64,000 nt of DNA from Sorangium aterium (GTDB lineage Bacteria > Myxococcota_A > Polyangia > Polyangiales > Polyangiaceae). Position 1 is the stretch's first letter, and each line of letters begins with the position of its first letter. The stretch covers positions 1,178,001 to 1,242,000 of the forward strand of contig NZ_JAQNDK010000002.1 in NCBI RefSeq assembly GCF_028368935.1, given 5' to 3'. A model generated the notes under the pieces. It did not search any database, was not told the origin of the DNA, and saw only the letters and a list, made by a program, of their open reading frames with translations. Shown here one piece after another: positions 1-64,000 of this stretch. The position numbers and the translations under genes were made by a program.

Positions 1-1789
1 CCAGCGTGGCGCCGTCCGGCGACCGCGCCGCGCCCTGAGGCGCGGGCGTGGTGAGCGGGAACGACAGCGCGGACGAGGCCGGCGCGGCGGCCCGCAGGTC
101 GATCGAGATCAGCGCTGCGCCGAGGGCGATGTCGAAGCCGCGCTCCGACGCGGCCAGCGGAACGAAGGGCAGGCGCTCGGTCCCGGCGCAGCGCTCGGGC
201 AGAGCCGCGCCGGGCCGGGCGCGAGGCCCCTGGCCGCGGAGCAGCGGGAGCGGGACCTCCATCTCGCCGACGGCATCGGGCGAGCTGCGGAACAGCCCGA
301 GCAAGGTGGGCGCGTCGCAGCGCCGCTCGACGGCGACGAGCTCCGCGGGGCCGGCGTGGACGGCGGCAGGCCAGGGAGGGATGTCCGTCGCGGACTCGGT
401 CGACGTGGCGGGGTCGACGCGGACGACGCCCTGCGCGGTGCGGACCAGCAGGGCGCCGCTCGCCTCGAACGCGAGCGGGCCGAAGGTGCCGGTCCTTGTC
501 GGCTGCGGGGCAGCGGCGGTGCGGTACACGGCGGCGGCGGTCGCCGGCGGCGCGAGCTTCGCGAGGAGCTTGCCGTCCTCCTTGGTGCGCGCCTCGGCGC
601 CGCCGCGGTCGAGCGCCGCGATGGCCGCGATCGGCGCGCCCCGCGTGGACGCCGCGACCGCCTCGGCGTGGTCGATGGCGGCCGCGAGCCCCGGCTCGCC
701 GCAGCGCACAGGGCCGGCGCCCGTCCAGACGAGGGCCTCGCCGGCGCGCGCGGCGTCGCGGCCGGCGGTCGCTCCGGCGCCGCTGGCAGCGTCGACGCAG
801 AGGGCGGCGTGGAGCCGGCGCAGCCGCTGGGCGGAGGCGGCCACGGCCGGCGCGGTCGACTTGGAGCGCGCGTCCCGGAGCAGGGAGGCAGCGAGGGCGC
901 GCAGCGCCTCGCCGGGCTGGGCCGCGTCGCGCGAGAGGCCGGCGGGGCGATCCAGGAAGACGAGCGGGGCGCGGACCTCGGACGCGGCGCGCGCCGGGGC
1001 AGGGAAGGGGCGCAGGGCGCCTTCGATTCCGACCGAGACGATGAGGTCGTCGCGGCCGTCTGCGTCGCGGTCGGCGACCTCGAGGGAGGCGGAGAGCGCT
1101 TCCTCCGCGGGCGGCGCGCGGAGGCGGAGCTCCAGGGCGAGCTCCGGCGGCGCGCCCGCGCCCGCGGCGGGCCCGGGGAGTCGGATCACGGCGATCCAGC
1201 GCGTGGCGCCCGCGCCCGCGGCGCCGCGGTGAGCGCCGCCGCACTGCGGGGCGAAATCGAAGGCGAGCGCGGAGGGGCCGATCTGGCTGAGGCCGACGCG
1301 CGGGGTGCACCCCTGCGCGTCGAGATCGCCGGGGAGCGCGGCGAGCGTGCGCAGCGCCTGCGGCCGCGCGGCGGGCGCGAGCAGGAGCTCGCCGCGCAGG
1401 CCGTCGGGCGACCGGGCCCAGGCGACGAGATCGCGCGCGCCGTCCCCGTCGACGTCGAGGAGGAGCCCGGTCTCGAACGTGCGCCCGGTCGGCGCCGCGG
1501 CCACGGCGCCGCCCTCGAGGGGCCATTGCTTGCCGCCTTCCGGCGCCGGGACGCTCGGCACCACCGCGAACCGAGGCGCGGCGGCGTCCGGAGCGCCGGC
1601 GTCGGCCTCGGGGCCGGCGCTCGCCGCGCCAGGGCCGACGCCGCTCAGCGGGGGAGGCGAGCCGGAGGGCGTCGCCGAGCCGAGCGTGTAAGGCGTGTAG
1701 GGCCTGGAGCTCGGGCAGCCATCGCAGCCGGCGGCGGCGAGGAGCGGGAGCAGGGCGCGGAGGAGCTTCGAGCAGGATCGATCGGGCAT
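1..1789 (-). CDS. FG-GAP/VCBS-like lipoprotein, 3' end outside the window
   Basis: This reverse-strand frame is open from an ATG at 1789 to the left edge, so the C-terminus is missing. The first 22 residues form a lipoprotein signal: basic start, Leu/Ala core, lipobox LAAAGC. A Gly/Pro/Ser-rich linker follows. Two Asp-rich stretches, DVDGDGARDL near residue 110 and DRDADGRDDL near residue 230, match the calcium-binding loops of FG-GAP/VCBS beta-propeller repeats. I infer an outer-membrane or periplasmic propeller lipoprotein, with ligand unknown. The opposite strand also carries long open frames here, but they are Arg-rich and lack a signal or domain; I treat them as GC-driven shadows. The frame was checked for codon phase at several points and is consistent to the edge. 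Confidence 0.75.
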   Translation of the reverse strand, partial: MPDRSCSKLLRALLPLLAAAGCDGCPSSRPYTPYTLGSATPSGSPPPLSGVGPGAASAGPEADAGAPDAAAPRFAVVPSVPAPEGGKQWPLEGGAVAAAPTGRTFETGLLLDVDGDGARDLVAWARSPDGLRGELLLAPAARPQALRTLAALPGDLDAQGCTPRVGLSQIGPSALAFDFAPQCGGAHRGAAGAGATRWIAVIRLPGPAAGAGAPPELALELRLRAPPAEEALSASLEVADRDADGRDDLIVSVGIEGALRPFPAPARAASEVRAPLVFLDRPAGLSRDAAQPGEALRALAASLLRDARSKSTAPAVAASAQRLRRLHAALCVDAASGAGATAGRDAARAGEALVWTGAGPVRCGEPGLAAAIDHAEAVAASTRGAPIAAIAALDRGGAEARTKEDGKLLAKLAPPATAAAVYRTAAAPQPTRTGTFGPLAFEASGALLVRTAQGVVRVDPATSTESATDIPPWPAAVHAGPAELVAVERRCDAPTLLGLFRSSPDAVGEMEVPLPLLRGQGPRARPGAALPERCAGTERLPFVPLAASERGFDIALGAALISIDLRAAAPASSALSFPLTTPAPQGAARSPDGATL

Positions 1790-1927
1790 CGCGGGCGGAC
1801 CCGCCGGTGCACCAGTGTGCGGCGGGCGGCGCAGGCGTAGCACGGGCGGCGGGCGGGCGTCGTGGAGCCGGCGCGCCGCATCCAACCGCCCGCGCGCCGG
1901 ATGGCGCGGGTGCGCCTTTCGGAGTAG

Positions 1928-2137
<210 letters not shown>

Positions 2138-2377
2138 CGCCGGCGCAGCGGTCGAGCATCCGCGGCGGCTCTCGGCGAGCGGCGCCATGCAACGTGCCGC
2201 TGTGACGGTATCGCAGAAGCTGCTGCGCACGCGCGCCGACGTTTCGCGGGGACCCGTGGGCGGCAATCCGTCTGCGGTTGATGACGCGCGGAGAGCCCCG
2301 GCGCACCATGAATGTCGGTTGATCCGGATTGCGTGAAGCGTCTAGGATTTCGCGCCCACATTCGCGCAGGAGCTCCT

Positions 2378-4558
2378 ATGCGTCGCAGTCTTCGCCCTCT
2401 GCTCTGCTCTCTCTTGCTCTCCGTGCCGATCGGCTGCGACGCCACGTCGACGAACAGGCCGCCGTCCGGCGACAAGCCGGCGGAGCTGCCGGCCGCGGAC
2501 ACGGATGGCGATGGGATCAGCGACGCGGTTGAAGGGCGCGCCGATGCGGTCGACACGGATCGCGACGGCCAGCCCGATTTCGAGGACACCGACTCCGACA
2601 ACGATGGGTTGTCCGACAAGCTCGAGGGCGCTCCTTTCCCAGGGGAAGCGAAGCCGCGTGACAGCGACGGCGATGGGGTGCCTGATGTTCGGGACGAGGA
2701 CTCCGACAACAACGGTCTGCCCGATGAGGAGGACGGCGACGGCGACCGCGACGGCGATGGAACCGCCGATTATGCGGATCCCGACGATGACGGCGACGGC
2801 CTCTTGGATGTGGTCGAGCTCGGCTCGGACCCGCTCGATCCGGTGAACATCGACGGCGACAGGTGGCCTGATTTCCGCGACAGGGACTCCGACGACGACG
2901 GTATCCTGGATCGGTTCGAGCGTGAGTTCGACGTCGACGGCGACAGGATACCGGCGTTCCGGGATCTCGACTCGGACGGGGACTGCCGGCCCGATTCGGT
3001 CGAGCGAGGCGACGGCGCGCCCGAGCAGCCGCCCATCGACAGCGACATGGACGGCGGGGGCGATTTCCTCGATCTGGACAGCGACAACGACGGCCTGCTC
3101 GACGAGCTCGAGGACGTCGACTGCGACGGCGTGCTCGACCCGGGCGAGTCCAGCACCGCGCGCGAGGACACGGACGATGACGGCGTGAGCGACCTCATCG
3201 AGCAGGCCGCGGGCACGAACCCGAACGACGATCTGGACAACCCGCGGGCGAACGGGGACTTCGTGTTCATTGTGCCTTATCAGGGCGACCCGGATCCGGC
3301 GCAGGACACGCTGGATTTCTCGACCAACATCTCGCAGGCCGACGTGGTGTTCGCGATGGACACCACCGCGACCATGGGCGGCCAGATCAACAATCTGAAG
3401 GGCGCGCTCCAGGAGATGATCAATCAGCTCGCCGAGGAGATCCCGAACATCGGCATCGGGGTGACGCAGTACAAGGACTTCCCGATCAACTCCTATGGGG
3501 GCCCCAACGATCAGCCGTTCTACCTGGAGCACCGGGTGATGAGCGTCCGCACGCCGGCAGGGCGCGAGTCCGTGCAGGACGCGGTGGACGACCTCAAGGC
3601 CGAGGCCGGCGGCGATATCCCGGAGAGCGGCTGGGAGGCTCTCTATCAGATCGCGACCGGGGCGGGCACGAACGAGGGCGGCGCCCACGTGCCCATGTTC
3701 AATCCGCTGAACGCTCCCCCGGGCATGATCCCGGCGGGCGAGGCGGTCGGGACCATCGGTGGCGTGGGATTCCGCTTCGGCTCGCTGCCCATCGTGGTGA
3801 TGATCACCGACACCCCGAGCCACAACGGGACGTTCGTACAGAACAACTACTCCACGGCCAAGGTGGTGTCGCCGACCTATTCGCAGGCGCTGCGGGCGGT
3901 GACCGGCGTGGGAGGCCGCGTCATCGGCATGGTGGCCGCCAGCTCGGCTCAGGCGCAAGCCGATGCGGAAGCCGACCTGACGGCCGGCGCGGTGGCGACG
4001 GGCTCGGTGGTCCCGCCGGCGGCGTGGGGACCGGAGGGCGTGCGCCCGCCGCGGTGCGCGGTGGGACAGTGCTGCATCGGCGAGAACGGGAGCGGGGTGA
4101 CGATGGAGAACGGCAAGTGCCCGCTCGTGTTCCGGGTCGCCAGCAGCGGCGCCGGGCTGAACCTGGCCGTCGTGCAGGCGATCAAGGTGCTCACGACCTA
4201 TGTCACGCTCGACATCTCGGCGGCGGCGGTGGCGGACGAGACCGACGCGGTCGACGCCGCGAGCGCGTTCATCGACAAGATCATCGCGAACAACGACGCT
4301 CCCGAGCCCTGCACCGCCGGCCTCAGGGTCATCGACAAGAACGTCGATGGCGTCGCGGACACCTATACCAACGTGTTCCCCGGGCCCACGGTCTGCTTCG
4401 ACGTGATTCCGAAGACCAACGTCTCGGTGCCTCCGACGACCGAGCCGCAGGTGTTCACGGCGAACATCGTCGTCACCGGGGACGGCGTGACAACGCTCAG
4501 CACCCGCAAGGTCTTCTTCCTCGTCCCGCCGGAGATCCCGGTGCCCCCCATCGATTGA
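2378..4558 (+). CDS. Lipoprotein with thrombospondin type 3 repeats and a VWA-like domain
   Basis: 726 residues. The ATG at 2378 is chosen because GCAGGAG lies just upstream and because it opens a lipoprotein signal (basic MRRS, hydrophobic core, lipobox near SVPIGC, Cys about residue 20). The upstream in-frame ATG at 2312 would bury that signal. Residues about 45-275 hold at least ten D-x-D-x-D-G type thrombospondin type 3 calcium-binding repeats. A von Willebrand A-like domain begins near residue 320 with VVFAMDTTATM, a DxTxxM variant of the MIDAS DxSxS motif, and runs to about 555 with an inserted Cys-rich segment. Such proteins sit on the outer surface of myxobacteria; adhesion or matrix binding is the likely role. 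No operon partner is visible. Confidence 0.85.
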   Translation: MRRSLRPLLCSLLLSVPIGCDATSTNRPPSGDKPAELPAADTDGDGISDAVEGRADAVDTDRDGQPDFEDTDSDNDGLSDKLEGAPFPGEAKPRDSDGDGVPDVRDEDSDNNGLPDEEDGDGDRDGDGTADYADPDDDGDGLLDVVELGSDPLDPVNIDGDRWPDFRDRDSDDDGILDRFEREFDVDGDRIPAFRDLDSDGDCRPDSVERGDGAPEQPPIDSDMDGGGDFLDLDSDNDGLLDELEDVDCDGVLDPGESSTAREDTDDDGVSDLIEQAAGTNPNDDLDNPRANGDFVFIVPYQGDPDPAQDTLDFSTNISQADVVFAMDTTATMGGQINNLKGALQEMINQLAEEIPNIGIGVTQYKDFPINSYGGPNDQPFYLEHRVMSVRTPAGRESVQDAVDDLKAEAGGDIPESGWEALYQIATGAGTNEGGAHVPMFNPLNAPPGMIPAGEAVGTIGGVGFRFGSLPIVVMITDTPSHNGTFVQNNYSTAKVVSPTYSQALRAVTGVGGRVIGMVAASSAQAQADAEADLTAGAVATGSVVPPAAWGPEGVRPPRCAVGQCCIGENGSGVTMENGKCPLVFRVASSGAGLNLAVVQAIKVLTTYVTLDISAAAVADETDAVDAASAFIDKIIANNDAPEPCTAGLRVIDKNVDGVADTYTNVFPGPTVCFDVIPKTNVSVPPTTEPQVFTANIVVTGDGVTTLSTRKVFFLVPPEIPVPPID

Positions 4559-4573
4559 TGAGCGACCGGCGCT

Positions 4574-4591
4574 CGGTTCATCTCTGAACCG
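4574..4591. terminator. Hairpin between convergent genes
   Basis: CGGTTCA, loop TCTC, TGAACCG forms a perfect 7-bp stem 15 nt after the stop of the VWA lipoprotein and 75 nt before the end of the convergent glycosyltransferase. There is no T-run, so a bidirectional intrinsic terminator is only a possibility. Confidence 0.4.
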
Positions 4592-4665
4592 GCGCTCCTC
4601 GCCGTTCCGGCCCCTCCTCGCCGTCCCCGCGCCCGGAGAGCGGCCCGGGGGAACCCTCTCCCCCG

Positions 4666-5856
4666 CTACCTGGCGGGCGATCGCAAGGAAGACGGCTCGT
4701 CCGCGGCCACCAGCGCCGTCCCGGGCCCGATGTAGAACGCGTTGCCTCGCCAGGCGACCCGCCGGTTCGAATACGCGTTCAGCCAGCAGAAGAACCAGCA
4801 CAGCGTCCGGAGCGGCTCCGCCGCCACCAGCGCCAGGTTGGAGCGCGTCGGGCGCAGCATCTTCAAGGCCAGGAAGGTCCCCAGGCTCTGCAGCGTCCAG
4901 GCGAACAGCCACATCTCCAGCGCGAGGCCCGTCGGGTTGAGCAGCAACGTGAGCCACGCGATGAGCAGCGGCGAGTTGAGCGGCTCCACCGCGAAGCAGC
5001 GCGGAACGAGCGTGCGCCGCATCTTCGCCCAGCGGGTGTGCCGATCCAGCATGCGCGTGAGAGAGCCGCTCGTGTTCCGGTTCTCGATCGGATCCAGGCA
5101 GAGATCGACGACGAACCCGCACGCGCTGAAGCGCTGTCCGAGCATGTCGTCCTCCGCCAGCACGTGGGCCACGCTCTCGAACCCTCCCACCCGCGCGAGA
5201 TCGACCCGCCGCATCGCCATCGACTTGCCAACGCTGATCGACCGCCCCGCGAGCTCGGCGGCGGCGACGACCCCGGGCGCGATGAACGCCCCGAGCTGCG
5301 CGTTCTCGACCACCGCGCCGAGCGTCCGCTCCCCCGTGCCCACGACGACGCTCGAGACGAGCCCCACGCCCGGCCGCATCAAGATCGACAGCAGCGATCG
5401 GAGGTAGTCTGGACGGACACACACGTTCGCGTCCGAGATGACGAGCACGCTGCCCTCGGCTCTGCGCTCGAGCTCGAGGAGCTGCGCCACCTTCGGGTTC
5501 AACGCCTCGTTCGGATCCGTCAGGCAGAGCCGCGCCTTCACCTCGGGGTGCGCCGCGATGAAGGCCTGGATCACCGGCACCGCCCGATCTTCTCGCGAGG
5601 CGACGCCGAAGACGATCTCGTAACAGGGGTAATCGAGGCGGGCGAAGGATTCGAGGTTGTCGGCGAGCCCGTCGTCGACGCCCGCGACGGGCTTGAGGAT
5701 GCTGACGAACGGGGTCGCCCCGGGCGGCCGCCATGCGTCGACCGGCGCCACGAGCCGGTGCCGCGCGATCCTCCAGAGGAAGGAGGTTTGGATCGTCGCG
5801 TAGATGATGGATGACAGCGCCGTCGGCGCGACCGTCGCCAGATCTCCCCAATCCAT
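4666..5856 (-). CDS. Family 21 (ceramide glucosyltransferase-like) glycosyltransferase
   Basis: 396 residues, the usual length of the family that contains ceramide glucosyltransferase and the hopanoid enzyme HpnI. It has an N-terminal hydrophobic segment (about 10-30), then a GT-A domain opening with VSILKP near 51. The D1 to D3 and (Q/R)xxRW signature is present: SDAN at 141-144, AEDD at 234-237 and RHTRW at 272-276. Two or three further membrane segments follow the signature. The family transfers a sugar from UDP-sugar to a lipid on the cytoplasmic face of the membrane. Glycosphingolipid or glycolipid synthesis fits, since Sorangium-type myxobacteria make sphingolipids, but the acceptor cannot be read from sequence. 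The gene is monocistronic and convergent with the VWA lipoprotein gene. Confidence 0.88.
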   Translation of the reverse strand: MDWGDLATVAPTALSSIIYATIQTSFLWRIARHRLVAPVDAWRPPGATPFVSILKPVAGVDDGLADNLESFARLDYPCYEIVFGVASREDRAVPVIQAFIAAHPEVKARLCLTDPNEALNPKVAQLLELERRAEGSVLVISDANVCVRPDYLRSLLSILMRPGVGLVSSVVVGTGERTLGAVVENAQLGAFIAPGVVAAAELAGRSISVGKSMAMRRVDLARVGGFESVAHVLAEDDMLGQRFSACGFVVDLCLDPIENRNTSGSLTRMLDRHTRWAKMRRTLVPRCFAVEPLNSPLLIAWLTLLLNPTGLALEMWLFAWTLQSLGTFLALKMLRPTRSNLALVAAEPLRTLCWFFCWLNAYSNRRVAWRGNAFYIGPGTALVAADEPSSLRSPAR

Positions 5857-6056
5857 GGATGGCCATGCTGATCGAAACGCGTGGCGTCTCGATGGCCGGA
5901 CCGCAAACCCAGCGCTGACTTTTCGCGACCGAGGCGTGACAGGCCCTCACGGCCACGACACACGGTGATGGCCGGTACGAACTCGGGTTGCGTAGGATCC
6001 GTCGCCGACGCACGCGCGCCGGGTCGACGCGGGCGCATCGGCGCGACCGGGCAGGG

Positions 6057-7220
6057 TCAGCTGATGCGGCCGATCAGCTCGCGCGTGATGTTCTTCTGAT
6101 GCGACTCGAGCGTCCCGCCGCCGATCTCGAGCAGCTTGGCGTCACGGAAGAAGCGCTCCACCTTGTACTCGGTGCAGTAGCCCCAGCCGCCGAGCACCTG
6201 CATGGCGTTGTCGGCCACCTCCTTGCCCACCGGCGCGGCGAAGAGCTTTGCCGCGTCCGTCCCGAGCCGGTTCCTCCGCTCGGGGCTGACGTTGCGCGCC
6301 ACCGCGTAGATGAGGGCGCGCGCCGCCTCGGTCTTGGCGTAGCTCTCCGCGATGTAGCGCTGGATCTGCCCGTGCTCGGCGATGGGCTTGCCGAAGCTCT
6401 TCCGCTCTCCGGCGTACTGGATCATGATCTCCAGACAGCGGTCCGCGATTCCCAGGCTCATGGCCGCGAGCGTGAGGCGCTCCAGCTCCAGGTTCCTCAT
6501 CATGTTGCGGATGCCGCCCCCCTCCTGGCCCAGGACGTTCCAGGCGGGCACGACGCAGTCGTCGAAGAGGAGCTCGCTCATCGTGCTCCCCCGCATTCCC
6601 ATCTTCGGGGTCTTCTCGTCGGTCGAGAACCCGGGGAACCCCCGCTCCACAACGAAGGTCGTGACCCGGCCCTCGATGGTCGCATAGACCAGGAAGATCT
6701 GGGCCTCCGGGGCGTTCGTGATGAGCGCTTTGCGCCCCTTCAGGATGTACCGATCCCCGTCGCGCCGGGCGAACGTCTTCATGCCGAGGACGTCTGTCCC
6801 GCTCGTCGGCTCGGTCATGCCCATCGCGCCGATCCACTCGCCGGAGAGCACCTTCGGCAGGTACCGCGCGCGCTGCTCGTCATTGCCGGCGTGGAAGAGG
6901 TTGTTCACGAACAACATCGCGTGGGCGAGATACGCGAGCGTGAACCCGGGATCGCTCTTCGCGAGCTCGTGGTGGACGATCACCGCGGCGACCGCATCCA
7001 TGCCCGCGCCCCCGTACTCCGAGGGCACGGTCACGCCGAGCAGGCCGAGCTCACCGAGCCGCCGCATCAGGGGAACGTTCAGGGTGGCGCTCCGGTCGTG
7101 CTCGTCGGCCTGCGGCTCGACGACCTCACGGGCGAAATCCCGCACCATCTGCCGCAGCATCCGGTGCTCTTCCGTCGGGTTTTCCAGATCGCTTTCCATT
7201 GCGGAGGATGACGCGCTCAT
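6057..7220 (-). CDS. Acyl-CoA dehydrogenase, isovaleryl-CoA dehydrogenase-like
   Basis: 387 residues from the ATG at 7220, normal for the family; a second in-frame ATG at 7199 is possible. The longer upstream extension is Arg-rich and not credible. The FAD-contact signature MTEPTSGTD is at 135-143 and the C-terminal LGGWGY and RDAKLLEI motifs are clear. The usual YEGT catalytic Glu of short- and medium-chain enzymes is replaced by GGGT. Instead LELERL carries a Glu (about 247) at the position used as base by isovaleryl-CoA dehydrogenase. This points to a branched-chain substrate in leucine degradation or iso-fatty-acid metabolism, which is important in myxobacteria. The electron acceptor would be ETF. 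No neighbour of the leucine pathway is seen. Confidence 0.88.
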   Translation of the reverse strand: MSASSSAMESDLENPTEEHRMLRQMVRDFAREVVEPQADEHDRSATLNVPLMRRLGELGLLGVTVPSEYGGAGMDAVAAVIVHHELAKSDPGFTLAYLAHAMLFVNNLFHAGNDEQRARYLPKVLSGEWIGAMGMTEPTSGTDVLGMKTFARRDGDRYILKGRKALITNAPEAQIFLVYATIEGRVTTFVVERGFPGFSTDEKTPKMGMRGSTMSELLFDDCVVPAWNVLGQEGGGIRNMMRNLELERLTLAAMSLGIADRCLEIMIQYAGERKSFGKPIAEHGQIQRYIAESYAKTEAARALIYAVARNVSPERRNRLGTDAAKLFAAPVGKEVADNAMQVLGGWGYCTEYKVERFFRDAKLLEIGGGTLESHQKNITRELIGRIS

Positions 7221-7263
7221 CGCGGCCCAACGTAGCACGCGGGGCCGCGCGTCAGCGATGGGG

Positions 7264-7279
7264 TGGCACGCCATTCGCC
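7264..7279 (+). promoter_or_regulatory. Candidate sigma-54 promoter
   Basis: TGGCACG-CCAT-TCGC matches the -24/-12 consensus TGGCACG-N4-TTGC with one mismatch and exactly 10 nt between the GG and GC pairs. A transcript would start about 25 nt before the ATG at 7316. Confidence 0.4.
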
Positions 7280-7315
7280 TCGTCCCTCGATGGACCCTCA
7301 TCGAAAGGGGCACGA

Positions 7316-7495
7316 ATGAGAAGCTGGACCGATGTGGTGCTCTGGAGCGTGGTGCTTGTCTCGCTGCTGACCTGGCTGCTCGCCGTGTTCGGTGTGCTGG
7401 CCGTGCACCCCTGGACCCCCGCGCTCCTCGTGATCTCCGCCGCCTTCGCCGTGACCGGGATGCTACGGCAGATGCCCGGGCGGCCGCGGCTCTGA
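7316..7495 (+). CDS. Small two-helix membrane protein
   Basis: 59 residues starting MRSWTDVV, with two predicted transmembrane helices (about 6-27 and 30-48) and a short basic tail. AAAGGGG precedes the ATG by 6 nt and a sigma-54-like promoter lies about 37 nt further up. The last 33 nt overlap the 3' end of the convergent FGE lipoprotein gene. I recognise no family. The longer frame starting at 7199 adds an Arg-rich extension with no ribosome site, so the short start is preferred. Confidence 0.45.
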   Translation: MRSWTDVVLWSVVLVSLLTWLLAVFGVLAVHPWTPALLVISAAFAVTGMLRQMPGRPRL

Positions 7496-10400
7496 GCCGG
7501 CGGGAGCGGCCGGGGCGTCCCGCGGCGCGTCCGTCGCTGTCACCGCGGGCGAGGGCCCGTCCTGGCAGCACCGGACGCCGGTCGAGTAATCGAGGTAGCT
7601 CCTCGGGTGGGCCGTGACGAGGGCCTCGCAGCCTGCGCGTGTCGAGCGCGAGTAGAAGCCGCCGGCGAACGCTCCGCCCGGCTCGTTCACCCACTCATCG
7701 AGGTTGCCCACGAGATCGTAGACCGCGTCGCTGCCCCAGCGGCTCCTGCACCGCGGGCTCCCGCCCGTCTCCCGGAGCAGCGGCTCCCTGGCGCTGCGCA
7801 CGCGGTTCAGCCGGGGATCCAGGTGGCCAATCGACGCGTTGCCGTGCAGCAGAGCGGCGGGGTGCGCCGGCCGGTAGACATTGCACGCGCCCTCCTCGAA
7901 CGTGTCGCCGTACGGGTACAGCGTGTCGTCCTCGCCGCGGCACGCCGTGACGAACTCCTCGACCGAGCAGAGCCGCTTGCCGACCGAGGCGCAGGCGCTC
8001 TCGGCCACGAGGCCGGTCACGTAGCCGCTCGGCCGCACCCCGGACCGCGAGCGGGCCAGAGCGGCGATCGCCCGGCCGCGCTGCCAGGGGGCGAGCAGGG
8101 GCAGGGGGAAGGCGCGCGCGTGGACGTCGCCGATCCGCCGCAGGCCGGTCGACCAGTCCGCGAGGGTGAGCTCGAGCAGGTTCGGGGTCGACGGGTAGTC
8201 GGGCGAGAGCGCCTGTCCGGTGGCGCCGTCGACGAGCATCGCCTCGAAGCGATCGATGCAGAAGCGGCCGCCGTCGACGGCCACCATGTCCGCCGGGCAC
8301 GCGGGCCCGCCGGACAGCGCGGCCGCGGGCGCCTCCGCGGGCTCTCCTGCGGCCGAGCGCGCCGCCGCGCCCCCGCCCGCGGGCAGCGCGGGGCGAGCGA
8401 CGCCGGCTTCGGCCTGCGCGTCGAGGCCGCTCACGGCGCTCCCGAACCACCGCAGGCTGCCGTCGGAGGCCCAGACGACGTCGCCCACCACGCAGGCGCC
8501 GGGCGCCGCGAGCTCCGGGACGGTCACGAAGGCGCCGGGCGCCGGCGCCGGGACCGCGCGCCGCGCGGGCTGCCCGTCGACGCAGAGCGCGCCGGTGTCG
8601 TCGGCCGGCCAGGGCTGCGACGCGAGCTCGGCGCCCTCGTCGTCCAGCCACACCACGTGGCGCCGGGCCGCGTCGCTGAGCAGCGCGCCCCCCTCGGGCA
8701 GCGCGACGAGCCGCACCGCGAGGTCGCCCTCGACGATCGGCAGCGAGGTCGCGCGCGCCGCGCCGGGCCGGCCGAGCGCGTCGATCGAGAGCGCCACGAC
8801 CGTGCGCGGATCCGCGGCGCTCACGCCGGCAACGATGGCCCCGCCGCCGCGGCGCTCGCAGGCGTCGAACCCCGCGCGCACCGGCGAAGCGACGGCGAGG
8901 GCGGGCGGCGTGCGGCCTGCGGCGACGGGCTGGAGCGCGCCGGGCGCGGGCCCGCCCTGCGCGCCCGGCCCGGTGAGCGCGCCCGAGGCGTCGAGCCAGG
9001 TGATCTGGAGCCTGTCGCCGAGCACCTCGAGGAAGAGCCCGCGCTCGCGGCCGCCGACGAGCGCCGTGCTGTCCTCGTGCGCGCGCCCCCGCAGCGCGGG
9101 CACCACGAGCGGTTCGGGCAGGAGCCGCGCCACGTCGGTCCTCGCGAGCCACCAGGACGACCCGATGCGCGCGGCGCGCCGCCTGTCGGTGGGGCGCTCC
9201 GGCTCGCCGATCGGCGTGCCCGGCGCGCCGCCGCCCGCAGGCGTGGCGCCGAGGCGATCTGGCGTCGCCGCCGCGGTGACCTGGGCGCGCGCGTCGAGCC
9301 GGTGGAGCTGCCCCGCGGCGAAGGCGAGCCCCTCGCCGTCCGTCGCGAGCGCGCCCCACGCGACGCGCGCGCGCCGCGCCGGGAACGGGTCCGGCTCGCG
9401 GCGCGGCTGCCCGTCGGCGCGCGAGGCCGAGAAGAGCCCGCCGGAGATCGTCTGGAAGTACGCGCGATCTCCCGCCCACGCGGCGAGCCCGGGATCGTAC
9501 CCCGGCTGCCCCGGGGCGCGCCGGGCGCCGCTCGCGGCGATCCGCTCGAGCGCGCCGATCTCGGCCGGCGTGACCGGGCTCGCGTCCGCGAGGCGCGCCG
9601 GATCCACGGCGCAGACCGCCCGGGGCGCGGCGCCGGCGGCCAGCCGCTGGAGCGAGGGCGCGACGCGCGTCGCCTGGCAGGCTCCGTTGCGGCCGGTGAC
9701 GTCGACGACCACGGCGCCTGCGCTCGCCGTCACGAGGCGTGGATCCTGGTGGCCGCGCAGCGCGCCGTACTCGAGATCGCCCTCGACGACGACGGCGCGC
9801 CGGCCTGGATCGAGCTTGCCGTCCTCGCCGAGCGAGGCGAAGGCGATCTGCGCGCTCCCGAGCCACGACGTGCTCGTCTTCTTCGAGCTCGCCGCGTAAA
9901 ACAAGAGGTCGATCGCGCCTGGCCGCCCGCCTGCGTCGATCAGCCCCATGCCGTCGAGCGGCGGCCGGAAGCGCAGCCCGGTGGGGGACGACGTGGCCGC
10001 GATCCCTTCGGACGGCGAGACCCAGCGGAGCCGCACCTCGACCTCGGGCAGCGGGTCGGGCCGCTTCGGCCTGGGCGCGGGGCGCGCGGTCTTCGTGGGC
10101 CGATCCTCGCGCCCGCGGCGCTCGCCGCGCTTCTTCCGCGTCGCCTTGCCGCTCGCGCCGGAGGCCTTTGCCGGCTGCTTCGGCTTCGCCACCGTCGCCT
10201 TGCGGCCGGGGGCCTTGCGCCCGGGCTTCGCTGCGGCGGAGCGCTCGCGCGCGGTGCGCTGCGTCGGCGTCGTGGAGCTCGCGCGCGGCGCGGTCCCGGC
10301 GAGCTCGATCAGCGCGACGCGCTCGCCCACGGCGGCCATGGCGTGCGCGTGGATCGGGGCGCACGTGCGCGATGCGGCCGAGGCCTCGCCGGGGAGGATG

Positions 10401-10885
10401 GCCGTCACGCAGAGCTCGTCGCCCTGCGAGGTGAGCAGCGTGGTGGTCCCGTCCGGGGAGGAGTGGGCGCCGGCGAGGTCCTCGTCGAGGAGCAGGTGCG
10501 GCGGTCCGAGCTCGCCGGTGGCAGCGTCGAGCCGCCTGACCCAGCCGGCGCGATCCGACGACAGCTTGGAGAGGAGCAGCACGGAGCGGCGGTCGAGCGA
10601 CGGCTCGATCGTGAACGGGAGCGGCTGCACGGCCGCCGTGCCGAGCGGCGTGCGGCCGGGGGGAGCCTCGCTCGCCAGGGCGGTCGCGGCGGCGCCGATC
10701 GAGGGCGCGCTCTCCCAGGCGGGGACCGGGGCCGCGCTGGTGCCGGGCGCGTGCGCCGCGGTGCCGGTCTGTGCGGGCGCGTCCCGCAGGGAGCCGCCGG
10801 AGCACGCACCCGCGCCGCAGGCGAGCGGTACGAGCAGGGCAGCGATCACGGATCGGGGGGAGAGGGGGGATCGGGGACGACGCAT
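7463..10885 (-). CDS. Large lipoprotein with C-terminal FGE-sulfatase (SUMF1-like) domain
   Basis: 1140 residues. It begins with a signal of lipoprotein type (RSVIAALLVPLACGAGAC, Cys about 28). Residues about 50-210 and 290-850 look like a propeller-type repeat protein. A Lys/Arg/Pro-rich insert at about 215-285 separates them and resembles a cell-wall or nucleic-acid-binding linker. From about 862 (CPADMVAVDGG) to about 1115 it carries an FGE-sulfatase/C-type-lectin fold domain with GKRLCSVEEF and DLVGNLDEWV. The paired active-site cysteines of true formylglycine-generating enzymes are not visible in the last part, so a binding or structural role is more likely than catalysis. The gene stands alone; its first third and promoter reappear in degraded form at 20692-21105. 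Antisense open frames across this gene are Arg-rich shadows. Confidence 0.85.
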   Translation of the reverse strand: MRRPRSPLSPRSVIAALLVPLACGAGACSGGSLRDAPAQTGTAAHAPGTSAAPVPAWESAPSIGAAATALASEAPPGRTPLGTAAVQPLPFTIEPSLDRRSVLLLSKLSSDRAGWVRRLDAATGELGPPHLLLDEDLAGAHSSPDGTTTLLTSQGDELCVTAILPGEASAASRTCAPIHAHAMAAVGERVALIELAGTAPRASSTTPTQRTARERSAAAKPGRKAPGRKATVAKPKQPAKASGASGKATRKKRGERRGREDRPTKTARPAPRPKRPDPLPEVEVRLRWVSPSEGIAATSSPTGLRFRPPLDGMGLIDAGGRPGAIDLLFYAASSKKTSTSWLGSAQIAFASLGEDGKLDPGRRAVVVEGDLEYGALRGHQDPRLVTASAGAVVVDVTGRNGACQATRVAPSLQRLAAGAAPRAVCAVDPARLADASPVTPAEIGALERIAASGARRAPGQPGYDPGLAAWAGDRAYFQTISGGLFSASRADGQPRREPDPFPARRARVAWGALATDGEGLAFAAGQLHRLDARAQVTAAATPDRLGATPAGGGAPGTPIGEPERPTDRRRAARIGSSWWLARTDVARLLPEPLVVPALRGRAHEDSTALVGGRERGLFLEVLGDRLQITWLDASGALTGPGAQGGPAPGALQPVAAGRTPPALAVASPVRAGFDACERRGGGAIVAGVSAADPRTVVALSIDALGRPGAARATSLPIVEGDLAVRLVALPEGGALLSDAARRHVVWLDDEGAELASQPWPADDTGALCVDGQPARRAVPAPAPGAFVTVPELAAPGACVVGDVVWASDGSLRWFGSAVSGLDAQAEAGVARPALPAGGGAAARSAAGEPAEAPAAALSGGPACPADMVAVDGGRFCIDRFEAMLVDGATGQALSPDYPSTPNLLELTLADWSTGLRRIGDVHARAFPLPLLAPWQRGRAIAALARSRSGVRPSGYVTGLVAESACASVGKRLCSVEEFVTACRGEDDTLYPYGDTFEEGACNVYRPAHPAALLHGNASIGHLDPRLNRVRSAREPLLRETGGSPRCRSRWGSDAVYDLVGNLDEWVNEPGGAFAGGFYSRSTRAGCEALVTAHPRSYLDYSTGVRCCQDGPSPAVTATDAPRDAPAAPAGSEPRPPGHLP

Positions 10886-11291
10886 CCTTCGTTCGCGCTC
10901 GGGTCTCCTTGTCCGCGTGCCTGCCCGGGACGGCGGCCGAGCCTAGCGCGGGCGCCGGCCGCACGCTCGCGGTTGGTCCGGAGCGGCGGTCCGTCCCTCG
11001 TCGTGCGAGGCAGGCCCACGGGCCCGTGTCGGCCAGGTCGCCGCAGGCGGAGCGTCGCCCGCGTGAAGGGCTGAGGCGCGCCGGAGCGGCCCGGTGGAGG
11101 CGGCCGCGAAACCGCAGAGAGGTTTCCGCGTAGCAGCGGATGAACCCGCCCGACGGAGCGCGCAGGGAAGCGCGCGCCGCGAGCTCGCGGCGCGCCGTGC
11201 GCGCTGTCACGACCGAGGTGCGCCTCGACGATCGACGCACCGACAAGCCCGCGCCGCTGGGTTCAGGGCGCCATTCCCCAGGAGTTTTCTC
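10886..11291. other. Intergenic spacer with divergent control region
   Basis: About 400 nt between the divergent FGE lipoprotein gene and a small lipoprotein ORF. The first 90 nt next to the FGE gene are well conserved in the decayed copy near 21000-21100, which suggests they hold its promoter. No exact promoter motif could be assigned. Confidence 0.4.
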
Positions 11292-11456
11292 ATGTTTCGG
11301 AGCACGATGAGCGTCACGGCTCTGAGCTTCGGTATCCTCGCGGCGGCGCTGCCGGGCTGCACCGGATCCGGCGAGGCGCCTGCGTCCGCGGCGCCGACGT
11401 CCGCCGCCTCTGCTTCTCGGCCCCTTTCGTCCCTCGCGCCTGCATCCCTGCCCTGA
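11292..11456 (+). CDS. Short lipoprotein ORF, possibly the 5' end of a broken gene
   Basis: 54 residues from an ATG preceded at good distance by AGGAG. The product is a complete lipoprotein signal (MFRSTMSVTALSFGILAAAL then PGC) followed by only about 30 Ala/Ser/Pro residues typical of a linker. A lipoprotein that ends in its linker is odd. The next 300 nt encode Rhs-like peptide in other frames, so this may be the leader of an Rhs-family lipoprotein cut by frameshift or deletion. It could also be a genuine small lipoprotein. Confidence 0.5.
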   Translation: MFRSTMSVTALSFGILAAALPGCTGSGEAPASAAPTSAASASRPLSSLAPASLP

Positions 11457-11460
11457 GCGG

Positions 11461-11790
11461 CGTGTACGCCTCTGGATACACCTTGGTAGACCCCGTCTCC
11501 GAACCAGGACGGACGGCCGCAGGACTCCGTGCCTCTGCCACCGTCGCGCGGTCCGCGAGCGGACAGGCCCTCTCGTGGCTCCTGTCGCGCGTCGAGGATA
11601 CGTCGGGCAACGCGGTCGCTTGCGAATACACCCCGAGAGCGATCCCGTCCGCTACCTCTCGCGCATCAGCTGCAACGGTCTCGAACGGGCTTTATCGCGA
11701 CGCCGGGGCTCGCGGCCCCGCAGGCTGGCTGTGGCGTGAAGGCGGCCCCTTGGATGCGGAAATCGACCTGTTGATATCGCGTCGCTTTAT
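11461..11790 (+). pseudogene. Rhs/YD-repeat (SpvB/TcB-like) protein remnant
   Basis: One forward frame reads SWLLSRVEDTSGNAVACEYTP (about 11571-11633) and a shifted frame continues SDPVRYLSRISCNG to about 11690. Together they match the conserved Rhs core pattern in which a Leu-Ser-Arg-x-Glu-Asp-x-x-Gly-Asn block is followed by Tyr-Leu-Ser-Arg-Ile. The frame change and the lack of any long frame show a dead fragment. In intact proteins this region sits upstream of a beta-cocoon that encloses toxin domains. No toxin or immunity gene is left nearby. Confidence 0.6.
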
Positions 11791-11847
11791 CAGAAGGTAG
11801 CGGTTCGCATCGACCATGTTCCGTCACCGGAGGTGAGCGCGTCGATT

Positions 11848-12132
11848 CGCCCTTGATTGAGTCGGTTTTGTCGACAACGTCAGCGGGAAATCGAACGAGA
11901 CATCAGAGCGAACGGTGGGGCTTTGCTCCCCTCCTCTCCACCTCCCTGTGAATCTCCCGCGAAAATAATTCGCGGGGATGTTTCAGGGGTCGCCCTTGAC
12001 TGGACCGGTTTTGTTGGCCATATCGGTGGGAAATCAAACGAGGCGCCAGAGAGAAGGGTGGGACTTTACTCCCCTTCTCGCCGTCTCCCTGTGAATTTCC
12101 CCGAGAATATCGCGGGGATGTTCCAGGGGTCG
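11848..12132. repeat. Two tandem imperfect copies of a 140-143 nt repeat
   Basis: Copy 1 is 11848-11990 and copy 2 is 11991-12132; a third starts and fades after 12132. Both share CGCCCTTGA at the start, GTCTCCCTGTGAAT-like and GGGGATGTTYCAGGGGTCG blocks near the end. Copy 1 contains a perfect hairpin CCCGCGAA-AATAA-TTCGCGGG (8-bp stem); copy 2 keeps an imperfect form. No coding potential is evident. A structural or regulatory role upstream of the metallopeptidase gene is possible. Confidence 0.75.
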
Positions 12133-12229
12133 TCCTTCGCGTCCTCAAATCGTTTCCTCGAGACGGCGCCCTTTGGTCTGCGCCGTCTCCCGATCCTTTT
12201 TGCTTCATCCATCACGAGGTCAAGTAGCA

Positions 12230-15200
12230 ATGCGTCAACGTCGTACCTTCGCACATCTCTGGCTCCCGCTCTTCTGCCTTCCCGCATGCGTCTCTTTCGA
12301 TTCGCCCGACTCCGTCGAGGCGATCGCGTCGCAGCAAGCGGCCCTCTCCGGCACGGATCTGACCCCGACGTCCACGGCCGACGTCGGCGATATGTGGGGA
12401 AATCTCCCGGGTGACGAGGGCATCGACAAGGTGCACGACGGCGACATCGACACCAAGCTCTACATGCCCCGCCGCAAAGACTGGATCCAGTACCGGATGC
12501 AGGCTCCGTCGATCATCGTTTCGTACGACATCACCTCGGCCAACGACTACCCGGACCGTGATCCGCGCGACTGGACCTTCGAGGGCTCTTACGACGGCCT
12601 GACCTGGCACGTGCTCGACACGAGAACGAACGAGTCCTTCACCTCGCGGCACCAGACCCGGTCCTTCACTTTCTCGAACTCGAATGCGTACCTCTACTAT
12701 CGCTTGAACGTCAGTGATAACTTCAGCGACGACGACGATTACAACGAGCTGCAGCTTGCCGAGCTGCGCGTCGGTGGCTCGGTGGCGGCGGGCACCATGC
12801 CCGGCACTCCGGCGCTCGGCGCACCGAGCGTGAGCTCGAGCGCCGTCACGCTGACCTGGGCGCCCGCCGCGAACGCCACCGGCTACTACGTCCAGCGCGT
12901 GAACGACGACGGCAGCGGCACCACGGAGTTCTTCACGAGCTCCACCAGCTACACCGACACGAACCTCGCTTCGGGTACGGGCTACCTCTATCAGGTGCAG
13001 GCGGTGAACGGCGCGGTGCGCGGGTTCCCGTCCGCGGTCTCCGCGCGCGCCACGACCGCGGGAGTCGCCGCTCTCCAGGACATCACCGCGCTCTCCTCGT
13101 CCGTGCCCGTCGAGCAGCACCCTGGAAACGAAGTCACCGGCGAGGAGGTCACGAAGGTCACGGACAACAATCCGTTCTCGAAGTACTACGAGCCGAGCTC
13201 CAGCACCTGGATCCGGCTCGCGACGCCGAGCTCCGTGGTCCAGAGCTACAGCCTGACGTCCGCCAACGATTTTCCGGTCCGCGATCCGAAGGACTGGACG
13301 CTCGAAGGTTCGAACGACGGCACGAGCTGGACCGTGCTCGACACGCGAACCAACCAGTCGTTCACGAACCGGCACAGCACGCGCACGTACGCCTGCAACC
13401 CCGAGCACCTGGAGTTCAGCCACTACCGCCTGCACATCCAGGCCAACCACAACGACGTTAGCACGCAGCTCGCGGAGTGGCGGCTCTTCGGCACGAGCAG
13501 CGCCTCGCTCGCCGCGCCGGCCGCGCCGGGCAACCTGAACGCGCAGGTCCTGTCGGGCAATCAGATCCGCCTCACCTGGACCGACAACGCCGGGCAGCTC
13601 AACCCCGAAACGTCGTACCGCGTCGAGCGAGCCACGAACTCGAGCTTCACCTCCGGTCTCGTGATCGGGACCACGGGCGCCGGCAGCACCGAATTCCGCG
13701 CCACGGCGCTGGCGCCGAGCCAGACCTACTATTTCCGCGTCAGCGCGCTGAACGCGGCGGGCAGCTCGAGCACGGTCGGACCCGTGAACGCGACCACCAC
13801 CGCGAACACACCGCCCCTGTCGTTCGTGGAGAACGGCTGGTACGGCGGCCAGAATCGCACGGTAACCCGCACCTACTCGGACGCGCACATCGCCACGTAC
13901 TTCGACCAGTACGTCCCGAACCCGACCGGCGTCACCTGGGTGAACCCGATCATCAGCGAAGCCTGGGCGTACGCGAAGGACACCTACGGCAGCATGGTCG
14001 ACCCGATCCTTTACGTGATCGGAAACCAGGACGACGCTCCGGGGGACGAGGGCAGCGACGCCTACGACGCCGCGGGAGTCGTGTACGCCTCGAGCGACGA
14101 GGCATCCTATCGAAACATCATTTTCACCAACACCGAGGATTGGTCGGTGCCGGACTACGGCTGGGCCCTGCAGTCGCTGATCCACGAGATGGGGCACATC
14201 GTCGAGAGCAACAACAACGGCATCGCGGGCTCGCCCGCCTTCAATGCCTGGGGTGACAGCAAGTGGGCCGACATCTTCGGTTACGACGTACACCTGCACC
14301 TGACCACGACCCCCTCGAACATGGCCTCGCAGTTCTACGAGGAAATGCTTCTCAAGACCGATGATTTCGGCGTTCACTGGTTCCGCGACTGGTACTATCC
14401 GCTCTATGCTGGTGAGTTCGGCAACACGGCCGCGGACCACAAGGGCAGCCGGTTCCTTGCCGGGTTCTTCGAGCTCCTCGCCGAGCATCTGCCCACGATC
14501 AACAGCAGCTACGGCGGTCGCCCGCTCAACCTCGGCGAGTACATCCACTTCTGCTCGGGCGCCGCGGGGGTGGACCTCGAGGACGAGGCCCGGCTCGCTT
14601 TCCGCTGGACTCCACAGCTCGAGCTCGATCTCGCCAGGGCGCAGTCCGAGTTCCCCGCCGTCTCGGCGCTCTACCTCGCCAATCGCGCCCCCGGGTTCAC
14701 GTTCGATCCGATCACGCGCGGCGCCACGCTCAACGTGGCGCTGTCCGGGCAGACGCTCGCGGGGACGGCTGCCGATCCGGACCTCGGCGACACGCTGACG
14801 TACGCCAAGCAGAGCGGCGCGAGCTGGCTCACGGTGGCGAGCGACGGCACGCTGAGCGGTACGCCGCCCACCGGCGGGCTGAGCACGGCCGTCGTGCGGG
14901 TCACGGATCAGAACGGCCTCTTCGATACGGCCGAGCTCGTCTTCGACGTGACGGGCGGAACCTGCACTCCGGAGAGCGACGCGCAGCTGTGCGCGCGGCT
15001 CGGCGCCAGCTGCGGCAGCGTGAATGACGTCGACAACTGCGGCGCGCCGCGCAGCGTGAGCTCGTGCGGTAGCTGCACGGCCCCCGAGACCTGCGGCGGC
15101 GGCGGCACTCCGAACGTGTGCGGCGGCTCTGGCGGCAGCGCTCCTTGCAGCGGCCTTTGCTCGAGCCCGGTCGTGTTCTCGACCCAGAGCTACCCGTCGG

Positions 15201-15415
15201 GCAACCTCGGCACTGCGGCCACCTGCCACGAGACCCTCGCGAGCCTGCAAGGGCTCAACTGCGGCAACTTCGCCGCGGGGCGGACCTTCCGCATCAACGG
15301 CGTGCTCGTGACCTGCAACGGCGCCAATGTCACCTTGCCGGCCACGCGAAACGGCGGCTACTGCATGCAGGCCAGCGCCGGGAACGAGCCCTGGGCGTAC
15401 TTCGCGACGTTCTGA
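12230..15415 (+). CDS. Modular secreted zinc metallopeptidase with discoidin-like and Fn3 domains
   Basis: 1061 residues. The ATG at 12230 opens a lipoprotein-type signal (FAHLWLPLFCLPAC); the upstream in-frame ATG at 12173 lacks one. Order of domains: discoidin/F5-8C-like (about 40-190), fibronectin III (190-280), a second discoidin-like domain clearly duplicated from the first (285-425), Fn3 (430-525), a peptidase region with HEMGH at 652-656, a cadherin/He_PIG-like domain (825-910), a Cys-rich linker and a C-terminal disulfide-rich module. HExxH gives two zinc ligands and the catalytic Glu; the third ligand is not certain, so the clan is open. The add-on modules suggest binding to polysaccharide or prey surface. 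No partner gene is adjacent. Confidence 0.85.
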   Translation: MRQRRTFAHLWLPLFCLPACVSFDSPDSVEAIASQQAALSGTDLTPTSTADVGDMWGNLPGDEGIDKVHDGDIDTKLYMPRRKDWIQYRMQAPSIIVSYDITSANDYPDRDPRDWTFEGSYDGLTWHVLDTRTNESFTSRHQTRSFTFSNSNAYLYYRLNVSDNFSDDDDYNELQLAELRVGGSVAAGTMPGTPALGAPSVSSSAVTLTWAPAANATGYYVQRVNDDGSGTTEFFTSSTSYTDTNLASGTGYLYQVQAVNGAVRGFPSAVSARATTAGVAALQDITALSSSVPVEQHPGNEVTGEEVTKVTDNNPFSKYYEPSSSTWIRLATPSSVVQSYSLTSANDFPVRDPKDWTLEGSNDGTSWTVLDTRTNQSFTNRHSTRTYACNPEHLEFSHYRLHIQANHNDVSTQLAEWRLFGTSSASLAAPAAPGNLNAQVLSGNQIRLTWTDNAGQLNPETSYRVERATNSSFTSGLVIGTTGAGSTEFRATALAPSQTYYFRVSALNAAGSSSTVGPVNATTTANTPPLSFVENGWYGGQNRTVTRTYSDAHIATYFDQYVPNPTGVTWVNPIISEAWAYAKDTYGSMVDPILYVIGNQDDAPGDEGSDAYDAAGVVYASSDEASYRNIIFTNTEDWSVPDYGWALQSLIHEMGHIVESNNNGIAGSPAFNAWGDSKWADIFGYDVHLHLTTTPSNMASQFYEEMLLKTDDFGVHWFRDWYYPLYAGEFGNTAADHKGSRFLAGFFELLAEHLPTINSSYGGRPLNLGEYIHFCSGAAGVDLEDEARLAFRWTPQLELDLARAQSEFPAVSALYLANRAPGFTFDPITRGATLNVALSGQTLAGTAADPDLGDTLTYAKQSGASWLTVASDGTLSGTPPTGGLSTAVVRVTDQNGLFDTAELVFDVTGGTCTPESDAQLCARLGASCGSVNDVDNCGAPRSVSSCGSCTAPETCGGGGTPNVCGGSGGSAPCSGLCSSPVVFSTQSYPSGNLGTAATCHETLASLQGLNCGNFAAGRTFRINGVLVTCNGANVTLPATRNGGYCMQASAGNEPWAYFATF

Positions 15416-15439
15416 GCTCCTGCGCATAGGTAAAAGAAG

Positions 15440-15478
15440 CCGGTTCGCTGCGCGATGAAGTGTGGCGCGGCGAACCGG
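15440..15478. terminator. Strong hairpin between convergent genes
   Basis: CCGGTTCGC-t-GCGC, an 11-nt loop, then GCGC-g-GCGAACCGG gives 13 paired bases with one mismatch. It lies 25 nt after the metallopeptidase stop and 120 nt from the end of the convergent methyltransferase. It lacks a T-run. Its left arm, with flanking sequence from 15427 to 15457, recurs at 20206-20235. Confidence 0.55.
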
Positions 15479-15599
15479 AGGGGCGGGAGCGCGAGCGTCA
15501 TGGCGGCTCGTTCATGGGAACGTGGGCAGGTAGGGCGCTGCCTCCCGGCTCCGGAAGTGGAGCGCGGTCGCTGTCGGGCCGCGTCGCGCGCTCTCCGCT

Positions 15600-16448
15600 T
15601 CAGGAACGGCGATCCGCCGTCACGACGCGCAGGTGCTTCGCCACCTTCGTCGCGCGGCCGACGTCGGGAGACAGCGCGGCGCCGATACCGTGGACGTCCT
15701 CGTCCGCGGTGACGCCGAAGCCGTGCCTGGCGAGGAGCGCGCGCATCGCGTCGGCGGTGAACGCGGAGCGCAGCGGCTCCCCGAGCCGGCGCACGAGCAA
15801 GCCGACCACGCGGAGTATGAGCGCGGGGCTGTGATAGAGGATGACGAGGCGGCTGCCCGCGGCCGATCGCTGCGCGAGGACGGCGAGCGTCGCCTCGACG
15901 TCAGCCGGGGTCAGGTACATGACCACGCCCTCCCAGATCCAGGTGGTCGGGCGCGCGGGATCGTGGCCTGCCTTCGCGAGCGCGCCGTCGAGGGCGTCGC
16001 GCTCGAAGTCGACGGGTACCCAGCGGATGTCCCGCGCGCACGGGGAGAGCGCCCCGACGCGCGAGCGCTTGTCGCGCTGCGAGTCCGGGTGATCGACCTC
16101 GAAGACGACGACGTCGCGCAGCTCCGGCATGCGCCACGCGCGGCCGTCGAGGCCGGCGCCGAGGATGACGAGCTGCGGCGACGTGGCCCCTCGGATGGCG
16201 TCGTCGATCGCTACCGTGCGCGCGACCATCACCTTCGACTGGCGCTCGAGGTACGCGCGGCCGAGGCGCCCGCGTAGCCCCTTCGGCGTGACGCCTGCAC
16301 GGAAGCGCTCGACGCGGGCTCGGACCTCGTCGGGCAGGAGCGCCATCGCCGTCGGATCGGAGAACCGCGTCACCGTCGTCGCGCCGTGCGCCGCTGCACG
16401 TCCCATGCACACGAGCTCCGCGGTCCGGCTTGCGCGCCCAGGCTTCAT
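15600..16448 (-). CDS. Class I SAM-dependent methyltransferase, leucine carboxyl methyltransferase family
   Basis: 282 residues from the ATG at 16448, the usual size of the bacterial O-methyltransferase branch known from polyketide and other secondary pathways. The SAM site LVILGAGLDGRAWRM is near 94-107 and the acidic ribose-binding EVDHP at 117-121; TWIWEGVVMYL is the family's post-motif strand. The longer start at 16538 adds a segment without homology features. The family methylates carboxyl or hydroxyl groups of small molecules; the substrate cannot be told from context. The protease gene lies 180 nt upstream and is transcribed in the same direction, probably from a separate promoter. Confidence 0.85.
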   Translation of the reverse strand: MKPGRASRTAELVCMGRAAAHGATTVTRFSDPTAMALLPDEVRARVERFRAGVTPKGLRGRLGRAYLERQSKVMVARTVAIDDAIRGATSPQLVILGAGLDGRAWRMPELRDVVVFEVDHPDSQRDKRSRVGALSPCARDIRWVPVDFERDALDGALAKAGHDPARPTTWIWEGVVMYLTPADVEATLAVLAQRSAAGSRLVILYHSPALILRVVGLLVRRLGEPLRSAFTADAMRALLARHGFGVTADEDVHGIGAALSPDVGRATKVAKHLRVVTADRRS

Positions 16449-16629
16449 GCGTGGAACGATAACGGCGCATCCATCACCCGCAAGCCCTGCGGATAGGTGC
16501 GCATTCGCTCTTTCGAGCAACCACGGGGCTCTCCGCAACGCTGGCGAACCTCACGTCAGTCGCCGACCTCCCCCGCGAGCCCGAGCTGCACCCCGTGATC
16601 GCGCTGGTCATAGAAAGCCCAACGACATC

Positions 16630-17637
16630 TCACCGGCGTGCCCTGGATCGTCGCACGAGCATCGCGATGGCGCCCGCCATCAAGGCGCCGTTCGCCCCGA
16701 CGCCCCTCTGGTCCCTGGAGCGCTCGGCGCGGCCAACGGCGCACCCGCCCGGCGGGTCTCCCCCGAGGCCCGCCGCCGGCGCTTCGCCGCCGCTCGTGAC
16801 GGGCGCCTCTCCGTCGGCGTTCTCCGCTATCCAGCGGCTGTATGCGGGCGCGAGCGTATAGATCCCGCCGTCTCCGCACTCGGCGCCGGCGGGCGAGCCG
16901 AGCGCCCGGACGCTGATGCCGAGCAGGTGCGGCTCTCCAGCGATCATGAGGCACGCAGGCCCGCCCGAATCACCAGGGCAGCTGTCCGGCGACCCGGGCG
17001 CGCCGGCCGAGAACTCGGTCGCGTTCCGCTGCTGGAAGGGCGTCTCGCCGACGTACAGCGCGCCGGAGGGCTCGCCAGGCTCGCCCCGGGCGCCGTAGCC
17101 AGCGATCACGACCTGTACGCCTTCGTCCAGCAGGTCGTCCAGCGCCTCGGGCGGGACCAGCGGAACCGGGGGCATCGTCTGCACGGGGGTCTCCAGCAGC
17201 AAGAGCGCGATGTCCTCCGCCCGGGCGAGCTCCCTCGCGCCGATCGTGCCAGGCGCCGGGAAGCCCTGGTGCCGGACGACCTTGCGGATACGGAAGGTCT
17301 GCTCGGGCGGCGCGTCCGTCACGTCGAGCGCGCCCGCCGCCACCCGCAGGTTCGCTGGCCCGAGCTCGGCAAGGAGCTCCCCGGTGACCTCGTCCTGGAG
17401 CACGACGCAGTGGGCCGCGGTGACGACGCAGCTCGGTGAGATGAGGACGCCCGAGCACTCCTGGACACCCTCGCTGTCCAGCACGGCGACCGCGCCGAAG
17501 AGGGCGTCTGGGGTCGCCGGTCTCCCGTCCTTGATAGCGAAAGACTGCTCCTCCACGGGGTCGCCGGGCAGGATGTCCGAGCACCCCCCGAGGCCGCCGA
17601 GGGCCGCGCAGGCGAGAGCGACGAGGCGTGAGATCAT
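16630..17637 (-). CDS. Trypsin-like (S1) serine protease with MYXO-CTERM-like tail
   Basis: 335 residues. A lipoprotein-type signal (VALACAALGGLGGC, Cys 19) is followed by a chymotrypsin-fold domain at about 35-275. The catalytic triad is visible: His76 in TAAHC, Asp142 in EDIALL and Ser224 in CPGDSGGP. A Gly/Ala/Pro linker leads to a C-terminal GGC, a hydrophobic stretch ALMAGAIAMLV and a basic RRSRARR end. That is the layout of MYXO-CTERM sorting signals in myxobacterial surface proteins, though the exact motif is degenerate. Substrate is unknown. The ribosome site is weak; the start is fixed by the signal peptide. Confidence 0.9.
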   Translation of the reverse strand: MISRLVALACAALGGLGGCSDILPGDPVEEQSFAIKDGRPATPDALFGAVAVLDSEGVQECSGVLISPSCVVTAAHCVVLQDEVTGELLAELGPANLRVAAGALDVTDAPPEQTFRIRKVVRHQGFPAPGTIGARELARAEDIALLLLETPVQTMPPVPLVPPEALDDLLDEGVQVVIAGYGARGEPGEPSGALYVGETPFQQRNATEFSAGAPGSPDSCPGDSGGPACLMIAGEPHLLGISVRALGSPAGAECGDGGIYTLAPAYSRWIAENADGEAPVTSGGEAPAAGLGGDPPGGCAVGRAERSRDQRGVGANGALMAGAIAMLVRRSRARR

Positions 17638-17705
17638 GTCACGAAGGCTTCGGGCTCACGGCGAGCCGGGCTCGGGTGTCCGGCTCGCCGCGCCCTCGGG
17701 ATCGG

Positions 17706-18371
17706 TTACTGGCACTCCTGGATGCTGGAGCAGGACGCCTTCGACAGGCGGATGCCGTCCACGACCGGCACCCCGGCGAAGAACGCGGAACACTTCGCGG
17801 CCGCCCAGACCCCGATCGTGTTGAACTGGTAGCAACTCCAGTTGTCCGAGAAGGAGACGCTGGCGCGGCAGCAGTACGTCGACGCCCTCTGGGACGAGTC
17901 GCCGGACTCGACGACCTTCTCCGCGACCGAGAGCCAGCTCGCGCGCAGCTCCGTGAGCCTTGCGTCGAGGGTTCCGTCCGCGTGCTGCCGCTCCATCTCG
18001 AACAGGACGGGATCGTAGGACTGGAAGAAGAGCTCGATCGCGTCCGACCCGACCGCGAGCAGGTCTCCGGAAGAGGCACCCTCCTGGAGGAGCTCGATCA
18101 AGTTCTGGATCGGGCTCTGCTGCCGCATGGCCTGCGCCTTGGACCAGGCCTCGGCCCATTCGGTCGAGAGCGTCCCGGAGGCTTGCCGCGCCTCCAGCTC
18201 GGCGCCGATGTTCTCCACCGTCCGCAGCAAGAGGTCCGGCGTGACGGCCGAAGTCGCCTCGGCCTGCGGCGCGGGCGCGTCGATCTCCGTCTCCGTGGCG
18301 TCGCCCGAGCCGCAAGCTGCGGAGAGCGTCGCGATCAGCATGGACAGGGCAAGAGCAAGCTTCTTTTTCAT
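17706..18371 (-). CDS. Lipoprotein of unknown function with C-terminal cysteines
   Basis: 221 residues from an ATG (MKKKLALAL) with GGAG at good spacing upstream. The lipobox is LSAAC with Cys about 20. The middle (about 45-150) is predicted helical with many Gln/Glu/Leu. The last 60 residues carry six cysteines, including STYCCRASV and CSSIQECQ, which suggests a small disulfide-bonded module. I do not recognise a family. It lies 68 nt upstream of the serine protease on the same strand, so the two may be cotranscribed; an inhibitor or partner role is only speculation. Confidence 0.8.
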   Translation of the reverse strand: MKKKLALALSMLIATLSAACGSGDATETEIDAPAPQAEATSAVTPDLLLRTVENIGAELEARQASGTLSTEWAEAWSKAQAMRQQSPIQNLIELLQEGASSGDLLAVGSDAIELFFQSYDPVLFEMERQHADGTLDARLTELRASWLSVAEKVVESGDSSQRASTYCCRASVSFSDNWSCYQFNTIGVWAAAKCSAFFAGVPVVDGIRLSKASCSSIQECQ

Positions 18372-18970
18372 TCGGATCTCCTCGAAGGGTTCGTGATTGC
18401 AGCGCCGCCCGGCGCCATCGCCGCGGTGCGCTCGGCGCGCCGGGGCGCACGCGCGATTCCACACGGCTCCGCCGAGCGCTCAGCAGGCAACAGGCGCCGC
18501 TCGCCGCCGGACTGCTGCGGTGAACGGACCTATCCAGGCATCCTGCTCGCGGCGAGCGTTTCCGGCCGAGACGGTGCTACGACAAGCTGTAGCACGCGCT
18601 CGCGAGGGCTCGAGTTCCACTTCGCGACAGGCGATGTACAGAATGCGCCATCGTGTTGCGATATCGCAAAATTGCACCCACGCTGCTTCGGGCTCGCGTT
18701 CTCTTTCTGGAGCGCTCGGCGGCTCGCTGGTCTCCTCCTGGGTCAGCGGCAGAACAGAAACCGGCAGTTCCCGGACGCGCGCTCGCTGTCGCGCGTGCAC
18801 GCCGCTCCTCGACTACGCTTGTTGACGCGCTTGCCCTCGTGGGTGCCCCATCCGCAGAGCTGCGCCGCCGACCCCAGGCGTCTTGAGTGCGCAGCGGAGG
18901 CCGCTGCCGCAACCGCCATCTGCGTCGTCGTTGCAGGCGCAGCACCCCGGGATCGCGTCGCTGGCGACGG
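18372..18970. other. Intergenic region without a supported gene
   Basis: About 600 nt between the divergent lipoprotein and AraC-type genes. The open frames on both strands are short and of low complexity and show no domain, signal or ribosome site. It presumably holds the lipoprotein promoter. Confidence 0.4.
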
Positions 18971-18998
18971 TTTACATTTCGCGACACGCCCACATAAT
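18971..18998 (+). promoter_or_regulatory. Sigma-70-type promoter of the AraC-family gene
   Basis: TTTACA (18971-18976) and CATAAT (18993-18998) are separated by 16 nt, a good housekeeping promoter match and unusual in such GC-rich sequence. The expected start of transcription is at about 19005, almost on the GTG start codon at 19007. Confidence 0.5.
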
Positions 18999-19006
18999 CA
19001 GCGATC

Positions 19007-20212
19007 GTGCCGGCTCAAGGTTCGGGATCCACGGAGCTCTTGCGGGCTCTGGTGACAGCGGCAGCACGAGACGGGCTCGAGGCCGAGGAGGTTCGGCGTG
19101 CGATGGCCCTCCCTGGCGGTCTTCTGGAGAAGCGGGGCGCTCGCGTGTCCATCGCCATGGTCCGCCGCGTGTGGAGCGCGCTCACCGACCACCGGGCGGC
19201 TGGTCCTCTCCTGAGCCTCCGCGCTGCCCGGCAGCTCCCCCTGGGGAGCCTCGACATCCTGGATTACCTCACGGTGGCGAGCACGACCGGCGCGGAGGCG
19301 TTCGCGCACCTGACGCGGTATCTGCCGCTGCTCGCCGATGCCGGTCGCGTCTGGACCGAATCCGACGGGAAGAGCTTCCGATTCCGTCACGACGCTCCCG
19401 GCGGCGTCCCCTCGCTCTCGGAGCTGCTGCTCGGGCTGATCGTCGCGCGCTCCCGGGCGCTGTTCGGTCCGGCCTATGCGCCGCGCCGGATCCATTTCGC
19501 GCACGCGCCCCTGGCCGCGGCGAGCATGTATGAAGAGGTCCTCGGCGTCCCGGTGCGTTTCGGAGGCCGCTTTGACGAGATCGTCTTCGATCGCGCCATC
19601 GCTGAAGCGCCGATCGCCAGCCAGGATCCGCGGCTCATGAGCATCCTTGTCGTGCAGGCGGAGGAGGCGCTCTCTCTCCTCGACGTCCGCGAGCGCATCA
19701 CGCATGACACCGAGTTCGTCTCTGCCTTCCGGCACGCCCTGGCGCTGGCGCTCGACGCGGGTGACCCCGGCCTGGCGCGCATCGGCGAGCGCTTCGGGAT
19801 GAGCGCGCGGACGCTGCAGCGCCGCCTGGCCGCGGCGCACGTCAGCCACCGCGAGCTCTTGCAGGAGCTGCGGCTGGAGCGGGCGCGGCGGGCGCTGGGC
19901 GCCGCCCAGCCCAAGGTCGTGTCTCACGAGCTCGGCTATTCGAGCCCGAGCGCCTTCCACCGCGCGTTCAAGCGGTGGACGGGGCTGACCCCCGGCGCCG
20001 TGGCCGAGGGCGCCGCCTCGCCGCCGGTGGGACGTGGCGGCACGTCCATGTGCGACACAGGCGAGCATCGCCGCGGCCCACCGTCCAATCACACGCCTTC
20101 ACGTGAAGGAACGCCTTGTCAGAATGGCGAATCGCAGCCCGCTCCACGAGAGCGCATGGCGCGCGAGGACGAGACCGTGATGGCCTCGCGGCGCGGCGCG
20201 GCGCGTAGGTAA
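19007..20212 (+). CDS. AraC-family transcriptional regulator (OruR/ArgR-like, with N-terminal arabinose-binding-like domain)
   Basis: 401 residues from a GTG. The N-terminal 190 residues form the ligand-sensing domain of the OruR/GbdR-like AraC group. Two helix-turn-helix units follow at about 245-340, with MSARTLQRRL and the conserved LGYSSPSAFHRAFKRWTG signature. The last 60 residues are low complexity and run into a repeat element (20206-20235), so the original C-terminus probably ended near residue 345. No Shine-Dalgarno is visible and the promoter predicts a start at the GTG, so the mRNA may be leaderless. The target is unknown; the closest downstream genes are the oxygenase island 1.3 kb away. 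Confidence 0.85.
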   Translation: MPAQGSGSTELLRALVTAAARDGLEAEEVRRAMALPGGLLEKRGARVSIAMVRRVWSALTDHRAAGPLLSLRAARQLPLGSLDILDYLTVASTTGAEAFAHLTRYLPLLADAGRVWTESDGKSFRFRHDAPGGVPSLSELLLGLIVARSRALFGPAYAPRRIHFAHAPLAAASMYEEVLGVPVRFGGRFDEIVFDRAIAEAPIASQDPRLMSILVVQAEEALSLLDVRERITHDTEFVSAFRHALALALDAGDPGLARIGERFGMSARTLQRRLAAAHVSHRELLQELRLERARRALGAAQPKVVSHELGYSSPSAFHRAFKRWTGLTPGAVAEGAASPPVGRGGTSMCDTGEHRRGPPSNHTPSREGTPCQNGESQPAPRERMAREDETVMASRRGAARR

Positions 20213-20235
20213 GAGAAGCCGGTTCGCTGCGCGAT
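20206..20235 (+). repeat. Copy of the left arm of the 15440 hairpin
   Basis: TAGGTAAGAGAAGCCGGTTC and the following CGCTGCGCGATG repeat the sequence at 15427-15457 with one mismatch. Only the left arm of the hairpin is present here. It supplies the stop codon of the AraC-family gene. Confidence 0.7.
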
Positions 20236-20620
20236 GGGTGGCGGGACGCTGGTCACTAGCCGGCACAAGAGCGAGAGGCCGCGAGCGTCCCGACGGCAAA
20301 GGCGCGCTTGCGCGACTGCCGCCCCAAGCCGTCCTGTTGCATCGCGACGCGCTTCTCTGCGATCGGGGGCTACAGGACGTAGCGCAACAGCGCCTCCCTC
20401 GCAGCGGCATGGCGCGCAACGGCGCGTGCTCTCCTGGCTCGATGGGGAGTGGCTCGGGTTCCCAGAGATCAGCCTGACGAACATGTGAGCTGGGCTGTCG
20501 GTCCCGGTGCCCTGGAGCGCGGCGCACGCGCTCAGCCTCGGTGGAGCTCGACGCGGCGCCACCACGGGCGAGGTACTTGGCCGCGCCTCGTGTGTCCGGC
20601 AGGCCAGCGGTGCCGGACTC
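20213..20620. other. Intergenic region without a supported gene
   Basis: About 400 nt after the AraC-type gene. Open frames here are short and low complexity. It may be remnant sequence, since it is bordered by repeat copies on both sides. Confidence 0.35.
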
Positions 20621-20683
20621 CACCCGGCGGCGCGTGGGAGGACGCCGGCCGGCGTGCAGCGGGGCGTGAGGGGATGCCGGCTG
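20621..20683. repeat. Left array of the 32-nt repeat (two diverged units)
   Basis: One partial unit (20621-20651) and one full diverged 32-nt unit (20652-20683) match the unit of the array at 24557-24717, with about five differences in the full unit. It borders the decayed lipoprotein copy that starts near 20690. Confidence 0.65.
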
Positions 20684-20689
20684 GCGTGC

Positions 20690-21105
20690 CTTGGAGAGGA
20701 ACACCACCGAGCGGCCGTCGCGCGACGGCTCGGTGAGGAGGAACGGGAAGGGCTGTACCGCCGCCGTGCCGAGCGGTGTGCGGCCGGGGGGCGCCGTGCT
20801 CGCGAGGGCGGTCGCGGCGGCGCCAGTCGAGGGCGCGCTCTCCGAGACCGGGGCCGAGCTGCGGGCCGGGCGCGTGCGCCGCGGTGCCGGTCTGTGCGGG
20901 CGAGTCCCGCAGGGAGCTGCCGGAGCACGCACTCGCGCCGCAGGCGAGCGGGACGAGCAGGGCAGGGGAGCACGGATCGGGGGGATCGGGGACGATGCGT
21001 CCTTCGTTCGCGCTCGCGTCATCTCCTTGTCCGCGTGGCTGCTCGGGGCGGCGGCCGAGCCTAGCGCGGGCATCGGTCGCACGCTCGCGGTTGGTCCGGA
21101 AATGG
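20690..21105 (-). pseudogene. Decayed copy of the 5' end and promoter of the FGE lipoprotein gene
   Basis: About 415 nt align without long gaps to 10565-10975, that is, to the first 107 codons of the FGE lipoprotein and about 90 nt upstream of it. Shared blocks include the reverse complement of GTGCGCCGCGGTGCCGGTCT and of CGAGCCTAGCGCGGGC. The start codon has become ACG (20998-21000), small indels break the frame and the gene ends abruptly at the 32-nt repeat, so it cannot make the protein. It shows that this locus received a segmental duplication. Confidence 0.8.
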
Positions 21106-21544
21106 CAGAGAGGACGCCACGAGGGGTGAGGTGCGCCGATGGTGGATCGCGATCCGCGATTGTGGGCCTCCGGCTGGACCGTGGGGCAGGAACACCTGGA
21201 TCCCGAGCCGCGAGAACCGAACAAGCGAGGGGGCAGCCTCCGAAGCGCCCGATGTCCGGGCCCAATGTCAGGGAGCTGTGACGCTCCATGCCGGGCCTGG
21301 ATGCCGAGCCGCTCAGCTCAGATGGTATGCGCTCAGCGGAGCGAGCGCCCGCGCGGCAGCGGTGCCGGACGAGCTCTGACAGATACGACGGGCTCTTGCG
21401 GTGATTCGAACGTCTAGCTCCGTTCCAGGTCCTCGCGGTGGCCTCGCCCGGAACGTTGCGGGAAGAGAGTCTTACCTAGCTCCTGTTTACAATATACCAG
21501 GTCGACGCCGATGTCGGACACAAAAACAGGACTGGGGGGAGCAC
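21106..21544. other. Intergenic region upstream of the oxygenase operon
   Basis: About 440 nt. Base composition drops from very GC-rich to more AT-rich after about 21400, which suits a promoter, with TTTACAATATACC at 21486-21498 the most AT-rich spot. No pair of -35/-10 boxes at proper spacing could be fixed. A tRNA-like string near 21310 does not fold. Confidence 0.35.
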
Positions 21545-22330
21545 ATGAAACCCGCGGTAATGGTCTCGAATTTGCTGAATCAAGAAGGGCTCGTCGCGTT
21601 GATGGGGGGCGAGGTCGTTGCGCTGCGCGTCCCGAATTTCTATCCGGAGGATATCTGTATCCAGGTTGCTGCCCGGATGCGAAGATCTGATATGTATGGG
21701 AACTATGTGAACGCACCTGAGATCGCCCGCGTCGGTCAAGCGTTCTTTGAGTCTGTTGCGTCAGCGCGGCTTCGGAGGATTTACTACGCAAGGGCCGTCG
21801 AATGGATTCGTGAGATGCGGCTGTTCTGCGAGCCGTACCTCAGCCCGATCGATAAGCTTCGCCTCGTTCTCGACGAGATCTGGCCAAGTGGCTCGAGGCT
21901 TGGAACCCTGCAAGGAAAGAAGATGTTCGTCGGGTTGGCTCGCTTCTTCGGCGCAGGCGTGGGCGCCGAGCCGCATCAGGACGTCCTCGCCTGGGACGCG
22001 CCGGGAGTTGAAGAGGCTGAAAGTGTCGAGGGGCAATTGGCGGCGAATATCTACCTCATGATGCCTCAGGGCGGTGGTGACTTGCTGATCTGGCCGATGA
22101 CGCTGTCCCGTGAGGAGTACGAGCGTGCGGGAATCTCGGGAAGCTACGGGGTTCATGGATCGATGTTGGCACACGATCCCGTCCGCATCTCTCCCAGGAC
22201 GGGAGAGCTTATCCTGTTCAACTCGAACCTCGTCCATGCGGTCGAAAAAGCGCGCCAGGGCGAGCGCGTTACCTGGTCCTGCTTCGTGGCGAGCCAGGGG
22301 GTCGACCACACATTGATGATGTGGAGCTAG
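21545..22330 (+). CDS. 2-oxoglutarate/Fe(II)-dependent oxygenase
   Basis: 261 residues from an ATG with GGGGGGA 5 nt upstream. The iron facial triad is readable: HQD at 144-146 and a distal His at 231 (NSNLVHAVEKA), with Arg241 ten residues later as the usual 2-oxoglutarate anchor. The remaining sequence fits the double-stranded beta-helix, with Gly/Gln/Leu-rich strands at 175-200. Enzymes of this type hydroxylate free amino acids, peptides or small molecules; the subgroup is not clear to me. It is the first gene of a run with 7 and 9 nt gaps to AlaX and a winged-helix regulator, which argues for one transcript. Codon use is less GC-rich than that of neighbours, so recent transfer is likely. 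Confidence 0.8.
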   Translation: MKPAVMVSNLLNQEGLVALMGGEVVALRVPNFYPEDICIQVAARMRRSDMYGNYVNAPEIARVGQAFFESVASARLRRIYYARAVEWIREMRLFCEPYLSPIDKLRLVLDEIWPSGSRLGTLQGKKMFVGLARFFGAGVGAEPHQDVLAWDAPGVEEAESVEGQLAANIYLMMPQGGGDLLIWPMTLSREEYERAGISGSYGVHGSMLAHDPVRISPRTGELILFNSNLVHAVEKARQGERVTWSCFVASQGVDHTLMMWS

Positions 22331-22337
22331 GCGGGCG

Positions 22338-23000
22338 ATGGAATCTAGTACAAAAAAGGTCTATCTAGAGCGGGCCGATGCGACGGGGAATGTTGTCGTG
22401 ACCGAGCTCATCGCAGGTGAGAGCCTCATCGTCCGAGTGGCTGAGACCTGGTTCCACCCTCAGGGCGGTGGTCAAAAGTCCGATCGAGGGACCATCGGTC
22501 CGGCTCGCGTGCTGCATGTGGCTCACAATGGCGGCATGGTGGACCACTTCGTGGACTCGCTCGCGGGCCTGTCCGTCGGAGGAACCTACGGTTTCGCAGT
22601 CGACTCCGCCTGGCGAACGCTGAATTCTGTCTACCATTCGTCCGGGCACCTGATCGCCGGGGTGCTGGAGAGCCTTCAGCATGGATTGACCGCCGTGGCC
22701 GGTCATCAGTGGCCAGGAGAAGCGCGCGTCGAGTTCGAGGGGCCGGCGGAAGCTTCCGGCTTTGATGGGCTTGCTACAGAGCTGTCGACACGCTTGAGAG
22801 AGCTCCTCTCAAAATCCATCGAGGTCAAGGTGACGGGTGACCCGTACAGCTCGCGAGAGATCCAGATAGGGGACTTCCCTCCGATACCTTGCGGCGGAAC
22901 CCACGTGCGAGCTCTGTCCGAGATCTCCGTTATACGAGTCCTGAGCATCAAGAGGAAAGGGAACCGTGTTCGCGTGGCTTACGACGCGCTACCTCCCTGA
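22338..23000 (+). CDS. alaX: AlaX-type alanyl-tRNA editing protein
   Basis: 220 residues, similar to free-standing AlaX and to the editing half of alanyl- and threonyl-tRNA synthetases. The zinc ligands are intact: His100 and His104 in HSSGH, Cys185 and His189 in PCGGTHV. The Gly-rich PQGGGQKSD segment at 41-49 is the typical AlaX substrate loop. AlaX proteins hydrolyse Ser- or Gly-tRNA(Ala) in trans. No synthetase domain is present. The gene lies between an oxygenase and a regulator in one short-gap run. A special need to deacylate tRNA charged with a small amino acid made here is my inference. Confidence 0.85.
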   Translation: MESSTKKVYLERADATGNVVVTELIAGESLIVRVAETWFHPQGGGQKSDRGTIGPARVLHVAHNGGMVDHFVDSLAGLSVGGTYGFAVDSAWRTLNSVYHSSGHLIAGVLESLQHGLTAVAGHQWPGEARVEFEGPAEASGFDGLATELSTRLRELLSKSIEVKVTGDPYSSREIQIGDFPPIPCGGTHVRALSEISVIRVLSIKRKGNRVRVAYDALPP

Positions 23001-23009
23001 TCCCTGAAT

Positions 23010-23801
23010 ATGAGCCGCTCGACGGACCGAAGCTTGCGGCGAGGGGTCGTGAAGCTGTCGTGCCCTGATGGCGCCCAGCAGCTCCGTCTGGTGGCCGGTG
23101 ACGTCGTATTTTGGATCGATGGACTCGAGCACCGCTTCAAGAGCGTGCTGCACAGCGAGCTCATCCAGTTCATCGCGAGCCTCCACCCTGAAACCGCCTC
23201 GCTGGAGGCGATCTTCGCTCATTTTCGGGCGGTCTATCCCGTCGGATCTCCAGCGAGCCTCGAACGAACGATTCATAAGATCGTGCATGGGGCTCGGCAG
23301 GATCTGCTGCGCGCTGGCCTGGCGCTGCAGGTGATCCGAAATGTTCGCGGACTCGGCTATCGCCTCGCTGACGGATGGAGAAGAGAGGACGAAATTGACG
23401 GTGAGCACCTGTTTCGCGCCGAGATCGAAGAGCTGCGTGCGCTGGCCAACCGTTGTATTGCCTACGTGGACTCCAGGCCCATCGTCGAGAACGCGGCGGA
23501 GCTCTTCTACCTGGACGCTGAGCGCCACGTCGTGCAAGAGAATTTTTCCCATTTGTACTCGATTGGAGCTCAGATGTTGCTCGGCCTGGCCGAGCCGGCG
23601 TTCGTGCCTGATATCCTCGACATCAAGCGCGAGCTGTCTGTGCTCATGAGCTACGTGGTGTTCTGGCGGGTAGGGCACCGGATCACCGAGGAAGCCTGGC
23701 GCCTTGACTATCGGCGAGAAATTGCGAAGTGTATCGAGGATGTTGAGATGAGGATCCGAAAGATCGAACGGTTCCTCACGTCGTCGCGCCCACCCGGATA
23801 G
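23010..23801 (+). CDS. OmpR-type winged-helix protein with unknown C-terminal domain
   Basis: 263 residues. Residues about 30-118 match the effector domain of OmpR/PhoB regulators, ending in the diagnostic wing NVRGLGYRL. There is no receiver domain in front. The rest (about 125-260) is predicted helical, with Glu/Leu/Arg-rich segments and no recognised family, possibly a ligand-sensing or dimerisation part. It follows AlaX by 9 nt and overlaps the convergent exporter gene by 26 nt at the 3' ends. A local regulator of the oxygenase operon and exporter is the simplest role. No phosphorylation site can be assigned, so the input signal is unknown. Confidence 0.7.
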   Translation: MSRSTDRSLRRGVVKLSCPDGAQQLRLVAGDVVFWIDGLEHRFKSVLHSELIQFIASLHPETASLEAIFAHFRAVYPVGSPASLERTIHKIVHGARQDLLRAGLALQVIRNVRGLGYRLADGWRREDEIDGEHLFRAEIEELRALANRCIAYVDSRPIVENAAELFYLDAERHVVQENFSHLYSIGAQMLLGLAEPAFVPDILDIKRELSVLMSYVVFWRVGHRITEEAWRLDYRREIAKCIEDVEMRIRKIERFLTSSRPPG

Positions 23802-24405
23802 CCAGCGCGATCAGTAGAAGCCCCATGAGGCGATTGAAGCCGAGCTCGTGCTCAAAGAAGAATCGTCGGGCCCGCGGCCGGGAGAGCGCCTGAGCGACGA
23901 AGGAGAACCAGCCGAGGAGCGTCAGGATCATCGCAGCAACGAAGCCTGCGCGGACAGGCATGGGCAGCGCCTCTCGGAGCACCAGGGCGAAGAAGCTGAC
24001 CCAGAACAGGATCGCCTTCGCGTTGAGCACATTGACCAGGAAGCCTTCGAGCAGCGGGGAGCGAAGCGCGCTCCCCTTGCCGCGATAAGGCGATTCCTGA
24101 TGCGGATCAGAAGGCGGTGCGGTCCTCTTGGAGAGCAGGAGGCGGATCCCCAGGTACCCTAGATAGACGGCCGCCACCCAGACCAGGGCACTGTAAACAT
24201 GAGGAGAACCCGCGATGACGGCCCCCACCCCGAGGTTTGCGACGAGGATGTGCAGTGAGTTGGCCAGCGTCACGCCCGCAGCACAAAGCAGTCCGGCTCT
24301 TCGCCCACGGGTAAGGCTGTTCTTGACGGTGATGGCAAAATCTGGTCCCGGTGAGACAAGGGCCATGAGGAATATTCCGTACGCGTGAACCAGGGGCGCG
24401 AACAT
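23776..24405 (-). CDS. LysE/RhtB-family amino-acid exporter
   Basis: 209 residues with six hydrophobic segments and the family's start: a short N-terminal helix then SPGPDFAITVKNSLTRGRRAG, followed by the VLNAKAILFWVSF segment. Both are hallmarks of RhtB/LysE exporters of homoserine, threonine, lysine or other amino acids. The ATG at 24405 has GGGAG 8 nt upstream. The gene points toward the regulator gene and overlaps it by 26 nt. Export of an amino acid or derivative made by the oxygenase operon is inferred from context. The substrate is not predictable from sequence. Confidence 0.88.
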   Translation of the reverse strand: MFAPLVHAYGIFLMALVSPGPDFAITVKNSLTRGRRAGLLCAAGVTLANSLHILVANLGVGAVIAGSPHVYSALVWVAAVYLGYLGIRLLLSKRTAPPSDPHQESPYRGKGSALRSPLLEGFLVNVLNAKAILFWVSFFALVLREALPMPVRAGFVAAMILTLLGWFSFVAQALSRPRARRFFFEHELGFNRLMGLLLIALAIRVGATT

Positions 24406-24556
24406 TTCGTGGGCTCCCTAAAGCCAAGCGAGTTGACGGTCAAGGTCGGTGACCATCCTGTCCCTTGACACGCTGGCTTGTGCATCGAGCAAGCATCGGA
24501 CAAGCTTGGCTCGATTCGCGTGAGCAGCAATCCGTGCGTGACTGTCCGCTCGCTCA
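24406..24556. other. Intergenic region upstream of the exporter
   Basis: About 150 nt, less GC-rich than the arrays around it, that should hold the exporter promoter on the reverse strand. No clear boxes or leader structure were found. Confidence 0.3.
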
Positions 24557-24717
24557 TGGGCGGCGGGGCGTGGGGGGACGCCGGCCGGCATGCGGCGGGG
24601 CGTGGGGGGACGCCGGCCGGCATGCGGCGGGGCGTGGGGGGACGCCGGCCGGCATGCGGCGGAGCGTGGGGGGACGCCGGCCGGCATGCGGCGGAGCGTG
24701 GGGGGACGCCGCCGGTG
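24557..24717. repeat. Right array of the 32-nt repeat (five units)
   Basis: Five head-to-tail 32-nt units of GCATGCGGCGGGGCGTGGGG then GGACGCCGGCCG, with GGGG/GGAG variation; the period is exactly 32 from 24589 to 24685. Each unit carries the palindromes GCATGC and CCGGCCGG. There are no spacers, so it is not CRISPR. Because 32 is not a multiple of three, any reading frame shifts at each unit. Confidence 0.85.
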
Positions 24718-24783
24718 TGCTGCGGTGCGTCGACTACGTGCTGCCGCCTTGCTGGGTCATCTCGCGCCCGATAGCCAGGTCTG

Positions 24784-25557
24784 ATGGGAAAAGCCGCATT
24801 TCTCGCCCGCCGGCTCACGCCGAGCGGGTGCATTGTTGCAGGTACGAAGCTCGCCGCTCACCGGGAGGCCCTGAAGTCGAAGAAGATCAAGCTATCTCCC
24901 AAGGTCGACGCAGCGGTCCAGTCCGTCATTGCGTCCACCGAGGCCCTCGAGGCGCTCGGGAGCATCGACGCCACGATGGTGGAGATCGATCGCGGCACCG
25001 ACCGGTGCATCGGAGCGTTCAGCAGCCAGCTCGCCAGCATCGAGCGCGCTTTCGATCACGACGACATCCTGCCGCTGACAGATGACGAGGCGGCGCGCCG
25101 TCGCGATGCGCTGCTGGTGCGCTCGGAGGTGCTGTCGTCGGGCACCGGCTTCATCCGCCTCGTCTACTCCCAGCAGTGGGTGCGCATGAGCGCGATGATC
25201 AAGGCGCTCGAGGGCAAGGACGTGAAGGCGGCGGTCGAGCGTCTCGGGCTCTCGGCCGAGACAGGCCGCCTCCAGCGCTGGACGGAGCTGTACGGCAAGA
25301 AGCTCGGCGTCACCGAGGCGAAGGCCGCGGATCCGGCCGTCAAGGCGGTCGAGGCGTGGCACGAGGCTTACGGCACGCTCCTGGTCCAGGCCCATGCCGA
25401 GTACGACGACGACAAGGACGAGACGCACGCGCTCCTCCGCGACCGGCTGCTCTCGCCGTACGAGGACGCGGCGGAGGAAGCGCGGCGCGCCGACCAGCGG
25501 GCCCGCGCCGCCAGCGCCAGGAAGAAGACCGACGCCGAGCCTGAGCCGATCGGATAG
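24784..25557 (+). CDS. Helical protein of unknown function
   Basis: 257 residues, soluble, without signal or membrane segment. It is rich in Ala, Glu, Lys and Arg and predicted almost wholly alpha-helical, with a charged C-terminal tail after 225. A coiled-coil or helical bundle is likely, but I recognise no domain. It starts at an ATG with weak GG-rich sequence upstream. It follows the repeat array, so it may or may not belong to the island. The composition is higher in GC than the oxygenase operon, which suggests native genome. Confidence 0.6.
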   Translation: MGKAAFLARRLTPSGCIVAGTKLAAHREALKSKKIKLSPKVDAAVQSVIASTEALEALGSIDATMVEIDRGTDRCIGAFSSQLASIERAFDHDDILPLTDDEAARRRDALLVRSEVLSSGTGFIRLVYSQQWVRMSAMIKALEGKDVKAAVERLGLSAETGRLQRWTELYGKKLGVTEAKAADPAVKAVEAWHEAYGTLLVQAHAEYDDDKDETHALLRDRLLSPYEDAAEEARRADQRARAASARKKTDAEPEPIG

Positions 25558-25821
25558 CGCTGCTCCTCGCACGCCCGCCGGCAAGCGACCGGCCATCCTA
25601 CCCATCGCGCGTGGACGGCGCCGTTCGCCGGTCACCTCGCAACGCCGCTCCAGTCCCAATTCCAGGTGACATCTCTCCAGGTTCGGGAGAAATGTCGCGG
25701 GAAACCGCGTGCATTCTTTTTCGGTGCTGGCGCACGATTTCGCAACAAGCCGGGAGACCTCTCCGGAAATCGTACGGATGACGACGGACGACGTCGGATG
25801 ACGGATGAGGGAGCTCCGCTC

Positions 25822-26898
25822 ATGTCCGGCGCGCTCCTCGCCCGCGGCCGGATCCGGAGGATGAACCGCGCCGCGCTGTCGCTCGCCGCGGCGCTTTTCC
25901 TGGCGGCGCCCATGGCGCTCGCGCAGGTCCCGCCGCGCGGCGCGCGCCTGTCCTACACGCGGGGGCCTGGCACGGAGGGGTGCCCCGAGGAGCCAAGCCT
26001 CCGGCAGATCGTCGCGAGCCAGCTCGGCGGGGTCGACCCGTTCGTGCGCGACGGCGCGTGGCACATCGAGGTGGTCATCCGGCGCAAGGGGACGGCGTTC
26101 CAGGGAGAGATCGCGCTACATGACCGCGATGGTCGGGCGCTCGGCCGCCAGGAGCACTCGAGCGCGATCTGTGGCGCGCTCGTGGAGGACATCGGCCTCT
26201 CCCTCAGCGCCTTCATGCGCCCGTTGCTGCCATCAGGGCCTGCACCGGAGAGCGTTCCCATCTCGCCGCTGCCAGGGCCGCCGCCCCCGTCGGTGCCAAG
26301 GGGCGCCGCTTCACGCGTCCCGCCGGGCGCGTCGCCCGGGGCGCCGGCCTCGAAGCCGCCCAACCTGGTCGCGGTGCCAGCCCGACCCGCTCCGCGTCCG
26401 AGGCCGCCGCCGGATCGCCCGCGCCTCCAGCTCGGCGCCGGGGTGCTGCTCGGCGCCGGCGTGGCGCCCTCCGTGGCGGTCGGGTTCTCGGGGTTCGCCG
26501 GCGCCCGCTGGGAGAGGTTCTCGCTTTCGCTGGAGGCCCGCGGAGATCTTCCGATCGATGCCGAGCCCTATCGCGGCTGGACCTTCGGCGTGTCGGGGCT
26601 GAGCGGCTCAGTGGTTCCCTGCGGTCACGCGGACTGGTTCTTCGGCTGCGCCCTCGCCACGGCAGGCGGGCTGTGGAACGTCAGGGACAGCACCGGCAGG
26701 GAACTCGTACTGCCCTACGCAGGGCTTGGGTTTCGTGCGGGGCTGGAGATGCCGCTTTCGGCTCGCCTTGCCGGGCAGCTCAGCGGCGACCTCTCGATCA
26801 ACATACATCGGACGCACATTCGACCGATCCATGGCGAGGGGTGGTCTGTGGCGCCGGTCTCGGAGGCGGTGGCGCTCCGTCTGGTCGCTTTCTTCTGA
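25822..26898 (+). CDS. Secreted or outer-membrane protein, beta-barrel-like C-terminus
   Basis: 358 residues. The ATG at 25822 has GAGGGAG 8 nt before it; a later ATG at 25861 abuts GGAGG with no spacing. The N-terminus holds a signal peptide (hydrophobic LSLAAALFLAAPMALA). Residues about 45-150 form a globular domain with the myxobacterial pattern YTRGPGTEGCPEE near the start. A Pro-rich linker (about 150-210) leads to a C-terminal region with alternating strands that ends in Phe-Phe, typical of an outer-membrane beta-barrel. Function unknown. No close neighbour on the same strand suggests a partner. Confidence 0.7.
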   Translation: MSGALLARGRIRRMNRAALSLAAALFLAAPMALAQVPPRGARLSYTRGPGTEGCPEEPSLRQIVASQLGGVDPFVRDGAWHIEVVIRRKGTAFQGEIALHDRDGRALGRQEHSSAICGALVEDIGLSLSAFMRPLLPSGPAPESVPISPLPGPPPPSVPRGAASRVPPGASPGAPASKPPNLVAVPARPAPRPRPPPDRPRLQLGAGVLLGAGVAPSVAVGFSGFAGARWERFSLSLEARGDLPIDAEPYRGWTFGVSGLSGSVVPCGHADWFFGCALATAGGLWNVRDSTGRELVLPYAGLGFRAGLEMPLSARLAGQLSGDLSINIHRTHIRPIHGEGWSVAPVSEAVALRLVAFF

Positions 26899-26929
26899 AC
26901 CTCCGTGCGGTTTCGCGAATCGTCGGACG

Positions 26930-26954
26930 TGCCTATGGGAGCTATTCCCATGAG
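26930..26954. terminator. Small hairpin after the barrel-like gene
   Basis: ATGGGA and TCCCAT flank a five-nt loop (6-bp stem) some 35 nt after the stop and before the convergent lipoprotein gene. It is a weak candidate. Confidence 0.25.
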
Positions 26955-27056
26955 GCGGCTGCGAGCGCATGCAGCGCGCGGAGGTCGCCGCGCGCCCCTC
27001 GCCGCCTGCCACCCCCCTTGGCGAGGCCGCTGTTGCGCCCGAAACGAGCCGTCGAC

Positions 27057-28295
27057 TCAGGCCGGTACAGAGCTGGTGCGTTGACAGCAGAACGTCGCCG
27101 CCGAGGTGGGCGCGACGCTGCCCACCGCCTCGCCGCCGGACGCTTCGCACTTTCCGGGCTCGAGGCTGACGACGCTCACCGACTTGCTTCCGAGCGCCGT
27201 GCCGGTCGCGACGGTCCCGCAGTCGGGGGCGTCGGCCGTGATCACCTGGGCCGCAACGAGCTGCGAGCACCCTTCGTCGCTGAACGCGGAGGCCAGGACG
27301 CTGCATGTCGCTCCGGTGGGCTCGGTGCAGCCGCACGGCGCGCAGCCGCGGGTGTCCTCGACGCCGGTGTGGAAGACGTGCCGGTCCGGGTACGTGGCGG
27401 GGCAGTCCTGCTCTCCCTCGTGGTGGATGCACGTGAGAAACCCCTCCGGCGGCGCGGCGTCGCCGATCGGCGGCGCCGGCGTGCAGGTCATCCCGGGATC
27501 TGCGCACGGGGGGGACGCGTTTCCGGTACACGCGCGGGCGACGATCGCGAAGCTTCCCTCCGTCGCGGGCTCGTCGGGGTTCTCCGGCGCCTCCGTGACT
27601 CTCGGTGCGCAACCTGCGGAGACGACGCGAGGCGCCTGGATCGCGAGCGATTGCACGCACGGGACGCCACCGCAGGTCCGTCCGGTTTCGACGGCATTCA
27701 CCGAGGTGCAGGTCCCGTCCCACCCATCCGGGGCAGCGAACGAGGTCGCTGGCGCCTCGGGGCCGCCGCACGGGAAGCTGGCGTAGGCCCTCCATGCCAT
27801 CGGCACCTCGCATGTCGCCTCGGGCGGGTCGCACGCGCAGGCGGGGCACTGGTGCGGGGCCGGAGCCGCGAAATCCGCGTAGCCTTCGTAGCCGACGATC
27901 GGCGCGTTCGGAGGGCAGCTCGGCACGCCGTCGGGGGAGCCGATCCAGAGCAGCGCGGGCTCGGACCACCCGAGCGGCTCCTTCGGTACGCACTGCCCTG
28001 CGCAGACCTCTGCTGGTGGGATCAGGTCGCCGAAATCGGACGCGATGGCGACGTCCGTGTCGTCCTCGGCCGCGCAGTCATCGCCGCCATCGCCGCCACC
28101 ACCGCACCCGCCAGCTCCGCCGGCGTCCGGGGGGTCGAGCACCTCACAAGGCGTTGTCTTGGGTCCTTGGTCTTCATCCCAGGGGCATATGTATCCGGTC
28201 GACGACCCGCATCCGCCGGACGTGACACCGAGCCCGAGCGTGCTCGCGCACCACACCACGATCCCACGCCGCCAACGTCGTGCCCGCGCCGCCAT
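27057..28295 (-). CDS. Cys-rich lipoprotein
   Basis: 412 residues from the ATG at 28295, with GGAGAGG upstream; the longer start at 28397 lacks a signal. Basic residues, a hydrophobic stretch and GGCGSS give a lipobox. The mature part has about 30 cysteines spread over the whole length, many as CxxC or CxCxxP pairs, as in disulfide-rich surface proteins. I recognise no named domain. Part of the gene (about 27690-27780, a segment around CGGPEAPATSFAAPDGW) recurs at 29790-29875, so it has been a template for a duplication. Stand-alone gene. Confidence 0.75.
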   Translation of the reverse strand: MAARARRWRRGIVVWCASTLGLGVTSGGCGSSTGYICPWDEDQGPKTTPCEVLDPPDAGGAGGCGGGGDGGDDCAAEDDTDVAIASDFGDLIPPAEVCAGQCVPKEPLGWSEPALLWIGSPDGVPSCPPNAPIVGYEGYADFAAPAPHQCPACACDPPEATCEVPMAWRAYASFPCGGPEAPATSFAAPDGWDGTCTSVNAVETGRTCGGVPCVQSLAIQAPRVVSAGCAPRVTEAPENPDEPATEGSFAIVARACTGNASPPCADPGMTCTPAPPIGDAAPPEGFLTCIHHEGEQDCPATYPDRHVFHTGVEDTRGCAPCGCTEPTGATCSVLASAFSDEGCSQLVAAQVITADAPDCGTVATGTALGSKSVSVVSLEPGKCEASGGEAVGSVAPTSAATFCCQRTSSVPA

Positions 28296-28464
28296 GACCT
28301 CTCCATCTGCGGCGCCGTCGAGGGGGCGCCGCGGTAAGCGCGGCCACGTTACCAGGGGACCCCAGGGCGCCGCCAGATCCATCCTGGGGCAGACCACCCC
28401 CGTTCGATCACATTACGAAGAGCGAGGTACTTTTCTCATCTTTCGCAAGGCGACAGCCCGCGTT
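28296..28464. other. Intergenic region upstream of the Cys-rich lipoprotein
   Basis: About 170 nt with the probable lipoprotein promoter on the reverse strand. No motif can be named. Confidence 0.3.
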
Positions 28465-28702
28465 GCCCTTCATGAGGGCTCGACCTTTCCCCGTCGTCGA
28501 GCGGCCGTCCTGCACCTGCCGCCAGAACGAGCGCTCTGGTGCCCCACGGTTACGCGGGCCCGTCGATTGTGCAACGAGAAGCGGTGCAGTCCCGGAAACC
28601 GCTCCGATGAAGACCCCGCTGCCAATTCCTCCCCGCGGAAGGGCCGTCGCCTGTCCTCCGAGCGCCGGAACCCCGGACGGGCCACCGCGCATGCAGCGCG
28701 CC
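28465..28702. repeat. Interspersed repeat, first copy
   Basis: Aligns over about 235 nt, roughly 75-80 percent by eye, to 29891-30117. Shared blocks include GCCCTTCATGA, CGGGCC-GTCGATTGTGCA and GCTCCGATGAAGACCCC. In the second copy GATGAAGACCCC holds the start of a sigma-factor gene; here that reading frame stops soon after. It may be a dead copy of that gene's upstream region. Confidence 0.75.
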
Positions 28703-29075
28703 GCTCGACGTCCTCCGCGTCGCTCCGATCTGCATCACTTGCTTCGTCCGCCACCCCGCAAGCAGGCGCTCCCAGGAGGGCAGCCATGACCAAGGCGATT
28801 CTGCTGCGCGGAGCCACCTCCGGCGCAACGGGGAGCGTTGCGCCGGAGTTCCAGCGCGAACGTCATGCCAGGGTGTCTGTCCCGCACGAGGGGCGAGCGG
28901 ACCGAGCGAGGCGCGGCGCCAGGAGTCCGCCTGGCCGTGTGCCCCATCAGCAAACGAGGGAAGCCAGGCGCGGTCTGTTGCACGGTGACCTTCTCTTATC
29001 GCGCTCCAGACCGTCCTCGGACGAGGTGACGCCGCCGCACCTTTCCGCATCGTGAGACTGAACTAGACTCCGGAC
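28703..29075. other. Intergenic region without a supported gene
   Basis: About 370 nt between the repeat and an interrupted ORF. Open frames on both strands are low complexity and lack signals. Confidence 0.35.
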
Positions 29076-29543
29076 ATGCCTGACCCGGCTCAGCCCTTCA
29101 CCAACGACAACGACGAGGACGAGGATCTGCTCAGCGAAGAGGACGAGGATCTGCTCGACTAAGCGTCTTGGGCCACGCTCTACGCCGTCGGCTACATCCG
29201 CATCCTCGCCGACGCGATCGAGCACGGCGACGCCGATCTCCAGGTGGATCCCTCGGCGTGGGAAAACACCCTGACCGCCGCCGATGGGGCGATGTTGGAG
29301 CACGTCCGCGGTCGCCTGCACGGGCCTATATCCATCACCGTGGAAGACGTCGAACGGATGCGGCGACTCCGCGGACTAGGTTCCGCTGCGCTCTCGGGCA
29401 GCGAGCGGTCGCCCGAGCTCTACCCGCTCGCTCTTCGGTGCATGGAATCTCTGTTCGGACCGGACTGGAAGCGCGCGTCGCGGGAAGCCGCGTTCTACGC
29501 GCGCGCTCTCAATCAGGAGTTCCACCCTCGTAGCCGCACTTAA
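29076..29543 (+). pseudogene. ORF split by an in-frame TAA after 28 codons
   Basis: The ATG at 29076 starts MPDPAQPFTNDNDEDEDLLS and a second DLLD block, then meets TAA at 29160-29162. The same frame continues open for 126 codons (ASWATLYAVGYIRILADAIE and onward) to 29543. Read through, it would give 155 residues. The downstream part has ordered helical character (hydrophobic Leu/Ile/Val spacing) and no good start of its own until ATG 29295 or GTG 29241. Possibilities are a nonsense mutation, a short acidic leader peptide plus separate gene, or readthrough. No family is recognised. Confidence 0.45.
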
Positions 29544-29808
29544 CGGGAGCTCCGGCGATGAACACACAGATGTCCCCGTTTTTGTAATAGTACCAGCATC
29601 TGCTGGCCAGGCCGAGGCCTCTGCATTGCATCAGTAGTCCAGTTTTGACGTCGGATTTGTACGGGTGTTTTCGTCCGGCCGGGCAAGCCATTCCTGCCTC
29701 GGCGCACTTCATCATGCACTCCGACATCGGCCGGGGGGTCTGCGTTGGCGAAGAGCTTGCCGCGCAGAACGGAGGCCGGCGATGATTTCCGCGACCTCTC
29801 GACGGCAT
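29509..29808 (-). pseudogene. Truncated Cys-rich secreted protein fragment
   Basis: 99 codons reading to a stop at 29509. From about residue 28 it is ordered and Cys-rich (MSECMMKCAEAGMACPAGRK, WYYYKNGDICVF), like the C-terminal domain of a small secreted myxobacterial protein. The first 25 codons are Arg/Pro-rich and no signal peptide precedes it. Just beyond the 5' side (29790-29875) lies a fragment duplicated from the Cys-rich lipoprotein gene at 27690-27780. I take it as the tail of a gene whose front was replaced by rearrangement. Confidence 0.45.
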
Positions 29809-29890
29809 TCACCGAGGTGCGTGCACCGTCCCACTCAGTAGGGGCACCGAACGAGGTTGCGGGAGCCTCAAGGCTGCCTCCGGGGACGTC

Positions 29891-30117
29891 GCCCTTCATG
29901 ATGGCTCGGCCTGTTCCCATCGTGCGCCGTCCCCGCCTGCCGCCGGAACGAGCTCTCTGGCCCCCCACGGTGACGCGGGCCAGTCGATTGTGCAGCGAGA
30001 AGCGGGGCAGTCCCGGATAGCGCTCCGATGAAGACCCCATTGCCCACCCCTCCCCGGCGGGAGGGCCGCCGCGATGCGCCTGGATCCCGGACGCGCCGCC
30101 GCGCACACAGCGGGCCG
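29891..30117. repeat. Interspersed repeat, second copy
   Basis: Homolog of 28465-28702. Here it forms the promoter region and first 30 codons of the sigma-factor-like gene starting at 30028. The two copies are in direct orientation and bracket the broken ORFs at 29076-29808. Confidence 0.75.
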
Positions 30118-30672
30118 AAGGAGGCGCTCCACCCGGCGGTCTCGCTCTCGATCGATGCCCTCTGGGCCGAGCGAGCGTTCGTCGCCCACCTGCTCCGCGC
30201 CCTCCACGTTCCCGCCCGCGACCGCGAGGATCTCCTCCAGACGGTGCTCCTCGGCGCCTGGGAAGCCATCCGAGCGCGCAGGTACCGCCCGGACCCACGG
30301 CGGCGCCCGCGCGCGGCGCTGCGCGCATGGCTGCACGGGGTCGCCTGGCGCCAGGTGTCCCATTACCGGGAGAGTGCCTATATCCGCTGCGAGATCCTGT
30401 GCAGCGCGCCCTTCTCGCCCGCCGACCAGTCGCCTGTCGAGATCGAGGGAGAACTCCTTGCCCGCGCCGCGCTCCGCGAGGTCGCCGCGCTCCCCGCGGG
30501 CCATCGCGAGGTCCTCCTCGCGGCGGCCGGGCCTCCGAGCCTCGTCGCCTGGGCACGAGCGTGCGGCATGAACCCCAATTCCGCTGCCAGCAGGCTCCGT
30601 CGCGCCAGGAGGGCGCTGGCCGAGAAACTCGCCTCACCGAGCCTGCCGACCGGTGACGGCGCCGTCCGGTGA
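30028..30672 (+). CDS. Sigma-70-family (ECF-like) sigma factor
   Basis: 214 residues. After an Arg/Pro-rich start of about 45 residues it shows region 2 (about 48-115: WAERAFVAHLLRALH, REDLLQTVLLGAWE, WLHGVAWRQ) and region 4 (about 150-200: ALREVAALPAGHREVLLAAA, then GMNPNSAASRLRRARRAL). These are the extracytoplasmic-function sigma pattern. Region 4 has Pro-Pro-Ser-Leu-Val-Ala in place of the usual first helix of the helix-turn-helix, so promoter contact may be altered. The stop overlaps the start of the next sigma gene (GTGA). No anti-sigma gene is adjacent. The N-terminal segment lies within the repeat described above. Confidence 0.75.
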   Translation: MKTPLPTPPRREGRRDAPGSRTRRRAHSGPKEALHPAVSLSIDALWAERAFVAHLLRALHVPARDREDLLQTVLLGAWEAIRARRYRPDPRRRPRAALRAWLHGVAWRQVSHYRESAYIRCEILCSAPFSPADQSPVEIEGELLARAALREVAALPAGHREVLLAAAGPPSLVAWARACGMNPNSAASRLRRARRALAEKLASPSLPTGDGAVR

Positions 30673-32363
30673 CGCCGTCGCCGATGATGCCTCCGTTCGG
30701 CGCCCGCTCGGCCGGTCGCGTCGAGCCCGTGTACGATTTCGCAACGATCCGGGCGGCCTCGCCGGATTACCTATCCATGAAAGAATCCCGAGCACGCCCA
30801 GCGCCCCCTCCTGCGCCCGACCCGGCGCCGGCGTCTGTACTTGCCCCGGAGGCGGCGCCCGCTCCCGCCCCGGAGATGACGCCTGCGCCCGACCCAGAGC
30901 CCGCTGCCGTACCCGATCGGGATCCTGCGCCCGCCATCGGCCCGCCCCCGCGGCCCTCGTTCGAGGAGGTCTATCAGACCTTGCTCCCGTACGTCCTCGT
31001 GGTGCTCTGGCGGCTCGGCGTTGCATCTCGAGATATCCACGATGTCGCTCACGAGGTGTTTCTCGTCGTTCACCGGCGCCTCGAGGACCACGATCCTCGC
31101 CTGTCGCTCAAACCGTGGATCGCGGGGATCAGCGCCAATGTCGCCCTTCGCCACCGGGCGCTCGCCCGGAACCAGCGGGAGCTGCTCGCGCTCGACGATT
31201 CCGAGCCCATCGAGCTCGCGGACCCCGGGCTCGACGCCGAGCGCCGGGTCGCACAGGCCGAGACCCAGCGCATCGTCCGCGAGCTCATCCAGCGCATGGA
31301 GAGGGAACGACGAGCGGTGTTCGTGCTCTACGACCTCGAGGGGAGCGACATGCGCGACATCGCGCAGGCCCTCCAGATCCCCGTGAACACCGCATGGGAT
31401 CGGCTGAGACGCGCCCGCAGCGAGTTCACGGCCGCGGTCAAACGCCTCTCCGCGCGGGACCCGGACGCGCTCGGCCTTCGTCGCCTGCGCGTCGTCCTGG
31501 CGCCGTTCGCCCTTGCCGACAGACCCATGCTGCTCGACGCAAGCAACGCCCGGCTCGGCCTTGCGCAGGGGCTCGCCGGACCGCTGTGGGTGCAGCTCCA
31601 GCGATCGCTCGCCTCGACCGGAGGGCTGGCCCGCCGCACGGACGGCCTCCACGGCAGCCCCGCAGTGCAGCCCCATGCCGGCGCCTCCCCGCTCCACCGT
31701 CCCGCGAGCGCGGTGGGGCCCGCCGGCGCCACCGCGGAGAAGCGCACGCCGCCGGTCATCACGATCGCGCGATCCAGGCTCATCAAGGCAGGCGTTGCGC
31801 TGTTCCTCGGGGGAGCCGGGGTGGGCGCCGGCGTGGTTTATGCCGGGCTCCCGCCGCCTGCTGCGGCGCCGGTGGTGTCCGTCCGCGCCGAGGTCGAAGG
31901 CGCCGCGTCCGAGCGAGCCGGGCGCACCGAAGCGGGGCACGACGGGCGCGCCGCGCCCGAGCGAGCCGAGCGCGCCGCGGGCGAGCTCGCCGTGGTCGAC
32001 GCCGTCGCGAACGCTGGGCCCTCGGTGGCGGTGGCGACGGCGGCCGCGGCGCCGTTACGCGCCTCCCCCCGCAAGGCGGCTCCGCCCAGCGAGCACGACA
32101 CGACCGAGGAGAGCGCGTTGCTCAGCAGCGCCGGCCTTGCGCTCAGCGAAGGGAAGGCGACAGAGGCGCTCGAGGTGCTGGCCCTGCACGAGCGGAGTTA
32201 CCCGCGCAGCCCGAGAGTCCAGCTGCGCGAGGCGCTGGCCATCCAGGCCCTCGTCCAGGCCGGGCGGCGCGCCGACGCCCGCGCGCGAGCGGAGCGGTTC
32301 CGCGCGGCGTTCCCTCACGCCGTGTTTCTCCCCGCCATCGAGGCGGCCGTGAACAGCCCATGA
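30669..32363 (+). CDS. ECF sigma factor fused to a membrane segment and helical repeat domain
   Basis: 564 residues. The GTG start overlaps the previous stop as GTGA, so translation is probably coupled. After a Pro/Ala-rich lead of about 95 residues come sigma region 2 (about 99-165, DIHDVAHEVFLVVHRRL) and region 4 (about 207-260, RRAVFVLYDLEGSDMRDIAQ, NTAWDRLRRAR). A transmembrane helix lies at about 372-393, followed by an Ala-rich linker and a TPR-like C-terminal domain (about 480-564). In many myxobacterial loci such a membrane plus repeat part is a separate gene next to the sigma gene and acts as its partner. Here they are joined, giving a membrane-tethered sigma factor. Activation by proteolysis or signalling would be needed for release, which is inference. 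Confidence 0.8.
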   Translation: MTPSPMMPPFGARSAGRVEPVYDFATIRAASPDYLSMKESRARPAPPPAPDPAPASVLAPEAAPAPAPEMTPAPDPEPAAVPDRDPAPAIGPPPRPSFEEVYQTLLPYVLVVLWRLGVASRDIHDVAHEVFLVVHRRLEDHDPRLSLKPWIAGISANVALRHRALARNQRELLALDDSEPIELADPGLDAERRVAQAETQRIVRELIQRMERERRAVFVLYDLEGSDMRDIAQALQIPVNTAWDRLRRARSEFTAAVKRLSARDPDALGLRRLRVVLAPFALADRPMLLDASNARLGLAQGLAGPLWVQLQRSLASTGGLARRTDGLHGSPAVQPHAGASPLHRPASAVGPAGATAEKRTPPVITIARSRLIKAGVALFLGGAGVGAGVVYAGLPPPAAAPVVSVRAEVEGAASERAGRTEAGHDGRAAPERAERAAGELAVVDAVANAGPSVAVATAAAAPLRASPRKAAPPSEHDTTEESALLSSAGLALSEGKATEALEVLALHERSYPRSPRVQLREALAIQALVQAGRRADARARAERFRAAFPHAVFLPAIEAAVNSP

Positions 32364-32587
32364 GGGCCGCCGCGTGCGCTTCTGCGCTTCGCCTCCGATC
32401 GACGACACCGCCGGCGCTTCGGCCCTCCGCGAGCGGGCGCACGGGTTCGTCGGGTCCGCTCGCGAGGGAGAACTCCGGTCGGGCTGTCCGCCGCAGCCGG
32501 AGGACGCCGGCGGCCGGACCCGACGCCATGCAGGTGGTGCTCGACCGGCCGTGGGGCGCGGGCTAGCCTGTGCGGGAAGGACCCACG

Positions 32588-33154
32588 ATGAGCAAGAAGC
32601 TGGACGACGAGTTGGCCCAGGCGCTGTCTCTCGCAGAGCAGCAGGATACGCCCGCGGTGGTGAAGCCGGCCGCGGCCAGCCCGGCGCCGAAGGCGCGCCC
32701 GTCGCGCAGCCTCGGCCTGCTGGCGACGCTGCTCGTCATGGTGGGCGCGCTCGTCGCCCTGTTCCTCGTCGGCTTCAAGGAAGCGGCCGTCTACGCGACG
32801 CCGGTCGACCAGCTGCTCGCGTCGAAGGACAAGCTCGCGGGCCGCAAGGTCCGGGTCGAGGGCGAGCTCGTGCCCGGCACGCTGGTCAAGCGCGATTCGC
32901 CCTGCGAGTACCGCTTCCAGATCCACGGCACGCAGGCGGCGCTGCCCGTGCGCTACGCCCAGTGCGTCATCCCCGACACCTTCCGCGACGTCCCGAGCGG
33001 CGGCGTCCAGGTGACGGTCGAGGGCGCGCTCTCGCAGGGCGGCGACTTCGAGGCGAGCCTCGTGATGGCCAAGTGCACCTCGAAGTACGATCCCAACTCG
33101 CACGAGATGAAGGGCGGCGCCCAGCCCGGCGCGGGCCCGCTCTCGCTCAACTGA
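32588..33154 (+). CDS. ccmE: CcmE-type haem chaperone, CXXXY variant
   Basis: 188 residues, ATG with GGAAGG upstream. One transmembrane helix (about 43-63) follows a cytoplasmic lead. The periplasmic OB-fold (about 70-165) has the CcmE strands: RKVRVEGELVPGTLVK, PVRYAQCVIPDTF and VTVEGAL. In standard CcmE the haem-binding His sits in a HxxxY motif; here the position is Cys163 with Tyr167 (KCTSKY). The CXXXY form is known from archaea and some deltaproteobacterial-type bacteria that use a variant System I for cytochrome c maturation. No other ccm gene is next to it. It could serve the c-type cytochrome encoded at 52515, though distance makes that only a possibility. Confidence 0.85.
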   Translation: MSKKLDDELAQALSLAEQQDTPAVVKPAAASPAPKARPSRSLGLLATLLVMVGALVALFLVGFKEAAVYATPVDQLLASKDKLAGRKVRVEGELVPGTLVKRDSPCEYRFQIHGTQAALPVRYAQCVIPDTFRDVPSGGVQVTVEGALSQGGDFEASLVMAKCTSKYDPNSHEMKGGAQPGAGPLSLN

Positions 33155-33345
33155 GCGCTCCCCGCCCAAAGGCGCCGCCGCGCGCGGCGCCGACACGCCC
33201 AAAGCGCCGCCCCGCGGCGCCGACACGCCTGGATCCATCTCCCCGCTCCCCGGCGGGCCGCTGACTGGCTCGCTCGCGGGACCTTGAGCCTCCTCGACAA
33301 GCTGGTTAAGAGACATCCCCGGACCGACGCCCGAGGAGGAGGCAT

Positions 33346-34119
33346 TTGAGCCACGATCGCGATCTCGTCGTCCTGACGCAGAACATCTGGGGGGGAGTCG
33401 CCCTCTGGGAGCGGCGCCGGACGATGCTTGCCAGGCTCATCGGCGATCTGCGCCCCGGCCTCATCGGGCTCCAGGAGGTGCACGCGGCGGCGGCGAGCGG
33501 CGATCTCGGCCAGGCCGGGGAGCTCGCGCGGCTCGCCGGCGGATACAGGGCCTGGTTCGCGCCGGGCAGGGTCGCCGCGAGCGGCGAGTGCGAGGGGGTC
33601 GCGCTGCTCTGCCGGGAGGACGTCGAGGTGCTCGACCACTCCGTGGAGGCGCTCACGCTCGATCGCGACGATCCGTTCGAGCGTGACAGCCAGCGCGTCG
33701 TCTTGCGCGCCGCGATCCGGCACGCCGGCGCGGTGGTCGACGTGCTCGTCACGCACCTCTCGCTGTCGAAGCGCGCCCGGGCACGCACCGTGCGCGAGCT
33801 CGTGAGCTTCGCCGCGCGCGAGCGCCAGAAGTCGGGGAGCCAAGGCGCCGTGCTGATGGGCGACTTCAACGCGCTCCCCAGCGAGGAGGCGGTCTGTTAT
33901 CTCCAGGCGAGCGCCGGAAACGGCTCCTGGCTCGACGCCTGGACGCAGGCGCACCCCGGCAAGGCGGGCGGCACCTGGCCCGCGGGCCTGCCGCTGCGCC
34001 GCATCGATTATGTCTTCGTTCAACCGGGGGAGGGGTGGGCGATCACGCGCTGCGAACGGGCGCCGTTCTCCGGCTCGGATCACCACGGCGTGGCCGCGTG
34101 GCTGCGGCTCGGCGCCTGA
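33346..34119 (+). CDS. Endonuclease/exonuclease/phosphatase (EEP) family hydrolase
   Basis: 257 residues from a TTG codon preceded by GAGGAGGAGG at good spacing. The EEP motifs are in order: LTQNIWG near 10, LQEVH near 41-45 (metal-binding Glu), THLSLS near 134-139, MGDFNALP near 168-175 and SDHHGV near 243-248 (general base His). The family covers phosphodiesterases such as DNases, sphingomyelinases and inositol phosphatases; no subgroup can be fixed, and no signal peptide is seen so it is cytoplasmic. Isolated gene. Confidence 0.85.
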   Translation: MSHDRDLVVLTQNIWGGVALWERRRTMLARLIGDLRPGLIGLQEVHAAAASGDLGQAGELARLAGGYRAWFAPGRVAASGECEGVALLCREDVEVLDHSVEALTLDRDDPFERDSQRVVLRAAIRHAGAVVDVLVTHLSLSKRARARTVRELVSFAARERQKSGSQGAVLMGDFNALPSEEAVCYLQASAGNGSWLDAWTQAHPGKAGGTWPAGLPLRRIDYVFVQPGEGWAITRCERAPFSGSDHHGVAAWLRLGA

Positions 34120-34222
34120 TGGGCGGGGCCACGCTCGCCCGGATCTCCAGCGGATCATCGATGGATGAGGCGTTCGCGCGCAAACTGTACCCGCTGCGGC
34201 GGACCGGGTAGGCTGGCGGCCC

Positions 34223-34862
34223 ATGAGCAGGCTGCTGATTGGGGGCGACCGGCGGCACGGGCGCCGCGTTGATCCGTCAGGCGCTGGAAGCCGGACACGA
34301 GGTCTCGGCATTCGCGCGCACGCCCGCCACCATCCCTGTCCCGCACCATGAGCGGCTGCGCGCGCTCCGCGGCGACATCATGGATGCCGAGCAGGTGTCG
34401 CGCGCCGTGTCCGGCCACGACGCCGTCCTCTCGGCCCTGGGGTCGCGCGGCCTGGGTCCGACGCGCGTCTACTCCGACGGCATCGTCCACGTCCTGCGCG
34501 CGATGAAGGAGCATGGCGTCCGCCGCCTGATCGCCGTCACCGCGGCGGGCATCGGCGAGGAGCAGCAGCCTGCGCTCTGGTTCCGGCTCCTCGTCAAACC
34601 CATGCTCCGCAACAGGTATTCTGACATGCTGCGCATGGAAGAGGCCCTCCGCCGGAGCGATGTGGCCTGGACCGTCGTGCGCGTCCCCAAGCTCACCGAG
34701 GGGCGGCTCACCAAGGAGTGCCGCGCCGAAGTCGACCCCTCGCCGCCGGAGGGCTACCTCTTTGGCGGTCCCACGATCTCGCGCGAGGACCTCGCGTATT
34801 TCATGCTATCTCAGCTGGACAGCGACGAATACCTCCGCAAGGCGATCGTCGTCACGTACTGA
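34223..34862 (+). pseudogene. NmrA-like NAD(P)-binding protein with a frameshift at its start
   Basis: From an ATG at 34223 the first six codons read MSRLLI, the first strand of a Rossmann fold. The frame then slips by one base in a run of five G (34241-34245), and the rest continues in another frame as GATGGTGAALIRQALEAGH up to 34862. That gives the dinucleotide-binding Gly motif, NmrA/SDR-type sequence (about 207 residues) and a normal end. With one G fewer the protein would be complete (about 212 residues). A TTG at 34239 could start the longer frame but would drop strand one. It may be a real frameshift, a sequencing error in the G run, or slippage. Neighbours give no function. Confidence 0.6.
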
Positions 34863-35021
34863 GAGCGCGGCGCGCTCGTCATCTCTTGACGCAGCCGCGG
34901 AGCATCGGTCTGCTGCCGCCCCCGCCGTCGTGGCCAGCCTGCGGCGCGCCTGCGGTGATCGCCATGAATGCCGCGATCACCGTGATTCCCGCGATGCTGC
35001 CGAGCAGAGGCCTCAGAAATC

Positions 35022-38000
35022 ATGATCTCCTTTCCCAGGACGGCTCTCCCATTGTTCCTCGGTTTGGCGCCGATCGCCCTGACCGGGTGCGAGCTTCTCG
35101 TCGCACCGGACCGCAGCAAGATCGATGCGCCCGCAGTCGGCGGTAGCGGCGGAGAGGGTGGTAGTCGTGGACAGGGCGGCAGCGGTGGACAGGGAGGCAA
35201 TGGAGGAGAGGGGGGTAGAGGCGGAGAGGGCGGCAACGGCGGAGAAAGCGGCGGCGGACAGGGCGGCGCGCCAGGCGCGGTGTGCGGCGATGGAACGGTC
35301 AGCGCTCCTGCCGAGATGTGTGACGATGGGAATCGGATCGCTGGCGACGGGTGCGATCCGGGATGCGCGATCGAGCCTGGGTTCGCGTGCGCCGGGGCGC
35401 CGAGCCGTTGTACGAGCGGGTGCGGCGACGGCGCGCTGCGCGGCTCGGAGACCTGCGACGACGGCGCCGACGAGGACGGCGATTGCTGTTCGCGCGCGTG
35501 TCAGATCGAGTCCGGCTGTGAGGTCGAGCCGAACGACGAATTCACCTCGGCCAACGACGCCTTCGCCATCGCGCCCGGCGGTCGAATCCGCGCGTTCATC
35601 GATCCCGGATCCGACGTGGACGTGTTCTCGGTGATCGTCCCCGAGGGATCGGTCGGGCGCATCAAGGCAGAGACGCTCGATGGCCCGCTGGGCACGACGT
35701 GCAGCTCGCTCGGCGTCGATACCCATGTGGCGATCTTCGACGCGAGCCTGGCGAGCATCGAGGACAACGACGATGTCGCCGACGACGATTACTGTTCTTT
35801 CCTGGCGCTGCGCAAGCTGAGCCCCGGCGAGTATTTCGTCCGCGTGCAGATCTCCCCTGAAGCGGAGCCCGCGACGTTCGACTACACGCTCTCACTCACG
35901 CTGGATACCTCGGTGTGCGGCGACGGCGTGCTGGAGGATCCGGAGCTCTGCGACGACGGCGACACGACGGGCGGTGACGGTTGCAGCGCCGCGTGCGAGC
36001 TGGAGATCCGCTCTCCCGAGGTCGAGCCGAACGACACCGTGGCGGAGGCGGACGGGCGCGTCGTGCTCCGGCCGAACGTGCTCGTCTCCGCGGCGATCGA
36101 GCCCGTCGGCGACATCGACGTCTTCGCCTTCGAGGTGCCGAGCCTCGCGGACGTCCAGCTCGCCACGTTCAGCCCCGGGCAATTGAACGAGTGCGTCCAG
36201 GGAGTCGACACCTTCCTCCAGCTGCTCGACACGGACGGCGCCTCGGTGCTGGCGAGCGACGACGACAGCGGCCCCGAGGCTTGCTCGCTCATCGACTCGA
36301 GCGTCGACGACAGGGCGACCCGGCTCCAGCCGGGCACGTATTATGTGACCGTCGAGGAGTTCGACAACGACGCTTCCATCCCCGGGTACGACCTCCTCAT
36401 CGCCTTCACCTCGCTTTGCGGCAACGGGGTGATCGAGGAAGGCGAGGCGTGCGACGGTGGGGAGCGGTGTTCCTCGGAGTGCGCGCGGATCGCGGTGTGC
36501 GGCGACGGAGCCATCGACGGCGCCGAGACGTGCGACGACGGCGGGACCGAGGGCGGAGATGGCTGCAGCGCCGCGTGCCAGCTCGAGGGGATCCTCCCGG
36601 AGATCGAGCCGAACGACGCGCGAGGCCAGGCCACCGTGGGGCAGGCGACCGCGGCGGGCGCGCTGTTCGCCGCGTCGATCTCTCCGCCGGGAGAGGTCGA
36701 CTTCTTCGCCGTCGACGTCCCCGGCCTGGCCGAGCTGGAAGTGGAGACCTTCGACGCGACCGGCCCGGCCTCTTGCCGCGGCATCGACACCGCGCTGCAG
36801 CTCCTCGGGCCCGATGGCGCCGTGATCGCCGAGGACAACGACGGCGGCGAGGCCAGGTGCTCCCGTATCCGCGCCTCCGTCACCGCGCCGGGCGTCGATC
36901 ACGTCCGCTATTACGTGCGCGTCCAGGACGCTCGAGGAGACTCCATCGCTGGATATACCCTGCGCGCGCGGACGACGGCCGTCTGCGGCGACGGCGTCGT
37001 CGAGGGCCTGGAGGAGTGCGACGGCGGCGCAGCGTGCGGGGCGACGTGCCAGCGCATCCCGGTGTGCGGCGACGGCTTCGTCGACGAGCCCGAGGTCTGC
37101 GACGACGGCAACACAGCAGGCGGGGATGGCTGCGACGCCGCCTGTCGGATCGAGGGGGTGATCGCCGAGATCGAGCCCAACTCGACCCCTGCCGAGGCCG
37201 AGGCGAACGGCGCTGTCGCGCCGGGAGCGCTCGTGTCCGGCGCGATCGAGCCGGACATCGATGTCGACCTCTTCGCCCTGCGGCTCACGACCGTATCCGA
37301 TCTCCGGCTCGAGACCTCCGACTCGAGCGGCCCCGGGCGGTGCGCCGAGGGCGTCGACACGGTCCTCTCCCTTCTCTCGTCGGACGGGGCGACGGTGCTC
37401 GCCTCCGACGACGACGGCGGGATCGGCGCCTGCTCGCTCATCGACTCGCGGAGCCCGGGCGGGGCCGCGGCGCGCCACCTGGAGCCCGGGACATACCATG
37501 TCCGTGTCAGCGGCTTCCCGGAGCAGCCGGGGGCCCGCTACACGCTGCGGGTCTCGCTCGACGCCTCGTGCGGCGACGGCGTGAGGGAGGGCGCCGAGGA
37601 GTGCGACGGCGGCGCGGGGTGCAGCGCCCGCTGCGAGAGGCTCCCGGTCTGCGGCGACGGCCTCCTCGACGCGCCGGAGGGGTGCGACGACGGCAATGCC
37701 GCGGGCGGCGACGGGTGCAGCGCCGCCTGCCAGCTCGAGGCGGTGACCGCCGAGATCGAGCCGAACGACACGCCCGCGCAGGCCGGCGCGGACGATCTCG
37801 TGATCTCGGGTGACGCGCTCCTCGCGGCGAGCCTCGCCGCGGGCGGCGACAGGGACGTGTTCCGCCTGAGCTTGCCTGTCGCCTCGGTCGTGCGCCTCGA
37901 GGTCTTCGACGGCACCGCGGCCCGCTGCGAGGGAGGCCTCCTCACGACGCTCCGCGTGCTCGACGCGGCGGGCGGGACGGTCGCGACGGACGAGGGGCTC

Positions 38001-38561
38001 TCCGACGTAGCCTACGCGGGCGGCATCGGCGGATGCTCCGCGCTCGTCGTGGCGTTGCCCTCCGGCGACCACGACGTCGAGGTCGCGGCGCGCGAGGACG
38101 GCGCGGAGTTTCCGCTCTACCTCCTCCAGGCCAAGATCCTCGCGCCCGCGGGCGCCGAGGAGGAGCCGAATGGCACCGTCGCCACCGCGAGCGGATCCGT
38201 CGGCTCCGATGTGTTCATCGCCGGCGCGCGGACGACCGACGATTTCGACTTCTACGCCGTGGATGTCCCGGAGGGCCGGTCGATCCGCGCGGAGATCATC
38301 GAGGGCGGCGAGGAGACGTGCGAGTCGCTCGAGATCGACAGCCGCCTGTCGCTGCTCGACGCCGGGGGCTCGCTCATCGCGGACGACGACGACAGCGGCC
38401 GGGGCAACTGCTCGATCCTCGACGGCACCGGGGACGCCCCGCGCCACCCCGGGGCTCACGCGCTACCGGCGGGGCGGTACTTCCTCCGCGTCCGCGCCGC
38501 GTCTGGCGCCTCGGGCACCGCGGCCCTCTTCGACTACCGGCTGGCCGTCACGCTCCGCTGA
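35022..38561 (+). CDS. Very large lipoprotein with DUF4215 and PPC repeats
   Basis: 1179 residues. Lipoprotein signal (RTALPLFLGLAPIALTGC, Cys about 23), then a long GGxGGEGG linker to residue 85. After that alternate Cys-rich DUF4215 modules (CGDG...CDDG...GDGCSAAC, near residues 88, 133, 298, 465, 493, 653, 681, 849 and 877) and PPC-like beta-sandwich domains (EPND...DVDVF...YxLRV patterns, about five). The last PPC ends at the C-terminus. The repeats are similar enough to show internal duplication. Myxobacteria carry many such proteins of unknown role, probably on the cell surface. Nothing indicates an enzyme domain. Isolated gene. Confidence 0.85.
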   Translation: MISFPRTALPLFLGLAPIALTGCELLVAPDRSKIDAPAVGGSGGEGGSRGQGGSGGQGGNGGEGGRGGEGGNGGESGGGQGGAPGAVCGDGTVSAPAEMCDDGNRIAGDGCDPGCAIEPGFACAGAPSRCTSGCGDGALRGSETCDDGADEDGDCCSRACQIESGCEVEPNDEFTSANDAFAIAPGGRIRAFIDPGSDVDVFSVIVPEGSVGRIKAETLDGPLGTTCSSLGVDTHVAIFDASLASIEDNDDVADDDYCSFLALRKLSPGEYFVRVQISPEAEPATFDYTLSLTLDTSVCGDGVLEDPELCDDGDTTGGDGCSAACELEIRSPEVEPNDTVAEADGRVVLRPNVLVSAAIEPVGDIDVFAFEVPSLADVQLATFSPGQLNECVQGVDTFLQLLDTDGASVLASDDDSGPEACSLIDSSVDDRATRLQPGTYYVTVEEFDNDASIPGYDLLIAFTSLCGNGVIEEGEACDGGERCSSECARIAVCGDGAIDGAETCDDGGTEGGDGCSAACQLEGILPEIEPNDARGQATVGQATAAGALFAASISPPGEVDFFAVDVPGLAELEVETFDATGPASCRGIDTALQLLGPDGAVIAEDNDGGEARCSRIRASVTAPGVDHVRYYVRVQDARGDSIAGYTLRARTTAVCGDGVVEGLEECDGGAACGATCQRIPVCGDGFVDEPEVCDDGNTAGGDGCDAACRIEGVIAEIEPNSTPAEAEANGAVAPGALVSGAIEPDIDVDLFALRLTTVSDLRLETSDSSGPGRCAEGVDTVLSLLSSDGATVLASDDDGGIGACSLIDSRSPGGAAARHLEPGTYHVRVSGFPEQPGARYTLRVSLDASCGDGVREGAEECDGGAGCSARCERLPVCGDGLLDAPEGCDDGNAAGGDGCSAACQLEAVTAEIEPNDTPAQAGADDLVISGDALLAASLAAGGDRDVFRLSLPVASVVRLEVFDGTAARCEGGLLTTLRVLDAAGGTVATDEGLSDVAYAGGIGGCSALVVALPSGDHDVEVAAREDGAEFPLYLLQAKILAPAGAEEEPNGTVATASGSVGSDVFIAGARTTDDFDFYAVDVPEGRSIRAEIIEGGEETCESLEIDSRLSLLDAGGSLIADDDDSGRGNCSILDGTGDAPRHPGAHALPAGRYFLRVRAASGASGTAALFDYRLAVTLR

Positions 38562-39333
38562 GGAGCGCGGACGCCGCCGGACGTCCGGGATCGCCGGTGG
38601 CCCCGTCCGGCCGGGACGCCGCGCGTCCGGCGCCGGGCGCCTCCGGGAGGCCGGGACGCACCCGCCGCCGCGCGGCGACTCGATGTCTCGATATCCCATC
38701 ATCGCGAGACTGCCGCGCTCCGTCGCGCCGCCGCGCGGTGTGGCTCCGCGGTGCTCATCGGAGCCGCATCGGAGGGCCATACCCACAAGCGCCTTCGCGG
38801 GGCGTCTTCGGTGGTCTTCGGTGGGTAGGTGGGTAGATCGAGCGCCGGGGGCGGCGCGGAGCTGCCTTGTGCCTCGCCCGCGCCCCCCGGCGCGCGCCGG
38901 CCCCGGCGTTCCCCGGCGATTCCCGCCCTCGGCCGCGCCTCCCTACACCGCCTCTCTCGGCGCGGGTGCGTGATACTTCGGCCGGATGTAGGAGCCCGAG
39001 GGGTGCGTTCAAGGCAGAGGGCATGAGTTCATAGTCGAGGAGTGCCGGTATTATCCATGGTTCTAACTCCGTCGTGTTTTCGACCGAAAAGATGCCAGTC
39101 AAAAGTGCTTGCGTGAAACCGCGGGGAGAATAGTCTCCTGTTGTTCGCGTCATGACCTCGGGGCGGGTTCCTCCGGGAGCGTGACCGTGACGGGACGACG
39201 ACGACGTGCGTCGTTCCCGTCGGGCACCGCTCTCGTGGCGCACGCCCCGGGGGAATGCATCCCTTGGGTGACGATCTGGATAGGTATCTGCATCAAACTT
39301 CACCACAGATTCGATTCCTCGGAGGTATTTCTC
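38562..39333. other. Long intergenic region without a supported gene
   Basis: About 770 nt. Both strands have only Arg/Gly/Pro-rich frames. Composition falls in GC after 39000, suiting a promoter for the following secreted protein gene. No recognisable motif. Confidence 0.4.
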
Positions 39334-39858
39334 ATGAAGAATTTCGCTCGTTGGGTGCTCGCTTTCGCAACCGTCACGTCGATCTCGGGCAGCGCTTTTG
39401 CCATCCGGAACGACTGTCTCTACAACGTGTCGATGAAGACCGGGCTGAGGAAGGTGCCCGTCGGTACGACCGTCTTCCAGCTGGCCGAGCAGGCGGGCAC
39501 CCCGTTCAACGATGAGTGCGGCTACGTGGGCAAGTGGGGAGTCGTGGCGGCCCCGGGCGCCGCCGTCGCCGCAAACATCTTCCTTCGCCAGCAGACGACG
39601 ATCGGGAACAACGACTGCGACTGGAACTCCTTCTATTTCACGGACGGGAGCATCTCGCTCCTGCCCACCGTGCCGATCCCGCCCAGCACCGTGGCGTTCC
39701 CGCCCAGCTCCGGCATCACCTCGCGGCTCCAGAAGGCGCCCCTGTGCAACTTCGTGGGGATGGAGGACGACTTCACCGGGACGATCAAGGCCACGATTCA
39801 GTTCTATTCCTCGCTGTCGATGCCCGTGCCGGTCACGTTCGCCCCGCATTGCTACTGA
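39334..39858 (+). CDS. Secreted protein of unknown function
   Basis: 174 residues from an ATG with GGAGG 8 nt before it. A clear Sec signal peptide (MKNFARWVLAFATVTSISGSAFA, cleavage about 24) is followed by a compact domain of about 150 residues with five cysteines and Tyr/Phe/Thr-rich strands, NDECGYVGKWG near the middle and FAPHCY at the end. It is likely an exported beta-rich protein. I recognise no family. Isolated gene with an AT-richer upstream region. Confidence 0.7.
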   Translation: MKNFARWVLAFATVTSISGSAFAIRNDCLYNVSMKTGLRKVPVGTTVFQLAEQAGTPFNDECGYVGKWGVVAAPGAAVAANIFLRQQTTIGNNDCDWNSFYFTDGSISLLPTVPIPPSTVAFPPSSGITSRLQKAPLCNFVGMEDDFTGTIKATIQFYSSLSMPVPVTFAPHCY

Positions 39859-40107
39859 CGGCGTGCCTTTGAGACCGGTCTTCACTGGGCTCTGAGACGG
39901 CGCCCGGCGTTCGACCGATCGGCGAGAGCCTCCCTGCAGAAAGCCCTTAGTAACGGCCCCGGGCAGGTCGGGGAGGCGCTCGTCGAACGCGTCGTGCGGA
40001 GTGAGGAGGGGGCGCCGGCGGGAACGCCGGTAGCCCCTTTCTCTTCTCCGCCTCTGCCGAGCTCCCGGCCGCAGCGCTCTAGCCAGGTCAACTTGTCTGG
40101 AGGAACA

Positions 40108-41694
40108 ATGATGCAACCGAGTTCGTCGCAACGGAACCCCTCGCGCCGGCCCTTGTGGATCGCCGCCGGATTGCTCCTGGCCGCCCTCGCCGGCGTCGCC
40201 CTATTCCTCGCCTTCCGCTCCGGGGACGAGCAGACCGCCGGGGCGAGGGGCCCGGACGCCGGAGCCGAGAAGCACGTCCGCTATCGCAACAGGGCGCTCG
40301 TGCGCGGCGCGGCGCCGGCGGCGAAGGAGGAGGCGCGGCCCACCATCAGCGGCCTTGTCTATGGCACGGACGGGAGCACCCTCGCCGGAGCGACCGTCGT
40401 CGCCATGACCTTCGAGGTCGCCGGCAACGTGCTCTCGACCGCGGGCTCCGTGAAGAGCGACGATGCCGGGCGGTTCGAGCTCACGCTCCCGGACGGCACC
40501 TATCAGCTGAGCGCGAGCGTCGATGGGTACGGGACCACGTCGACCACGGCGCGCCCCGGCGAGGCGGTGAGCCTCGTGCTGCCGAAGAGCGGCGTCATCG
40601 AGGGGCGCGTGCTGGACGAGCGGGGCGAGCCCGTGCGCCGCTTCTCGATCGACGTCCTCTCGGCCGTGACGGCGGAGACGCCGGCGACGCCGCCCCTGTT
40701 CTCTCGCACGTTCGAGAGCCAGGACGGCTCGTTCCGCGTCGATCAGCTGCCCTCGTGGGACGTCGTCGTCAGGGCGACGGCGGCGGAGTTCGCGCCCGCG
40801 TTCTCCTCGAACGTCAACGTGCGCGCCGGAGACGTCGAGAAGATGGATCTGACCCTCTCGAAGGGATGTACTTTGACCGGGCAGGCGGTGGACTCGTCCG
40901 GCGCTCCGCTGCCTGGGGTGTACGTGGACGCCGAGTCGCTCTTCGCCGTCGGCGAGCTGAGCAGCCTGGCCATGGAGGCCGCCGCGCAGGCGCAGACGGA
41001 GGACGACGGCTCCTTCAGCCTGCCGCACGTGCCGAAGGGCACGATCGTCGTCCGCGGCTATGACGGCAGCAACGCCGTGAGCTCGACCGAGATCGAGGTC
41101 GCGAGCTGCGACGGCCTGAAGCCGGTGAAGCTCGTGATGTCGCCCGGCGGCACCCTCTCCGGCGTGGCGCGAGACGCCGACGGCAAGCCCATCGCCGGCG
41201 CCAGGCTCACGCTCATGCACCGCCCGATCGGCTTCGTGAACACGGTGAGCGAGGCGGATGGCAGCTTCCACTTCGACCAGGTTCCGGCCGGCGAGCTCCG
41301 CGTCATGATGCGGCGAGGCGAGGAGGTGATGCTCGCGGCGGTCGGCATCGAGGAGGGGAAGAGCGCGCAGCACGACATCTCCTTTGCGCCTCGGGGCACC
41401 GGGGAGATCCGCGGCCGCGTCACGGTGGGCGGCAAGCCGCTCCCGGGGGCTCGCCTCATGCTGGCCACCCAGATCGGGGACGACGGCGCGATCGGCATGT
41501 TCTACCCCGTCACCGCGGAGGACGGCTCGTTCCGCGCTTCCGGGCTCCCGACCGGCGGCTACATCATCAACGTCGAGTCGACGAGCATCGGGACCGGCGT
41601 GCACGTGAAGCCGGGCGAGGTCACGACCGCGGATCTCCAGGTGATCGACCTGCCCAGCATGAAGGGCAAGGACGCCGAGCTCCCGCTGCGGTAG
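40108..41694 (+). CDS. Membrane-anchored protein with carboxypeptidase-regulatory-like (CarboxypepD_reg) repeats
   Basis: 528 residues. Paired ATGs at 40108/40111 with GGAGG 5 nt upstream. An N-terminal signal-anchor helix (about 16-36) precedes a linker and then about five repeats of a prealbumin-like fold (ISGLVYGTDGSTLAGATV, GVARDADGKPIAGARL type cores, each with G-x-x-x-D-x-x-G-x-P-L-x-G-A). Such domains bind or space surface proteins. No catalytic domain is present. It is separated from the next convergent lipoprotein by about 75 nt. Confidence 0.75.
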   Translation: MMQPSSSQRNPSRRPLWIAAGLLLAALAGVALFLAFRSGDEQTAGARGPDAGAEKHVRYRNRALVRGAAPAAKEEARPTISGLVYGTDGSTLAGATVVAMTFEVAGNVLSTAGSVKSDDAGRFELTLPDGTYQLSASVDGYGTTSTTARPGEAVSLVLPKSGVIEGRVLDERGEPVRRFSIDVLSAVTAETPATPPLFSRTFESQDGSFRVDQLPSWDVVVRATAAEFAPAFSSNVNVRAGDVEKMDLTLSKGCTLTGQAVDSSGAPLPGVYVDAESLFAVGELSSLAMEAAAQAQTEDDGSFSLPHVPKGTIVVRGYDGSNAVSSTEIEVASCDGLKPVKLVMSPGGTLSGVARDADGKPIAGARLTLMHRPIGFVNTVSEADGSFHFDQVPAGELRVMMRRGEEVMLAAVGIEEGKSAQHDISFAPRGTGEIRGRVTVGGKPLPGARLMLATQIGDDGAIGMFYPVTAEDGSFRASGLPTGGYIINVESTSIGTGVHVKPGEVTTADLQVIDLPSMKGKDAELPLR

Positions 41695-41768
41695 CGAGCG
41701 CACCGCAGGCGGCTATCTCCCGGCTGTCCGGAGGCGGAGCCTCCTGGACGGCCGGTCCGCGTTTTATG

Positions 41769-43220
41769 TCACTCCGCCGGGGCGATGGTCAGCGTGAACG
41801 GCCCCGAGGAGGCGGCGTTGTAGCTGTCGACGAAGATGTCGATCGGCTGGCCTGCCGTCGCCTCCACCATGATCGACTCGGGCCAGCCGGACTCGAAGGG
41901 ATCATCCGCGCACATGATCTCGCTGTCCTGGGCTGCGCAGTCGCTGCGCGCGTAGAGGACGATATCGGCGTGGCCCTCCGGCGTCGCGGTGATCGTCAGA
42001 TTGCCGCTCGTCTCCGGGGTATACCGGTACACGAGCTCCCCGCCTTCGCCGCCGCACGACGCCGTGACGCCCTGCGTGCCCTCGGAGGTGTCCCCCACCG
42101 TCGTCGCTTCCGTGAGCGTCGCCGCGGCCGCGCACAGGGTCTCCAGGTTCACCCGGCACTCGTTGCTGCACAGGTTGTCAGCCACGGTGTCTCCGTCGTC
42201 GCACTCCTCCGTGCCGACGCGCGCTCCGTCCCCGCAGATCTCCTCCGCGAAGGACACATCGAGCGTATACGACGCGTCCATCCCGTTCTTGCCCTCGATG
42301 AAGATGAAATAGGTCTGACCGGCCTCGGTGAGGAGCTCGAGGGGGGCGTCTTCCGGTCCGAACGCAGGGACGCAGCCGAGCAGCGTCGTCTCGTCGTCGC
42401 AGCTCTCCCGGATGTACCAGTCGAAGTCGGCCTCCGTCGCCGTCGCCGTCGCGGCGATCTGGACCGCGCCCTTGGCCGGCGCGACGAACCGGAAGACCCG
42501 CTCTCGCATGCCCGTGCCCGTGACGGACGTGGTGAGACCAGGGCAGAGCGCGGCGAACAGGTTGGTGCCGGCCTCCGTCGTGCCGGTGAACCTCCCGCCC
42601 TCCGAGACGTCGATGGCCTCCGCGCACGCCGCGGCGACGCTCTCGACGCACGCTGTCGTCGTCGAGCAGTCCCGCTCCTCGCAGTCCTGCAGGCCGTCCT
42701 TGTCCTCGTCCTCGCCGCTGTCGCAGATCTCACCCTCCGCGACGCAGAACGCGGTGTCCTCGTCGCAGGCGCTCTTGCACTGCGCGTCGTCGTCGCAGCC
42801 GCCAAAGCACATCGTCCACCCGTCGTCGGTCACGTCGACGCACGTATGCCCCGCCCTCCCGCAGTCGGACGTCTCTTCACAGGACTTGAGGCAGAGCGAG
42901 AAGCTGCCCTGCGGCAGACACTCGGATCCCTCTCCGCAGGGCAAGAGCTCCGTGTCGCAGAGCCTTGTGCAGTAGCCGCCCGCCCAGCCGAAATCCTCCT
43001 CGGTCAAGCAGAGCCCGCCGTGGCAGTCCTCGTTGACCGCGCAGGCCTCGCCGTCCGCTTTCCCCTCCGGCCCGACGCCCTCGCCGTCGTCACCGCCGTC
43101 ACCGCCCTGGCCGCCCGCGCCGGACGCTACCTCCACCGGCTCGATCTCTTCGTCGTCGCCGCACGCGGCGAGCGCGAGAGACATCGCTGTGACCGCTGAC
43201 AGGGGGAGAGCAAGTCGCAT
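41769..43220 (-). CDS. Cys-rich lipoprotein with DUF4215 and PPC-like domains
   Basis: 483 residues. The ATG at 43220 has AGGAG 8 nt upstream and opens a lipoprotein signal (LSAVTAMSLALAACG). A GGxGGDGG linker leads to EGF/tick-inhibitor-like Cys-rich modules (about 50-180), a PPC-like beta-sandwich (about 220-345), a DUF4215 module (CGDGARVGTEECDDGD) and a second PPC-like part to the end (about 370-480). It resembles the large lipoprotein at 35022 in architecture but is not a copy. The upstream in-frame start at 43367 lacks a signal. Confidence 0.8.
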   Translation of the reverse strand: MRLALPLSAVTAMSLALAACGDDEEIEPVEVASGAGGQGGDGGDDGEGVGPEGKADGEACAVNEDCHGGLCLTEEDFGWAGGYCTRLCDTELLPCGEGSECLPQGSFSLCLKSCEETSDCGRAGHTCVDVTDDGWTMCFGGCDDDAQCKSACDEDTAFCVAEGEICDSGEDEDKDGLQDCEERDCSTTTACVESVAAACAEAIDVSEGGRFTGTTEAGTNLFAALCPGLTTSVTGTGMRERVFRFVAPAKGAVQIAATATATEADFDWYIRESCDDETTLLGCVPAFGPEDAPLELLTEAGQTYFIFIEGKNGMDASYTLDVSFAEEICGDGARVGTEECDDGDTVADNLCSNECRVNLETLCAAAATLTEATTVGDTSEGTQGVTASCGGEGGELVYRYTPETSGNLTITATPEGHADIVLYARSDCAAQDSEIMCADDPFESGWPESIMVEATAGQPIDIFVDSYNAASSGPFTLTIAPAE

Positions 43221-43675
43221 GTTGTTTCTCCTGAAATAGAGGTACAGCGCTCGTATCACGGAGCGCAGCAAAACCTGCCACAACGGTAAAAATAGACCGG
43301 ATTCACTGGAATTATTACGTCCGGGGCGAAATGTGGTGGTAAGAAAAGAACCCTTACAATCGTTCAATGCTGAGACCGTGGCGTTTCAAAAACGAAACCC
43401 GTAGGGGACGTCCTTGACGCATGGCCGCAATTCGGGGTGCGTCTTAGGGATCGTCCGGATGGCACGGTCAGTGCTTCATGGGATGCAGCGCCGCCGGCGC
43501 GGCCTTCGCCCCCCTGAGGCCCCGGCGGCGCTGTCTTTTTGTCGGTCGTCGTCTCGCCGGTCGCCGTCGCCACGCCTGAGCCCACTGGCTCGCTGCGCCG
43601 CGCCGGGCGCGATGGACACGTGGCACGCGGGGATCGAGCGCAGATCGCCGTAGCGTTGTATCGTCCCGCCGCCCC
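43221..43675. other. Divergent intergenic region
   Basis: About 450 nt between the lipoprotein and the YkgJ-type gene. AT-rich DNA at 43270-43350 probably holds the lipoprotein promoter. A -24/-12-like TGGCAGGTTTTGCT lies in it but with wrong spacing. Confidence 0.35.
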
Positions 43676-44941
43676 ATGGCGACGAAGCTCATCGTTCCCT
43701 CGAGTCACCCCCCGAATCAGAAGTTCGAGTGCCGCGACTGCCCAGCTCGGTGCTGCCGGATGCCCTGGAACATCCGCTTCGGCGGCGACGAGGCCAGGCG
43801 GTACCTCGCCGAGCCCTGGGTGCGGGAGCGCGTCGGGGAAGAGGGGGCCCTCGTCATCGGGCGCGGCGTGCTGCCCGTGCGGGAGCGGGATCGCCAGCTC
43901 CAGTGCGTCTTCCTCGACGACGACATGCTCTGCAGCATGCAGAAGCGGTTCGGCCACGAGTACATCCCGAAATCGTGCCAGGCGTTCCCGTTCGGGTTCG
44001 TCCGAGACGAGAAGGATGTCGTCGTCGCGCAGCTCTCCCAGCTGTGCCCGTCGATCCGCGACAACTACGGCAAGCCTGTGGACCGCCAGCTCAAGGCGAA
44101 GCTCCAGCAGCGAGGCGACACGGAGCGGATGTCGACGGCGCTGGCGACGCTGAGCGGCGTGATCCTCGCGCAGCCGCTTTATCTGCGCGCCGCGAGGCAC
44201 TGGGAGGAGCGGCTCGCGACCGGCGCGTCGCCGGCGTCGACGCTGGCGGAGCTCTATGACTGGACGGCGGCCTTCGAGCGCGCGCTCCCCCAGGGCCAGG
44301 GGCGCGCGACGGACGCCTCGGTCGACGCCGCCCTCGGGCAGGCCGGCAAGGAGGAGCCCGAGCCGCTCGCGCCCCGCAAGAGGCCCTCTTTCTATGCGCG
44401 GGTGTTGTTCGCCTATCTCCTCGGCAACCTCTGTTATCCGTCGCGGGTCCGCGAGTCCCACCGGGTCGAGGAGGCCTCCTGGACGGAGCTCCAGGCGCTG
44501 CGCAGCTTCGGGAACAAGGCCGCCTGGATGCTCGGGCGAGGCACCGTCGATATGCTGTTCGTCCCCAGGCCGTTCAAGCTCCAGCGGGTGAGCACGGTCG
44601 ATCGCTTCCTCGCCGGCGACGAGGGGACCCTCGTCAAGGACTACCTGCGCCTCGTGCTCCAGCGCCGGCACATCTTCTCGGCGCCGAGGCACCTCCTGGC
44701 GGCCGTGCTCGACCTCTCGCTCGCCACCGTCGTGATCTCGCGCTTCGCCCGCTGCCGCGCCGCGGCGGACGGCAGGGTCAAGGTCTCTCCGGAGGACGTG
44801 CGGGAGGGCATCAGCGTCGCCGAGCTCGTCCTCCTGAGCCACGCGGCCCTCTCGGAGCAAGGCACGCTCATGAAGAACCTGCGCTGGCTCCTGCTCACGA
44901 AGCGCGAGAGCTTCCGTGCCCTGCTTGCGACCGAGGCATAG
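43676..44941 (+). CDS. YkgJ-type Cys-cluster protein (FliB-like)
   Basis: 421 residues. The N-terminal cluster C19-x2-C22-x3-C26-C27 (FECRDCPARCC) with further cysteines at 77, 86 and about 101 (QCVFLDDDMLC, KSCQAFPF) forms the YkgJ signature, thought to bind zinc or an iron-sulfur cluster. Members include flagellin-lysine methylase FliB, but most have no known function. The C-terminal 250 residues are helical with aromatic clusters. The window shows no flagellar gene, so a different target is expected. No strong ribosome site precedes the ATG at 43676; start is provisional. Confidence 0.75.
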   Translation: MATKLIVPSSHPPNQKFECRDCPARCCRMPWNIRFGGDEARRYLAEPWVRERVGEEGALVIGRGVLPVRERDRQLQCVFLDDDMLCSMQKRFGHEYIPKSCQAFPFGFVRDEKDVVVAQLSQLCPSIRDNYGKPVDRQLKAKLQQRGDTERMSTALATLSGVILAQPLYLRAARHWEERLATGASPASTLAELYDWTAAFERALPQGQGRATDASVDAALGQAGKEEPEPLAPRKRPSFYARVLFAYLLGNLCYPSRVRESHRVEEASWTELQALRSFGNKAAWMLGRGTVDMLFVPRPFKLQRVSTVDRFLAGDEGTLVKDYLRLVLQRRHIFSAPRHLLAAVLDLSLATVVISRFARCRAAADGRVKVSPEDVREGISVAELVLLSHAALSEQGTLMKNLRWLLLTKRESFRALLATEA

Positions 44942-45079
44942 GCCCCTCGTCCGCCTGGTTGGGTGCGCTACGGGACAGGCTTTTAGCACCTCGCGTCAAC
45001 GTCAGGCCGGGCTCGCCTAACCGCCGACCGCGACTATTCTCGCGCCCACCGGGCCCAGCTGGCCCATGGAGGCACGCGC

Positions 45080-46411
45080 ATGATCGTCATGAAGTTCGGC
45101 GGCAGCTCGGTCGAGAGCCGCGCGCAGATCGAGAAGGTTCTTCACATCGTCAGAGCCCGCCTGGCCCGCCGCCCCGTCGTGGTGAGCTCCGCTCACAAGG
45201 GCATGACCGACGCGCTGATCAACGCCGCCAAGGCCGCCGCCACGGGGCGGTTCGATCCCTCCGTCCCGGTGAACAAGCAGCGCGCGGTCGCCGAGTCGCT
45301 CGGCTGCGCGCCCGAGCTCCTCGCGCCCTTCTACGAGGAGATCGGCGATCTGCTGCGCGGCATCAGCCTCGTCAAGGAGCTCAGCCCGAGGAGCCTCGAC
45401 TACATCGCGAGCTTCGGAGAGCGCATGGCCGTGCGGTGCATCGCGGACTTCTTCGCAAGGAGCGGCGTGCCGGCCCGCGCCTACGACGTCTGGGACCTCG
45501 GCTTCGTCACCGACGCGAACTTCGGCCGCGCGCGCCCGCTGCCCGGCTTCGACGCACGGATCAAGGCCATGTTCGCCGAGCGCGTCCCCGAGGGGATCGT
45601 GGCGATCGTCACCGGCTTCGTCGGCCGCAACGAGGCCGGCGAGATCACGACCGTCGGCCGCAACGGGAGCGACCTGACGGCCACGCTGGTCGCGGCGGGG
45701 CTCGGCGCCGAGGAGGCGCAGATCTGGAGCGACACCGACGGCGTGATGACCGCCGACCCGAGCGTCGTGAAGACGGCCCGGAACATCCCCACGATGCGCT
45801 TCGAAGAGGCCGCGGAGCTCGCGTTCTTCGGCTCCCGCGTCCTGCACCCCTCCACGCTGCTGCCCGCCATGGAGAAGGGCATCCCGGTGCGGGTGCTCAA
45901 CACGAACCGGCCGGATCACCCCGGCACGGTCATCGACTTCAACACCGACGCCGCGTCTCCGGCCGTGACGAGCATCGCCTACCGCGAGCGGCAGGTCGTG
46001 CTCAAGATCAGCTCGACCCGGATGTTCGGCGAGGTCGGCTTCCTCGCGCAGGTACTCGCGGTGCTGGCCCGGCACGAGGTCGTGATCGACGTGATCACCA
46101 CGTCCGAGGTCTCGGTCTCGATGACCACCGACGACCTCGGGAAGCTCAGCCGCGCGCTCCCCGAGCTCGAGCAGTTCGGCGCCTGCGAGGTCCTGCCCAA
46201 CCGGACGACCCTCGTGATCGTCGGCCAGGGCATGTCCAAGCAGAAGGGCGTCGCCGCGCAGGTGCTCGAGGCGATGGCCCAGGCCGGCGTCAACGTCGAG
46301 ATGCTCAGCTACGCCACGGGCAGCGTGAACCTGTCGATGGTCATCGAGGACGCGCACGTCGCCTCGGCGGTTGGCGTTCTGCACCACTCCCTCTTCGAGA
46401 AGGCGCGGTGA
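45080..46411 (+). CDS. lysC: Aspartate kinase (LysC-type, monofunctional)
   Basis: 443 residues. GGAGG precedes the ATG. The kinase domain opens with [11 protein letters not shown] and has [13 protein letters not shown] near 194-206 (substrate Ser/Asp-binding loop) and [11 protein letters not shown] near 217-227. Two ACT domains fill the C-terminal 130 residues (about 308-441). It has no homoserine dehydrogenase domain. The enzyme catalyses ATP-dependent phosphorylation of aspartate, the first step to lysine, threonine and methionine, and is usually controlled by lysine through the ACT part. No diaminopimelate gene is adjacent, so it is probably on its own transcript. Confidence 0.92.
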
Positions 46412-46464
46412 CGCCCCCCTGGCGCGCCGAACAGATTGAACCTCGATAAACAGCAGAGGCTTCA

Positions 46465-46526
46465 CAGGGAGGCGAGGAAACGGGGAGATTTTTCTTTCTC
46501 TTCCTCCTCGCCTCCTGGTCTCCCTG
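46465..46526. terminator. Hairpin after the aspartate kinase gene
   Basis: CAGGGAG and GGCGAGGA (46465-46478) pair with TCCTCGCC and CTCCCTG (46505-46526) to form a long interrupted stem. It sits 55 nt after the aspartate kinase stop and could end that transcript. Parts resemble the CTCCCTGT-type blocks of the repeats at 11848-12132. Confidence 0.4.
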
Positions 46527-46657
46527 TTGGTTTTCTCGGATCCTCGACGTGATCGGTGTTCCTGCCGGGTGACGCGACGTTGACACGCGTGACGCGACGC
46601 GGGCGCCGCAGTAGGCGTAGGCCTCGGTCGGACCAGGCGTCCGGCCCCGGGGAGACC

Positions 46658-47461
46658 ATGACGGCGGCACACCTCGACGGCAGCGCGACGATCCCGCGCG
46701 AGAGCACGACCGACATCCTGCGGAGGATCGAGGCCGCGCACGGCACGTACGCCACGCGCACCGCGCTCGCGTTCGACGCGGACGGCACCCTCTGGGAGGG
46801 GGACGTGGGGGTCGACCTCTTCGAGGCGTTCCTCGCGGGGCGCTTCGCGCGGCCCGAGGCGGAGGCGGCGCTGCGCCGCGAGGCCGAGGCGTTCGGCGTC
46901 GCCGCGGAGGGCGGCGCGCACGAGATCGCGAGCGCGCTCTACGCGGCGTTCAACGCCGAGCGCTACCCGGAGGACAGGGCGTTCGCGATGATGGCCTGGG
47001 CCTTCGCGGGGTGGCGCGAGGACGAGCTCGCGGCGCTCGTCGATCGCGTGCTCGAGGAGAAGGGCCACGCAGGGCGGATCCGGCCGGCGCTGCTGCCGAT
47101 CCTCGACTGGGCGCGCTCGCGCGGCGTCCCGGTGTACGTCGTCTCGGCGTCGCCTCGCGCCGTGATCGAGCGCGCCGTCGCGCGCCTCGGCGTCGCGCCC
47201 GAGCGCATCGCCGCGATGACCCCGGCCGTCCGCGAAGGCCGGATCGCCCCCGAGCTCGGCGCGCCCGCGACTTACGGCGAGGGGAAGACCCGCGCCCTCG
47301 AGCGCATCTTCCCCGAGCTCGCGGTGCTCGCGGCCTTCGGCGACAGCGCCTACGACGCCGCCCTGCTCCGGACGGCCCGGGTGCCCGTCGCGGTCTCCCC
47401 GAGCCCCAAGCTGCTCGCTGTCGCCGACTTGATCCCCGGGCTCGTCCTGCTCGCCACCTGA
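46658..47461 (+). CDS. HAD-superfamily (IB) phosphatase
   Basis: 267 residues from an ATG with GGGGAG upstream. The HAD motifs are in order: FDADGTLW near 39-46 (nucleophile Asp), VVSASPR near 160 (motif II), a Lys near 210 (motif III, GEGKTRAL) and FGDSAYDAALL near 227-237 (motif IV). This matches the phosphoserine-phosphatase-like IB subfamily. It is the first gene of a run with an ABC importer (9-nt gap to the ATP-binding gene), so its substrate is probably the imported solute's phosphate. Removing phosphate from glycerol-3-phosphate or a sugar phosphate is inference. Confidence 0.85.
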   Translation: MTAAHLDGSATIPRESTTDILRRIEAAHGTYATRTALAFDADGTLWEGDVGVDLFEAFLAGRFARPEAEAALRREAEAFGVAAEGGAHEIASALYAAFNAERYPEDRAFAMMAWAFAGWREDELAALVDRVLEEKGHAGRIRPALLPILDWARSRGVPVYVVSASPRAVIERAVARLGVAPERIAAMTPAVREGRIAPELGAPATYGEGKTRALERIFPELAVLAAFGDSAYDAALLRTARVPVAVSPSPKLLAVADLIPGLVLLAT

Positions 47462-47470
47462 GCTTTTGCC

Positions 47471-48594
<1,124 letters not shown>

Positions 48595-48598
<4 letters not shown>

Positions 48599-49917
48599 AC
48601 GGGGAAGGCCGCGCCGTGCGCTCGCGGCGCGACGCGCTCCGTGCGCTCGCCGCGTCGCTCGCCGCGGCCGCGGCGGGATCGATCGGCTGCGCGCGGCGCG
48701 CATCCGACGGGCGCATCGAGGGCTCGCTGTGGTTCGCCTACGGCGGCAAGAACCGCGAGGTGCTCCTGTCGCTCGTCGACCAGTTCCACCGCGAGCAGGG
48801 CCGCTACCGCATCGACGCCGTGTACCAGGGCGACTACTTCGAGGCGCTCGCCAAGCTGCGGACCGCGCTCGCGGCGGGCGCGGCGCCCGCCCTGACGCAC
48901 GTGGTCGGCGAGGTGGTGCCCTACCTGGCCGAGGCGGGCGTGCTCGAGCCGCTCGATCGGCTCCTCGCCGACGCCCCGGGCGGCGATCTCGACGTGGTCG
49001 AGGCGCTCGGCCAGTCGGGGACGTTCGTGGGCGGCGGCGAGCGCCCGCTCGTGTGCCTGCCGTTCAACCGATCGACGCCGATCGCCTACTACAACCGGAA
49101 TGTGTTTCGCGAGCTCGGGCTGTCGCCGCCGACGACCTGGGACGAGCTGCGCGCGACGGCCGCGCGGCTCGTCGTGCGCGACGGCGCGAGCACGCGGCGG
49201 TGGGGCTTCGAGTGCCCGATCGACTGGTGGTTCTGGGCGGCGCTCGTCGGGCAAGCGGGCGGCGACGTCGTGGCCCCGGACGGCACGCCCACGCTCGGCG
49301 GGGAGGCGGGCGTGCGCGCCCTCCGGTTCTGGCAGACCCTCGTGCACGAGGACCGCACGATGAAGCCGCCGCCCGGGCGCGATTACAACGCGTGGCAGGT
49401 GACGAACACCGATTTCCTGGCAGGCCGGGTCGCGATGATCTGGACCTCGACCGCGTTCCTCCGGTACCTGGAGGACAACGCGAGCCAGGCGGGCGCCGGG
49501 AAGTTCGAGGTGGGCGCCGCCCCGCTGCCGCGCGACGTGCGCGCCTCGGTGCCCACGGGCGGGACGATGTTCGTGATGCCGCGGGGCGCCGCGCCGGCGG
49601 CGCAGGAGGCGGCGTTCGCGTTCCTGCGCTGGATGATGCAGCCGGAGCAGGCGAACTCGTTCGCGACGCGGACGGGCTACATCCCCGTCTCGCGCCGCGG
49701 CCTCGAGGTGCTCAGGCAGGATGGCTATTACGCCGCGCACCCGAACGACCGCGTCGCCGTGGACCAGCTCGCGCACGCCGCGCCCTGGCCCTGGTCTCCG
49801 GAGCTGTTCCGCGTCCAGCGCGAGGCGGTGCAGCCCCGGCTCGAAGAGGCGGTGCTCGCCCCGCGCGACGCCGCCGAGACCCTCTCCGAGGCCGTCCGCG
49901 CGGCGCGCGAGCGATGA
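48595..49917 (+). CDS. ABC transporter extracellular solute-binding lipoprotein (family 1)
   Basis: 440 residues from an ATG that overlaps the previous stop (ATGA). The leader has twin arginines (SRRDALRALAASL) and a Cys at about 31 (GSIGC), so it may be exported by Tat and lipidated. The mature part matches MalE/UgpB-type binding proteins: LWFAYGGKNREVL, PFNRSTPIAYYNRNVFRELG, and a hinge region with AMIWTSTAF near 280. The end contains DRVAVDQLAHAAPWPWSPE. Ligand contacts cannot be assigned. It lies in a run of five genes with overlaps, so all are one operon. Confidence 0.9.
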
Positions 49918-50795
49918 AGCCCAAACACCCCCTCTCGCCCTACCTGCTCCTCCTGCCCACCGCGGCATTCCTGGCGGTGTTCTTCCTGATCCCGCTCCTG
50001 CTCGCGGCCAAGAACAGCTTCTTCACGTGGGACCTGCTCACGCCCCCGCGGTATGTCGGGCTCCGGAACTACGAGGTCCTCGTCGGGAGCGGCGAGCTCG
50101 CCGGCACGCTGCTCCGCACGCTCGGCTACAGCGCCGTCGTGGTGGCGCTCTCCGGCGCCCTGGGGCTCGCGCTGGCGGTGGCGCTCGATCGACCTGGGCC
50201 TGTCTATGCCTTCGTGCGGGGCGCTGTGTTCAGCGCCTATGTCGTGTCGTGGGTCGCCGTGGCGCTCCTCTGGATGTGGATCCTCGACGCCGAGGGGCTC
50301 TTCACCGCCGCGCTCCGCGGGGTCGGCCTGCCGACGATGAGCTGGCTCGGCGATCCCCGCTCGGCGCTGCTCGCGCTGGCCGCGGTGAGCGTCTGGAAGA
50401 TCACCGGCTATGCCATGGTCATCTTCCTGGCCGGCCTCCAGGACATCCCCCGCGCGCTCCACGAAGCGGCCGCGCTCGACGGCGCCGGCCCATGGCGGCG
50501 GTTCCGCCACGTGACATGGCCGCTGCTCCGCCCGAGCGCCGCCTTCGTGGCGACGACGAGCCTCATCCTCTCTTTTCAGGCGTTCGACGTGATCCGCGTG
50601 ATGACGCAGGGAGGGCCGGTCAAAGCGACGACCCTCTTCGTCTACGCGATCTACGAGCACGTCTTCGTGAACCTGCGGGTCGGCCGGGCCAGCGCCATGA
50701 TCGTGATTTTCTTCAGCTTTTTGCTCCTCCTGACGGTCCTGCAGCTCTGGGCGCTCCGCGCGGGCGCGCCGCGCGAGGGGAGGCGGCCGTCGTGA
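49914..50795 (+). CDS. ABC transporter permease (UgpA/MalF-like)
   Basis: 293 residues. The ATG overlaps the previous stop (ATGA). Six transmembrane helices and the EAA loop (HEAAALDGAGPWRRFRHVTWP, near 181-201), which contacts the ATP-binding subunit. It pairs with the next permease to form the channel. A GTGA overlap joins it to that gene. The long frame starting near 48165 is a shadow. Confidence 0.9.
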   Translation: MKPKHPLSPYLLLLPTAAFLAVFFLIPLLLAAKNSFFTWDLLTPPRYVGLRNYEVLVGSGELAGTLLRTLGYSAVVVALSGALGLALAVALDRPGPVYAFVRGAVFSAYVVSWVAVALLWMWILDAEGLFTAALRGVGLPTMSWLGDPRSALLALAAVSVWKITGYAMVIFLAGLQDIPRALHEAAALDGAGPWRRFRHVTWPLLRPSAAFVATTSLILSFQAFDVIRVMTQGGPVKATTLFVYAIYEHVFVNLRVGRASAMIVIFFSFLLLLTVLQLWALRAGAPREGRRPS

Positions 50796-51646
50796 CGGCG
50801 GGGCAGAGCGGCGGCGCCCGCGCGGGGCTCTTCAACTCGCGCTCGCGCCGCCTCGCCTCGGACGCCGTGCTCCTCGTGGTGGCGATCGTGTGGCTCGGGC
50901 CCTATGCGTGGATGACGATCACCTCGCTGAAGACGCTGCCCGAGATCACCCGCGCTCCGGCTTACCCCTTGCCGCAGGCCTTCCAGCTGGGCGCGTACCG
51001 CGAGGTGCTCCAGGCGGTGCCGGTGATGCGGTATTTCGTCAACACCGTGTTCATGGCGACGGCGATCGCGCTCTTGCAGATCGCCCTCGCGCTCCCGGCC
51101 GGTTATGCGCTCGCGAAACTCAGGTTCGTGGGGCGGAGCGCCGCGTTCGTCCTGGTGCTCTCGTGCCTTCTCATCCCGGCGCAGGTGACGTTCGTGCCGG
51201 TCTTCACGATGCTCGGCTCGGTCGGCCTCGTGAACACGTTCGGGGCGCTGATCCTGCCCTTCGGGGTGAGCGCGCTCGGCACGTTCCTCGTGCGCCAGGC
51301 GCTGCTCTCGGTCCCTGACGAGATCATCGAGGCGGCGAGGATGGATGGGGCTGGCGAGCTCAGGATTATCTACCTGATCCTCGGCCCGATGCTGCGGCCG
51401 ACGCTCTCGGCGCTGTTCCTGTTCAGCTTCGTCTTTCACTACAACGATTACTTCTGGCCGCTCGTCATGACGACCGACGACCAGGTGCGCACGCTGCCGC
51501 TCGCGATCGCCCTTCTCCGGGAGCAGGGCACCGGCGTCCGCTGGCACCTCGTGATGGCCGGCAACGTGATCCTGAGCCTGCCTGTGCTCCTCGTGTTCGC
51601 GGCGGCGCAGCGGCAGATCCTGCGCGCGGTGACGGCGCGGATCTGA
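50792..51646 (+). CDS. ABC transporter permease (UgpE/MalG-like)
   Basis: 284 residues from a GTG that overlaps the previous stop. Six transmembrane helices and an EAA loop (EAARMDGAGELRIIYLILGP, near 189-208). It begins with a Ser/Arg-rich cytoplasmic lead typical of the MalG side. It is the last gene of the phosphatase/importer operon; no terminator-like hairpin with T-run follows. Confidence 0.9.
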   Translation: MTAGQSGGARAGLFNSRSRRLASDAVLLVVAIVWLGPYAWMTITSLKTLPEITRAPAYPLPQAFQLGAYREVLQAVPVMRYFVNTVFMATAIALLQIALALPAGYALAKLRFVGRSAAFVLVLSCLLIPAQVTFVPVFTMLGSVGLVNTFGALILPFGVSALGTFLVRQALLSVPDEIIEAARMDGAGELRIIYLILGPMLRPTLSALFLFSFVFHYNDYFWPLVMTTDDQVRTLPLAIALLREQGTGVRWHLVMAGNVILSLPVLLVFAAAQRQILRAVTARI

Positions 51647-51969
51647 GCGGCGCGGGCGCCCGGGCAGGCCCGGCGCCGGAGGCCGGCGATCGGGCGATCT
51701 ACCGGCCGGCGTGTGCATCGGCGTGGCAGTGAGCGTCGGGCGCGATCGAGCCCGGCCATCGTCGCTGTCGCTGGCTCCTGCGCTTCGCTCGGGCAGCGGT
51801 CGACTGGAGGGTACAGCGCGCCGCGGCGTCGGTGGCAGAAGAGAGCGCTGCGCGGTTTGTTCTCGTCCGGACGCCTTGTTTTCTGGCCCGGTCGTCGCAC
51901 CGGCTCGCGCCGGCCACGGCAGCGTCGGCCACGGCAGCGCCGGCCAGGCGCTGCGGAAGGAGATCCACG
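51647..51969. other. Intergenic region
   Basis: About 320 nt after the importer operon. GC-rich stretches with self-complementary blocks (GGCGCCGGAGGCCGGC type) are seen just after the stop. The ribosome site AAGGAG of the next gene is at its end. Nothing else is supported. Confidence 0.35.
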
Positions 51970-52245
51970 ATGACCACCACCGAGCCAATGATGCAGAAGC
52001 AGATGGTGCAGAAGGAAGAGGGCAGGATCACGACGAAGATCGAGGAGAGGACCGGCAGGATTCCGTCCGGCACTTATCTCGGGTTGGCGATCGGCTCGAT
52101 GGTGGTCTCGGCCGGCTGCATGCTGGCGGGCAAGAAGCAGATCGCGAACTTCATCGGCCAGTGGGCGCCATCTCTGCTCGTGATCGGCCTGTACAACAAG
52201 CTGGTCAAGCTCGAGCACGAGCTGGGATACGGCGACTACCGCTGA
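51970..52245 (+). CDS. Small membrane-associated protein of unknown function
   Basis: 91 residues from an ATG with AAGGAG 6 nt upstream. A charged Met/Gln/Lys-rich start is followed by two hydrophobic segments (about 35-53 and 62-77) and a short charged end. Two Gly-rich helices suggest a small membrane protein. I recognise no family. The longer frame starting upstream is Arg/Ala-rich and lacks a ribosome site. It stands alone before the cytochrome lipoprotein. Confidence 0.6.
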   Translation: MTTTEPMMQKQMVQKEEGRITTKIEERTGRIPSGTYLGLAIGSMVVSAGCMLAGKKQIANFIGQWAPSLLVIGLYNKLVKLEHELGYGDYR

Positions 52246-52514
52246 CAGCCTCCCTCCCGAGCTCCGGCCTCTCGAGCTCGGGCCTCCATCCAGCCGGCTG
52301 CACGGCGCCCTCGCGGCGCCGTCGCGACCCCGTGGTCGAGCGCCCGCCCCGGCGGGCGCGCCGCGTGACGCCCTTCGCGCATCGCCTGAGAACACGCGTT
52401 CCCGCTCCGGCCTGCGGACGGCGCGCCGCCTGCGGCGATAGCCGCCGTCCAAATCTCGACGCCTGCCTGGAATCCTTCTTGCTGAGCTCGCGCGCGCGGC
52501 GAACGGAGGAACCC

Positions 52515-54326
52515 ATGCGTCTGCCCCTTTCTGGTTCTCTTGTCATGGCAGGGCTCTTGTCCACGGGCGTTTTCTCGTCAGCTCTCACGGCGTGCGGCCC
52601 GGGGGATCCCGACCCGGTGGCCGGGGTGAATGTCGACGACCCTGATCAGCAGATCACGGTGACGGAGGTGCCACCGCCGGCCATCAGCGGCGGAACGCTG
52701 ATCGTCGCCAGCGACGGTCACACGGCGGTGGCGGCGGACGCCGACCGCGATCGCGTCTGGATCGTCGATCTCCAAAGCGGCGAGCCGGCGGAGGTGCCGC
52801 TGGAGCGCGGCGACGAGCCCGGGCGCCTCGTCGAGGACGCGAGCGGCCGGGTCCACGTGGCGCTCCGGCGCGCCGGCGCGGTGGTGACCCTCGATGTCGA
52901 GGCGCGGTCGGTCATCGCGCGCAGGGAGGTCTGCCGGGCGCCGCGCGGGGTCGCCTACGACGCCTCGCTCGACGCCATCCACGTCGCCTGCGCCGGCGGC
53001 GAGCTCGTGACGCTCCCGGCCTCCGGCGGCCCCGCCGTCCGGAAGCTCCGCCCCGCCCCCGACCTGCGCGACGTCGTTGTCGAGGGCGACCGGCTCCTTG
53101 TCAGCCGCTTCAGGTCCGCGGAGACGCTGGTCGTGGGCCCCGACGGCGCGGTGCTCTCGCGCCGCACGCTCCCCGTCTTCTACTCGAACGGGTTCGCCAA
53201 CTCGGAGTATGCGCCGTCCGTGGCCTGGCGCATGGCGCCGCTCGCCGGCGGAGGTGCGCTGATGGTGCACCAGCGCTCGATGTCGTCGAAGGTCACCCTC
53301 AGCCCAGGCGGCTATTACCAGTCTGCCGACTGCGACGGGAACATCGTGCACGCCGCGGTCAGCAGGATCGACCCGGCGGACGTTCCTGACACATCGATCC
53401 CCTCGCTGCCTGCGGCCGCGATCCCGAATGTCTCGCTGCCGGTCGACATCGCGGTCACGCCCGACGGCGCGCGGATGGCCATCGTGGCGGCCGGCAGACG
53501 CACCGTCGTGAGCGCGACCGTCGACAATCTGGAGCGCGACGCCGAGACGGCCAGCTGCAGCCCGGAGGTCACCGCGAACGTGCTGAGCGGGCAGCCCGTC
53601 GCCGTGGCCTTCGACGGCCGGGGCGAGATCGTCGTGCAGCTGCGCGAGCCGGCAGCCCTGGAGGTGGTCGGCGGGCGCACCATCGCGCTTCCGGGCGAGA
53701 GCGTGAAGGACACCGGACACGATATGTTCCACCGCCCGCCGAACGCCGTGAGCGCCGTGGCGTGCGCGTCGTGCCACCCCGAAGGGCACGAGGACGGGCG
53801 GACGTGGGACTTCGATCCCGTGGGCCTGCGGCGGACGCAGGCGCTGGGCGGCGGCATCCTGAAGACGGCGCCCCTCCACTGGAGCGGCGATCTGCAGGAT
53901 CTCGCGGGCCTGATGGGGGAGGTGTTCGTCTCCCGCATGGGCGGCCAGCAGCCCGGCGCCCGGCGGCTCGACCTGATGGCCCGTTACCTCGACAGCCTGC
54001 CCGCCTTCCCGGCGTCGCCGCCCGAGGACGACGCCGCCGTGGCGCGGGGCGAGGTGCTCTTCCATGACAAGAAGGTGGCCTGCGCGGACTGCCACGGTGG
54101 CCTGATGCTCACCAACAACCGGAACGAGGACGTGGGCAAGGGCGAGCGGTTGCAGGTGCCCTCGCTCCTCGGCATCGCCGGGCGCGCGCCGTTCATGCAC
54201 GACGGCTGCGCGGCGACGCTCCGCGATCGCTTCGATCCGCTGTGCGGAGGCGACAAGCACGGTGACGTCTCCGGCCTGACCTCCGCGCAGCTGGACGATC
54301 TGGTCGCGTACCTCGAGACCCTCTGA
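52515..54326 (+). CDS. Lipoprotein with beta-propeller and two c-type haem sites
   Basis: 603 residues. GGAGG lies 5 nt before the ATG. Lipoprotein signal (LVMAGLLSTGVFSSALTAC). Residues about 60-400 are propeller-like with repeated DG...V..D..R patterns. Two CxxCH haem motifs follow: CASCH near 417 and CADCH near 523, with Met-containing stretches after the second (LMLTNNRNE, PFMHDG) that may give the axial ligand. The C-terminal part resembles di-haem cytochrome c peroxidase/MauG-type domains. It is likely a periplasmic electron-transfer or oxidoreductase lipoprotein that needs the Ccm system. No partner gene is adjacent. Confidence 0.82.
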   Translation: MRLPLSGSLVMAGLLSTGVFSSALTACGPGDPDPVAGVNVDDPDQQITVTEVPPPAISGGTLIVASDGHTAVAADADRDRVWIVDLQSGEPAEVPLERGDEPGRLVEDASGRVHVALRRAGAVVTLDVEARSVIARREVCRAPRGVAYDASLDAIHVACAGGELVTLPASGGPAVRKLRPAPDLRDVVVEGDRLLVSRFRSAETLVVGPDGAVLSRRTLPVFYSNGFANSEYAPSVAWRMAPLAGGGALMVHQRSMSSKVTLSPGGYYQSADCDGNIVHAAVSRIDPADVPDTSIPSLPAAAIPNVSLPVDIAVTPDGARMAIVAAGRRTVVSATVDNLERDAETASCSPEVTANVLSGQPVAVAFDGRGEIVVQLREPAALEVVGGRTIALPGESVKDTGHDMFHRPPNAVSAVACASCHPEGHEDGRTWDFDPVGLRRTQALGGGILKTAPLHWSGDLQDLAGLMGEVFVSRMGGQQPGARRLDLMARYLDSLPAFPASPPEDDAAVARGEVLFHDKKVACADCHGGLMLTNNRNEDVGKGERLQVPSLLGIAGRAPFMHDGCAATLRDRFDPLCGGDKHGDVSGLTSAQLDDLVAYLETL

Positions 54327-54716
54327 GCCTCCGGCACGCCGCGCTCCTCGCGCGGTACGACCGAGGCGTTCCTCGACATCCGGGGCCGATTGCCACGATA
54401 CGAGCCCCCATCACCCGGCAACCAGCGGAGCGGGGAAACCGCGTGTGACAGCGCCCGGCCCGGACGCGCCGCCGTCGGCTGGCGCCGCGCTCTCGACGGC
54501 ACAGCCGTTGCTCGTCCATCGAAACCGACGCAACCGACGCAACCGTCGCAACCGACATCGCGGCTCGATGGACCCGGGCCACACGCACGGTCTGTCTTTC
54601 CCGCACGTTCCCACGTTCGCGCGTTCTCGCGATTCTCACGCTCCCACAACGGGGCGAGCCGGCGTCTCCGACGAAGCCGCCGACCCGCGAGGTGGAGCAG
54701 GCGCAAGGAGGGCACC
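54327..54716. other. Intergenic region with a short tandem repeat
   Basis: About 390 nt. Four tandem 9-nt units of the GCAACCGAC type occupy 54521-54556. Otherwise no gene or motif is supported. AAGGAGG at the end is the ribosome site of the next gene. Confidence 0.45.
54521..54556. repeat. 9-nt tandem repeat, four units
   Basis: Units GAAACCGAC, GCAACCGAC, GCAACCGTC, GCAACCGAC. Simple tandem repeat of unknown role, likely polymerase slippage. Confidence 0.7.
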
Positions 54717-55289
54717 ATGCCTAGAGGCGACAAATCCAGCTACACGACCAAGCAGAAGCGGCAGGCCGAGCACATCGAAGAGGGGTACGAGAAGCGCGGG
54801 GTCCCCGATGAAGAGGCCGAGCGGCGGGCCTGGGCGACCGTCAACAAGATGACCGGCGGGGGGAAGAAGTCGGGCTCGGGGGTGGGCAAGCCGGTGAACA
54901 AGGAGCCGGCGAGGAAGGGGGGTCGCAAGGGGGGCGCCGCGTCCAAGGCGCGGCCCGCCGCCGCGAGGAGCGCGGCGGCGAAGAAGGCGGCGGCGACCCG
55001 CAAGCGGAACGCCGCGGCGAGCGCCGGAGGGTCCACGGCCGCGAAGAAGGCGCCGGCGAGGGCGAAGAAGAGCGCCGCGTCCAGCGCTCGCTCGCGCAGC
55101 ACCTCGGCCAAGTCGACGAGCAGCCGCTCCCGCGCCGCGCAGGGCACGGCCCGCCGCGGCGGGGCAGGGGCCTCGCGCAAGACGACCTCGGGGGCGAAGA
55201 CAGGAGCGCGGCGCGCCGCGAACGGGGCCTCGCGCAAGACGAGCTCGAGGGCGAAGACCGGAGCGCGGCGCGCCGCGAGCGGGTCCTGA
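54717..55289 (+). CDS. Histone H1-like basic protein with a plasmid-stabilisation-type N-terminus
   Basis: 190 residues from an ATG with AAGGAGG upstream. Residues 1-55 match the short conserved block often called plasmid stabilisation protein (KSSYTTKQKRQAEHIEEGYE, RAWATVNKMTGG). The rest is Lys/Ala/Arg/Ser-rich, with many AAKKAAA and RKTSSRAKTG-like repeats, as in histone H1-like nucleoid proteins of bacteria. There is no membrane segment or enzyme motif. DNA compaction is a reasonable guess for the tail; the N-terminal block has no known biochemistry that I can name. The next gene begins 34 nt after. Confidence 0.75.
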   Translation: MPRGDKSSYTTKQKRQAEHIEEGYEKRGVPDEEAERRAWATVNKMTGGGKKSGSGVGKPVNKEPARKGGRKGGAASKARPAAARSAAAKKAAATRKRNAAASAGGSTAAKKAPARAKKSAASSARSRSTSAKSTSSRSRAAQGTARRGGAGASRKTTSGAKTGARRAANGASRKTSSRAKTGARRAASGS

Positions 55290-55323
55290 CGTCCCGGTGA
55301 GAAGGGGAGAGGGGGCAACAACC

Positions 55324-55980
55324 ATGCAGGAACTTCAGAGCAACGGGGTGACGAATGGCGAGGGCGGCCTGCTGGGGGACGAATCCGGGCCGCAGGAAGA
55401 GAGCCGGCGAGGGCGCGCGTTCCTCACGAGCCTCGTCCGGGAGCTGTTTCAGACGGAGCGCTCCGCGATGATCCATCCGCGGATCGAGGCGGAGCGCCTC
55501 GGCAATGTGCCGCCGGCGCACGCCTTGCGGGCGGTCTCGACCCACGCGGAGGCCGCGCTGGCGGAGATCCTCCCGCTCCTCCGCGAGCGCGAGCTGCCCA
55601 TCAGCGCGGGCGGCAGCACGGTGGGCGAGGCCTTCTCGGCCCTGCGCGATCACCTCGCCGATTACCTGCTCAGCACCGAGAGGTCCTACCGCGGCACGCT
55701 GCTCGGGATGCGGCACGGCGTCGACCTCGTCGAGCTGCTCCAGTACGTCGCGACCGTGGAGGGCGAGACGCCCCTCGCCGCGTGGTGCGCGCGGTGGCTC
55801 TCGATGCGCAGGCCCCTCGTCGAGGCGGTCGCCGACGAGCTCGCGTGGTTCGCGGCGCGCCCGATGCGCGCCATGCGGGCGGCGAAGGACGACGGCGTGG
55901 CCCACCTCCTCCGGGGCCTCGCGAACGGCGTGGAGCTCGCGGCGCAGCGGCTCCGCCGCCTCGTCACGTTCGCCGGTTGA
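55324..55980 (+). CDS. Helical protein of unknown function
   Basis: 218 residues. ATG with GAGGGGG upstream, 34 nt after the histone H1-like gene, so cotranscription is likely. The sequence is predicted all alpha-helical with Ala/Leu/Arg heptads, in a layout that could be a four-helix bundle (about 60-200). Histidines and glutamates are present but no ferritin motif can be claimed. Family unknown. Confidence 0.6.
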   Translation: MQELQSNGVTNGEGGLLGDESGPQEESRRGRAFLTSLVRELFQTERSAMIHPRIEAERLGNVPPAHALRAVSTHAEAALAEILPLLRERELPISAGGSTVGEAFSALRDHLADYLLSTERSYRGTLLGMRHGVDLVELLQYVATVEGETPLAAWCARWLSMRRPLVEAVADELAWFAARPMRAMRAAKDDGVAHLLRGLANGVELAAQRLRRLVTFAG

Positions 55981-56064
55981 CGCCCGCCGGCCGCGCGCGG
56001 AGACAGCCCGGCGCAGGGCTGCGCGCGGCGCCGCGCGCGGCGTCGAAGCCGAGGAGGATGCGCA

Positions 56065-56913
56065 GTGGAGCAGGGGATTCCGACGTGGGGCACGCCGATC
56101 GAGCTCCTGAAGAGCCACGGGTCCGGCGTCGCGAGCGCGCTGTTCATCGCTGTCGTCGGGTGGACGGCCGCGGCCTGGGCCGCGCGGAGCGTGCGGTCGC
56201 TCGGCAAGCAGTGGACGCAGATCGACGCGACCCTCGTCCCCTTGCTGGCCAGTGTAAGCAGGCTCACTGTCTTGACGGTCACCGCCATGGCCGTGCTCGA
56301 GCGCTTCGGCGTCGACACGAAGAGCCTGTTCGCCGTGCTCGGCGCCGCGGGTCTGACCATCGGCCTCGCCCTCAAGGACACGCTGTCGGACGTGGCCGCC
56401 GGGCTGGTCTTGCTCGTGCTCCGTCCGTTCGACGTCGGCGATGCGATCGAGGTCGACGGGACCTCCGGCATCGTCGACGCCATCGACGTGTTCCAGACCA
56501 AGCTGACGAGCTTCGACGGCGTCCCGATCATGCTGCCGAACTCCAAGGTCCGGTCCGCCAAGATCCAGAACTTCACCCGGGCGGAGCGCCGGCGCATGGA
56601 CCTCACGATCGGCGTCAGCGCCACGGCCGACATCGCTCACGCCATCGCCACGCTGCGGGACGTCCTCTCGAACGAGCCGCGCGTGCTGCCGGCGCCGGCG
56701 CCGTCGGTCGACGTTGTCGAGCTCGCGGACGAGAAGGTCAACCTGCTCGTCCGCGCCTGGACCCTCCCCGCCGATTTCTTCCCGGTGCGGCTCGAGCTCA
56801 CGCGCCACTTCAAGGAGCGGCTCGACGCAGAGGGGGTCGTCATCCCCATGCCCCAGCGCGAGCTGCATATCCCCCTTCGCGAGCCGGAGCGGCGATCTAC
56901 CCCGCTCCTCTGA
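56065..56913 (+). CDS. mscS: MscS-family mechanosensitive channel
   Basis: 282 residues from a GTG with GAGGAGG 5 nt upstream. Three transmembrane helices, the last with the Gly/Ala-rich pore pattern (SLFAVLGAAGLTIGLALKDTLSDVAAGLVL, near 92-121), then the beta domain with PFDVGDAIEVDG near 128-139 and VPIMLPNSKV near 157-166. Length is normal for the small MscS type. It releases osmolytes under osmotic downshock. It is the last of the short same-strand run from 54717. Confidence 0.88.
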   Translation: MEQGIPTWGTPIELLKSHGSGVASALFIAVVGWTAAAWAARSVRSLGKQWTQIDATLVPLLASVSRLTVLTVTAMAVLERFGVDTKSLFAVLGAAGLTIGLALKDTLSDVAAGLVLLVLRPFDVGDAIEVDGTSGIVDAIDVFQTKLTSFDGVPIMLPNSKVRSAKIQNFTRAERRRMDLTIGVSATADIAHAIATLRDVLSNEPRVLPAPAPSVDVVELADEKVNLLVRAWTLPADFFPVRLELTRHFKERLDAEGVVIPMPQRELHIPLREPERRSTPLL

Positions 56914-56985
56914 GGCGGCCCGCGCGGTTCGTGCGAGCGGCCCGGGAGGCGACCCCGCCGCGCTGCCCCTCGCCCCTGCCCGAGG

Positions 56986-57642
56986 TCAGGGCGTGCCCAT
57001 CAGGAGATAGTACCAGGTGCCCACCTCGATGGCGTTCGGGTGCGTGCCGCTCACCCGGGTCAGCGTGCTCGTGAAGATCTTCTTGTTGAACGCAAGGCCG
57101 TTGCTCGGCGCCTGCGTCTTCACGTACCAGGCGGCCGCCATCAGGGCCGATGTCTGGTTGTCCTTCTCGAACAGGACTCCCATCTTCACCTGGCTGTCGT
57201 CGGGGCTCGGCAACCGGTAGAGGTACCCGGTGCGGGTCCCCGGGACGGTACGCGTCCCCTGCGTCCAGTCGCCCTGAGTCGGGTTCCGGGGGGCCGTGAA
57301 CTGGTTGCTCGGGCTCACGACGTCCAGGAACGCGTCGAGCGCCGGCGCCGTGAAGCTCGGGATCACCTCGGACGTGAAGGTCAATGTGTTCGCGAAGGTG
57401 AGGGCGCTCGCCCACCGCCAGTACTCGGTCTGCGCCTGGAAGGTGAGCTGGCCATTGGAAACACCGTTGACCCCGAGGGCCACGATCCGGACGAGATCAG
57501 CGGTCGAAAAGATCCTGAGCCTCACGTCCGGCGGGATCTGGGCAATCACACCGGAGCCCGGTTTGGCCTTCGCAGGGCTGCGCGTCGAATGGGAAGCGCC
57601 GGCGGCGGGCGCACCGAACGTTGAGTCTGCATCGTTGCTCAT
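56986..57642 (-). CDS. Protein of unknown function
   Basis: 218 residues from the ATG at 57642 with AGGAGAG upstream; a longer frame to 57828 adds an Arg-rich extension. The first 35 residues are Ser/Ala/Pro-rich. The rest is a globular domain with hydrophobic and aromatic strands and helices, with no signal peptide and no cysteine. TWYYLLMGTP ends the chain. I recognise no family. Not obviously linked to the MscS gene, which converges with it at a gap of about 70 nt. Confidence 0.6.
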   Translation of the reverse strand: MSNDADSTFGAPAAGASHSTRSPAKAKPGSGVIAQIPPDVRLRIFSTADLVRIVALGVNGVSNGQLTFQAQTEYWRWASALTFANTLTFTSEVIPSFTAPALDAFLDVVSPSNQFTAPRNPTQGDWTQGTRTVPGTRTGYLYRLPSPDDSQVKMGVLFEKDNQTSALMAAAWYVKTQAPSNGLAFNKKIFTSTLTRVSGTHPNAIEVGTWYYLLMGTP

Positions 57643-57865
57643 GGTTGCGCTCTCTCCTGGGATGACGATCTCGACAGCATCGATCGCAGCGCGCGGACCC
57701 TGTCCAGCCCGCGCTCCGGTGGCGGCGGCACGCGCGCGCTCACGACGCGCGACCCGCGCGGCCTCACCCGGCGTCGACGCCAGGAAAGCTGGATCCTCCC
57801 GGCCGCGGCGTCGATGACAGGCGGTCACGCGCGAGGGCCGGCGAGCTCCGGCGGCGGCCCGATGT

Positions 57866-58795
57866 TCAGTACCGGATCACCTCGAGCGCCTCGGTGCCGA
57901 GCCGGATCTGCCGCGACGTCGTCCGGCGCTCGACGAGCGAGCCGGCGTCGAGCACGCCCGCGCGCGCGAGCTGCTGGCGGGCGCGGAAGACGTTGACGTT
58001 GAGGTGATGGAGGTCGAGCCGCAGCTTGCCGAGCAGGTCGTCGACGTAGCGCCACCCGCGCTCGGCCGGGGGCAGCCCGCTCTCCCGGTCGCGCAGCCGG
58101 GAGCGCGCCAGCATGAGGAGCAGCTCGTGGTGGGCGCGCGCGGCGAGCTGGATGACCTTTTCCCCCTGCACCAGGGAGACGGCGATGTGCTCCTCGTCGT
58201 GGCTCACCTCGAAGCGCAGGACGGTGAGGCCGAGGAGCTTGGGGCTCGCCGCGCTCGACGCGGTGGTCGGTACGGCGGCGTCGAGCGCCTGTGGCGGGAC
58301 GCGCAGCACCCAGGCGCCGCCGGCCTCGATGCGCTCCTGATCGACCGCCGGGCGGGTGGCCCCGTCGATCTCGATCTGCCAGACGCCGTGCTGATCCTCG
58401 AAGAGCGTCACCCGGGGATCGGCGGCGTCCGGCAGCGCGAGCAGGCCCTCCTCCGCCGCGCGCACCTCGCCGGTGAGCTCGGCCCGCGCGCTCGTGACGG
58501 GCGCGCCGGCCTCCTCCACGGTCCAGCGCTCGGCGTCGCCGCCGAACACGAGCTCCGCCCCCGCGTCGAGCGCGACCCGCTCGGCGGACGTGAGCCGCCG
58601 GCCGCCGACGTGCGTGCCGTTCGTGCTGCCGAGGTCGCGGATCCACCAGCGCGCTCCGTCCCAGAACAGGACGGCGTGCTCGCCGGAGGCGCAGCGGTCC
58701 CGGAGGCGCACGGCGCAGTCGCGCGCTCGGCCGACCCGCGCGCGCGCCGGGAGCGTCACGCGAAGGCCGTGGGCTTCATGCTTCAAGACCGCCAT
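57866..58795 (-). CDS. FHA-domain protein with C-terminal winged-helix-like domain
   Basis: 309 residues from the ATG at 58795. The FHA domain (about 10-85) has the phosphothreonine-binding features VGRARDCAVRL and SGEH, then DLGSTNGTHV. The middle (about 110-200) is variable. The last 110 residues (about 205-309) read like a winged helix with LLLMLARSRLR, HLNVNVFRARQQL and VERRTTSRQIRLG. I infer a transcription factor that docks on phosphothreonine. It is divergent from a Ser/Thr kinase gene with only 58 nt between start codons, so the kinase is its likely partner. DNA-binding residues are not certain. Confidence 0.8.
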   Translation of the reverse strand: MAVLKHEAHGLRVTLPARARVGRARDCAVRLRDRCASGEHAVLFWDGARWWIRDLGSTNGTHVGGRRLTSAERVALDAGAELVFGGDAERWTVEEAGAPVTSARAELTGEVRAAEEGLLALPDAADPRVTLFEDQHGVWQIEIDGATRPAVDQERIEAGGAWVLRVPPQALDAAVPTTASSAASPKLLGLTVLRFEVSHDEEHIAVSLVQGEKVIQLAARAHHELLLMLARSRLRDRESGLPPAERGWRYVDDLLGKLRLDLHHLNVNVFRARQQLARAGVLDAGSLVERRTTSRQIRLGTEALEVIRY

Positions 58796-58853
58796 GGATA
58801 CAGCGTAAGATGGCGCCGCCGACCACATCAACGGCGTCGAAGGCGAGACCCCC

Positions 58854-61481
58854 ATGAGCGATCCCGCGGCACTCCTCCGGAAGCTGGCGGGTGAGCTGCA
58901 CCTGTCTCCCTCGGCGTGCGCGGAGATCCAGCGGGCGCTCGCTGAGCACGCCGCGCGCAGCCTCACGGAAGAGCTGCCGGCGACCGTGGTCCGGGACGCG
59001 CCGGCGGCGGCCGGGGGCGCACCCCGGCAGACCGGAGGCGCGTCGGCCGTGGCCGAGCGCCGCCCGAGCGCCGCGCCTCCGGCGGTCCACGCGCCGGTCG
59101 CGGCGTGGCCCTGGGACCGCTACGACGATCTCGGGCTCATCGGCCGCGGGGGCATGGGCGAGGTGCGGCGCGTCCGCGATCGCGTGATGGGCCGCGTGCT
59201 CGCCATGAAGCTGCTGCGCATCGAGGGGCAAGACGACGCGGACGGCCGGGCGCGCTTCCTCGACGAGGCGCGCCTCACGGCGTGCCTTCAGCACCCAGGG
59301 ATCGTCCCCGTCCACGACTGCGGGATGCTCCCGACCGGCCAGCTCTGGTTCACGATGAAGGAGGTCCGCGGCCGCACGCTGAGCGCGCTGATCCGCGCGC
59401 TCCACGCGTCGGGCGAGGCCGGCCCCTCGCCCGAGGCGCTGCGCCGCGTGCTCGACGTCTTCGTCCGCGTCTGCGAGGCGGTCGCGTACGCGCACGGCCA
59501 GGGCGTCCTCCACCGCGATCTCAAGCCGGACAACGTCATGATCGGCGAGTTCGGCGAGGTCCTCGTGATGGACTGGGGCATCGCCCGCGCGACGGCGCGC
59601 GGCGCGCTGGCGGACGCGCTCCCGGACAGCGGCCACCACACGCACGCGGGCCTCGTCCTGGGGACGCCTGTCTACATGCCGCCGGAGCAGGCGCGCGGCG
59701 AGGCCGAGCAGCTCGGGCCGCCCAGCGACGTGTACTCCCTCGGGGCCGTCCTGTACGAGCTCCTCTGCGGCGAGCCCCCGTTCCGCGGGACGGCGCTGGC
59801 CGTCCTGGCGCAGGTGGTCCAGCGGTCGCCCGAGCAGCTCGCCGTCCGGTGCCCCGACCAGATCCCTCGGGATCTCATCGCGATCTGCGAGCGGGCGATG
59901 GCCCGCGCGCCGTCGGCGCGCTACGCGAGCGCCGAGGTGCTCGCCGCGGAGATCCGCGGCTTCCTCGACGGCGCCCGCCGTCGCGAGCGGGCGCGCGCCC
60001 TCGTCGAGGAGTCGCGCGCGCTGGCGCCGCAGATCGAGGGCCTGCGCGCGCGCGCCCGGGCCCTCCGGGCCGAGGCGAAGGCGGTGCTCGGGCGCCTCGA
60101 CTCGTTCGCGCCCGCCGCCGAGAAGGCGCAGGGGTGGGCGCTCGAGGACGAGGCGCGCGCGCTGGACCGCGCCGCCGCCCTGGACGAGGCGACCTGGCAC
60201 CAGAAGCTCCGCGCCGCGCTCAACGAGGCCCCGGACTTCGATGAAGCGCACGCGGCGCTCGCCGACGCGCACCTGGCCGACCTGCGGGCCGCCGAGGAGG
60301 CGCGCGACGCCGAGGCCGCGGCGCGCGCCGAGGCGTTCCTCAGGGCGCACGCGCGTGAGCGGCACGCGGTCTTGCTCCGCGGCACCGGCGCCCTCTCGCT
60401 GCGGACCGACCCCGAGGGGGCGCAGGTCTGGCTGCTCCGCTATGTCGAGCAGGAGCGCCGGCTCCGCGCCGAGCCCCAGGGCTTCCTCGGCCACACGCCG
60501 CTCTGCGAGGTCCCGCTCGCGCGCGGCAGCTACCTGCTCTTGATCCGCGCGCCCGGGTACCGCGAGGCGCGGTACCCTGTGAAGATCGGCCGCGGCGAGC
60601 ACTGGGACGGCGTGCGCCCGGGCGGCGCAGAGCCGTTCGTGGTGCCCCTCCTGCCCTCGGAGGCGCTCGGCGAAGAGGACGTCTACGTGCCGGCGGGCTT
60701 CTTCTCTGCCGGCGGAGACCCGCAGGCCGGCGACGGCTTGCCGGCGTGCCGGATCTGGGTCGACGGCTTCGTGGTGCGGCGGCACCCGGTGACGCAGGCC
60801 GAGTACCTCGCCTTCCTGAACGACCTGCTCGAGCGCGGGCGCGAGTCGGAGGCCGCGGCGGCGTGCCCGCGCGCGGCCCGCGCGATCGCCGGCAACGTGG
60901 ACATCCCGCTGTTCGCGCGCGACGGGGACGGGCGCTTCGTGCTCGGCCCGCAGGCGCGCGCGGAGCAGGCGCGGCACCCGGTCGCCTCGGTGGATTGGCG
61001 CAGCGCCGTCGCCTACGCGTCCTGGCTGGAGGCGCGCACCGGCGCGCCGTGGCGCCTCGTCGGCGAGCTCGAGCGCGAGAAGGCCGCGCGCGGCGTCGAC
61101 GGGCGCTTCTTCCCCTGGGGAGACGAGCCCGAGCCGACGTGGGCCTGCATGGTGGGGGGTCGCCCCGGCCCCGCGAGCCCGGCGCCGGTGGACGACCATC
61201 CGACGGACGAGGGCCCCCACGGCGCCCGGGGCCTCGCGGGCAACATCCGCGACTGGTGCGCCGAGCTGTGGATGCCCGACGGCCCCACGGTGGTCGACCG
61301 CATCGCGCGCCTCCAGCCAGCGGACGCGGCGGCTCCGGGGCTCCGCTCGATCCGCGGGGGCGCGTGGAGCTCCGGGCCCCCCGCGGTGTGCCGCGCAGCA
61401 GGCCGCTTCGCCGCGCGCCCGGAGGATCGCTTCAGCGCCGTGGGCTTCCGTCTCGCCCGGCCCGTCGTCGCCGGCGGGTAG
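58854..61481 (+). CDS. Ser/Thr protein kinase with PEGA-like and FGE-type domains
   Basis: 875 residues. Kinase domain about 90-375: GRGGMGEV loop, Lys about 118 in AMKLL, HRDLKPDN near 220-227 and DWG in place of DFG near 240. Helical region about 380-500, PEGA-like domain (RTDPEGAQVWLL near 517-528) to about 600. From about 615 an FGE-sulfatase-type domain (YVPAGFFSAGGD, HPVTQAEYLAFLN, ARGLAGNIRDWCAE, SIRGGAWSS) runs to the end. The paired cysteines of active FGE are missing, so that part is probably a binding domain or substrate. No transmembrane helix is evident. It is divergent from the FHA/winged-helix gene and is likely its regulator. Confidence 0.88.
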   Translation: MSDPAALLRKLAGELHLSPSACAEIQRALAEHAARSLTEELPATVVRDAPAAAGGAPRQTGGASAVAERRPSAAPPAVHAPVAAWPWDRYDDLGLIGRGGMGEVRRVRDRVMGRVLAMKLLRIEGQDDADGRARFLDEARLTACLQHPGIVPVHDCGMLPTGQLWFTMKEVRGRTLSALIRALHASGEAGPSPEALRRVLDVFVRVCEAVAYAHGQGVLHRDLKPDNVMIGEFGEVLVMDWGIARATARGALADALPDSGHHTHAGLVLGTPVYMPPEQARGEAEQLGPPSDVYSLGAVLYELLCGEPPFRGTALAVLAQVVQRSPEQLAVRCPDQIPRDLIAICERAMARAPSARYASAEVLAAEIRGFLDGARRRERARALVEESRALAPQIEGLRARARALRAEAKAVLGRLDSFAPAAEKAQGWALEDEARALDRAAALDEATWHQKLRAALNEAPDFDEAHAALADAHLADLRAAEEARDAEAAARAEAFLRAHARERHAVLLRGTGALSLRTDPEGAQVWLLRYVEQERRLRAEPQGFLGHTPLCEVPLARGSYLLLIRAPGYREARYPVKIGRGEHWDGVRPGGAEPFVVPLLPSEALGEEDVYVPAGFFSAGGDPQAGDGLPACRIWVDGFVVRRHPVTQAEYLAFLNDLLERGRESEAAAACPRAARAIAGNVDIPLFARDGDGRFVLGPQARAEQARHPVASVDWRSAVAYASWLEARTGAPWRLVGELEREKAARGVDGRFFPWGDEPEPTWACMVGGRPGPASPAPVDDHPTDEGPHGARGLAGNIRDWCAELWMPDGPTVVDRIARLQPADAAAPGLRSIRGGAWSSGPPAVCRAAGRFAARPEDRFSAVGFRLARPVVAGG

Positions 61482-61661
61482 CCGGTCGTCGCCGGCGCGC
61501 AGGGGATGCGTTCGGCCGCGGCGATCGCCGTATTTGGCTGCTGAGCCCGCATCGCAGCGCTGGCGGCGGGGAACGAACTGTAACAGACGGCAACAGACGG
61601 CGGATGTCGCGTTTGCACTCGAGCGCTAGGCTCGTCGGGACAGCCTGTGTCCACGAGGTCC

Positions 61662-63434
61662 ATGGAGAACACGGATTCGCATCATGAAACGGCGGAGCCC
61701 TCCGACCCGGCCTCGCCTGCCGCGGCAGAGCTCGCTGCGGCATCCTTGCAGCGCGGCGAGGCGGGGGCTGCGCTGCTCGATCAGGAGCGCTCTGCGCTGC
61801 ACGAGTCCTCCGCGGACGGCGCGCTGGTCGACGCCTTCTTCCAGGCCACGACCGCGGGGCTCGGGATGATCGACCGCGACCTCCGCGTGGTGCGGCTCAA
61901 CCAGGCGCTGGCGGACATCAACGGGATCCCCCTCGATGCGCACCTCGGCAGGACGATCCCCGAGCTGCTCCCGGAGATGAGCGACGTGATCGTCGCGCAT
62001 CTCCGGCGTGTCCTGGCGACGGGCGAGGCGTTCACCGCCGAGGTGACGGGGACGACGCGCGCGTCGGAGCGACCGCGCTCCTGGCTGGTCAATTACGCGC
62101 CTGTGCGGGCGAAGGACGGGCGCGTCATGGGTGTGGGGACGATCGTCCTCGACATCACCGAGCGCAAGCAGACGGAGGACAGGCTCCAGGAAGAAGGGGA
62201 GACGCTCGAGCTGCTCAATCGCGCCGGCAAGCAGCTCGCCGCCGAGCTGGATCTGGAGAAGCTCGTGCAGGCGGTGACCGACGCGGCCACCCGGCTGAGC
62301 GGCGCCCAGTTCGGCGCGTTCTTTTACAATGTCACGAACGCCGAGGGGAAGAGCTACATGCTCTACACCATCTCTGGCGTGCCACGAGAGCACTTCTCCG
62401 GGTTCCCGATGCCGCGCAACACCGACGTGTTCGCGCCGACCTTCAACGGAGAGGGCGTGGTGCGGCTCGACGACGTCACGAAGGACCCGCGCTACGGGAA
62501 CAGCCCCCCTTACCACGGGATGCCGAAGGGCCACTTGCCTGTCGTCAGCTACCTTGCTGTGCCGGTGGTCTCCCGTTCTGGGCATGTCATCGGCGGGCTG
62601 TTCTTCGGGCACTCCGCGCGGGGCGTCTTCACCGAGCGGGCGGAGAAGCTGGTGGTCGGCCTCGCGGCCCAGGCCGCCATTGCGATGGATAACGCGCACC
62701 TGTTCCGGAAGGCGCAGCAGCTCATCCAGGCGCTCGAGCGGAGCAACAAGGAGCTCGACCGCTTCGCCTACGTGGCGAGCCACGACCTGAAGGCGCCGCT
62801 CCGCGCCATCGCGAACCTCTCGCAGTGGATCGAGGACGATCTCGTGGACAAGGCGACGCCGGAGACGCGCCAGTACATGGATCTCCTCCGCTCGCGCGTG
62901 GTCCGGCTGGAGGCGCTCATCGACGGGATCCTGCGCTACTCGCGCGCTGGACGGCTCCGCGACAGGCCCGAGATCGTGGACGTCCAGAAGCTCCTCGAGG
63001 ACGTCCTCGCGCTGCTCACGCTCCCTGCGAGCGCGTCGATCGATATCGCGGCGGGCATGCCGACGCTCCTCGCCGAGCGGGTCCCGCTGGAGCAGGTCTT
63101 CCTGAACCTGATCGGCAATGCGCTGAAGTATGCCGAACGCCCCGACGCGCGCGTCGAGGTGCGGGGGCGGGCGCTGGGCGATCTCTGGGAGTTCTCGGTG
63201 AAGGACAACGGGCCCGGGATCGACCCGCGATACCACGGGAAGGTATGGGAGATCTTCCAGACCCTGAACGCGCGCGACAACATCGAGGGGACGGGCATCG
63301 GGCTCGCGATCGTCCAGAAGATCGTGCTCAGCAAGGGGGGGCGTGTGTGGGTCGAGTCCGAGCAGGGCGCCGGCGCCACGTTCTTCTTCACCTGGCCTCG
63401 GATGGAGACGGACGGCGGGCTCGGCATGCGCTGA
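61662..63434 (+). CDS. PAS-GAF histidine kinase
   Basis: 590 residues from an ATG at 61662 (a GTG at 61647 is the alternative). PAS domain about 60-165 (GLGMIDRDLRVVRLNQALA), GAF about 175-340, then HisKA with His374 in YVASHDLKAPL and a HATPase_c domain about 470-585 showing N box NLIGNALKYA, G1 DNGPGID and G2 GTGIGLAIV. No membrane segment, so it is a cytoplasmic sensor kinase, similar in core to phytochrome-type kinases but without a chromophore Cys that I can assign. No response regulator is adjacent. Confidence 0.88.
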   Translation: MENTDSHHETAEPSDPASPAAAELAAASLQRGEAGAALLDQERSALHESSADGALVDAFFQATTAGLGMIDRDLRVVRLNQALADINGIPLDAHLGRTIPELLPEMSDVIVAHLRRVLATGEAFTAEVTGTTRASERPRSWLVNYAPVRAKDGRVMGVGTIVLDITERKQTEDRLQEEGETLELLNRAGKQLAAELDLEKLVQAVTDAATRLSGAQFGAFFYNVTNAEGKSYMLYTISGVPREHFSGFPMPRNTDVFAPTFNGEGVVRLDDVTKDPRYGNSPPYHGMPKGHLPVVSYLAVPVVSRSGHVIGGLFFGHSARGVFTERAEKLVVGLAAQAAIAMDNAHLFRKAQQLIQALERSNKELDRFAYVASHDLKAPLRAIANLSQWIEDDLVDKATPETRQYMDLLRSRVVRLEALIDGILRYSRAGRLRDRPEIVDVQKLLEDVLALLTLPASASIDIAAGMPTLLAERVPLEQVFLNLIGNALKYAERPDARVEVRGRALGDLWEFSVKDNGPGIDPRYHGKVWEIFQTLNARDNIEGTGIGLAIVQKIVLSKGGRVWVESEQGAGATFFFTWPRMETDGGLGMR

Positions 63435-63598
63435 GGAGCGGCTGTGGCGCTGCGCGAGGCGAGCGTGGCAATCCGCCACGCCCCGCGCCGCGTGGCGGAG
63501 CCGGAGCGCCGCGGCCGCTCGCCGCGGGGCGGTGGCGCGCGATCTGCTTCTCGCTGTCGGGTGGGCATGGGCCCTTGCCCCATGCCGGGAGCGCGACG

Positions 63599-64000
63599 GT
63601 GAAGCATCGATCCATGGCGGTCCTCCTGAACTGCTCCTCCCGATCGAACCGAGCGGCGGCGCAGCGCGCGCGGCTCGGGGAGCTCCTGAGAGAGAGCGGC
63701 CTCGCCGCGGAGGTGCTGTGCGCCGAGAAGGGGCAGCAGCTCGGGGAGCTCGCCCGCCGTGTGGCGCGGGGGCCTTGCGACCTCGTCGTGGCCGGCGGCG
63801 GCGACGGGACGGTGAACACCGTCGCTGCCGCGATCGCTGGGACGGACAAGACGATGGGCGTCCTTCCGCTCGGCACGGTGAACCATTTTGCCAAGCACCT
63901 CGGCGTTCCGCTGACCCTTGAGGGCGCCGTGCGCACGCTCGTCGAGGGGCGGCGCGTCCGGGTCGATGTCGGCGAGGTCAACGGCCGGGTCTTCGTGAAC
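63599..64000 (+). CDS. Diacylglycerol-kinase-family protein, partial (runs off right edge)
   Basis: 134 residues are visible. A GTG at 63599 with GGGAG upstream or an ATG at 63614 could start it. The catalytic-domain motifs are VVAGGGDGTVN near 64-74 and GVLPLGTVNHFAKHLGVPL near 91-109, typical of the DAGK/sphingosine-kinase/YegS lipid-kinase family. The rest lies outside the window. It follows the histidine kinase by about 165 nt, including a hairpin-like GGCATGGG...CCCATGCC at about 63564-63587. Confidence 0.8.
   Translation, partial: MKHRSMAVLLNCSSRSNRAAAQRARLGELLRESGLAAEVLCAEKGQQLGELARRVARGPCDLVVAGGGDGTVNTVAAAIAGTDKTMGVLPLGTVNHFAKHLGVPLTLEGAVRTLVEGRRVRVDVGEVNGRVFVN

Follow-up and report, generated by a model that had tools for sequence, protein, structure and literature searches.

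The window analysed here, a stretch of 64,000 nucleotides from Sorangium aterium, carries a gene (sigma2) that encodes an ECF sigma factor, a predicted membrane helix and a TPR-like tail in a single chain, and this fused protein is genuine and conserved. We computed the fusion itself, the selection on its domains, its split relatives, the conserved neighbourhood, and a promoter-like element together with its occurrence; on balance we lean towards reading sigma2 as an ECF factor that would be tethered to the membrane, sense through a TPR tail in the periplasm, be released and then act on its own promoter (autoregulation). The gene and the parts of its product are as follows (positions count from the first letter of the window).

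30777..32363, plus strand: sigma2, ECF sigma factor fused to a predicted membrane helix and a TPR-like tail, 528 amino acids from the conserved ATG
30972..31157, plus strand: Sigma70 region 2 of sigma2 (Pfam PF04542, residues 102-163 of the open reading frame from 30669)
31269..31421, plus strand: Sigma70 region 4 of sigma2 (Pfam PF08281, residues 201-251 of the open reading frame from 30669)
31794..31850, plus strand: predicted transmembrane helix VALFLGGAGVGAGVVYAGL of sigma2 (Kyte-Doolittle 1.82 over 19 uncharged residues)
32091..32360, plus strand: TPR-like tail of sigma2, five helices, predicted to be periplasmic (AF2, Foldseek, dN/dS)

The mechanical open reading frame of sigma2 opens at GTG 30669 and ends at 32363; the start codon common to all orthologs compared (four orthologs and the group B locus L002) is ATG 30777, and the four group A orthologs also agree in having GTG or ATG at the position corresponding to 30729, which lacks a counterpart in L002. 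The Sigma70_r2 match (E 3.3e-5, 24.0 bits) lies exactly at the Pfam cut-off, the Sigma70_r4_2 match (E 4.2e-11) lies over it, and the NCBIfam family sigma70-ECF likewise matches over its cut-off. Sequence matches in the PDB include SigH, SigE, CnrH and SigW. With regions 2 and 4 and without region 3, sigma2 has the composition of an ECF (group 4) factor. The protein contains no Cys at all, and HxxxCxxC, the zinc-finger anti-sigma (ZAS) motif, occurs in 0/8 copies. The preliminary description had read the gene as regions 2 and 4, a transmembrane helix and a TPR-like tail in one chain, which is borne out by Pfam and NCBIfam, by hydropathy and by the model of the tail.

A transmembrane helix, on whose prediction that description had made its reading depend, is indeed predicted by hydropathy. 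It is short and rich in Gly and Ala, with moderate Kyte-Doolittle values of 1.40-1.82 in groups A-C (hydropathy only). Its N-terminal flank holds three positive and no negative residues in sigma2, and two to four positive and at most one negative (0-1) in 8/8 copies. The Gly-rich composition of the predicted helix may be compatible with regulated intramembrane proteolysis. For the tail, an AF2 model of a 110-residue construct (32031-32360) reached a mean pLDDT of 88.1, its last ~90 residues forming five helices; a full-length model of sigma2 (mean pLDDT 47.8) was set aside. Foldseek found no match to the tail at E 0.001, and returned BamD and YbgF with TMq 0.62-0.67, E 0.027-0.25 and probability 1.0; as modelled, the tail is TPR-like and nearest to these periplasmic proteins. 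A Pfam scan up to E 1 of the part C-terminal to region 4 gave weak matches to YfiO, Wzy_C_2, 3HCDH_RFF and TPR_14 only. One could argue that the C-terminal part is instead cytoplasmic and serves as a protein-interaction switch, the hydrophobic segment being no membrane helix, as the moderate hydropathy and the TPR-rich extension of ~200 residues described for ECF42 proteins (PMC8999054) might suggest. We regard this as very unlikely, because the helix flank is rich in positive residues in all eight copies, in relatives with split genes the separate protein likewise carries a hydrophobic stretch at the corresponding place (seen by eye, and in a profile match), the transmembrane stretch is constrained as strongly as the sigma core, and the tail is a single unit of ~90 residues closest to periplasmic TPR proteins.

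The one-chain form is intact in 8/9 copies from four Sorangium genomes (4/4 in group A, 3/3 in group B, 1/2 in group C), and a fused homolog also occurs outside Sorangium, at locus L289 of a different genus. Compared with three orthologs, dN/dS was 0.21-0.33 for sigma2 regions 2-4, 0.16-0.33 for a stretch of 30 residues around the helix and 0.30-0.46 for the tail, and 0.46-2.28 for four linker-type stretches; judged from these substitutions, the sigma core, the helix and the tail are much better conserved than the linkers. The ninth copy (L070/L184), from the draft genome G103, carries an internal stop codon and is the one point in favour of an assembly or gene-fusion error as the origin of the C-terminal part, an outcome that the preliminary description had named as fatal to its reading. 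The orthologs, however, are fused too, in three groups and in another genus, and both halves of sigma2 are under constraint; the probability of such an error is negligible, and this reading is already refuted by the present data.

That the membrane/repeat protein is commonly encoded separately in myxobacteria, as had been stated, is confirmed by our sample, in which 28 split loci, with the sigma and the membrane/TPR parts in two genes (11 outside Sorangium and 17 within), stand against 17 tail-bearing fused loci. Among 14 relatives from named genomes outside Sorangium, 11 had the tail, and 11/11 of these were split. These 14, chosen by titles naming Myxococcota, Deltaproteobacteria or their families, and four Sorangium loci make up the 18 examined out of 80 related loci returned; the remaining 62, mostly from other phyla, were left unclassed. 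An alignment search of 46 genomes of the bacterial family led us to inspect four loci outside the genus, of which L289 was fused and L290-L292 were split. A profile of the fused extension matched a profile of the split membrane-tail proteins in hhalign (prob 99.8, E 1.3e-26), mainly via the tail. Since 28 related loci are split, the fusion is probably derived from the split form. On a tree of 62 rows (root unspecified; the duplicates L189-L192, the interrupted L184, and cores shorter than 120 residues or above E 1e-15 were excluded), placing the fused label takes 5 changes, which is compatible with one or several origins of the fusion.

Fused and split loci differ further in the presence of a companion, represented in the window by sigma1.

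30028..30672, plus strand: sigma1, companion ECF-like sigma factor of 214 amino acids with weak Pfam/NCBIfam matches

Another ECF gene, at most 1.3 kb away and in the same orientation, was found at 14/19 fused loci and at 0/28 split loci (Fisher p 3.4e-8, a value that ignores relatedness and a count that is inflated by orthologs among the fused loci). It is present in groups A, B and D, at L159 and at one of the two C loci, and absent at L160, L165, L166, L168 and the other C locus. The count dropped L101 and L103, which were fetched through sigma1 and both have a companion; the fused open reading frame of L167, which has an ECF gene at a distance of 1.1 kb, did not pass the E cut-off, and the sequence of L210 is truncated on the upstream side. 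The hetero-system suggested in the preliminary description gains support from the association of the companion with fused loci, though the position of the companion is not constant: it precedes sigma2 in group A and follows it in groups B and D.

The two tandem sigma-70-family genes of that description stand for sigma2, whereas sigma1 is a weak match: in the domain searches run on both proteins sigma2 reached the cut-offs, and both Pfam matches and the NCBIfam matches (best E 3.1e-7) of sigma1 fell below them. The sigma-like family of sigma1 is found in 7/108 genomes of the bacterial family, six of these being Sorangium; pairwise dN/dS among four orthologs was 0.34-0.84 for its region 2 and 0.14-0.53 for region 4. 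The ECF-like frames 30028-30672 and 30669-32363 do have the letters GTGA in common, as had been noted, and these letters are present in 4/4 orthologs; the GTG, however, falls into the sigma2 frame in just 1/4, indels shifting it in 3/4. With the reading frame varying among orthologs, translational coupling through GTGA is not supported, and we rejected it. Counted to ATG 30777, the genes are separated by 104 nt, and this gap contains a promoter-like element. The companion at 14/19 fused loci could also mean that the fused protein is no longer a sigma factor and acts as an anchor which sequesters or recruits sigma1, the real effector. This seems to us distinctly unlikely: regions 2-4 of sigma2 are constrained, sigma2 outscores sigma1 against sigma families, and 5/19 fused loci lack a companion.

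Two neighbouring genes accompany sigma2.

25822..26898, plus strand: tgt, secreted outer-membrane-like protein (start codon, signal peptide and barrel read from the sequence by eye)
27057..28397, minus strand: cys, Cys-rich secreted protein, lipoprotein-like by eye, with homologs at sigma2 loci

By eye, tgt comprises a signal-peptide-like start, an N-terminal domain with two Cys, a Pro-rich linker and a barrel-like C-terminal part ending in F; neither Pfam nor the PDB sequences gave a match up to E 1. A homolog adjoins 9/9 loci of groups A-C, the split loci L193 and L194, where it lies upstream, and the fused L289. No Pfam match was found for cys either, whose homolog lies on the strand opposite sigma2 at 9/9 loci of groups A-C. 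Neither these conserved neighbours nor the promoter-like element had figured in the preliminary description.

The element precedes three genes of the window.

30732..30766, plus strand: promoter-like element of sigma2, TACGATTTCGCAAC-N17-CGGA, ending 10 nt 5' of ATG 30777
29983..30017, plus strand: promoter-like element of sigma1, GTCGATTGTGCAGC-N17-CGGA-N10-ATG, with the same layout as for sigma2
25733..25767, plus strand: element upstream of tgt, CACGATTTCGCAAC-N17-CGGA, found by genome-wide pattern search

Upstream of the conserved sigma2 ATG the element reads YACGATTTYGCMAY-N17-CGGA-N10-ATG, which has the geometry of an ECF promoter and looks undescribed. The distance from element to ATG is exactly 10 nt in 9/10 sigma2 genes including that of L289, and 13 nt in L067. 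At L289, 10/14 of the -35-like positions match and both spacings are kept, as is the case for 1/33 such partial matches within this 10-kb locus. For sigma1 the layout is kept in 4/4 group A orthologs with a variable -35-like part, and the tgt element has counterparts with 0, 1 and 1 mismatch in the other three group A loci. In six Sorangium genomes, 8/8 perfect places of the bipartite pattern precede a fused sigma2 or a tgt gene, as do 14/17 places with 0-1 mismatch (one of them an additional box upstream of sigma2-B in G103), 3/17 being located elsewhere. In the window's own genome, the perfect element stands upstream of two fused sigma genes and of one outer-membrane-like gene, and nowhere else. 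An overlapping pattern of 22 letters gave 12 places at 0-2 mismatches, 12/12 of them before fused sigma2 or tgt genes; at 3 mismatches background dominates (39 places, compared with 12 in the backwards control, six genomes). Five genomes of other genera contain no perfect place and three with one mismatch. At 2 mismatches the bipartite pattern occurs at 34 further places in the six genomes and at 3 in all in the backwards control; since there are 32 such places in the five genomes of other genera, this control understates the background, and only places with 0-1 mismatch are informative.

The 11-mer GATTTCGCAAC was abandoned as too loose (3/4 places in its own genome are module sites), its place being taken by the bipartite pattern; a PWM scan trained on its own 13 matches was not counted as evidence, which comes from the bipartite and the 22-letter patterns. 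Two further candidates were rejected. An RNA hairpin was dropped because the inverted repeat CCGG...CCGG in the element pairs well in group A only (by eye), and an Rfam search of 25000-33500 gave 0 matches at gathering scores. The sigma-54 consensus has a GG-GC spacing of 10; at a possible site at tgt the spacing is 11 (by eye).

Who reads this element is a question of its own. Sigma1, a vegetative sigma factor or, if the element is an operator, a transcription factor might do so, leaving sigma2 perhaps tethered and with no autoregulation; sigma1 adjoins sigma2 in groups A and B, and in group A it has its own element of the same layout. This is unlikely in our view, though to be reckoned with. 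The group C locus L183 has the element without a companion ECF gene, which indicates that the element goes with sigma2 rather than with sigma1, and L289 has a degenerate element with no second ECF gene within the 10 kb read. Conversely, the genomes G101 and G104 contain genes of the sigma1 family (9 and 1 matches), lack a match to sigma2 of the A-C type, and have no perfect element; single-mismatch places number 1 in G101 and 0 in G104. The spacing, moreover, with 17 nt between AAC and CGGA and 10 nt from there to the ATG, fits an ECF promoter. Recognition of the element by sigma2 thus remains our preferred reading for groups A-C, whose elements may be alike in part through shared descent of the upstream DNA. 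Autoregulation is not extended to all fused forms, because an alignment of upstream DNA revealed no such element in group D. Upstream of tgt in groups B and C there is no place at up to 2 mismatches, so that control of tgt by sigma2 would rest on group A.

By hydropathy and flank charge, sigma2 has the architecture of ECF factors with a fused membrane anchor (IutY, ECF52, ECF53 type). In FecI-FecR-FecA systems a TonB-dependent transducer is encoded beside the sigma gene, and IutA, the receptor that is the partner of IutY, is TonB-dependent as well; tgt, without a Pfam or PDB match up to E 1, differs from both, and nothing at the sigma2 locus points to iron. Fused sigma/anti-sigma proteins are already known in other systems, and the accounts in PMC9249621 and PMC8999054 describe IutY of Pseudomonas putida (ECF243) as a natural fusion cleaved by Prc and RseP. 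Like sigma2, IutY is a single polypeptide that unites an ECF sigma factor with one transmembrane segment and a periplasmic part, and it signals from the surface to the gene through its outer-membrane partner (PMC9249621, PMC8999054), as we propose for sigma2. Its periplasmic part is FecR-like, whereas that of sigma2 is TPR-like, with no FecR match in the Pfam scan up to E 1. The best reading by analogy is that sigma2 would work like IutY but with unrelated parts. ECF48, ECF52 and ECF53 of Actinobacteria (e.g. SCO4117, with a periplasmic Pro-rich region) resemble sigma2 in their C-terminal fusion with a transmembrane part, for which proteolytic activation is predicted, but are described there with a zinc-finger domain (PMC8999054), for which sigma2 lacks both Cys and motif. 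In contrast to these proteins, the Pfam scan of sigma2 also gave no carbohydrate-binding domain. Examples of ECF220 and ECF276 from Sorangium cellulosum are listed in the table of PMC8999054 with regulatory extensions and the mechanism 'Others'; they share the genus and the extension with sigma2, which may belong to one of the two groups or to neither. ECF42 proteins differ in that their long TPR-rich extension has no membrane helix, whereas sigma2 has its single unit behind a predicted one. The split myxobacterial loci share with sigma2 the sigma-core family and a tail behind a hydrophobic stretch, but divide them between two genes. A literature search yielded no title or abstract describing the fused family or the element, which does not establish either as unpublished.

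We propose that the sigma2 chain would run from cytoplasmic regions 2 and 4 through a linker, a Gly-rich transmembrane helix (N-in) and a Pro/Ala-rich linker to the periplasmic TPR tail, and that at rest it would be anchored at the membrane, away from RNA polymerase. An envelope signal would act on the tail, most likely via the outer-membrane-like tgt protein, with the Cys-rich cys protein as a putative further surface part, and cleavage in or near the membrane would free the sigma domain. Free sigma2 would then read its own promoter, with ACGATTTCGCMAC as -35, CGGA as -10 and a spacer of 17 nt; transcription would start at or next to the ATG (leaderless), which would turn on sigma2 itself and also, in group A, tgt. 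As for sigma1, it probably serves the module as a partner or as a second output.

Tentatively, and with less confidence than in tethering and autoregulation, one may see here a new kind of myxobacterial cell-surface signalling, in which one polypeptide would unite receptor domain, anchor and sigma factor, with a tiny regulon of its own and a leaderless mRNA; together with a second ECF factor dedicated to the module, it would form a two-output or hetero-regulated switch. One giant Sorangium genome may run several modules of this kind in parallel, under promoters that differ. Strains carrying the module include So ceGT47 and So0157-2. For So0157-2, the genome is reported to hold 109 sigma factors and 6 proteins of the anti-sigma factor type (PMC3696898), and the way in which crowds of ECF factors are restrained may lie in part within the sigma chain itself. 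The element obtained from genome comparison gives an exact reporter construct, which opens recognition by sigma, tethering and the part played by the companion to direct test, and the 10-nt rule, if it reflects leaderless transcripts, predicts the start sites of these genes. In this soil myxobacterium the fusion probably allows a surface signal to release sigma2, which would turn on its own gene and that of a neighbouring surface protein.

In the 13.47-Mb genome that holds the window (G000), the fused sigma gene (sigma2) and its companion (sigma1) lie beside two genes for secreted proteins:

Features of the sigma2 locus
25822-26898, + strand: tgt, outer-membrane-like secreted protein
27057-28397, - strand: cys, Cys-rich, lipoprotein-like secreted protein
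30028-30672, + strand: sigma1 frame, ECF-like
30669-32363, + strand: sigma2 mechanical frame, ECF-like
30777-32363, + strand: sigma2 from its conserved ATG, an ECF sigma factor with a membrane-like helix and a TPR-like tail

Regions 2 and 4 were found in sigma2 by domain and family profiles and by PDB sequence matches, and sigma1 gave a weak, yet sigma-like, profile match. The preliminary description had regarded the two genes as coupled through a GTGA overlap. These letters are indeed common to both frames, but the coupling could not be upheld, because 1- and 2-nt indels between GTGA and the sigma core place the GTG out of frame with sigma2 in three of four orthologs. The start common to all orthologs compared is ATG 30777. 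At L002, a locus of the paralogous group B, no in-frame ATG, GTG or TTG lies ahead of its counterpart, and despite this the DNA 45 to 11 nt upstream of the ATG is still conserved.

In sigma2, region 4 is followed by a segment of ~100 residues, an uncharged stretch of 19 residues (Kyte-Doolittle 1.82, positive residues on its N-terminal side), a Pro/Ala-rich linker and a tail of ~90 residues. The AF2 model of the full-length protein was poor; the tail (110-residue construct, 15 relatives) was modelled as five helices with a mean pLDDT of 88.1. Foldseek listed BamD first for this model (TMq 0.65, E 0.027, probability 1.00), together with YbgF and a designed TPR, and since no match reached E 0.001, the likeness to BamD and YbgF is a statement on fold class.

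Orthologs of the window's type (group A) with 81-84% identity occur in three further Sorangium genomes (G102, G103, G100). Group B comprises copies in G000, G103 and G100 (52-55% identity), and group C one copy in G100 (50%) and a second, interrupted by a stop, in G103. A genome of another genus of the family (G046) encodes a fused homolog, L289, just downstream of a tgt homolog whose stop lies 53 nt from the sigma ATG. Comparison of the window's sigma2 with its three orthologs yielded dN/dS values of 0.21-0.33 for regions 2-4, 0.16-0.33 for the transmembrane stretch and 0.30-0.46 for the tail, whereas four linker-type stretches gave 0.46-0.98, 0.74-0.99, 0.82-2.28 and 0.79-1.25, the predicted membrane anchor and tail thus being retained as parts of the sigma2 protein. 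With these orthologs, the homolog in another genus and the constraint on anchor and tail, the proposed fusion is real.

The statement that myxobacterial loci commonly have a separate membrane/repeat gene is borne out by 28 split loci (17 in Sorangium, 11 outside), at which the sigma gene stops shortly after region 4 and is followed by a tail gene on the same strand, encoding, where read, a short hydrophilic start and then a hydrophobic stretch. Among 14 relatives examined in named genomes outside Sorangium, all 11 with a tail are split and three have no tail; another four loci, taken from different genera of the family, comprise three split ones and the fused L289. Profiles of the fused extensions and of the split TM-tail proteins match each other (hhalign 99.8%, E 1.3e-26). 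The 8 rows of groups A-C cluster as a single clade (support 100/100) in a tree built from 62 sigma cores; this clade is nested in a set of 34 rows (99/94), which further includes the split L193, L194, L197, L199 and L203 and the other fused Sorangium loci. The simplest view is that the fusion is derived, and it may have arisen repeatedly; the tree has no fixed root.

A promoter-like element, YACGATTTYGCMAY-N17-CGGA, stands 10 nt before the ATG in nine of ten sigma2 genes, the exception being L067 (13 nt). With transcription assumed to start at the ATG, AAC spans positions -34 to -32 and CGGA spans -14 to -11, an arrangement that fits an ECF promoter. The L289 site, left out when the element was defined, keeps both spacings and agrees with the -35-like part at 10 of its 14 positions. 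Group A sigma1 genes are preceded by an element that shares this layout but differs in its -35-like part. In group B, the -35-like part is present a second time, ~120-130 nt ahead of the sigma2 element (L087, 3801; counterparts in L002 and L071). The ATG 9-10 nt after the tgt element (25778; counterparts in G100, G102 and G103) opens, as judged by eye, a very short or out-of-frame frame; tgt likely starts downstream of it, at 25822.

Six Sorangium genomes were scanned for the bipartite pattern, allowing at most two mismatches, alongside a backwards control. All eight perfect places are before fused sigma2 or tgt genes (three each in G000 and G103, one each in G100 and G102), those in G000 being group A sigma2, group B sigma2 and tgt. 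Six of nine one-mismatch places also precede such genes (three in G100, one in G102 and two in G103, one of the latter a second box before group B sigma2); the remaining three, in G000, G101 and G102, lie outside the module. Two-mismatch places, which we take as background, number 34, as against three in all for the backwards control, which thus understates the background. Five genomes of other genera contained no perfect, three one-mismatch and 32 two-mismatch places. An overlapping 22-letter pattern (0-2 mismatches) occurs at 12 places in four of the six genomes, 12/12 before fused sigma2 or tgt genes. No element place with up to two mismatches was found at tgt of groups B and C. As tgt and sigma2 are unrelated genes, their common element is not simply due to shared descent of the genes.

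The stretch from cys to the start of sigma1 holds two repeats. Through a direct duplication (28461-28635 / 29887-30056; 84-88% identity at a distance of 1421-1426 nt), the promoter-like element and the first codons of sigma1 are present twice, and a second repeat (27688-27775 / 29799-29886; 2111 nt apart, 80%) places a cys fragment before sigma1, as in G103. The distance between the tgt and sigma2 elements is ~1.4-1.6 kb shorter in G100 and G102 than in G000 and G103.

At all nine group A-C loci, sigma2 is adjoined by tgt on its own strand and cys on the opposite one (tgt, cut by the end of the locus sequence at L084, L090 and L183, was seen further in L187, L192 or L190). Homologs of tgt are also present at split loci (L193, L194, L176) and further fused ones (L154, L166, L168, L171, L181, L182, L188, L289), suggesting that the link between tgt and the sigma factor may be older than the fusion. 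In group A, the companion sigma1 is flanked by cys and sigma2; in group B it comes after sigma2, and neither of the two group C loci was found to have it. A second same-strand ECF gene within 1.3 kb is present at 14 of 19 fused versus none of 28 split loci. The sigma1 family, represented by as many as 19 matches in a single genome, occurs in 7 of 108 genomes of the bacterial family and is almost confined to Sorangium; several copies (e.g. L091, L092, L093, L095, L096, L102) follow a short frame that, by eye, ends in a CxxC-like motif. In group D (L154, L171, L181, L182, L188) the fused sigma gene is followed by a second ECF gene, upstream of which a T-run and a CTCCTAA block, perhaps another dedicated promoter, are conserved in five genomes.

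Published work describes the cleavage of IutY, a sigma/anti-sigma fusion of Pseudomonas putida, by Prc and RseP and the activity of truncated IutY without signal, and expects the actinobacterial ECF48, ECF52 and ECF53, which have a fused transmembrane part, to act in the same way (PMC8999054, PMC9249621). On this model, anchored sigma2 would be expected to be inactive and cleavage to activate it. It differs from these proteins in its periplasmic part, which is predicted to be TPR-like; its module is without FecR, zinc-finger or TonB-receptor features, and a companion sigma is frequent at loci of its type. Our guess, prompted by the constant proximity of the two genes and, for group A, by their common element, is that a signal would pass from the tgt product to the sigma2 tail.
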